This document shows positions 1 through 31,105 of a stretch of 31,105 nucleotides of DNA, one piece after another. The stretch is from a virus. Location of the stretch: the IMG/VR virus record IMGVR_UViG_3300035438_000607, positions 1 through 31,105 of that record; one strand, 5' to 3'. Both the position numbers and the translations under genes were made by a program. The notes under the pieces are model-generated. The model was not told the DNA's origin, ran no database searches, and worked only from the letters and a program-made list of their open reading frames with translations. Each line of letters opens with the position of its first letter. Within the stretch, counting starts at the first letter, position 1.

Positions 1-20
1 ATCAGTTTTATTTAACTGAT
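1..20 (-). repeat. Inverted repeat spanning the stop codon of the histone-like gene
   Basis: A perfect 7-bp inverted repeat (ATCAGTT / AACTGAT) with a 6-nt loop holds the TAA stop of the histone-like gene in its loop. On the minus strand it lies at the end of the gp55-to-histone operon, so it could be the stem of a transcription terminator. The window edge cuts off whatever follows, so a T-tract cannot be checked. Confidence 0.35.
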
Positions 21-217
21 AACGCCGCTTTCTCTTCAGTGATTTCTTTACGACGTTGTTTAACAAGTTTGGAAACTTCTTGCAATGCTTTACGAGCACG
101 GCCAGCGGCTGCCTTAACTTTTTTAGTCGTGAACTTTTCGTTTTCTTCGATATACAATTGAAATTGTTTAACAATTTCTTCTTGTGTATTTACCGGAGTT
201 GTATTTTCTTCTGTCAT
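8..217 (-). CDS. Small basic histone-like protein
   Basis: This gene encodes a 69-aa protein with an acidic N-terminal third (MTEENTTPVNTQEE) and a strongly basic, Ala/Lys/Arg-rich helical C-terminal half (KKVKAAAGRARKALQEVSK and following). That composition matches the short histone H1/Hc1-like proteins often annotated in T4-like marine phages, which are presumed to bind DNA. The ATG overlaps the stop of the acyl carrier protein gene in an ATGA junction, so it is the last visible gene of the gp55-gp47-gp46-ACP operon. No catalytic motif is present. The DNA-binding role is inferred from composition and family resemblance only; an RNA-binding or structural role is equally possible. Confidence 0.6.
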   Translation of the reverse strand: MTEENTTPVNTQEEIVKQFQLYIEENEKFTTKKVKAAAGRARKALQEVSKLVKQRRKEITEEKAALSVK

Positions 218-447
218 AGTTTTTTCCCTTTTAAATATGTTATTAAAATATTATAATTTCTTAACGTTTCAGCTTCGTCATCTGGAATCTCGATACCAAA
301 TTTATCTTCGATGTTTAGAATAATTTCTACAATATCTAAACTGTTAAAATTTAAGTCTGACCATTTTTCAGCTTTAATAATATCATCATCTTTTAGATTA
401 GATGAAACATCCTTGATTAAATCAAGTATTTTGGATTCTGTAGTCAT
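214..447 (-). CDS. Acyl carrier protein
   Basis: This gene encodes a 77-aa acidic, four-helix acyl carrier protein. The phosphopantetheine attachment motif is visible as LNFNSLDIVEI near residues 32-42, with the serine in the SLD core, followed by the usual IEDKFGIEIPDDEAE segment of helices II-III. The residue before the serine is Asn rather than the common Asp. An ACP carries acyl chains on a 4'-phosphopantetheine arm attached by a host transferase. No acyltransferase or ketosynthase lies nearby. Instead it sits between the recombination nuclease gene gp46 (stop and start share one A) and a histone-like gene (ATGA overlap), so it is co-transcribed with DNA-metabolism genes. It may tap host fatty-acid or lipid metabolism, or be a non-canonical protein-binding ACP. 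The identity is fairly clear; the role is not. Confidence 0.82.
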   Translation of the reverse strand: MTTESKILDLIKDVSSNLKDDDIIKAEKWSDLNFNSLDIVEIILNIEDKFGIEIPDDEAETLRNYNILITYLKGKKL

Positions 448-2222
448 TATGCCTCTACCATTTCTATATCTGTATTGAATGTTGTAAAGCCATTCTCTTT
501 TACTACTTGCAGTATGTTATTTACACGCCCGACCAGTTCATCACGGTGACTGATTAAGAAGATATTCTTCCGATTTTCTCTAGCCATCTTTTTAAGAATA
601 CCTAAACTGTTATCAACACCATTGGCGTCCATACCACTGTCAATCATTTCGTCGATGAACAACAAATTGATTGGCCTATTTAGACTTTCATAGACATCTC
701 GGAATGCCCATGACAAGCCTAAAATAAGTCTATTACGTTCACCTCGACTCAAGTTATCAAAGTCAAACTCTTGTCCAAGCTGTGTAATATCTACTTCTAA
801 GTCACTACGGAATTTTACTTCATGCGGTAAACTTAGTTTCTCAAGATAATGGGCCAGTCTGTGATTTAAGTAACTCAAGTTTTGTTCAATAATACGCTTA
901 CGAATAAAACTATCCTTACTAGTCAACAATTTAAGCAAAAACTCTTGATGCTCATTTAACTTAGTCAAGCCATTAATGCCATCAAAGTTAATTTCTTCCA
1001 AAGCACTTGTTTTTAAATGCTCTGCTTGCTCAATGTAAGGATCTATGTCTAATGCTCTGCGTTCAAACTGATCCTGTGCTGTTTCTAAAGTACTCTTATG
1101 ATTGACAGCATCATCAATATTACTATAACGAACTGTGGGTGCCGTACCTAGCTTGCCTAGACTAGCAATATCTTTAGTTACGTTGGCTAATGCAGTTTCT
1201 TCTTTAACTAAATCTTCTTGTAGATTAATAACAGCGCCATCAATCTCTGCCATCATTTCTTCTTGCTTAGTGTCATGGATGTCTTGCCCGCAAGCATGAC
1301 ATTGGTGTGCTTCTGCTTTAGTCTTAGCACTTTCCAATTTCAATAAATTATTTTTTAAGATTTTGATAGCACTTTGATGTGTAGCCAAATCTTTATTATG
1401 TCGCTTGAGCTCTTTTTCATTAGCCTGCCATAGTGCAAGAGCTTTGTGATTTTCTAGTTCAACTGCAATATCAATATTCATTAGTTCATTGATACTGGCA
1501 GCAAGTTTTTCTAAATCGTCCGTTTGTTTTGTCTGCCATAAACGACTACGACGTTCCAGATCCTCGATAGACGTTTTAATTTTAGTATTAGCGTCCCCGA
1601 TGGCTTTGATTCTATATTCTTCTTCTTTGATAGCATCTTTAGTGTTCTTTATTAAATCTTTAAGCAAATTTGCTTTTTCACTGAGTTGAGTAATACCCAA
1701 CAACTGTTCAATGATATCTCTTTGATCATTAGTTTTTAAACTAAGGAAGGGTTCTGTGTAAGTGTTAAGGGCAACAATGTGTTTGAACATATCATGACCC
1801 ATGCCAAGTATACGTTCAATATCAGCCTGTGTTTCTTTGTTCTCGCCTTGTTGCTCTTCTGTTTCTAGACTATCAGTTTCTTTGTCATCGACAATGAAAC
1901 GAAGTACGTTAGGTTTACGTCCTCGTTCAATACGATAGCTGTGACCTTCGCAGTCAAACTCGCAGGTAACTAACATTTGTTTACTGTTAGTCTTGTTAAT
2001 TAAGTTATCTTTGCGGATGTTAGTTAGTGCATTGCCATACAATACAAAGCTCAAGGCATTAACAATAGTAGTTTTACCTGTGCCGTTACGACTGCCGTCT
2101 CCACCAAGGTCAAGATTATTGCCCAATACTAAAGTCAAACCGTGTTGGTCGAATTTTAATGCTTGAGTAACATTACCTACTGATAAAAAGTTTTTTACTG
2201 TTAGAGTTTTTAATTTAATCAT
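447..2222 (-). CDS. 46: Recombination endonuclease subunit, Rad50-like ATPase (T4 gp46)
   Basis: This 591-aa SMC/Rad50-type ATPase pairs with gp47 to process DNA ends in recombination-dependent replication and host DNA degradation. Visible motifs are the Walker A segment SRNGTGKTT (about residues 44-52), long heptad-rich helices flanking a zinc hook CHAC (308-311), the ABC signature LSRGERNRL (491-499) and Walker B INLLFIDE (518-525) with its catalytic Glu. The length is close to T4 gp46 (about 560 aa). It lies 9 nt downstream of gp47 and shares a base with the following ACP gene, so it is translated from the same operon started by the gp55 promoter. All key motifs are intact. Confidence 0.95.
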   Translation of the reverse strand: MIKLKTLTVKNFLSVGNVTQALKFDQHGLTLVLGNNLDLGGDGSRNGTGKTTIVNALSFVLYGNALTNIRKDNLINKTNSKQMLVTCEFDCEGHSYRIERGRKPNVLRFIVDDKETDSLETEEQQGENKETQADIERILGMGHDMFKHIVALNTYTEPFLSLKTNDQRDIIEQLLGITQLSEKANLLKDLIKNTKDAIKEEEYRIKAIGDANTKIKTSIEDLERRSRLWQTKQTDDLEKLAASINELMNIDIAVELENHKALALWQANEKELKRHNKDLATHQSAIKILKNNLLKLESAKTKAEAHQCHACGQDIHDTKQEEMMAEIDGAVINLQEDLVKEETALANVTKDIASLGKLGTAPTVRYSNIDDAVNHKSTLETAQDQFERRALDIDPYIEQAEHLKTSALEEINFDGINGLTKLNEHQEFLLKLLTSKDSFIRKRIIEQNLSYLNHRLAHYLEKLSLPHEVKFRSDLEVDITQLGQEFDFDNLSRGERNRLILGLSWAFRDVYESLNRPINLLFIDEMIDSGMDANGVDNSLGILKKMARENRKNIFLISHRDELVGRVNNILQVVKENGFTTFNTDIEMVEA

Positions 2223-2231
2223 GAATTAATA

Positions 2232-3251
2232 TTATACATGAAGTCCGTTGTAGATGTCAATCAGTGTTTGGCGATCTATAACTTCACTTTCAATGGCTGT
2301 AAGTTGTTGGACAACAATTTGGTCTACGCTTTCAAAGTGAACATCACCACTCCAATCCTGTGCATGTTCTTCTCGTTTAGCCGGAATCAAACTAATCTCA
2401 CGTAGTTTATATTCTTCTTGCCAACTTTCTTTTAAGAAGTTTGCTTCTTCAAAACTAATGTCAGCATCGCAGGTAACACGCAGGAATGAATTACTATCCA
2501 TGTACTTTGTAGGATCATCAATCAATCTTGTAAGATCAATAGTTTTGAATTTTGGAGCATCGGGCCAAGCAATATATTTAGGCTGTCCGCCAAACTCAAG
2601 TACCATCATACCGCGGTCATCATCCCAAGCATCAGCATAGTTATGTGGAAAGGCATTGCCAGTATATGTAACATTGCCACTGTGCTGTCTCATGTGGAAA
2701 TGTCCACTAAAGACTTTTTCTTGATTAGGAAAATGTCCTTTGTTCAATCCGCCATGATCCGGCATCTCTACCATAGCGTTCATTTTAAAGTTAGGCAGTT
2801 CAAAGTGACCAAATACATAACGACTATCAAGACGCTTCATACTAGTCCACTCGTCACCTACTAACCAAGGAACAAGACTTACTCCACCTTCAGTATAAAC
2901 GTCATTAACCAAAATAACGTTTTTTTGATTTCTAATAAATGGGATACTTGTTAAGTCACGTTTCTCACGATAATATAAATCGTGATTGCCAGCAATAAAA
3001 AAGAAACGTTCAAAATGTTTGCTGATATACTCAATAGCCTCAACAGTATAATTCAATGTACTAACATTAACGGTAGCACGATGATGATGCCAATCGCCCA
3101 TAAAGATTGCTGTGTCACAGTCCTGTCGCTTTGCCTCAGCACAGAACCATTTAACAAAGCCCATACAATCGTCGTTGTGGGCTTTGCTGTTCTGTCTCAT
3201 GCCAAAGTGAATGTCAGTGAAGACTGCTGCCTTCTTAAACATATCTGTCAT
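2232..3251 (-). CDS. 47: Recombination endonuclease subunit, Mre11-like nuclease (T4 gp47)
   Basis: This 339-aa calcineurin-like metallophosphoesterase is the nuclease partner of gp46. The metal-binding motifs appear in the right order: FTDIHFG (Asp13, His15), MGDWHHH (about 51-57), AGNHD (87-91) and SGHFHMR (182-188). Length equals that of T4 gp47. The annotated ATG shares one base with the stop of the upstream gp55 gene. A second ATG three codons later (MFKKAAVFTD) is an equally plausible start and retains all motifs. Gene order gp55-gp47-gp46 places end-processing under the same promoter as the late sigma factor. Confidence 0.95.
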   Translation of the reverse strand: MTDMFKKAAVFTDIHFGMRQNSKAHNDDCMGFVKWFCAEAKRQDCDTAIFMGDWHHHRATVNVSTLNYTVEAIEYISKHFERFFFIAGNHDLYYREKRDLTSIPFIRNQKNVILVNDVYTEGGVSLVPWLVGDEWTSMKRLDSRYVFGHFELPNFKMNAMVEMPDHGGLNKGHFPNQEKVFSGHFHMRQHSGNVTYTGNAFPHNYADAWDDDRGMMVLEFGGQPKYIAWPDAPKFKTIDLTRLIDDPTKYMDSNSFLRVTCDADISFEEANFLKESWQEEYKLREISLIPAKREEHAQDWSGDVHFESVDQIVVQQLTAIESEVIDRQTLIDIYNGLHV

Positions 3252-4123
3252 TAGAAATCCTCTGTTTTAAGATTAGAGATACGTTCACGTTCGTCACGCA
3301 TCATTGTTTCGTGTTCAAACTGTCTAGTGAAACTTGGACTACTACCTGTTTGAATCAACAGGTCGTCTCGAATCATTTGGTTTTTCTTTTCAATATTAAG
3401 GATGCGAGTGAAACTGTTGTCAATAGCGGCAGTATAATACGCAAAAGGGTTCTGCGATTTTGATTCATCGAATTGTAGTCCTATCTGTGATAATTGTAGC
3501 AAGGCTTGGCTACGCATTTCGTCTACATATGTGTAGCCACGCCAGTTAAATCTCATGCTATATCGTTCGCAGAGGAGCATGTAGCTCTTGGCTAGTTTTT
3601 TAGTTATTTCGCCTTCCAAGTTAAATTCTCCAGTGTCCATGTCACCTTTCCAGTGACTCTTACCTACACAGATTAAATCATCTTTTTCTGCACCATCTTC
3701 GGTGCTGAATTTAAAATGTTGAAATGGAGGGAAGTTGCATTTGCTATGATGATCACCTCTGTTCTTGGGAGTTTTTTTACGACCAGGTTCAAGAGGAACA
3801 TGATCGTGTGTCATGATTCTAAACACAACATCAGTTTTAGAGACTTTTTTATAGTCAATTTCAACTTCTGCTAGTTTAGTTTTAGGATTAATTTTTTGAG
3901 CTTCTGCTAGTGCTAAGTGACTAAGGCGTAGTGCCTGAGTTCGTTTTGCTTCGGCAATAGTTCTGATATTAATCTTATCTACGCTAGGTAGAATTAAATC
4001 GTAGTCACTGTATTCTGGTTTAGAATAACTACTATACCGATTTTTACTTAAATGAATTTCTTTAAGTAGTTCCTTGTTAGTCAAGTACTGTTTTGCTAAG
4101 GGGTTTGCTTGTGATGTTGCCAT
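3251..4123 (-). CDS. 55: Late transcription sigma factor, gp55-like, with long N-terminal extension
   Basis: The C-terminal half (about residues 175-270) resembles the T4 gp55 family of minimal sigma factors: a region-2-like stretch around YMLLCERYSMRFNWRGYTY and VDEMRSQALLQL, then SQNPFAYYTAAIDNSFTRIL and a basic tail (NIEKKNQMIRDDLL). gp55 replaces sigma-70 on host RNA polymerase and recognises TATAAATA late promoters, which are present here. The protein is 290 aa, clearly longer than T4 gp55 (about 185 aa). The first ~160 residues form an extension of unknown function containing GRKKTPKNRGDHHSKCNF. The gene is first in a five-gene minus operon. Its promoter (4130-4159) leaves only 6 nt between the -10 box and the ATG, so no Shine-Dalgarno leader is possible. 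The identity rests on C-terminal motifs plus context. Confidence 0.82.
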   Translation of the reverse strand: MATSQANPLAKQYLTNKELLKEIHLSKNRYSSYSKPEYSDYDLILPSVDKINIRTIAEAKRTQALRLSHLALAEAQKINPKTKLAEVEIDYKKVSKTDVVFRIMTHDHVPLEPGRKKTPKNRGDHHSKCNFPPFQHFKFSTEDGAEKDDLICVGKSHWKGDMDTGEFNLEGEITKKLAKSYMLLCERYSMRFNWRGYTYVDEMRSQALLQLSQIGLQFDESKSQNPFAYYTAAIDNSFTRILNIEKKNQMIRDDLLIQTGSSPSFTRQFEHETMMRDERERISNLKTEDF

Positions 4124-4129
4124 AGACTA

Positions 4130-4159
4130 ATAATAACACATTTTTATTACTGATGTCAA
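4130..4159 (-). promoter_or_regulatory. Sigma-70-type promoter for the gp55-gp47-gp46 operon, apparently leaderless
   Basis: On the minus strand TTGACA (4159-4154) is followed after 18 nt by TATTAT (4135-4130), then 6 nt, then the gp55 ATG (4123). With standard spacing the first transcribed base would be the A of that ATG or a base next to it. It lies back-to-back with the late promoter of the plus-strand baseplate operon (4191-4198). Confidence 0.7.
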
Positions 4160-4190
4160 GCCTTTTCATTAAAACTATACATTATTTTAC

Positions 4191-4198
4191 TATAAATA
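4191..4198 (+). promoter_or_regulatory. T4-type late promoter TATAAATA for the tail/baseplate operon
   Basis: An exact TATAAATA late box lies 5 nt before the ATG at 4204. In T4 such a box occupies roughly -13 to -6, which puts the transcription start at or beside the A of the start codon. There is no room for a ribosome binding site, so the mRNA is predicted to be leaderless. gp55, which recognises such boxes, is encoded divergently 80 bp away. Confidence 0.85.
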
Positions 4199-4203
4199 AT
4201 GAT

Positions 4204-4854
4204 ATGAGCACAGTATATTTACAACCAAGAAACCCAGTGGGCAATCTAAAGAAATTGGATTTTCCATATACACCTCAAATTGAGTACGGGCAAGAAGTAA
4301 AATATGATAGTTATAGTATGAGTCACACTAACTATCAAACATATGGTTATGGCAGAACCGAAAATCCCAGCATCAACATGACCTGCAAATTTAGTGCTCA
4401 TACCAGCGAACATTTTAATTTAAGTGCTTATGCACTTAGATTCTTACGTACATATACTAAAATGAATTACGGCAGAACCGATCCTTTACGCGGATTACCT
4501 CCGAGAATATTGCGCTTCTTTGCCTATGGAAATCAAGTGTTTGATAATGTTCCAGTAGTGATCAGCAAATTCAATATGACGTTTCCCGAAGATGTAGATT
4601 ATGTTAAAGGTAAGATAGATCCTAACAGTGATTTATATAAAGAAATCGAATCAGTTAGAAAGACCAGTGTACCAACAAATGAAACACCGGAAGGTGAAGT
4701 CCCTGCAAGCGGCGGTCCAACAGAAATATATTTGCCAGTATTTTTTACAATAAGCATTGGATTATTAGTACAGCAAAACTTATATAAAACTGTTAATAAT
4801 TTTAACTTGCAAGATTTTGCCGCAGGTAAATTAAATAGTCGAGGTTATATTTAA
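4204..4854 (+). CDS. Tail-tube/baseplate junction protein (gp48/gp54-type, tentative)
   Basis: This 216-aa protein heads the late tail operon. I place the start at the ATG 5 nt after the TATAAATA box (MSTVYLQPRN). An in-frame ATG 51 nt upstream would lie before the promoter. There is no signal peptide or membrane segment. The N-terminus is polar and aromatic-rich (IEYGQEVKYDSYSMSHTNYQ). The middle holds a compact PPRILRFFAYGNQVFDNVP segment. The C-terminal YLPVFFTISIGLLVQQNLYK and LNSRGYI tail resembles the ends of tail-tube initiator proteins. Position directly before gp53, a peptidase and the hub/spike genes fits a tube cap or baseplate-tube connector such as T4 gp48 or gp54. Sequence similarity alone does not settle which one. 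Confidence 0.55.
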   Translation: MSTVYLQPRNPVGNLKKLDFPYTPQIEYGQEVKYDSYSMSHTNYQTYGYGRTENPSINMTCKFSAHTSEHFNLSAYALRFLRTYTKMNYGRTDPLRGLPPRILRFFAYGNQVFDNVPVVISKFNMTFPEDVDYVKGKIDPNSDLYKEIESVRKTSVPTNETPEGEVPASGGPTEIYLPVFFTISIGLLVQQNLYKTVNNFNLQDFAAGKLNSRGYI

Positions 4855-4856
4855 TT

Positions 4857-5180
4857 ATGGCCGTTACAAATTTTTCCGGAACAACATATGATACAAAAAG
4901 TTATCTACGTGATAGCCGATATCGAAGTTTTTATTTAGATGTAGCTAAACTTCCAGTAATGTCCACCGTTAATGGTGATTATGTAGTAGTACCTGCAGAA
5001 TGCGAAAATAGAATAGATTTGTTTAGTTATCAGCAATATGGCTCTAGTAGATATTGGTGGATGATCGCATTAGCTAATGCAGATTTAATTAAAGATCCTA
5101 TCTGGGATTTCACTTCAGGATTAACTGTTTTAGTTCCTAGAGATACAGCATTGTTAGAAAAACTCGCAGGAGTTAACTAA
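4857..5180 (+). CDS. 53: Baseplate wedge protein, gp53-like (LysM-like fold)
   Basis: This 107-aa protein has the core expected of the gp53/phage LysM-like baseplate family: YVVVPAECENRIDLFSYQQY, then GSSRYWWMIALANADL, DPIWDF and LTVLVPRD. These segments match the pattern in which an Arg-Ile-Asp-Leu strand is followed by a Tyr-Gly-Trp-Trp helix and a closing strand. T4 gp53 (about 196 aa) is longer; short versions that are essentially only this core are common in contractile tails. The ATG lies 2 nt after the preceding stop and its own stop overlaps the next gene, so it is translationally coupled. The expected role is in baseplate wedge assembly around the hub. Confidence 0.8.
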   Translation: MAVTNFSGTTYDTKSYLRDSRYRSFYLDVAKLPVMSTVNGDYVVVPAECENRIDLFSYQQYGSSRYWWMIALANADLIKDPIWDFTSGLTVLVPRDTALLEKLAGVN

Positions 5181-5812
5181 TGACTATTACATCAGACTAC
5201 GGAAAAAGAAAAAAACCTTGTCCGACTTGCAGTGAAGATCATAAAGGTATTGATCTTCGAGCAGGAGTAGGCAGTCCTATATATGCTAGAAAAGACTTAG
5301 AAGTCTCTAGAATACAAGACTTTGGCGACAGTGGTTTCGGTAAAGCAATTTACGTGAAGGATCCTGCAGATCCCAGCAAAGAATATATATTTGCTCATTT
5401 AGATGATAACAATCCTGGAAATTTAAAACGCGGTGATATTATTCCCAATGGCGCATTGATAGGATACAGTGGCAAGACTGGAGTTAATGCATCACCTCAT
5501 GTTCACTATGAAGTTAGAAAAAATGGTATGCCTATTGATCCAAAAAATGACGTGGATATTGCTAGCTTTGAAAAGAATCGTGGAAATATGATAACATCGA
5601 CTGCAACTGTTGATAAAAATAGAGCAAAACGTCCAGGTGTTGCTCCTGTTGTTCCTGATGCTAGTCCATCAAAACCGTTATCGGAAATAGCAGAAGCAAG
5701 AAGAAAAGAACAAGAAAGAATTGGTCCCGGTAGTAATACTAGACCGAGACCAGCGAGAAGCGATGTCGGTGTATTAATAAATCCGAGACATATATTAGGC
5801 GATGGCGGTTAA
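5180..5812 (+). CDS. M23-family peptidoglycan endopeptidase, virion-associated
   Basis: This 210-aa protein has an intact LytM/M23 metallopeptidase domain in residues ~1-125. Zinc ligands are His21 and Asp25 (HKGID) and His109 (HVHYE). The catalytic histidines are His73 (FAHL) and His107. There is no signal peptide, so it is unlikely to be secreted alone. With the hub and spike genes next to it, it most likely rides in the baseplate and cuts peptide cross-links during DNA injection. Residues 126-210 are a Lys/Arg/Pro-rich low-complexity tail, possibly a linker that attaches it to the baseplate. A CPTC pair at residues 14-17 lies just before the first zinc ligand. It would supply the cell-wall hydrolase that T4 carries inside gp5. 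Confidence 0.88.
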   Translation: MTITSDYGKRKKPCPTCSEDHKGIDLRAGVGSPIYARKDLEVSRIQDFGDSGFGKAIYVKDPADPSKEYIFAHLDDNNPGNLKRGDIIPNGALIGYSGKTGVNASPHVHYEVRKNGMPIDPKNDVDIASFEKNRGNMITSTATVDKNRAKRPGVAPVVPDASPSKPLSEIAEARRKEQERIGPGSNTRPRPARSDVGVLINPRHILGDGG

Positions 5813-5814
5813 AA

Positions 5815-8766
5815 ATGGCAGATACATATTATTCGAGATTAACAATCGTTAATCCACAAAACATAAACAATTTAGATCCACGAGTTGGAGTAGTTATTGC
5901 AGAAACTGCGGCTACTGGCAGATTTGTCATGGGAGAAATTAATTGGGATAATTTAGTAAGTCCTAACTTTCAAACCAGCGTGGCATATAATGGCTATGGA
6001 GATTTGAAAATATTTGAACCTATGGGTTTCACGTTCTTCGATTATATAAGAGCAGCCGCTTTTGAAGTTGGCTGCGATAATCACTTAGATGCAAGATTCT
6101 TATTAGAGATAGAAATTCTTGCAGAAAATTTTATCAGCGAAACCGGATTAGATAGTCCATTTAAGTATATTTGGCCGATTATGTTGGTCAGCACAGATGT
6201 TAAAAGTAGTGTCAGTGAAAAAGGCAGTGAATATGTATTAAAATTTATTCATGCAAATCACCACAGTCAGACAGACCTGGTACAGCCAATTAAAGAAACT
6301 ACAAAAATAGAAACAACAGATGTTAAAACGTTTTTTAAAAAGTTATCGAAAGAGCTAGAAAATAAAGAATTTAGATACGCAGAAGCTAGACAAAAAGCAG
6401 GCAGCGGCGGCAACCCCGGCGGAGACCATCCAGCAGAGTCTGATCCATTTCATGATGAATATCATTTCCTTGTACAGCCCGATGTAGAAAAATTTACGTT
6501 CACCAGTAAAGGTAAAGCAGATCCAGCAGTTAAAGAATCATTTCTTTCTAGATGGGGTATCGGCAAACAATCATGGGATATCACTGCTCGTCCCGGTACA
6601 ACTATCATCTCTTGGATTAATCGTGTGTTGATGAGTACTAAAGAAGTATCTGATTTAATGCCCGGAAAAAAACAAGGACAAAAGCAAGGCGCCAGTGGCA
6701 GTAGTGAAGCTAATAAGAAAATCATTGAAGATAATATGGGTAAGCCATATCAATTTTTTAGAATTGAAACTTATACAGTTAACAAAAATTTTGATTACAT
6801 TCGCGGCCGTTACGCAGTCAAACATATCTTTTTAATATTCCTTGCTGATCAACCTAATATGTATCAATACCCTGACGAACTAGACTTATTGAATAAACAA
6901 AGTAGTAAAGGTAAAGTTGTCAGCAAATTAAAATACTATATTCAAGAAGGACTATTGCGTAAAGTATACTATCACAATTATACCGGTTTAAATTCTGATA
7001 TCATTAAAGTAGATTTACAATTTAATCAAAGTTATAGCTTGCCTAGTTTTCCGGTTGTATGGACAGACCGTGGGCAAACTGGTCCAGGTTCGATGAATCC
7101 TCAGAACTATAGAAAAGATGTCACACCTTATGTACAAAATGATAAAAATGGTGTTGCAAGAAAAGAACTTAAAGAATTACAACAAAGTGCCATAGCCGCT
7201 AGCAAAGAGATTAGTAGAAAAGGCTCAGATAAAACAAGAAAAGAAGCACTGGAAAAATATATTCAAACAATTAATGCGGCAATACTTGAAAAAGAAAACG
7301 CACTTCGAGCAAAAGAAAAGGCATCACTTCCTAAAAACGCTATTAACAATAGAACAGAGTTATTAGATACGATGGCTCCAAAGTTTGCCGAGGATGTAGA
7401 TTTTAAAAAAATATACAATGATATATTAGCTATTAATTATTCAAGTCTGCGTCCTAGAATGGAGCCTGATGTCATTGGTGAAGATATAGATATTATAAAA
7501 GCAGAAAACGAAAAACTAATGGAAAAAATCTTTACGGTGTTACTAGCACCCAGAGATTTAATTGACATGGAACTAGAAATAATGGCAGATCCTTACTGGT
7601 TAGGTATGCCAAATGTTATGTTAGTGGGCAAAGACCAATTGGACAAAATAGAATTTTCCAGCAGTAATGACGAACAAATCAAACAATTAATTGCAGATAA
7701 ACTAGGCGGAACTGATAAGATTCCTGGCTTGGATCCAGATTGGAACACTAGAATTAACGCATGGGCAGATTACGGACAAGCACAATTTTACAAAGGTGCA
7801 AACTTATTTTACTTTAACAGTCAAGCACCAACAGCAGATTGGGATAACAATGATACAATGTTGTTTAATACCACAGATCAGATACTGGGAATCTATCAAG
7901 TATGGTCAGTGACTAATTCCTTTAAAGATGGTAAGTGGACACAAAAATTAAAAGCACGTAAGGATTTAACTATACCTAGTTACATTTTACCTAGAGGTGT
8001 TATCGGAGAGGTTACCTTTGAACAGTTTATGCAAAGTGCTATAGATGATCCAGTCAGAGAAGCAGATGAAGTAAATAAACTTAGACAGCAAGCTGTTCGA
8101 GAAAGAACAGGCGCCGCCCAATTAGATAATTTATCAGGCGATAGTGGCATGGGAGCCGCTGGAGTTGTTAGAGCAGAAACTATTAATGCATCTACGCCAG
8201 TATCAACAGCATTAAATACTTATAGAGAAAAATTACAAGCAAGCCCGCCGCCAGTAGTTAACGATCCTGTAAAAGTAGCTGAAAATTTAATGGCGAGCAA
8301 TCCACAGCAATACGATAAAGAAAAAGCATATTCTAAAGCCAAAGAACAATATATTGCGGAAACAAAAGCGCACTTTGAACATACAAATAAATTATCTGCA
8401 GAGTCATATGCCGAAGCTGGAATATCAAATTATAAACCGTATCCTGCGGATACACTAACATCGAAAGTATTAACAGAAAGTGGCAGCGGCGGACTCGAAG
8501 ACTGGAAGCGTAATAACACACAGCGTCCTGGACCGGCAGCAGTTAATAATCCAGCCGGTCTTGCGTTCGATGCTAGAACTGGTACATATACAAAATACGA
8601 AACATTTAATGATGGCGTTAAAGCAACAACAGAATATTATAATTTCGGCTTAGGTGTTCCTGCAAATGGAAGCCAAGGTCAAGACAGACTATTATTACCC
8701 AGCGATTGGAAAGGTACACCAAATGATTATATTACTAAAAAATCAAAAAGGCGAGGGGGCATTTAA
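5815..8766 (+). CDS. Large baseplate hub protein (gp27-like position) with C-terminal NNPG-like module
   Basis: This 983-aa structural protein sits between the M23 peptidase and the spike. The first ~400 residues (YYSRLTIVNPQNINNLDPRV and following; MGFTFFDYIRAA) look like a contractile-tail hub, comparable in place to T4 gp27 although more than twice as long. A Gly/Pro-rich linker (GSGGNPGGDHPAESD) occurs near residues 200-215. Residues ~445-520 are Lys/Glu-rich and probably coiled coil. The C-terminus, about residues 910-950, contains NNPAGLAFDARTGTYTKYET and FNDGVKATTEYY, similar to the NNPGN...F...DG small domain found in phage-tail and lysozyme-associated proteins. The last residues are basic (KKSKRRGGI). 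It is co-transcribed from the 4191 late promoter. The hub role is inferred mainly from position and size. Confidence 0.6.
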   Translation: MADTYYSRLTIVNPQNINNLDPRVGVVIAETAATGRFVMGEINWDNLVSPNFQTSVAYNGYGDLKIFEPMGFTFFDYIRAAAFEVGCDNHLDARFLLEIEILAENFISETGLDSPFKYIWPIMLVSTDVKSSVSEKGSEYVLKFIHANHHSQTDLVQPIKETTKIETTDVKTFFKKLSKELENKEFRYAEARQKAGSGGNPGGDHPAESDPFHDEYHFLVQPDVEKFTFTSKGKADPAVKESFLSRWGIGKQSWDITARPGTTIISWINRVLMSTKEVSDLMPGKKQGQKQGASGSSEANKKIIEDNMGKPYQFFRIETYTVNKNFDYIRGRYAVKHIFLIFLADQPNMYQYPDELDLLNKQSSKGKVVSKLKYYIQEGLLRKVYYHNYTGLNSDIIKVDLQFNQSYSLPSFPVVWTDRGQTGPGSMNPQNYRKDVTPYVQNDKNGVARKELKELQQSAIAASKEISRKGSDKTRKEALEKYIQTINAAILEKENALRAKEKASLPKNAINNRTELLDTMAPKFAEDVDFKKIYNDILAINYSSLRPRMEPDVIGEDIDIIKAENEKLMEKIFTVLLAPRDLIDMELEIMADPYWLGMPNVMLVGKDQLDKIEFSSSNDEQIKQLIADKLGGTDKIPGLDPDWNTRINAWADYGQAQFYKGANLFYFNSQAPTADWDNNDTMLFNTTDQILGIYQVWSVTNSFKDGKWTQKLKARKDLTIPSYILPRGVIGEVTFEQFMQSAIDDPVREADEVNKLRQQAVRERTGAAQLDNLSGDSGMGAAGVVRAETINASTPVSTALNTYREKLQASPPPVVNDPVKVAENLMASNPQQYDKEKAYSKAKEQYIAETKAHFEHTNKLSAESYAEAGISNYKPYPADTLTSKVLTESGSGGLEDWKRNNTQRPGPAAVNNPAGLAFDARTGTYTKYETFNDGVKATTEYYNFGLGVPANGSQGQDRLLLPSDWKGTPNDYITKKSKRRGGI

Positions 8767-10959
8767 ATGATAGGTCCAATGAATCCATTAGGACAGAAAA
8801 AAGTCCCACAAAATTACTCAGGTAATACAAATAATAAAGGCATTGCCAGTAGTCCCGGAATGTATGTTGGCATTGTTAAGAAAAACGATGATCCGCAGAA
8901 CATGGGACGTCTGCAAGTATGGATTGAAGAATTTGGCGGAGATCCTGATATCGAATCGAGTTGGATCGGCGTAAGTTATGCCAGCCCATTTGCAGGCACA
9001 ACTAGTATATTCGAGCAAGGTACTAATGTAAAAGAATACGATGATACTATTAAAAGCTATGGTTTTTGGGCAGTGCCTCCAGACGTAGACGCAAGAGTAT
9101 TAGTGGCATTTGCCGCAGGTAAACTAGATAAAGGATATTGGTTTGCATGTTTATTTCAACGCGGTACACAGGTAAGTATTCCAGGTATCCCTGCTAAAAA
9201 TACATGGACCGGAGAAAATAAACCTGCCGCTCCGAAAAACAGAAAAGACAGCGACCCTGACTTAGAAAAATATGTAGAGCACAAGCCAATGAGTAATGCT
9301 CTTAAACAACAAGGTTTATCCGATGATCCTATACGTGGAACAACTACGAGTAGCGCAACTAGAGAAAGTCCTAGCAAAGTCATTGGCTTGCTAACTCCGG
9401 GCCAACATCAATTTGTCATGGATGATGGTGACAAAGATGGCAACAGCAAATTAATTAGACTTAGAACAACCAGCGGTACTCAACTGCTATTGGATGATAC
9501 TAGCGGGCATGTTTACATTATTAGTAAAGCCGGTGAAAATTGGATGGAACTTAGTGCAGATGGTAGAATACATATTTACGGCAGCAAAGATATAAGCATA
9601 CACACACAAGAAAATCTAAATCTTTATGCAGATAAAAGTATTAATATAGAAGCTGGCATCGATGTTAACATTAAAACAGGTAATGATATTCATCTAGAAG
9701 CAGGTAGCAATGTAAAGACTTTAGCAGGTCAAGATACTTTAATAACTAGCGGGTCTACAAGTAATATTAATAGCTCAATAGCACATTATGAAACTGCGGG
9801 AGTTATTCATATGAATGGCCCTACTGCCGCATCGACTGAAGCATTTGAACTAAATTCATTAGTGGTTAACCAAGGCGTAACAACTAGTATTTGTACCACT
9901 GTTCCCGAACACGAACCTTGGTTTGGTCACAGTGGCACTATTAATCCTGTAGGCACAGGTAATCAACAAATGCAAAAGGATCCTAATCCAAAACAAACAC
10001 CTCGTCAACCAGAAGCCGGCGAACAAGGTTCTCCTATTGCTAAACAAGAATCAGTACAAACTGAAGTCAAAGTAGATGAAGCAACAACCAGCGAACAGGC
10101 GCAGGCACAAATAAAAGAAAATAATAAATTTACTCCAGTTAATCATGATGATGGGCAAGGACAAAGCGGCGGCTTTGCTAGCAAGTTATCAGATAATCCA
10201 GCATCAGATGCAAGCCAAACGGATAATGAAACTGCAAAATTAAATAAGAAAAATGCAGAAGCAGAGCGTTCTGCATTAGATGGTATATTAACCGATGGTA
10301 CAGTTATTTCGAATCAAAAAGAACAACAAGGCACAAAAGCATTAGATGCAATGTCAGCTAAACCAAAAGATCCAGAAATATTTACAAAAGGTGTAACAGC
10401 AGATAAAGCTAATCAACTATTTGCTAGCGACTTAAAGAAAAATGAAACAAGTGTTAAGAACTTATTGTCTGGTTTAGGCATTGCGTCTATCCCGCAAAAT
10501 GCATTTGATAGTTTAGTAAGTTATCAAAATCAAACAGGCGATGCTAGTTATGCATATATCAAGGGCGAAAAGATTGACTTAACAAGTATGTATAAAAATG
10601 GCGAGTGGGATAGAGCTGCCGGTTTTATTGCCGCTGACGAAAGAGATAGACCAAGACGAATAAAAGAAGCCGCAATAATGGCAAATAATAATTATGGAAA
10701 TATTAACACACAAAACAATGTTGTTAATACTGGATTTAAGCAAACCAGTGAAATGCTTCTTAAAAATCAGTTGAACAAGCAGACTGGCAATGCGGTTACG
10801 CCACAGCAAGCCTTTGCTTTAGGTAGTAGCTATCTTGCACAGACGGGCAACACATTGCCAAGTCTAAGTTTTGCTACAAATACTATTATTAAAGCAAATG
10901 CATTAACCGGAGATATAACACAGGTCCTTAAGAAGCAACAAGGACCTTGGCCGTATTAA
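8767..10959 (+). CDS. 5: Baseplate central spike (gp5-like) with OB fold, beta-helix and degenerate lysozyme-like C-terminus
   Basis: This 730-aa protein starts with a gp5/VgrG-type OB-fold domain (about residues 25-145: GMYVGIVKKNDDPQNMGRLQ, then WIGVSYASPF, YGFWAVPP and LDKGYWFACLFQRG). A spike segment follows (about 225-335), with the short-period repeats of a membrane-puncturing beta-helix (INIEAGIDVNIKTGNDIHLE and neighbours). Residues ~400-530 are Gln/Lys-rich linker. Residues ~540-640 resemble the C-terminal part of GH24 phage lysozymes: GVTADKANQLFASDLKK, QNAFDSLVSY and RPRRIKEAA. The catalytic N-terminal half (Glu...Asp...TIGYGH) is not present. T4 gp5 has an active lysozyme between the OB fold and the helix, so order and activity differ here. 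Its stop is nested with that of the convergent MazG-like gene. Confidence 0.85.
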   Translation: MIGPMNPLGQKKVPQNYSGNTNNKGIASSPGMYVGIVKKNDDPQNMGRLQVWIEEFGGDPDIESSWIGVSYASPFAGTTSIFEQGTNVKEYDDTIKSYGFWAVPPDVDARVLVAFAAGKLDKGYWFACLFQRGTQVSIPGIPAKNTWTGENKPAAPKNRKDSDPDLEKYVEHKPMSNALKQQGLSDDPIRGTTTSSATRESPSKVIGLLTPGQHQFVMDDGDKDGNSKLIRLRTTSGTQLLLDDTSGHVYIISKAGENWMELSADGRIHIYGSKDISIHTQENLNLYADKSINIEAGIDVNIKTGNDIHLEAGSNVKTLAGQDTLITSGSTSNINSSIAHYETAGVIHMNGPTAASTEAFELNSLVVNQGVTTSICTTVPEHEPWFGHSGTINPVGTGNQQMQKDPNPKQTPRQPEAGEQGSPIAKQESVQTEVKVDEATTSEQAQAQIKENNKFTPVNHDDGQGQSGGFASKLSDNPASDASQTDNETAKLNKKNAEAERSALDGILTDGTVISNQKEQQGTKALDAMSAKPKDPEIFTKGVTADKANQLFASDLKKNETSVKNLLSGLGIASIPQNAFDSLVSYQNQTGDASYAYIKGEKIDLTSMYKNGEWDRAAGFIAADERDRPRRIKEAAIMANNNYGNINTQNNVVNTGFKQTSEMLLKNQLNKQTGNAVTPQQAFALGSSYLAQTGNTLPSLSFATNTIIKANALTGDITQVLKKQQGPWPY

Positions 10960-11318
10960 ACAAATGGTCTTAAATCAGGTGCAGTCCAACCTTCGGGCTT
11001 GAGCACTTTACCATCTTCACGTTTGCGAACTTTGCCAGTCTCTGAATTAATCTTTGCAAAGTTAGTTCGCATAACTTCATTCCAGGCACCTTCTGCATCT
11101 GCACCCATGCTATGGATAGCACCAATAGTAACTACTAAAATATCAATAAGAGCATCTAGTTGTTCTACTTGATCACCTTGCGCCACTGCGGCATTAAGTT
11201 CTGAGCTTTCTTCAGAAATAAGATCTCGATATAAGTTATATTGTTTTTGATTAAAGTTGCCGGCTGTTTGATCACAGGCAAGCATAAATCGTTCTTGGTC
11301 TTTAAAAGGGTTGGTCAT
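10956..11318 (-). CDS. MazG-like nucleotide pyrophosphohydrolase
   Basis: This 120-aa all-alpha NTP pyrophosphohydrolase is probably of the MazG/PRA-PH type. The metal-binding motifs are visible: an EESSEL cluster followed by LDALIDILVVTIGAI, giving the E-x2-E / D-x2-D pattern that holds magnesium. Enzymes of this type cleave nucleoside triphosphates or alarmone-like nucleotides to monophosphates; phage versions are thought to tune nucleotide pools or the stringent response. I chose the start MTNPFKDQER, whose ATG overlaps the upstream stop as ATGA. The 20-codon longer reading frame would run far into the previous gene. The basic C-terminus (KVRKREDGKVLKPEGW) is typical of phage homologues. 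It is last in the operon that begins with the radical SAM gene. Confidence 0.75.
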   Translation of the reverse strand: MTNPFKDQERFMLACDQTAGNFNQKQYNLYRDLISEESSELNAAVAQGDQVEQLDALIDILVVTIGAIHSMGADAEGAWNEVMRTNFAKINSETGKVRKREDGKVLKPEGWTAPDLRPFV

Positions 11319-11542
11319 TTTGTTAGTTTTTCCATAAATTCTTCGTGTACAGGTTGATGAGCAATAGGCCTTAACCATTGATTTTTAAGACATTCATAGA
11401 TTATCAATTTATATTCGTAGGGCATACTGCTACAAATTTCAAAACCTGCTCTATCGGCTACCATAAATCCGTCGACGATAATGAAATCAGGATCGCCAGG
11501 ACGAATGGCCTTAATATTACTTTTTGTTGTTTGCAAATACAT
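11315..11542 (-). CDS. Hypothetical protein, 75 aa
   Basis: I do not recognise this family. It encodes 75 aa: a Lys-rich N-terminus, a hydrophobic segment PDFIIVDGFMVADRAGFEIC and a Tyr/Trp-rich C-terminus (YEYKLIIYECLKNQW). There is no signal peptide or clear motif. The start overlaps the end of the 47-aa Cys/His gene by 26 nt in another frame, and its TGA overlaps the ATG of the MazG-like gene, so it looks translated as part of the operon. A soluble small phage protein is the safest description. Confidence 0.6.
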   Translation of the reverse strand: MYLQTTKSNIKAIRPGDPDFIIVDGFMVADRAGFEICSSMPYEYKLIIYECLKNQWLRPIAHQPVHEEFMEKLTK

Positions 11543-11660
11543 TTTTAAACCATTCGATAATTTTGTTAGTATCTACCATAGGAGGTTGATGCGGACAGCG
11601 TCCTTGATTATAGTTACATCCATGATGGACAAAATGTCCGCAAGTTTCACATTTTGTCAT
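11517..11660 (-). CDS. Cys/His-rich 47-aa miniprotein (zinc-ribbon-like)
   Basis: An open frame runs from ATG at 11660 to TAA at 11517 and encodes 47 aa. It begins MTKCETCGHFVHHGCNYNQG, then RCPHQP, and has a helical tail ending FKNVFANNKK. Four cysteines (residues 4, 7, 15, 22) and three or four histidines in the first 24 residues could bind one zinc ion. It fills the gap between the radical SAM gene (stop at 11667) and the 75-aa gene. No Shine-Dalgarno is visible before the ATG. A 10-bp inverted repeat (11628-11658) covers the first codons. The Cys/His pattern makes it likely to be real, and it is easy to miss because it is short. Confidence 0.6.
   Translation of the reverse strand: MTKCETCGHFVHHGCNYNQGRCPHQPPMVDTNKIIEWFKNVFANNKK
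11628..11658 (-). repeat. 10-bp inverted repeat at the start of the Cys/His miniprotein gene
   Basis: GACAAAATGT (11628-11637) and ACATTTTGTC (11649-11658) form perfect 10-bp arms around an 11-nt loop. The right arm reaches into the ATG at 11660-11658. A nested short palindrome, GGACA-AAA-TGTCC, overlaps the left arm, so two alternative hairpins are possible. It could limit translation of the miniprotein or simply reflect CxxC coding. There is no T-tract, so it is not an intrinsic terminator. Confidence 0.4.
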
Positions 11661-11666
11661 GTGGTT

Positions 11667-13187
11667 TTACTTAAACTTGAAGTCAAATTTATATTCATTA
11701 TTTTTTAATTTAGTATATAAAGGTTCGAGTTCTGGAAATACTTCTATAAAATTAGTATTCCTCTTTTTATCTATTGCATCTATACTTTTAACAAAGTCTT
11801 CTGCTAAATCTAAATAATCAAACGGCATTTCTAGCATAGCTGAACAATTAGCAATTTCTCTCAATCCTGCACGATCTTGTCCGACGAAATGCTGATAGCA
11901 CCACGAAAAAGATCTTTTTGTTAAAGTTTTTAATCTTTCGTCTACTGATAAATTTAAAAAATTCCAGACTTTAGGTCCAGTAACATTATTAATATCAATA
12001 GATGCTCTTGTCGAGATATCATTAACTGCATACCATTCAAATAGCTTGTGCATAGTAAGAGCATTAAACAATGTCAACGATGTGCTAACTTTTACATTAA
12101 TGCCTGCATCGTAGAATCTGTTAAAGTTTTCAAGCCATTTATCTTCTCTATATCCATATCTAAAATATTCTCCGCGTTCTCCGTAGTGATCATGACTCAT
12201 AATAATTACAGTATTGTCACCCCATTTTTTCAAATAGTCTTCGACAATGTCTACATTTTTATATGACCTAACGCTGCCATTGGTATGAAACCAGAGATTA
12301 ATTTTATTATTGTAGCCTAATTTCATTAATTCATCTAGCAAAATAAATGTTTCTTTTTGTAAAAAAGGTTCACCGCCATTAAAATGAAGTTGGTCTAAAG
12401 TACTCGCATTTTTTAAAATATATTCAATTTTATTACTATTGTCGATGGTATCAGGATCGACAGAATCCCAATTCTTATTAACTTCACTTTTATATAACCA
12501 ATTTGAAAAAACTTCTTTATACGAAGTGTCGATGGTACTACTTAAACTAGGGATACAATGTAAACATGCAAAGTTACATTTATTTGTCCATATTACATCG
12601 AAAAATTTTAAATTATGTTTTTGTATTTCTCCAGTATCATGGTTGGTATCTGCTAATGATTCTTTTATAACGTCGCAACCTTGTAAATTAGCCAATGTTC
12701 TAGCAGAGCTAGACGAGCTTCCTGCCTTTTCTCGCTCCCAACATTGTTCGCAAGTTTCAGGTTGTTCGTCCTTTAAAAACTGTAAACGAATTTCTTTCGA
12801 AATTGGGTTATTAATAATGTCTTCAAAGGTATCTTTAGTTGTACCGAGAACTTGTGTGCTTGCACAACAAAATTTTACATTACCTTCAGCACTAGTCCAT
12901 AAAGAATTCCACGGTGCCGAACAGAATTTCTTACCGTATTTTTCAAACGTATCTTTTAATACTTTTTCAGGTGGTTCAAATATAATTTTATCAGTTGGAA
13001 CATTGGCAACTACTTTAATTATTCCTGCATCTATATAATGCCGAAGCGATTCTTTAAAATCTACAGGACATTCTGGACTGACTACTAATTCTGCTTTAGG
13101 CACATTACTTCGTGTACGTGTATTGAATACAAAATCAGTGTGACCCGATTCGATAGGGGTTACAGAATTAGTTGATACTCTTGACAT
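11667..13187 (-). CDS. Radical SAM protein with N-terminal SPASM/twitch-like cysteine region
   Basis: This 506-aa protein has the radical SAM iron-sulfur motif C-x3-C-x2-C as CNFACLHC (Cys204, Cys208, Cys211). A FNGGEPFLQKE segment of the SAM-binding barrel follows. Before the core lies a Cys-rich region of the SPASM/twitch kind: FCSAPWNSLW (Cys89), GNVKFCCAS (Cys107/108) and CEQCWEREKAG (Cys146, Cys149), then a serine run. Such regions bind auxiliary iron-sulfur clusters in peptide- or protein-modifying enzymes. Similar twitch/radical SAM proteins occur in marine T4-like phages, but their substrate is unknown. No obvious precursor peptide lies beside it; the neighbouring 47-aa Cys/His protein is the only small candidate. 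No Shine-Dalgarno precedes the ATG. The fold is well supported; the substrate is not. Confidence 0.88.
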   Translation of the reverse strand: MSRVSTNSVTPIESGHTDFVFNTRTRSNVPKAELVVSPECPVDFKESLRHYIDAGIIKVVANVPTDKIIFEPPEKVLKDTFEKYGKKFCSAPWNSLWTSAEGNVKFCCASTQVLGTTKDTFEDIINNPISKEIRLQFLKDEQPETCEQCWEREKAGSSSSSARTLANLQGCDVIKESLADTNHDTGEIQKHNLKFFDVIWTNKCNFACLHCIPSLSSTIDTSYKEVFSNWLYKSEVNKNWDSVDPDTIDNSNKIEYILKNASTLDQLHFNGGEPFLQKETFILLDELMKLGYNNKINLWFHTNGSVRSYKNVDIVEDYLKKWGDNTVIIMSHDHYGERGEYFRYGYREDKWLENFNRFYDAGINVKVSTSLTLFNALTMHKLFEWYAVNDISTRASIDINNVTGPKVWNFLNLSVDERLKTLTKRSFSWCYQHFVGQDRAGLREIANCSAMLEMPFDYLDLAEDFVKSIDAIDKKRNTNFIEVFPELEPLYTKLKNNEYKFDFKFK

Positions 13188-13263
13188 TTTTTATGATAAC
13201 TTTCTTAGGACCGACTAATTTTCGGTTGCATATTACTTATGTAAAGAAGCCAATGAGTTGATT

Positions 13264-13500
13264 TCATTTCTTAATATTGTCCATAACAAGTTGTTCGGCG
13301 TCGTTTTGTCTACGTTGTTTATCGAGCTCAACAGCCTTGGTAAACATCAGCTCAGTAAGTTCTGCCATGATCTTTTTACCTGGATCTTTCAAATGGGAGT
13401 AATGTGCGCTGACACCACTTACATAAGCATAATCGTTATTTCTTACAGCACTCATCAACTGTGCGGCAAGTATTGTTCCGATTTCTTTTTCAGTGAGCAT
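13264..13500 (-). CDS. Hypothetical protein, 78 aa
   Basis: This unrecognised gene encodes a mostly helical, charged protein (MLTEKEIGTILAAQLMSAVR and YSHLKDPGKKIMAELTELMF), probably soluble. I place the start at ATG 13500, preceded by the Shine-Dalgarno-like AAGGATAAC. The longer frame beginning at 13650 would overlap the upstream gene by about 150 nt, which is unlike this compact but non-nested genome. It is the last gene of the cluster running from the ligase, with 76 bp to the radical SAM gene. Confidence 0.6.
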   Translation of the reverse strand: MLTEKEIGTILAAQLMSAVRNNDYAYVSGVSAHYSHLKDPGKKIMAELTELMFTKAVELDKQRRQNDAEQLVMDNIKK

Positions 13501-13501
13501 G

Positions 13502-13810
13502 TTATCCTTTTTTAAGGGCCTCGACAAAGGCAATCTTTCCAAGCTCTTCTCCGAAGTCTTCGTCACTGGTGATAATGTGTAGGCTCGTATGATGTCTATC
13601 TGTTTTTTGATCGTAGTGACTAATTTCGACAATTTTGCCTCCCGAAGCATTGTAAACTGTAAATCTCAAAGGTTCGTTTTCACCGCTCAATGTGTGACCA
13701 TGATGCCTAGCACTAGTAATAGTATTCATTTTTCTATTATCATAAGAAACTGGCTGTTCGTCAGATGAAAAAATAAAGTTATGTAATTTATGTCGTAGCC
13801 AGTTTTTCAT
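13502..13810 (-). CDS. Hypothetical protein, 102 aa
   Basis: I do not recognise this family. The protein starts with a basic, aromatic segment (MKNWLRHKLHNFIF) followed by His-rich stretches (ARHHGHTLSG, DRHHTSLHII) and a central strand-rich part (LRFTVYNASGGKIVEISHYD). It ends in a short helix with acidic and basic residues. Eight histidines could bind metal, but no known motif is formed. The ATG overlaps the preceding stop (ATGA), and the stop is next to the start of the following gene, so it belongs to the ligase-downstream operon. Confidence 0.6.
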   Translation of the reverse strand: MKNWLRHKLHNFIFSSDEQPVSYDNRKMNTITSARHHGHTLSGENEPLRFTVYNASGGKIVEISHYDQKTDRHHTSLHIITSDEDFGEELGKIAFVEALKKG

Positions 13811-14022
13811 AGATAGTCCTCGTAGATTTTTCTGCTAATTTCACCAACAACACATTTTGCTTGATTCAAATCGTGATCTGTATAAACGCATCTATTGTAA
13901 GTTTTTGGATCAGCCATAATAGTCATCACATCTTCAATGATTAATTTGGCAAATAGTTCGTGATCAAATTCAGAATATGGGTTATAGCATTTTAATACTA
14001 GTTCTTTAATTTTTTGGTTCAT
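13807..14022 (-). CDS. Hypothetical protein, 71 aa
   Basis: This small acidic helical protein begins MNQKIKELVLKCYNPYSEFD and continues HELFAKLIIEDVMTIMADPK, with a C-terminal helix VVGEISRKIYEDYL. Short proteins of this general form (an MN-x-R/K-I-x-EL start followed by a FAELI-like helix) are common conserved hypotheticals in marine T4-like phages; the function is unknown. An AAGG lies about 9 nt before the ATG. A near-consensus sigma-70 promoter (14053-14080) sits just upstream inside the previous gene, so this gene and the next two can be transcribed without the ligase. Confidence 0.65.
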   Translation of the reverse strand: MNQKIKELVLKCYNPYSEFDHELFAKLIIEDVMTIMADPKTYNRCVYTDHDLNQAKCVVGEISRKIYEDYL

Positions 14023-14258
14023 GTGTAAGCCTTGATGTCTTCGTGTTTTACTATTATAACATGATATACTTGTTTGTCAAACTTAATTGGCAAATCTAAA
14101 TGTACACTTATCCGAGGACCTTCTATGTCATTAATCTTTGTATCGTTGCCCACAGTACCAACAAATGGGATTTTATTCCAATAACCAAATACTCGATCGC
14201 CGATATACCAAGTTGGTTCATACCCTATACGATTAAAATAATCACTTTGATTACCCAT
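14019..14258 (-). CDS. Hypothetical protein, 79 aa
   Basis: This unrecognised 79-aa protein looks like an all-beta fold. Segments EPTWYIGDRVFGYWNKIPFV, GTVGNDT and GPRISVHLDLPIKFDKQVYH are alternating strands with Gly turns, as in small SH3- or KOW-like barrels. The last strand is VIIVKHEDIKAYT. The start shares one base with the ligase stop (TAATG) and the end overlaps the next ATG by 4 nt. Tight coupling to the ligase suggests a replication-related accessory, but that rests on position only. Confidence 0.6.
   Translation of the reverse strand: MGNQSDYFNRIGYEPTWYIGDRVFGYWNKIPFVGTVGNDTKINDIEGPRISVHLDLPIKFDKQVYHVIIVKHEDIKAYT
14053..14080 (-). promoter_or_regulatory. Internal sigma-70 promoter upstream of the 71-aa gene
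   Basis: On the minus strand TTGACA (14080-14075) is followed after 16 nt by a perfect TATAAT (14058-14053). It lies within the coding region of the 79-aa gene, about 31 nt before the ATG at 14022. Transcripts would start near 14046 and carry a short leader to the downstream trio of small genes. Confidence 0.7.
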
Positions 14259-15574
14259 TATAACTTTTCTCCTACTTCAAATCCACGGAAGCGCAAGAAG
14301 CGGGGGAATCGTAAACTATACGTTCCGTCTTGATTCTGTGTAATAGCATCTGCTCTTACTTCAACCACTGCTCCAAAAAGTGTATTACGATTAGTCCAAT
14401 AGTCAATGCGGTCATTATCAGTGAACCCGCTACCACAATTGACTTGAATAAACCTTCCTCCGTCGTCTCCCGAGCAGATGAGTGCGCCCAGTCGTCCTTC
14501 ATTTCGTCCTGTTCCTTCTTCGACACCTTGTACCTCCAGACTTACTTCAATAAAAGGCTTTAACTTTAGCCAAGCATGACTTCGCTTGCACTCATAAGGA
14601 GCTTCTGGATCCTTAATCATAATGCCTTCATAGCCGCCTTCGATAGCTAGTGCATTAATCTCTTTGTATTTACTCTGACCTGCCTCGGAGTCCAAATCTA
14701 CAAGTTCTTGTCCCACCATTGTCATGTTAGGCAATGAATCTTGATGATGAAGCATAAACTCTGTTAAATGATTACTGCGGAATTCTTGTGTAGCATTCCA
14801 AAAACCTTTTTCAAAATGTTCTAAAGGAATACAATCAAACAAATGTAGCACAGCATCTTCTGCTTGAACGTCACTTTTACGATGAACTTGTTTCATCAAG
14901 TCCTGAAAACTACTGCTCATAATCTCGCCATCAAACACCCAAGGCTCTAACAATGTATCTGCAATAGCGGCAAACTGTTCTGTTATGTGAGGAAAGTTGA
15001 CAAACTCTTTGCCATTGCGACTAAACATATTGACACGACCATCAGGGTGTACGATAGTGATAACACGAACACCATCAAGTTTAACTTCGATAAATCTCTT
15101 CCCAGTGACCTTGCTTTCATGGTTAGCACTATCGTGAGCAAGCTGACAACCAAAAACAGGAATAGCATAATTAGCATATTTCTTCTCCACTACTTTATTA
15201 ATTGTTTTTTCGCTGGTACCACATCGCAGATCTTTGATAAGAATACGACGATACCAATCGTTCCATTGTGCATTAGTGCAATTAGACATTAATTGGTGGA
15301 TAGTGTCACGAGCAAGATTACCTGTCAAACTTCTATTAACAAATCCTGTAAGGACAAGTGTAAATGATTCCCAATCAACACCAGGACCATCAGGTCCACT
15401 GCGTTCCGGAACTTGTTTAATGCCAAATGTAATTGTGCTGTCTAAGGCAAGCCGACAACCATGAAAAAATTCATCGTTGCCTGCTTGTGCTTGAGCAAGG
15501 ATGATTTGTTCTTTGTTAGTACGAAGATTATGGTCTTCTAAACTATTGATAACATAATAGCAGGGATCGGACAT
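14258..15574 (-). CDS. 30: ATP-dependent DNA ligase (T4 gp30-like)
   Basis: This 438-aa ATP-dependent ligase seals nicks in replication and recombination. Nucleotidyltransferase motifs are clear: motif I VKLDGVR with the adenylated Lys165, motif III around WVFDGEIM (Glu217), motif IV YEGIMIKD (Glu316) and motif V WLKLKPF (Lys337/339). The C-terminal part (~345-438) is an OB fold. The N-terminal ~150 residues form a DNA-binding domain like that of T4 gp30 (487 aa). The ATG is preceded by GGAGAC. Its promoter (15604-15632) has perfect consensus hexamers and overlaps a terminator-like hairpin of the upstream gene. Nothing essential is missing. Confidence 0.95.
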   Translation of the reverse strand: MSDPCYYVINSLEDHNLRTNKEQIILAQAQAGNDEFFHGCRLALDSTITFGIKQVPERSGPDGPGVDWESFTLVLTGFVNRSLTGNLARDTIHQLMSNCTNAQWNDWYRRILIKDLRCGTSEKTINKVVEKKYANYAIPVFGCQLAHDSANHESKVTGKRFIEVKLDGVRVITIVHPDGRVNMFSRNGKEFVNFPHITEQFAAIADTLLEPWVFDGEIMSSSFQDLMKQVHRKSDVQAEDAVLHLFDCIPLEHFEKGFWNATQEFRSNHLTEFMLHHQDSLPNMTMVGQELVDLDSEAGQSKYKEINALAIEGGYEGIMIKDPEAPYECKRSHAWLKLKPFIEVSLEVQGVEEGTGRNEGRLGALICSGDDGGRFIQVNCGSGFTDNDRIDYWTNRNTLFGAVVEVRADAITQNQDGTYSLRFPRFLRFRGFEVGEKL

Positions 15575-15583
15575 GTAGTCTCC

Positions 15584-15623
15584 AAAAAAAATCTCTATGC
15601 TATATTATAACAGCATAGAGATT
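15584..15623 (-). terminator. Hairpin plus T-tract overlapping the ligase promoter
   Basis: On the minus strand a perfect 12-bp stem (AATCTCTATGCT, loop GTTATAATAT, AGCATAGAGATT) is followed by a run of eight T residues, two of them in the stem. That is the form of an intrinsic terminator for transcripts arriving from the upstream 88-aa gene, although the stem is AT-rich and may be weak. The TATAAT of the ligase promoter lies entirely in the 10-nt loop. Confidence 0.65.
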
Positions 15624-15632
15624 GTATGTCAA
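15604..15632 (-). promoter_or_regulatory. Consensus sigma-70 promoter of DNA ligase
   Basis: TTGACA (15632-15627), a 17-nt spacer and TATAAT (15609-15604) match the ideal sigma-70 promoter on the minus strand. The TTGACA begins on the base directly after the TAA stop of the upstream gene (15635-15633). Transcription should start near 15597, leaving a leader of about 23 nt with GGAGA before the ligase ATG. Confidence 0.85.
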
Positions 15633-15899
15633 TTAATTAAAAACAGTACCTTTAAACTGCTCATAATCGTAGAATGCAACTAACGTGTTATCTTTGAAGT
15701 AAACTGTGATACCACCTAAATCTTCTCGGGCGTCCCAGTTTGTTTGTTCTAAAATAATATTGGTTGCACGTACCTCGAGCTCGTCCATAAGATCATCGCC
15801 TGTATCATCGTAACTTTGCAGGGCTTCTGCTTCATAATCTAAAGTGTATACTTCTGTGTTATTAATTTGTGCGCTTTGTGCATTAGTTAAAGTAGGCAT
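15633..15899 (-). CDS. Hypothetical acidic protein, 88 aa
   Basis: This unrecognised, strongly acidic 88-aa protein starts MPTLTNAQSAQINNTEVYTL, has an Asp/Glu-rich helix (DDTGDDLMDELEVRA) and ends in strands (GGITVYFKDNTLVAFYDYEQ). I chose ATG 15899 because AGGAG lies at the right distance. The in-frame ATG at 15938 would sit inside the promoter region, upstream of the predicted start of transcription. It has its own consensus promoter and is followed by the ligase promoter, so it is a one-gene cassette. Small acidic early phage proteins often bind host proteins or mimic DNA, but nothing here proves that. Confidence 0.6.
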   Translation of the reverse strand: MPTLTNAQSAQINNTEVYTLDYEAEALQSYDDTGDDLMDELEVRATNIILEQTNWDAREDLGGITVYFKDNTLVAFYDYEQFKGTVFN

Positions 15900-15926
15900 A
15901 GTAACTCCTTTGTTGAACAAGTATAT

Positions 15927-15955
15927 ATTATAACACAAAAGTGAATTTGTGTCAA
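15927..15955 (-). promoter_or_regulatory. Consensus sigma-70 promoter with inverted repeat in the spacer
   Basis: TTGACA (15955-15950), 17 nt and TATAAT (15932-15927) lie on the minus strand, with TTGACA directly after the TAA stop of the 96-aa gene. A 7-bp inverted repeat, ACACAAA / TTTGTGT (15933-15952, 6-nt loop), fills the spacer between the two boxes and could be an operator. Transcripts start near 15920 and carry AGGAG before the ATG at 15899. Confidence 0.8.
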
Positions 15956-16246
15956 TTACTTTTTGGCTACGTTTCTAGCGGATTCAAAAATACGCATGGC
16001 ATCTTGCAAACGAAAGTTATCCTGACGATAATGCCAATCTTTTTTACGTTGTGCTGTATCTAATGCATCCATTAATGCATATTTGTCTTTTAAATTATTT
16101 GTTTGCATTAACATAGAAGACATATCTACAATATCTAAAGCATACTCTACCCATTTATGTGTGCTATTAATTTTGTCTTTTTTAAGAAAAACTAATTTGC
16201 TTGAACCCGTTTTTGCATACTTTTGTTTGTAATTTGCTACATTCAT
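15956..16246 (-). CDS. Hypothetical basic protein, 96 aa
   Basis: This unrecognised 96-aa protein is Lys-rich and mostly helical (MNVANYKQKYAKTGSSKLVF, then HKWVEYALDIVDMSSMLMQT and LQDAMRIFESARNVAKK). It has no signal peptide or membrane segment. The ATG comes 3 nt after a 13-bp hairpin, and the only Shine-Dalgarno-like bases (TAGGT) are inside the 3' arm of that hairpin. Translation may therefore depend on melting the stem. It has its own promoter and no operon partner, as do its two neighbours. Confidence 0.6.
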   Translation of the reverse strand: MNVANYKQKYAKTGSSKLVFLKKDKINSTHKWVEYALDIVDMSSMLMQTNNLKDKYALMDALDTAQRKKDWHYRQDNFRLQDAMRIFESARNVAKK

Positions 16247-16280
16247 AAAAATACCTACTAGTTGTGGACTAGTAGGTATT
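16247..16280 (-). terminator. 13-bp hairpin plus T-tract at the 5' end of the 96-aa gene
   Basis: On the minus strand AATACCTACTAGT and ACTAGTAGGTATT (16280-16268 and 16262-16250) form a perfect 13-bp stem with a 5-nt loop, followed directly by Ts and the ATG at 16246. For transcripts from the upstream 108-aa gene it has the form of an intrinsic terminator. For transcripts from the local promoter the stem begins about at the first base and hides the TAGGT ribosome-binding bases. The left part overlaps the -10 box. Confidence 0.65.
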
Positions 16281-16306
16281 TTACTATAAAACTGATTTTA
16301 TGTCAA
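16278..16306 (-). promoter_or_regulatory. Sigma-70 promoter of the 96-aa gene
   Basis: TTGACA (16306-16301), 17 nt and TAAAAT (16283-16278) lie on the minus strand. TTGACA begins on the base directly after the TAA stop of the 108-aa gene (16309-16307). The predicted transcription start is near 16271, inside the 5' arm of the 13-bp hairpin. Confidence 0.75.
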
Positions 16307-16633
16307 TTAAATTATTTTTTCAATAACGGCAGCGCCACCGTCGATTGATTCTTCAACTTTTAATGTCATATTATTTGCAACAATATAGTCATTGCGTTTG
16401 ATCCATATCATAGGGTCGGTTTCTGTCGCTTTAGTAATCCAATTTTGATAAGTTTCATATGAATCAAAAGTTAATTCAGTAGTTTTAGTTAATTGGTCAG
16501 TTGAAGTGGTCATTGTTTTGGATAATACAAGCGCATCGTTATAGAAGCTTTGCAGTACCATGCTATCAGGCGTATCAGAAAACCAAATGATCGATGTATT
16601 TGGTTTAGTTAGTGTGGATGTTACTTTAAACAC
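16307..16633 (-). CDS. Hypothetical protein, 108 aa
   Basis: This unrecognised 108-aa protein begins at a GTG codon, supported by AGGAG 7 nt upstream. The sequence alternates strands and helices (MFKVTSTLTKPNTSIIWFSD, TFDSYETYQNWITKATETDP, VEESIDGGAAVIEKII) and is Thr/Ser-rich. The pattern is compatible with a small ferredoxin-like alpha/beta fold, but this is only an impression. It is the first gene of the minus cluster and stands divergent to the late PP-loop operon. Both sigma-70-like and late-like boxes lie upstream. Confidence 0.6.
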   Translation of the reverse strand: MFKVTSTLTKPNTSIIWFSDTPDSMVLQSFYNDALVLSKTMTTSTDQLTKTTELTFDSYETYQNWITKATETDPMIWIKRNDYIVANNMTLKVEESIDGGAAVIEKII

Positions 16634-16659
16634 GATTTCTCCTAAGTATTAGTTACTTT

Positions 16660-16667
16660 TATTTATC
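16660..16667 (-). promoter_or_regulatory. Possible late promoter GATAAATA for the 108-aa gene
   Basis: GATAAATA on the minus strand lies 26 nt before the GTG start. A transcript from it would have a leader of about 20 nt containing AGGAG, unlike the leaderless plus-strand late units. It differs from the consensus at the first base and could be chance in this AT-rich region. Confidence 0.35.
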
Positions 16668-16695
16668 TAGAATAGTCAAAAATAAACTAATTTAT

Positions 16696-16723
16696 ACTAT
16701 AAAATTTGTGTATTCGTTGTCAA
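16696..16723 (-). promoter_or_regulatory. Sigma-70-like promoter upstream of the 108-aa gene
   Basis: TTGACA (16723-16718), 16 nt and TATAGT (16701-16696) are present on the minus strand. Transcripts would start near 16689 and carry a leader of about 55 nt to the GTG start. It resembles the other early promoters in having a perfect -35 box. Confidence 0.6.
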
Positions 16724-16736
16724 TGCTAGTTTAATC

Positions 16737-16744
16737 TATTTATA
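16737..16744 (-). promoter_or_regulatory. Perfect TATAAATA box on the minus strand (tentative late promoter)
   Basis: An exact TATAAATA read leftward lies 19 bp from the plus-strand late box (16756-16763), giving a divergent pair. No start codon follows at 5 nt. The first gene reached is the 108-aa gene about 100 nt downstream. It may be real with a long leader, or chance. Confidence 0.35.
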
Positions 16745-16755
16745 TGATTAGCTTA

Positions 16756-16763
16756 TATAAATA
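16756..16763 (+). promoter_or_regulatory. T4-type late promoter TATAAATA for the PP-loop/flavoprotein/TctC operon
   Basis: An exact TATAAATA lies 5 nt before the ATG at 16769, the same spacing as at 4191. No Shine-Dalgarno can fit. It marks the three following metabolic-looking genes as late-expressed. Confidence 0.82.
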
Positions 16764-16768
16764 TTTTA

Positions 16769-17917
16769 ATGCATAAACAGCACGGGTATTATACAGTAGA
16801 CGGCATCGATTTCCAATCAAAAATCCAGGCTTGCATATTTGCAAACACACACAATAAAAAAGTTGAATGGAAATTCAACAACGAAGCGTTTAACACGTAT
16901 AATTGGAGTATAGAGCCAGATGCTTCATTAGATCAATTATATGACAAAAGAGCTAAAGATCTTAGGGAAAAGTACGACTACTTAATTTTGAGTTATAGCG
17001 GCGGCGCCGACAGCCATAACATACTCATGGCATTTATTAGACAAAATCTTCATATCGATGAAATCGTTGTCAATGTAATGGAAAAAGCCAATAGTAAATT
17101 TACAATCATAGATCCTAACAATAAATCCAATTGGAACGCAGGTGCAGAACACAAACTTCAAACTGTGCCTAGACTTAAAGAAATAGAAAATACAATACCT
17201 AGGACAAAAATCACTGTGTTGGACCTAAGTGATTTCTTATTCAATTCTTTTATAGAATATGGTGATGCTAGTTGGGTAGTAGATAGAACTGAAGGATTGA
17301 ATCCTTTAAATGTAACACGATTCAATTACACGTATTTCAAAGAAGTTAAGAATCAATTTGATAAAAACCATAAAATAGGATTGATTGTTGGTGTCGATAA
17401 ACCTAGAACATTTATAGTCAACAATGAATTACACATGGCCTTTGATGATAGAGCGGCGAATATTGTTCCAGTATCTGACTATCTTGTTGATTACACTAAT
17501 TCGTCTGTGGAATTCTTTTATTGGAGTCCTGATGCTTTAGATATGTTATGCAAACAAGCCCATGTTATAAAAAGGTATATTGAATCTAATCCAGATAAAA
17601 AACACTTATGGGAAAATTTAACAGCAGAAAAATTTAGATTAGTGCATGAAAGACTGCTTAGAACAATACTATACACGACTTGGAATGATTCTTGGTATCA
17701 AGCAGATAAAGCAACTAAAGATTGGTATAGTGAATTCGATGACTGGTTTGCTCGAGGATATGCTGAAACCGCGTCTTATAATATTTGGAAAGAAGGCATT
17801 AGTTATGTAGAAAATAATGCCGGGAAGTTTATAAAATATAAAAATGGCATAGCCGATGGTCTTTTAAATTTTAAATACACATACAAAATAGGCCGCATAA
17901 ATCATCATGAATTTTAA
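16769..17917 (+). CDS. PP-loop ATP pyrophosphatase-like protein
   Basis: This 382-aa protein has the PP-loop motif SGGADS (residues 77-82) after the hydrophobic strand YLILSY. That is the ATP-binding signature of N-type ATP pyrophosphatases, which adenylate a substrate (asparagine synthase, QueC, GMP synthase, ThiI, PAPS reductase and others). Before it is a ~70-residue N-terminal segment (GYYTVDGIDFQSKIQACIFA and following). The C-terminal half is long, Trp/Tyr-rich and helical, and I cannot match it to a named member. No glutaminase domain or zinc CxxC of QueC is seen. The start is fixed by the late promoter 5 nt upstream. The stop overlaps the next gene by 11 nt. It probably activates or amidates a small molecule or a base; the substrate is unknown. 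Confidence 0.75.
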   Translation: MHKQHGYYTVDGIDFQSKIQACIFANTHNKKVEWKFNNEAFNTYNWSIEPDASLDQLYDKRAKDLREKYDYLILSYSGGADSHNILMAFIRQNLHIDEIVVNVMEKANSKFTIIDPNNKSNWNAGAEHKLQTVPRLKEIENTIPRTKITVLDLSDFLFNSFIEYGDASWVVDRTEGLNPLNVTRFNYTYFKEVKNQFDKNHKIGLIVGVDKPRTFIVNNELHMAFDDRAANIVPVSDYLVDYTNSSVEFFYWSPDALDMLCKQAHVIKRYIESNPDKKHLWENLTAEKFRLVHERLLRTILYTTWNDSWYQADKATKDWYSEFDDWFARGYAETASYNIWKEGISYVENNAGKFIKYKNGIADGLLNFKYTYKIGRINHHEF

Positions 17918-18809
17918 AAATTATTTCGGAACAAAATATCCTATCGTTTCAATGCCAATGAACAAAGTTTCTGATTTAACTTTGGCTATGGCTGTAAGAC
18001 GTGCAGGAGCATTACCCAGTTTATCTATATTCAACTACAGCGATGTTGCTTTGCTAGAGCAAGATCTGATTGATTATAAAAAAGAATTTAACGACACTAA
18101 ACTTTTATTAAGTATCAGCGATAAAGAATTAAGAATGCAATCGGTTTGTAACTTAATTATACAACATCAAATTGAATTTGTCGAAATACTACAACACACG
18201 CCAGGAGAAGGGTTGTTAATACAACCTTCATATGAAGAATTTCAATCCAAGACACAACTTGAAAAAGCAAATTTAGAACTTATTAGAAATAATAATGTTA
18301 AAGTTTTTTTAAAAACCCACAATACTAAAAATATAGAATACATAGTCGACGGGCTTGTTCTAAAAGGACAAGACGGTGCAGGTCGTGGAACTGAATCATT
18401 GGAAACATTGTTCGCAGACATTAAAAAACACAGCCCAGATTTGCTAGTAATTGTTTCAGGCGGCATTGGCACAGCCGAGCAAGTCAAACATTACTTAGAC
18501 AATGGTGCCAATGCTGTTGGCATAGGAACGTTATTAGCAGTATCAAAAGAATGTAAAATATCAAATGAAACAAAACTTAAAATGATAGAATCTACTTCCA
18601 ATGATATTAAGAAATTCAATAACGGTGCTGTTCAAAACGCATTAATTTTTACAGAAATTGCCAATGATACGTTTAATCATACTCAAGGATTAGAACAAGG
18701 TATTGCCGGCACATCGTCTGGACACATATTTGCAGGCACCGGAATAGATCATATCTCTGAAATTAGACCTGTTTCTGATATTATAGATGATTTAATAAAA
18801 TTAATCTAA
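17907..18809 (+). CDS. Nitronate-monooxygenase-like FMN-dependent TIM-barrel protein
   Basis: This 300-aa protein fits the nitronate monooxygenase / 2-nitropropane dioxygenase fold. It has the N-terminal YPIVSMPMNKVSDLTLAMAV followed by RRAGALPSLS, then LKGQDGAGRG (about 153-161), VIVSGGIGTAEQVKHYLDNG and ANAVGIGTLL (about 181-210). The last two parts form the FMN phosphate-binding strand-loop pairs. In characterised class I enzymes the middle motif carries a catalytic His in a GGH context; here the stretch reads GAGRG with no His, so classical activity is doubtful. Enoyl-ACP reductases of the FabK type share the fold. The coding region overlaps the PP-loop gene by 11 nt and ends 7 nt before the TctC-like gene, so the three are co-translated late. 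Confidence 0.75.
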   Translation: MNFKNYFGTKYPIVSMPMNKVSDLTLAMAVRRAGALPSLSIFNYSDVALLEQDLIDYKKEFNDTKLLLSISDKELRMQSVCNLIIQHQIEFVEILQHTPGEGLLIQPSYEEFQSKTQLEKANLELIRNNNVKVFLKTHNTKNIEYIVDGLVLKGQDGAGRGTESLETLFADIKKHSPDLLVIVSGGIGTAEQVKHYLDNGANAVGIGTLLAVSKECKISNETKLKMIESTSNDIKKFNNGAVQNALIFTEIANDTFNHTQGLEQGIAGTSSGHIFAGTGIDHISEIRPVSDIIDDLIKLI

Positions 18810-18816
18810 TTTAAAA

Positions 18817-19713
18817 ATGAAAAAACTTTTTTTAGTATTAATAATGTACATCCTTGCCTCTTCAGTTAATGCTGTAGAGCTTACTGTGCATCATGCACCA
18901 GGCGGACCTAGCGATAAAATTACAAGACTGATTGCTAAAAATTTACCGGCATACACTATTCAAAATAGACCAGGTGCGGCTGGCAGAATTGCAGTTAAAC
19001 ATATATTACAAGGAAACAGCGTATTAACTGCTACAATCCCGCAGATTTACGTAACAAATCCTTTAATGTTTCCTGACTTAGAATACAATCCAGAAACCGA
19101 TTTAGAAATAATAGGGGTTGCGGCAATAATGACAAATTTATTAGTTTGTAATTCAAAATTGGAAATTAAAAACTTTAAAGATTTATTAGCTACTACTAAA
19201 TCTTTAAGTTTTGCAACCAGCGGTTATGGTAGTTCGGACCATATTGCTTCAGAAGCATTATTTGTACATACCAAAGCCAAACATATAATCATTCCTTACC
19301 CAACAGGAGGTAATAAAAGTGTATTTGATGTAGTAGGCGGAAGTGTTGATTGTACTTTTGGTAACTATGCAACTGTTAAGTCAATAATGAATGATCCTCG
19401 GGTTACTGTTTTATTTTCTAGTCATGCTATTGTAGATAAAATCCCTACATGGGAACAATACTTTAAAGAGACATTTCCCTATCAAAGTTATATTGCTTTA
19501 GTTGTAGCAAAAAGCATGGAATCTGAAAAGAAGAAACAAGTAATATCAGATATTTCTAAAGTTTTTTCTAACAAAGAATATAAAGATGCTGTTAAAGAAT
19601 TAGGATTATTGCCAATAGGATCAACAGAATCATGGATAATAAATTCTGTGATCAAAGAAAATAAATCACTGACTAGATTTATAGTAAATAATAGATTGCA
19701 AATTAAGCAATAA
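18817..19713 (+). CDS. Exported TctC/Bug-type solute-binding protein
   Basis: This 298-aa protein starts with a classical signal peptide (MKK, hydrophobic LFLVLIMYILASS, cleavage after VNA at about residue 19). The mature part matches the TctC/Bug family of periplasmic receptors of tripartite tricarboxylate transporters: PGGPSDKITRLIA, the PGAAGRIAVKHI loop, then ATSGYGSSDHIASEALF and PYPTGGNKSVFDVVGGSVDC. These loops bind carboxylates such as citrate, nicotinate or amino acids. No TctA/TctB membrane genes are near, so it would use host permeases or act as a binding protein alone. Length is normal for the family (about 300 aa). It is third in a late operon, an unusual product for a phage. I see no lipoprotein Cys. 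Confidence 0.85.
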   Translation: MKKLFLVLIMYILASSVNAVELTVHHAPGGPSDKITRLIAKNLPAYTIQNRPGAAGRIAVKHILQGNSVLTATIPQIYVTNPLMFPDLEYNPETDLEIIGVAAIMTNLLVCNSKLEIKNFKDLLATTKSLSFATSGYGSSDHIASEALFVHTKAKHIIIPYPTGGNKSVFDVVGGSVDCTFGNYATVKSIMNDPRVTVLFSSHAIVDKIPTWEQYFKETFPYQSYIALVVAKSMESEKKKQVISDISKVFSNKEYKDAVKELGLLPIGSTESWIINSVIKENKSLTRFIVNNRLQIKQ

Positions 19714-19721
19714 TTTGACTA

Positions 19722-20537
19722 TTACTTTAACCCTAGACTCTTGCGAATTTTAGTTGCACTGATATCAGTGATAGATTCATCAAAAGTTTCTTCGCCAGAG
19801 GTGTATCCTACACCGCGACCCCAGCCAATATGAACAATATTAGGAACTACTTGTATTTCGTACTGTCCTTGGTATAACATATCTAAATCTCGTCGAATAA
19901 AGCCTTTGACTTTGTCAACTTCAAACGGGTTGCTACCCTGCCAACCTTGCACATCGCGAATTTGAATAATAACTTGCCCAGTTTTAGCTAACAATCTTTC
20001 GAACAAGGCACGATGTCCATCATGCCATGGTTGCCAACGGCCTAACATCTGTACTGTTTCTTTTTTCCAATCGAATATAGGACGTCTGCGATTATCTATG
20101 ATATGTGCGGCAACAAATTCACCCCACTTAACAGCATTTTGTTCTGTGATTCTAAAATCATAAACTTCGGGAGGAATAAAGGCTTTGTTAGTATCTTCGT
20201 ATCGACCCTTGTCAATAGTATCAACCCAAATAGTCCAGTCTGCTTTAAAGTTATTACGCATTTCAACCAAAGGTGCAACAAAGTCACAGATGACATAATC
20301 TACGTCTGTCATAGCATCTGCTAGTTCACGCATACGCAAACTTTGGCGAATACGACCTGCTTCACTAAAATCCCAGTCATTATATTTTTTACGTACATCG
20401 TCGGCATTAAGCCAACCCACACGTTTTTTCTCTGCTTGTAAATGGTCAACAATGTGTTGAGCCAAATATGTCTTACCAGCTCCAGGTAAGCCCATTATTA
20501 ATATTCTTTGCGGGTTATGATTCATAGTGATGTTCAT
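19722..20537 (-). CDS. Fusion of APS-kinase-like P-loop kinase and nucleotidyltransferase
   Basis: This 271-aa protein has two domains. The first (about residues 10-155) has the Walker A GLPGAGKT (16-23) and LNADDVRKKYNDWDFSEAGR, then IRQSLRMRELADAM, matching the adenylylsulfate kinase (CysC) family. The second (about 162-271) has GRWQPWHDGHRALFE (166-180) and a late ISATKIRKSL, the HxGH-type and ISxTxIR motifs of NMN adenylyltransferase/cytidylyltransferase enzymes. It could phosphorylate a small alcohol and then couple a nucleotide to a product, or act in NAD salvage as a NadR-like enzyme in reversed order. Sulfate assimilation is unlikely without neighbours. The start overlaps the upstream DUF465-like gene by about 23 nt; a second ATG at 20525 is possible. 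Confidence 0.8.
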   Translation of the reverse strand: MNITMNHNPQRILIMGLPGAGKTYLAQHIVDHLQAEKKRVGWLNADDVRKKYNDWDFSEAGRIRQSLRMRELADAMTDVDYVICDFVAPLVEMRNNFKADWTIWVDTIDKGRYEDTNKAFIPPEVYDFRITEQNAVKWGEFVAAHIIDNRRRPIFDWKKETVQMLGRWQPWHDGHRALFERLLAKTGQVIIQIRDVQGWQGSNPFEVDKVKGFIRRDLDMLYQGQYEIQVVPNIVHIGWGRGVGYTSGEETFDESITDISATKIRKSLGLK

Positions 20538-20727
20538 TCATTAATTCGTGCCGTCTTCGGTACAATACTGTCAATTCATCTTTAAGTCTGAGTTTTTCTT
20601 TTTTAAGTGTTTCTACTTGAAATTCATCCCAACTTTTTTGGGCTGTGATTTGTTCTATCTGTCTAGCCAATGCAGTATGGCGATTGTCTACAGTTCTAAT
20701 GTGATGTTCGATTGAGTCGATGTCCAT
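20515..20727 (-). CDS. DUF465 (YdcH)-like small coiled-coil protein
   Basis: This 70-aa helical protein carries the segment VETLKKEKLRLKDELTVLYR, close to the LKKERLxLKDE motif of the bacterial DUF465/YdcH family, whose role is unknown. The first half (IDSIEHHIRTVDNRHTALAR) fits the family's first helix. AGGAG lies upstream of the ATG. It overlaps the kinase/nucleotidyltransferase gene. The promoter is not clear; the intergenic region carries strong plus-strand signals instead. Confidence 0.6.
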   Translation of the reverse strand: MDIDSIEHHIRTVDNRHTALARQIEQITAQKSWDEFQVETLKKEKLRLKDELTVLYRRRHELMNEHHYES

Positions 20728-20752
20728 TTCAGTCTCCTAAAAACTGTCATAG

Positions 20753-20781
20753 TTGACAATATATATTTAATCACGTATAAT
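20753..20781 (+). promoter_or_regulatory. Consensus sigma-70 promoter of the HNH gene
   Basis: TTGACA (20753-20758), 17 nt and TATAAT (20776-20781) form a perfect sigma-70 promoter on the plus strand. Transcription should start near 20788, only about 17 nt before the ATG. No AGGAG is present in that short leader. Confidence 0.82.
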
Positions 20782-20791
20782 AGTTTTTAGC

Positions 20792-20799
20792 ATTAAATA
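20792..20799 (+). promoter_or_regulatory. Late-like box ATTAAATA of the HNH gene
   Basis: ATTAAATA keeps the TAAATA core of the late box and lies 5 nt before the ATG at 20805, matching the spacing seen at 4191, 16756 and 21402. Together with the sigma-70 promoter just upstream, the gene would be readable both early and late. Confidence 0.55.
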
Positions 20800-20804
20800 C
20801 ACAT

Positions 20805-21344
20805 ATGAGCGATACACTATTATTAAACAGCGATGGCACTCCACTATCTATGCTGCCGCCCAGCGTTATTGATTGGACTATGGCTATTAAACTTGTTTTT
20901 CTAAACAAAGTTTCAGTGGTTAAAGAGTACGACGATTGGGTAGTTCACAGTCAAAAACTAGCAATCCCCGTGCCAAGTATCATTATGACTAGACGTTATG
21001 TGCGACCTAAACACAAAGTATTGTTTAATCGCAAAATGGTTTATCTGCGCGACAATTACACTTGTCAATACTGCGGAGATCAATTCCAAGCAAAAGATTT
21101 AACTCTAGATCATGTTACACCTAAAAGCCGAGGTGGCGGCAGTTCTTGGAGCAACTTAGTCACTTGCTGTGGAACTTGTAACTGGCTTAAAGGTGCCAAA
21201 GCCATCGAGCCATTGACTAAACCTAAAGAACCCAGCTACTGGCAAATGGTCAAAGTTGTTAAACAACATAGCCCTTATCAGATGCGAGATCCCGCTTGGG
21301 CAGAATACTTGGGCTACGATGATAAACTTATAGCAACAGGATAA
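20805..21344 (+). CDS. HNH endonuclease
   Basis: This 179-aa protein has a complete HNH domain: CQYC (Cys87, Cys90), LDHVTPKSRGGG (Asp102, His103), SWSNLVTCCGTCNWLKG (Asn117, Cys122, Cys125). The two CxxC pairs form the structural zinc site. The ~75-residue N-terminus (MLPPSVIDWTMAIKLVFLNK and following) matches free-standing bacterial and phage HNH proteins of the 5-methylcytosine-type restriction/HNH class. It has two promoters and its own intrinsic terminator, so it is an independent transcription unit between the kinase fusion and the baseplate genes. It could be a homing-type nuclease, a packaging accessory or a host-DNA nuclease; the sequence does not decide. Confidence 0.85.
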   Translation: MSDTLLLNSDGTPLSMLPPSVIDWTMAIKLVFLNKVSVVKEYDDWVVHSQKLAIPVPSIIMTRRYVRPKHKVLFNRKMVYLRDNYTCQYCGDQFQAKDLTLDHVTPKSRGGGSSWSNLVTCCGTCNWLKGAKAIEPLTKPKEPSYWQMVKVVKQHSPYQMRDPAWAEYLGYDDKLIATG

Positions 21345-21345
21345 C

Positions 21346-21370
21346 AAAAGGCACTTTATGTGCCTTTTTT
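21346..21370 (+). terminator. Intrinsic terminator after the HNH gene
   Basis: AAAAGGCAC, loop TTTAT, GTGCCTTTT and further Ts form a 9-bp stem that ends in a six-T run just after the HNH stop codon. The A-run on the other side could give weaker stopping of minus-strand transcripts. Confidence 0.85.
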
Positions 21371-21401
21371 ATTGATTCATTATCTACATACATTATTTCA
21401 T

Positions 21402-21409
21402 AATAAATA
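21402..21409 (+). promoter_or_regulatory. Late-like promoter AATAAATA for gp25-gp6-gp7 region
   Basis: AATAAATA lies 5 nt before the gp25 ATG at 21415, directly after the HNH terminator. It differs from TATAAATA at one base (A for T in the first position). No Shine-Dalgarno fits, so transcripts should again be leaderless. Confidence 0.7.
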
Positions 21410-21414
21410 CATGT

Positions 21415-21795
21415 ATGAGAAAATTCAAAGGTTATAGTACTGTTGATAAAACGTGGGGCAACTTCAAACTCTACGATATAGAGCTGGCAAAGCGTGATTT
21501 GCTCAACGAGTTTTATACTCGCAAAGGTGAACGTTTAATGAGTCCGCAGTTTGGCAGTATCGTGTGGGACTTGCTTTTTGATCCTTTGACTGACGAAACT
21601 ATAGATGCAATTAGAGCAGATTGTCTGCGTATTGTAACAAAAGATCCTAGACTAGATTTATTAAACATAGATATAGTAGACAACGAACATACTATTATAG
21701 TAACTATTATACTTAGATATGTTCCAACAGCAACAGAAACAGAATTAGTAGCGGTGTTTAACAGAAACTTAACCGCTGAACGAGAAATCGGATAA
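21415..21795 (+). CDS. 25: Baseplate wedge protein gp25
   Basis: This 126-aa protein belongs to the gp25/GPW lysozyme-like baseplate wedge family. Typical parts are LLNEFYTRKGERLMSPQFGS, then IVWDLLFDPLTDETIDAIRA, and a C-terminal strand pair (TIIVTIILRYVPTATETELV). gp25 joins the wedge complex with gp6 and contacts the sheath. Length is near that of T4 gp25 (132 aa). The start is fixed by the late box 5 nt upstream. gp6 follows after 10 nt. Confidence 0.93.
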   Translation: MRKFKGYSTVDKTWGNFKLYDIELAKRDLLNEFYTRKGERLMSPQFGSIVWDLLFDPLTDETIDAIRADCLRIVTKDPRLDLLNIDIVDNEHTIIVTIILRYVPTATETELVAVFNRNLTAEREIG

Positions 21796-21805
21796 AGGAT
21801 AAACT

Positions 21806-24800
21806 ATGCCAAAGGCAATTAGACAAGAAAACTTATACGGAGCAGAAGACTGGACAGTAGTTTATTCTAGCTTTAAAAACGCAGAGTTTCGTAGTTATGA
21901 TTTTGACACATTACGTCAAGCAATGATTGACTACGTTCAATTTAACTACCCCGAAGAGTTCAACGATTATACACAGAACAGCGAGTTCATTGCCTTAGTT
22001 GACTTAGTTGCTTATGTAGGACAAAACCTAGCATTCCGCATGGATTTGAATGCCAGAGAAAACATTTTAGATACAGCAGAAAAACGTGAAAGTGTTTTAC
22101 GTATTGCTCGCATGTTATCTTACAAACCCAAGCGTGTTCGTCCTGCACAGGGCTTTATGAAAGTTGTTGCAGTTAATACTTCTGAATCTATATTAGATAG
22201 CAATGGTGTAAACTTATCCAACAAAACTATTTTATGGGGTGCTGACCCCAGCGAATTAGAATACGAACGTTTTACTAAAGTAATGAATGCCGCTTTTAAT
22301 TCTAACAATCAATTTGGTTCTCCAGTAAAGCGTAGCACTAATACCGATACTGGAAACTTATTTGAAATATATAACTTCAATAACTTAGGCACAGATTTAT
22401 TAACACATTATTCAATCGGCGGCAACATTGACGGATTGAATTTAAACTTTGATATACTACCAGTAGATATAAGCACAGATGGCGTCTTAACACAAAGTGA
22501 ACCCAATTTGGATAGTGCATTTAGTATCATGTACAGAAATGACGGTAAAGGTGTTGGTAGTACAAAAACTGGATTCTTCTTTCTAGTCAAGCAAGGATCA
22601 TTGGTTAATACTGTTCAACAAATTTATAGCCCTAGTGCTAACTTAGTTATAGATATTCCCAGCACCGGTAACATCAGCGAAGAAGACTTTTATGTACAAA
22701 CAGTAGATGATACAGGTGCAATATTAAAATCATGGAAAAAAGTCGGCGACTTAAATTTCTCTAACATTGTATTAAATGAATACAGTGGCAGCGAAAAAGA
22801 CTTATATGAAGTTATTTACAGCGATGCTGATATTACAAGTATTAAATTCGGCGACGGAGCATTTACTAATGTTCCTACTGGTCAGATTAAAATATGGTAT
22901 CGTATCGCTGAAAATAATTTTGTTAGAGTAAAAGCCAGTGAAATTAACAATATCACTTTTAACATCGGTTATACAAATGCAAATAATCAAGCACAAACGC
23001 TAACGCTGACACTAGAATTACAAGACAATATGATCACTGGCTTACCTAGTGAAACAGTTGACGAAATTAAACGTAACGCACCCGAAGCATTTTATAGTAA
23101 AAATAGAATGGTCACCGGAGATGATTACAATGGCTTCTTACCAACATTAAACAACGATGTGTTGATTATGAAATCTGAAAACAGAACATTCAGCGGACAT
23201 AGTCGTTATGTTGACCTTAGTGATCCTACTGGCAAGAGTCGTCCTTTGATCGAATTCGGCGATGATGGTTACATTTACAAAAGTGATTCTACAAAAAATA
23301 CCTACGTTGCAGATGACGCAAGTAGACGTACTGTTGATTTGCTAGATGAATACATTGAAAAACAATTAACAGATATCGGTTTACTAAACTTTTATTATGG
23401 TAAATTAAATCTAGCAGGAATTACTGGTACTGCAAGTACACAATACTTTCCTTCGTTGCAGTTAGAAAAAACAATTTATTATGCCACTACAGTTGATGCT
23501 ATAGATGCAACTTCGACGATATTAACAATTCCCGTAACTAGCCTTAATACATTAAATGCCTACGACAATTTTGATAACAATGGCGGAATGTTACAAATTG
23601 ACAACGAATTGTTTACATATAGTGGTATTACCGGAAATATATTTACCGGAGTTTTAAGAGCGCAACAAGGTACTGCTAAGGCGGCACACGCTGCCGGAGC
23701 ACAGGCATTTAAAGTGCATGACTATCGTTGGAGATATTCCTACAATGATCTAACATCTAGTAATGGTTTTATATCAGAATCATTGGCAGCAACAACTCCG
23801 ATGAAACTAGGATTTACCACAGGCGGTGAACTAAGAGCAATGCGCCCAGGAGCACTAGTTAAATTTGAAAGTAGTACAGGTACAACGCAATGGGTTACAA
23901 TCGCAGATATTCGAGGTGACGGCTTGGGCATAGAGAATATTGACTATGAGTACACTGGATTATTGCCGAACGGACATGGTCCAGTTGAGATTAATACTTC
24001 ACTGACTGCTACAGATAGAATTGTAGAAATATTACCTCCATTTGCTAGAGTGTTTGATACAATTACACGAGATTTAATTATAGAAAAATTAAATGCCAAC
24101 GAGAGTTTTGCATTAAAATTCGACAACATTGCACCTAAGTGGACAATCATAACTACCAATGTTGACAAAACTACACCTTACAATTCTAACAGTAATGCCA
24201 CAGGATGGTTGATAAATGTTAACAGAGAGCCTAATGGTTGGACTATTACTACTCGTCAATTAGATTACATATTCGGCAGTGAAGGATTAATTCGTTTTTA
24301 CAATATTAATTTTGCTGCCACATTTAATCCTAACTTTAAATTAATTAGTGATGATTATATTAGTTTAGTTACATTAGATAATAGTGGAAAACTTGCAGTA
24401 CTTAAAAAATATCGTATCAGCGGTTATTATGTCTATGATGACGGATATACAGATAACAGTAAAGTAAAAATTACACCCCTAGATTTAAACAACGATTTCC
24501 TTCCAGATGATCCAGAACATTTCCTTAACATTGTCGGCTCAAGTCAAATTGCATTAGTTAATTATACTGAGGGAGATTTCTCATACAATGTTCCTGCGGC
24601 ATTGACAACTAATGAAACAATTTTAGAAACAGTTAATGGCAAAATGAGTTTGGCTTTTAAGTGGGAACACAACACCAATATCGATCAAACATTGAATCCA
24701 AGCCTAACTAATATTATCGATGCTTATGTATTAACTAAAACATATAATGATGAGTATGTTGCGTGGAAGAAGAAAAATGAAGTTAATGTAGTTGCACCAT

Positions 24801-25267
24801 TACCTCCTACCAGCGAAGAGTTGCGAGATAACTTCAGCGGATTAGCAGAATATAAAATGCTAACTGATGAAATTATATTTCATCCTGTTAAGTTTAAGCC
24901 TTTATTCGGTACACTGGCAGATGCTGAGTTTCAAGCACAGTTTAAAGTTGTTAAGAGCTTAAAAACTAAACTAACAGACAGTGAAATTAAGAGTAAAGTT
25001 ATTACTGCTATTGATACATTCTTTACTCCGGGTAACTTTGGATTTGGTGAAATATTTTACTTTACTGAATTGGCAGCGTACATACATACTGCATTGAAAA
25101 CGGATCTAAACAGCGTTGTTATAGTTCCATTAAGTGCAGAAGGTAGATTTGGAACATTATTCCAAATCCAACCAGATAGAAACGAAGTAGTAACCAGTGT
25201 AGCTGGAGTCGGCGACGTTATGGTTATTAATGAGATTACAGATAGCAACATTAGGATCAGTAGATGA
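21806..25267 (+). CDS. 6: Baseplate wedge protein gp6 (baseplate J-like), enlarged
   Basis: This 1153-aa protein begins as gp6/baseplate-J proteins do (FNYPEEFNDYTQNSEFIALV, then DLVAYVGQNLAFRMDLNARE, residues ~50-95) and continues with LRIARMLSYKPK. The gp6 dimer links neighbouring wedges into the baseplate ring. It is much longer than T4 gp6 (660 aa). One identifiable insertion at about residues 555-640 has the pattern of a small tail module (GGMLQIDNELFTYSG, then FTGVLRAQQGTAKAAHAAGA). AAAGGATAA before the ATG is a ribosome-binding site, as expected for an internal operon gene. Its TGA overlaps the ATG of the next gene. Confidence 0.9.
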   Translation: MPKAIRQENLYGAEDWTVVYSSFKNAEFRSYDFDTLRQAMIDYVQFNYPEEFNDYTQNSEFIALVDLVAYVGQNLAFRMDLNARENILDTAEKRESVLRIARMLSYKPKRVRPAQGFMKVVAVNTSESILDSNGVNLSNKTILWGADPSELEYERFTKVMNAAFNSNNQFGSPVKRSTNTDTGNLFEIYNFNNLGTDLLTHYSIGGNIDGLNLNFDILPVDISTDGVLTQSEPNLDSAFSIMYRNDGKGVGSTKTGFFFLVKQGSLVNTVQQIYSPSANLVIDIPSTGNISEEDFYVQTVDDTGAILKSWKKVGDLNFSNIVLNEYSGSEKDLYEVIYSDADITSIKFGDGAFTNVPTGQIKIWYRIAENNFVRVKASEINNITFNIGYTNANNQAQTLTLTLELQDNMITGLPSETVDEIKRNAPEAFYSKNRMVTGDDYNGFLPTLNNDVLIMKSENRTFSGHSRYVDLSDPTGKSRPLIEFGDDGYIYKSDSTKNTYVADDASRRTVDLLDEYIEKQLTDIGLLNFYYGKLNLAGITGTASTQYFPSLQLEKTIYYATTVDAIDATSTILTIPVTSLNTLNAYDNFDNNGGMLQIDNELFTYSGITGNIFTGVLRAQQGTAKAAHAAGAQAFKVHDYRWRYSYNDLTSSNGFISESLAATTPMKLGFTTGGELRAMRPGALVKFESSTGTTQWVTIADIRGDGLGIENIDYEYTGLLPNGHGPVEINTSLTATDRIVEILPPFARVFDTITRDLIIEKLNANESFALKFDNIAPKWTIITTNVDKTTPYNSNSNATGWLINVNREPNGWTITTRQLDYIFGSEGLIRFYNINFAATFNPNFKLISDDYISLVTLDNSGKLAVLKKYRISGYYVYDDGYTDNSKVKITPLDLNNDFLPDDPEHFLNIVGSSQIALVNYTEGDFSYNVPAALTTNETILETVNGKMSLAFKWEHNTNIDQTLNPSLTNIIDAYVLTKTYNDEYVAWKKKNEVNVVAPLPPTSEELRDNFSGLAEYKMLTDEIIFHPVKFKPLFGTLADAEFQAQFKVVKSLKTKLTDSEIKSKVITAIDTFFTPGNFGFGEIFYFTELAAYIHTALKTDLNSVVIVPLSAEGRFGTLFQIQPDRNEVVTSVAGVGDVMVINEITDSNIRISR

Positions 25268-28200
25268 GTAAACAAACAAAAAAACCTGCAGAACTTGCAG
25301 CCAAGAAGGTTAAAAACGTAAATCTTCTTCCGCAAGTATTTGTCACAGAGCCTAACAAAAAAATGTTAGACTCTAGTTTAGATTTGATGACTAGCAAAGG
25401 GCAGTTATCAAATTTCAAAGAAACAATCGGTTTGCGTTCAGCTACAAATGCTATCACTGACTTTTTTAAAGTAGAAAGTGATGAAGTTCGTCGCGAAAGT
25501 CAATCCAACAATATGTTAGTTATGCGTGATGCCGCAGATGCTTATTTAGGCAAATCGAGTTACTTGGATATCGAGAATTACTTTAGAGTAAAAGGTTTAG
25601 GATTAAAAGATGGAATTCAACTTGATAAAGATGTTAACATCTTAGATTTGCCAATTATTCCTGCACGTTTAACAGATTACTATTTGTATTATTGGGTAGC
25701 CAACGATCTACCCGCAATGCGTATTCATTTAGATGAAGCAACTGGTGGCGGAAACAAATTTTCTATTGTCACTGATATCTTAGGAAAACCTAGTGTTACT
25801 ATTGTAGATGATATAAGCGGAAAGTCATTAATATTACAAACTGGTATGGTAGTCTACTTTACTGGTTTTGTTGATTCAGGATATGTTACTGTTAATGTAG
25901 ATGCTCCGAAAACTTATTTCGTTACAGGTGTAGGAGAATCTATTGGCTTATTAAGAACTACTGACATAGATAAAAGAATTCCCAACAGCTATTTAAAGAA
26001 ACGTCCATGGGATAAATCAGATCCATTTGTAGATGCTCCGGCAATTAAGTGGGACAGCGAAGTATGGGATGGTAGTCAAATTGTTACATCTGAACCAGAA
26101 TACATTACTATGGACAAGTACATCCCCAATGAAAACCATTGGGGTGTTATTGATCATTGGTATCACATTACTTTAATTAAAACAGTGGCTGACTTTTTAG
26201 ATGCTCCAGTTAGTGCTATCATTTCAGAAGCAAACAAAGCTCGTCGACCTATTATTACTTTTATTCGCTTTACAAAATTATATAATTGGCCAAACAATGT
26301 CAGATCGACTATTTCTACAATGCTCACAGGTTCTGTTAGTGATTATATAGGCCGAGCAGGCATTAAAGATTTATATGGACACACATTAGTAAATGGTGAA
26401 AGACTAGTATTTGAAGAGTCACCCGGCATATATACTGTTGCTAATCCAAACACAAGTGCAAGTTTTGTTCAAACTATTATTTCGGCATCGGGTGATGGAG
26501 CGATTGTGACAGCCAATTCTGATATCAGATATCACAAAGTTCTTTTTAAAAATAATAAATGGCAATTTGCACAAAATAAAACAACAAAGAACCAATGTCC
26601 TAAATTTGAATTCTATACAAGTGATGGTACAAATTTAGAATCATTTAATGAAATAGATTATCGCGGCGGCACAATTTTAGACTTCGCTCCCGGAACAGTT
26701 TACGACTATGAATTAGATAGAAATATACAAGTAAGCAGTATTGACTTTGAGTTAATCAGTGAAAATAACTCATTAAATATCAGTCCAAATCAAATAAAAT
26801 TTGTAACAGATGTAGACAGAATTTTTTATTATAATCATTTAACTACTGGTGAAGAAATTGCTGTCAAAGGTCCATACGGTTATAAATTCTCATCAGCAGA
26901 ACCGATATCATTCTATCAATTACGTAGCGGTTTAGATATTACACGACAAACACAGGATTTGTTTTATGATAATGATACTGAAACACAATGGAGCGGCGAA
27001 ATAATTCCAACTGCTAATGGTTTTGATACAATACATATATTTTATGATAATAAGAAAAAATTAAAATTCTATTATAACGTAGAAGGACATGGCCTAGTTA
27101 GATTTACCAGTCGCCGAGGTTTCCATTCTTTAGAACAGATTATACCTTTGATATCGGGCGGAACATTTAAATTAGTATGTCATGATTTGCCATATCCGAT
27201 AACATTTTATCGTACTGAAATCACAGATAACATTTCCAGACCAATAGAACTAGAAGAACCGTATTGTTACAATAACGGCATTAGCAATGGTGTTATCGAA
27301 TTAAATTTGTCATCGAGCATCGATACCGGCTTGAGTTACATTGACAACACCTTAAATATAGATACAACTCGATTATTTTGGACATTTAACAATGTAACTA
27401 AATCGGCTATTATTCGTCCTATAAACAAATGGAGATTTTTGCAGTTTGCTTATCTACGAGATAAAACTAATCCAGTGTATGAAAGTTATGATTATACAAT
27501 CAATGACATAACATTAGATGACGGCTCATTGAGTTATTATCAACAATTGATATCTACGCCCATACTAAATCAAAAATCTCAGTACGGAGATAAAATTTGT
27601 ATTGATACAGTACTTGCAAATCCCGCAAGCAAAACAGCTCCGTTATCATTGACAACGAATCCGTTAAATGCAAACTTAGATGTTATTAACTATTACTCGT
27701 TATATCAACATGCAATTAATTTAAAATCAAATGCATCAAATGCCAAGGAAGCATTACAAACAGATTCCAGTTTAGTTAATTCTGGACTTGGTGGCGGAAC
27801 ATTATTAAAACATAATAGTCCTTTTGCCAAAGCCGCAGTTATGACTACTAATTTACCTTTTGATTTTAGTGAAATTATCATTAAACAAGGTAAGCATTAT
27901 GACATGTTCTTAAGCAAGTTATCATATGAATTAGAACAAGTCATAAACAAAAACGACATTTCAACTAAGTCTAGCTTAGATGTATTGAATATGGCAATTA
28001 AGAATATATTCTTAAATCAAACTAACAATGAAAACTTTTGGTATCATAGTAATATGTTAGGCTGGGGCGATACTCTAAACTACACTGAAACTAAAGTTAT
28101 TGTTGATAATACATTGACTACGCAATCTGGATTGAGTGCTATTAGTCACAGAGCAGGCAAAGAAACATTGTTACATATTATTGCTGACAATAAAGTATTA

Positions 28201-31105
28201 TTGCGTAATGCGGATTATACCTTAGTTTCAACAACTGATTATTATACTGATATTGTATTTGATCCTGCATACGAAACTGTTGAAGTTACTATACGTCAAT
28301 GGTCCGATGAATTTAATTCTAAGATTCCTGCAAGTCTGGCTAAGATTGGTTTAAGCGCAGTTTATCAACCAGAGATATATGCAGATACAAGTTATGCTGA
28401 TACAAAGTATTTCTTATGCAGACATGATGGAACACGTTTCTATTTAGAAGCAGGTGTTGATTCCAACAAGTACCCTAACGATACTATTGCACAATTATTA
28501 TTTGAATACGAAAAAGCTGTATGGTCAAGTATTGCATATGATGTAGAAAATAACAGCAATGCAATATTATTAGAGGATCAGCCAGGCTTCTTTAGATCCG
28601 GAAGATATACGTGGTCAGAAATTCGCACAGTGGTAAACAGCGAAACATTGTCGTGGATGGCTGAAAATAATATTTTTACAATGTCTAACACAACATATGA
28701 CAACACTGATCCATTCACAATGATATACCAAATTGGCTCAGGAGATGATGCTAGCACAATGACTGGTTCATGGAGAGCAGTATACAAATACTTGTACGAC
28801 ACTGACCGCCCGCATACACATCCTTGGGAAATGCTGGGACATACATTAAAACCAACGTGGTGGGACACACATTATAGTTGGACAGATAGTGCTAAACGTA
28901 TTGAATTAGAACGAGCACTTCGCACGGGCAATACTAGTATTCCTGCAACGCCAGTTACTAATCCGTTCTTTGCTAGAGTTGCTAATGCAAATGACCCTGA
29001 AGACTTTCCGGTTGATAGTAGCGGCAATTTAATTAATCCATTAAATTTACTATGGCTGGGCGCCAGTGTAATGACCAATGAACGAGATTGGGTAGTAAGT
29101 GAGCAAGGCCCATACGAAACTGTATTCTTGAATACTCATCGTGGTTTAGCGGCAGAAGCAAAATTAAAATTTTTAGCAAGTCCTGCTCGTTATGTTAATT
29201 TAAATTGGGTACCTGGACAGGCTATTAGCAACGAATGGGGCATCCAATTAGATAGAACTAATAACTTCTGGTTACAGGGTAGTATCGAACACAATTATCA
29301 TAGACAAGTTGTTGATGGAGTTACAACTTATACTTCTGGCATAGAAAGTCTATATGCAGAATTCTGTGCATTGAACAACAAAGATTTTAAAACAACGGTG
29401 GTTGACAAGTTTAACAATTTGGTAGTTAATAAAGAATTTTTACTTGGCGGCTTTACAAACAAAAATAATGTTAGAATTGAAAGCAACAGTATTGTAAGTC
29501 AGCGTAAAGCATTATTTGTTCCAGAAGAAAACTATGCTGTTCGCTTAGTTAAACATTATTCTAACAAAGAAATATTTTATTCTGCAATGCGAGTAATATG
29601 GAATGGCACAGCATATTCTCTTCATGGTTTTACTAATGAACAAGGATACTTTAATTATTTTATTCCCGCAACAAATAGCTCTACAACTGCAAAGACTATC
29701 GGTAATGTAGTAGTTAAAGAAAAAACTACATATTCAACAACTGTAAACTCTGTTACCTTCGGTCAAGAGTTTACGAGTAGACAAGAAATTTATGATATTA
29801 TTGTTGGCTACGGCAAATACTTAGAAAGCCAAGGATTTAAATTTGAAGACGTTGAATCATATGACCTGCGTAATTGGCAATTAAGTGCTAGTCAGTTTAT
29901 ATATTGGAGCAATGATTCCATTGCACCAGGAAATTACATTGATTTAAATCCTGCCGCATCTGGCATTGTATTAAATATAGCTCAAGGACAGTTAGAAAAT
30001 CTAGAAGGTACAAATGATAATGTAGGACAATGTGTGGATCGTAAAAACAAGCCATTGTTCAGCAAAGACTTGATAGTTGATCGAAGCGATAATATAACTA
30101 TCAAAACTAAAAACACTGGTAATCCAGTGTATGGCATTAAATTAACTTTTGCAGTCTACGAGTCTGTTGTTCACTTAGATTCTACCAGCGTATTTAATGA
30201 TGTGTACTTCTTACCAGAACAATGCACAACTAAACGAAGCTTTTCAATTGGCGGCAAAAAGAGCCAAGCGTGGGATGGAAAATATTTTGTTCCGGGATAT
30301 GTAGTAAGTAATAACTCTATTATTCCTAACTACGACACGTATTCTGAAGTTGGCAGAAACTTACTCGATATCGAAAATGTAGTAGAAGATGGTACTATAC
30401 TCGAAGCAAGTAGAGCGCAGTTTGGATTGAATAGAAATCCAGAACTTCGTCAATTATTTTTACAAGAAGAAAATGAAACATTATTTAAAAATGCTATCAC
30501 TTATACAAAAGGAACTAAACAAGTATTCACGGGCTTAGAACCATTGACACATACCGATGGCAGTCAAACTACTCCTTTAGAAGAATACATGGTACGCATA
30601 GGCGAGTTTGGCAATACCAAAAATATAGAATTTTATGAATTTGAATTATTGTCGGATGACTTGGTTAAAAATCCTCAGATTATTAGTTTTGTTACTAAAG
30701 ATGATGAGCAGACAGATCCTTATATTCATTACCTAACACATAGTTCACAAAAATGGGTACATAAGCCGTTTGGACAGAATTTAAGTTTCCGTCCACTAAA
30801 CAGAACATACACTGATTTAAAAACCAGCGGTCCTATTATTGCAGGCGATACAAATTTTAGTGTAGCAACAGTCGAAGACCTTCTTGGACTATACAGCAAT
30901 TTCTCAGATTTGTGGACCATTGAATCATATTCTGCAAGTACTGCATATAAGAAAAATGCATTCGTTCGTTATAACGGCTACTTGTATTATGCATTAACTA
31001 CTGTTAGTCCTAATACATGGATTAATAACAGCGATAAGTTTTCAGCTATAGACGAGCCGTTTTTACCTAATATATTTGTCGCTAACTATAACAAACCTAA
31101 TCCAA
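25264..31105 (+). CDS. Giant baseplate/tail protein in the gp7 position, partial at the window edge
   Basis: An open frame starts at ATG 25264 (ATGA overlap with gp6) and stays open to the last base, encoding at least 1947 aa. It begins MSKQTKKPAELAAKKVKNVN with a basic N-terminus. Later parts are strand-rich and aromatic (HWGVIDHWYHITLIKTVADF; TRLFWTFNNV; SYSASTAYKKNAFVRYNGYL). The last of these resembles the small Y-x-K/G-x-x-V-x-Y-x-G-x-x-Y modules found in phage tail and carbohydrate-binding proteins. T4 gp7 (1032 aa) follows gp6 and initiates wedge assembly, so this is probably its positional counterpart, greatly enlarged. It could instead combine gp7 with tail-fibre-like modules. There is no frameshift in the part checked. 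The true C-terminus lies beyond the window. Confidence 0.7.
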   Translation, partial: MSKQTKKPAELAAKKVKNVNLLPQVFVTEPNKKMLDSSLDLMTSKGQLSNFKETIGLRSATNAITDFFKVESDEVRRESQSNNMLVMRDAADAYLGKSSYLDIENYFRVKGLGLKDGIQLDKDVNILDLPIIPARLTDYYLYYWVANDLPAMRIHLDEATGGGNKFSIVTDILGKPSVTIVDDISGKSLILQTGMVVYFTGFVDSGYVTVNVDAPKTYFVTGVGESIGLLRTTDIDKRIPNSYLKKRPWDKSDPFVDAPAIKWDSEVWDGSQIVTSEPEYITMDKYIPNENHWGVIDHWYHITLIKTVADFLDAPVSAIISEANKARRPIITFIRFTKLYNWPNNVRSTISTMLTGSVSDYIGRAGIKDLYGHTLVNGERLVFEESPGIYTVANPNTSASFVQTIISASGDGAIVTANSDIRYHKVLFKNNKWQFAQNKTTKNQCPKFEFYTSDGTNLESFNEIDYRGGTILDFAPGTVYDYELDRNIQVSSIDFELISENNSLNISPNQIKFVTDVDRIFYYNHLTTGEEIAVKGPYGYKFSSAEPISFYQLRSGLDITRQTQDLFYDNDTETQWSGEIIPTANGFDTIHIFYDNKKKLKFYYNVEGHGLVRFTSRRGFHSLEQIIPLISGGTFKLVCHDLPYPITFYRTEITDNISRPIELEEPYCYNNGISNGVIELNLSSSIDTGLSYIDNTLNIDTTRLFWTFNNVTKSAIIRPINKWRFLQFAYLRDKTNPVYESYDYTINDITLDDGSLSYYQQLISTPILNQKSQYGDKICIDTVLANPASKTAPLSLTTNPLNANLDVINYYSLYQHAINLKSNASNAKEALQTDSSLVNSGLGGGTLLKHNSPFAKAAVMTTNLPFDFSEIIIKQGKHYDMFLSKLSYELEQVINKNDISTKSSLDVLNMAIKNIFLNQTNNENFWYHSNMLGWGDTLNYTETKVIVDNTLTTQSGLSAISHRAGKETLLHIIADNKVLLRNADYTLVSTTDYYTDIVFDPAYETVEVTIRQWSDEFNSKIPASLAKIGLSAVYQPEIYADTSYADTKYFLCRHDGTRFYLEAGVDSNKYPNDTIAQLLFEYEKAVWSSIAYDVENNSNAILLEDQPGFFRSGRYTWSEIRTVVNSETLSWMAENNIFTMSNTTYDNTDPFTMIYQIGSGDDASTMTGSWRAVYKYLYDTDRPHTHPWEMLGHTLKPTWWDTHYSWTDSAKRIELERALRTGNTSIPATPVTNPFFARVANANDPEDFPVDSSGNLINPLNLLWLGASVMTNERDWVVSEQGPYETVFLNTHRGLAAEAKLKFLASPARYVNLNWVPGQAISNEWGIQLDRTNNFWLQGSIEHNYHRQVVDGVTTYTSGIESLYAEFCALNNKDFKTTVVDKFNNLVVNKEFLLGGFTNKNNVRIESNSIVSQRKALFVPEENYAVRLVKHYSNKEIFYSAMRVIWNGTAYSLHGFTNEQGYFNYFIPATNSSTTAKTIGNVVVKEKTTYSTTVNSVTFGQEFTSRQEIYDIIVGYGKYLESQGFKFEDVESYDLRNWQLSASQFIYWSNDSIAPGNYIDLNPAASGIVLNIAQGQLENLEGTNDNVGQCVDRKNKPLFSKDLIVDRSDNITIKTKNTGNPVYGIKLTFAVYESVVHLDSTSVFNDVYFLPEQCTTKRSFSIGGKKSQAWDGKYFVPGYVVSNNSIIPNYDTYSEVGRNLLDIENVVEDGTILEASRAQFGLNRNPELRQLFLQEENETLFKNAITYTKGTKQVFTGLEPLTHTDGSQTTPLEEYMVRIGEFGNTKNIEFYEFELLSDDLVKNPQIISFVTKDDEQTDPYIHYLTHSSQKWVHKPFGQNLSFRPLNRTYTDLKTSGPIIAGDTNFSVATVEDLLGLYSNFSDLWTIESYSASTAYKKNAFVRYNGYLYYALTTVSPNTWINNSDKFSAIDEPFLPNIFVANYNKPNP

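Follow-up and report, generated by a model that had tools for sequence, protein, structure and literature searches.

Three tightly packed open reading frames on the plus strand of a 31,105-base IMG/VR virus record (hereafter the window, meaning the whole stretch of DNA analysed) raise the question of why a phage should carry together a PP-loop ATPase, a flavoprotein resembling nitronate monooxygenase and an exported solute-binding protein, and whether the three act as one. The original prediction was of a single late operon with a joint function, and its description of the layout is borne out: the PP-loop gene (16769-17917; family F0) overlaps the flavoprotein gene (17907-18809) by 11 nt, and 7 nt separate the latter from the TctC gene (18817-19713). 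In large uncultivated T4-type phages, the side-by-side occurrence, in changing order, of the PP-loop protein, a predicted ligase, with TctC and often with a flavin enzyme suggests that they import an acid and make an amide product during infection.

The window also encodes gp46/47-like proteins, a gp55-like late sigma factor (3251-4123, minus strand, outside the module; phrog_12791, E 1.4e-73), gp25, gp6-like baseplate proteins and a DNA ligase. As the nearest relatives of its gp6 come from Salicola phage SCTP-2, Agrobacterium phage Atu_ph07 and Pseudomonas phage PA5oct, whose genomes are each ~285 kb or more, the window is probably a fragment of a large T4-superfamily myovirus. The convergent neighbour of the TctC gene (19722-20537, minus strand) encodes a P-loop, APS_kinase-like kinase (phrog_10255, E 6e-44) with a nucleotidyltransferase-like segment at its C terminus (RWQPWHDGH), and is possibly a NadR-like or nucleotide-repair enzyme. 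A hairpin of CCTACTAGT and ACTAGTAGG with a T run (16247-16285, minus strand), terminator-like in appearance, abuts the start codon of ORF 15956-16246 on its upstream side.

The PP-loop protein and its structural relatives

The designation of the first protein as a PP-loop ATPase holds for the motif and can be refined to a particular fold. The 382-residue F0 protein of the window carries SYSGGADS, which fits SGGxDS, and S77, G79 and D81 are invariant across 66 family members. The family is unnamed: F0 has no match in Pfam, NCBIfam or PHROG, Pfam Asn_synthase matches none of the 66 members, and the F0 profile, searched against PDB sequences, gave chance matches only. An AF2 model built from the 66 relatives (pLDDT 94.6) is more informative, as the 11 best matches of the fold search are all to ASNS, AsnB and the beta-lactam and carbapenam synthetases (Z 11.0 to 8.1) and cover residues 3-367, and every other PP-loop enzyme falls below Z 8. 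The match to AsnB (1ct9) has Z 11.0 and an rmsd of 5.0 over 282 aligned residues, that to beta-lactam synthetase (1m1z) has Z 9.9, and Foldseek likewise ranks carbapenam and beta-lactam synthetase first; hhalign of F0 against AsnB, using sequence alone, aligned only the PP-loop. At 10% identity, a Z of 11 on a predicted model speaks for the fold of F0 and not for its reaction. Enzymes of this fold class, among them AsnB, beta-lactam synthetase and the lasso-peptide cyclases, adenylate a carboxylate and then form an amide, and the site of the beta-lactam and carbapenam synthetases holds a catalytic Tyr-Glu pair and a Lys. From the modelled fold we infer that F0 may carry out the same two steps as a stand-alone amide ligase.

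What F0 lacks is a glutaminase domain, since only ~50 of its residues lie ahead of the PP-loop domain, and Cys2, the glutaminase nucleophile, is present in just one of the 66 F0 members and in none of 31 members of F1. The latter, a second asparagine-synthetase-like family and the usual neighbour of F0 in F0 loci, is absent from the 31-kb fragment. Its predicted fold matches human ASNS with Z 15.7, Pfam Asn_synthase recognises 9 of the 31 members, and the PP-loop region is common to F1 and F0 (hhalign probability 96.5%). Roles in DNA hypermodification and in NAD repair were considered and dropped, given the fold of F0 and F1 and the transporter link described below.

A single-protein scan of IMG/VR found four F0 relatives at 55-60% identity, and a profile scan found 204 stretches that encode a relative, with 78 loci listed; the contigs, which are fragments, reach 524 kb, and single records have up to five divergent copies. 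Of 29 such records tested, 12 gave a match to a T4-type gp23 capsid protein. Among 50,697 phage records of INPHARED, tblastn with F0, a divergent F0, F1 and two TctC proteins found no match, and no cellular F0 relative came from bacterial genomes scanned twice with narrow patterns. In BFVD the near neighbours of F0 are exclusively uncharacterised proteins of uncultured Caudovirales phages.

Linkage of the families and the case for uptake

If the families belong together, they should be neighbours beyond one phage, and they are. In 27 long F0-seeded records, counted after four near-duplicates had been dropped, 17 of 23 TctC genes have F0 no more than 3 kb away where random placement leads one to expect 2.2, the simulated count never exceeding 8 in 20,000 runs; for the flavoprotein the figure is 9 of 10 (0.9 expected). 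A scan seeded with TctC (alignment A8; alignment A5 was too diverse) placed F0 within 0.7 kb at 32 of 32 loci, mostly touching, with a profile that was built mostly from F0-adjacent TctC and is biased accordingly towards F0 neighbours; 11 of its contigs were new relative to the F0-seeded set. Seeding with the flavoprotein gave F0 within 2 kb at 36 of 56 loci, and in 18 of 20 distinct cases at most 3 kb separates F1 from TctC. Co-occurrence of F0, flavoprotein and TctC within 5 kb, the check proposed with the original prediction, was found across many contigs, in at least seven orders and orientations. As 14 of 20 distinct TctC genes are convergent with F0, 4 run in the same direction and 2 are divergent, the linkage is not a by-product of a single operon.

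The distances within these families tell a similar story for two of the pairs. F0 and TctC correlate with r 0.68 and F0 and F1 with r 0.71 (both p 2e-4), values to which shared phage ancestry, left in the correlations, may contribute in part; for F0 and the flavoprotein the correlation is weak or none (r 0.23, p 0.06). On the strength of the linkage and of these correlations, we regard F1, F0 and TctC as the core and the flavoprotein as a frequent but exchangeable companion. The three-family system first proposed thus survives in altered form: the families do belong together well beyond this one phage, and PP-loop and TctC genes are not scattered over unrelated places, but there is no fixed three-gene operon and the tightest partners of F0 are TctC and F1.

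Shuffled order and orientation are also what one would see if these were mobile auxiliary genes, exchanged at shared hot spots of large phage genomes without any joint function. Many further enzyme families are found repeatedly at these loci, including radical SAM proteins, desaturases, fatty acid (FA) hydroxylases, Rieske and 2OG-Fe oxygenases and GNATs, and the flavoprotein shows no clear co-variation with F0, both of which suit such a pool. The window itself has one of these genes, for a SPASM-type radical SAM protein that clusters with family F5 (11667-13187, minus strand; phrog_14086, E 2.6e-17), 3.6 kb from F0 on the opposite strand. From a hot spot one would expect a mixture of partners, however, yet every one of the 32 TctC loci adjoins F0, the F0-TctC and F0-F1 distances are correlated, and F0 is paired with these families at two separate sites within one record (G007, G008 and G025). 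The invariable adjacency and the correlations weaken this explanation, which we consider unlikely.

Two further recurrences were seen in the F0 loci. Small DUF2061 membrane proteins (family F8) are encoded no more than three genes from F0 in 15 of 70 lineages (for example L014, L008, L009 and L010), and genes that by eye resemble those for AhpC peroxiredoxin and rubrerythrin recur (L011, 19988-20539, minus strand; L032, 6283-6729), so that the clusters may have oxidative chemistry as a theme.

The identification of the third gene product as a TctC-type binding protein stands (298 residues; Pfam TctC PF03401, E 7.8e-14). Read by eye, its N terminus is hydrophobic and ends in VNA, and the putative Sec signal peptide MKKLFLVLIMYILASSVNA (18817-18873, plus strand) has no lipobox. 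The family profile matches TTT/Bug structures (2dvz, E 3e-47; 7ndr; a terephthalate-binding protein), PGG, NRPG and GSS loops are conserved, and identity to the best plasmid-borne bacterial relatives found is ~32%. Bug/TTT binding proteins bind amino acids or carboxylates. Neither a TctA nor a TctB gene was seen beside TctC in the 31-kb window. Among 33 related records, a TctA permease gene is absent in 28 and present in five, in each of them adjoining F0 or within ~2 kb of it; TctB is above the cut-off in one of these (L089, as TctB-TctA) and weak in another, and a run of F0-TctC-TctA occurs in L092, whose source record has a gp23 capsid gene. DctP, a TRAP-type binding protein (F43), also occurs in F0 clusters. 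The presence there of TctA and DctP speaks for uptake, rather than action as decoys, as the task of the binding proteins, so that the blocking of competing uptake, one of the roles originally suggested, is less likely than transport.

Viewed across the virus-record loci, TctA permease genes in L089, L090, L091, L092, L093 and L094 represent phage-borne TTT transporters, with a TctC-like gene adjoining in L090, L092 and L094. A third PP-loop family (F27, MYSGGIDS) adjoins DctP in L020, L021, L022, L025 and L029, mirroring the pairing of F0 with TctC, and in L010 it is F0 itself that DctP adjoins.

Uptake need not lead to anything new: TctC might simply boost the import of dicarboxylates or amino acids, with F0 and F1 serving nitrogen storage or the synthesis of common amides such as asparagine. 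The match of the TctC profile to binders of amino acids or carboxylates suits such scavenging, and PstS is a known example of a binding protein encoded by phages (PMC6359870). It is harder to reconcile with as many as five divergent F0 copies in a record, with the missing glutaminase domain, with the great distance of F0 from AsnB, with the many oxidative enzymes nearby and with promoters that are of late rather than early type, and we judge it improbable.

The flavoprotein and the timing of expression

The nitronate-monooxygenase-like label of the second protein (300 residues) is upheld by Pfam (NMO PF03060, E 7e-16) and fails at the active site. The profile of the family falls between FabK and nitronate monooxygenase structures, within the NMO/FabK-like TIM-barrel flavoproteins. 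Where FabK has the catalytic EGxEGGGH, the phage family has KGxxGAGR (KGQDGAGR in the window); the position of the GGH catalytic His is an Arg in the window protein and is replaced in most members, the GGH string being found in just 1 of 22. With that His replaced, 'nitronate monooxygenase' is a label for the superfamily only. The glycine-rich FMN loops are kept, SGG and GxGT being conserved in the FabK alignment. On these sequence grounds flavin binding is plausible, and there is no support for the chemistry of nitronate monooxygenase or FabK. Matches to the flavoprotein in INPHARED, in records of Listeria phages and in a single faecal phage record, were at 21-26% identity and were taken as superfamily-level.

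A putative T4-type late promoter, the box TATAAATA (16756-16763, plus strand), lies 5 nt ahead of the F0 start codon, a spacing that implies a nearly leaderless mRNA; gp25 of the window has a similar box at similar spacing. Taken by itself the octamer is unremarkable, with 3 occurrences in the window against 5.6 expected. It is the wider comparison, over 79 loci, that lends weight: among operon-first genes, 17 of 29 of F0 (2.3 expected) and 63 of 158 of the cluster families (10.7 expected) have TAAATA in the 40 nt that precede them, against just 2 of 48 internal F0 genes (3.1 expected). This enrichment, together with the gp55-like sigma factor of the window, which could read such a promoter, makes a late promoter of the F0 operon credible, and expression is probably late, as the original prediction had it. 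On the minus strand a second TATAAATA (16737-16744) lies at a distance of 12 nt and is a candidate promoter for the leftward ORF 16307-16633.

Late-type promoters and the asparagine-synthetase fold shared by F0 and F1 would also fit a different task, in which, late in infection, the two proteins turn carboxyl groups of host surface glycans or of the cell wall into amides, steering lysis or excluding other phages, with TctC sensing or supplying a precursor. AsnH/LtsA-type asparagine synthetase homologues amidate peptidoglycan, and the desaturases and FA hydroxylases of the pool could act on membranes. Disruption of asnH, an asparagine synthetase homologue of L. casei, is reported to result in phage resistance (PMC3885529). 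The annotated pool families, however, include no glycosyltransferase or cell-wall gene, and this reading leaves unexplained why F0 has binding proteins and the TctA permease as neighbours; envelope amidation therefore seems to us rather unlikely.

A proposed import-and-amidate module and its known counterparts

The reading that we prefer, and to which we give an even chance, is of a phage module, expressed late, in which F0 and TctC, usually joined by F1 in relatives, would capture a carboxylate and use it for amide synthesis. TctC would be exported, bind a carboxylate-type ligand outside the inner membrane and pass it to a TctAB permease, mostly that of the host and in some cases one encoded by the phage. 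In the cytoplasm F0 (and F1) would use ATP to adenylate the carboxyl group and join it to an amine, and the amide bond could be intra- or intermolecular, as in the products of asparagine or beta-lactam synthetases. Tailoring would then be left to interchangeable enzymes: the NMO-like protein and, elsewhere, radical SAM proteins, desaturases, Rieske and 2OG-Fe oxygenases and GNATs. It is possible, if somewhat doubtful, that large phages go as far as running a complete small-molecule pathway of this kind late in infection, with import through TctC and, at times, a complete TTT transporter, an amide or lactam made by paired ligases, and decoration by swappable flavin, radical SAM and oxygenase enzymes.

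Whatever the product, two unnamed enzyme families that are widespread in large aquatic phages are tied to carboxylate uptake, and some of the phages add a TTT permease. Families now annotated only as uncharacterised thereby gain a directly testable function. If the proposal is right, these phages run a dedicated late pathway of import and amidation, beyond topping up host metabolism, and the target of its compound may be the cell, competitors or the virion.

Among the papers listed on phage TctC, NMO, asparagine-synthase and desaturase clusters, none gives a description of this gene set, in line with the original remark that no such system was known to its author. Phage-borne transport components do have precedents in cyanophage PstS and in a tctA domain match on a putative SUP05 viral contig (PMC4164917); the present loci differ in their linked amide ligase, none being reported in those cases. 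The phage flavoprotein shares with FabK and nitronate monooxygenase the TIM-barrel profile and the glycine-rich FMN-phosphate loops, and departs from them in having KGxxGAGR in place of EGxEGGGH, with the GGH catalytic His replaced. F0 and F1 resemble asparagine synthetase B and the beta-lactam and carbapenam synthetases in predicted fold and in the SGGxDS PP-loop, whereas F0 is without the N-terminal glutaminase, is only ~10% identical to them and is invisible to Pfam Asn_synthase. Finally, the phage TctC belongs with the TctC/Bug proteins of tripartite tricarboxylate transporters over most of its length, in its putative signal sequence and in its PGG, NRPG and GSS loops but, unlike them, it usually has no adjoining TctAB and, wherever its clade has been seen, it always lies beside F0.
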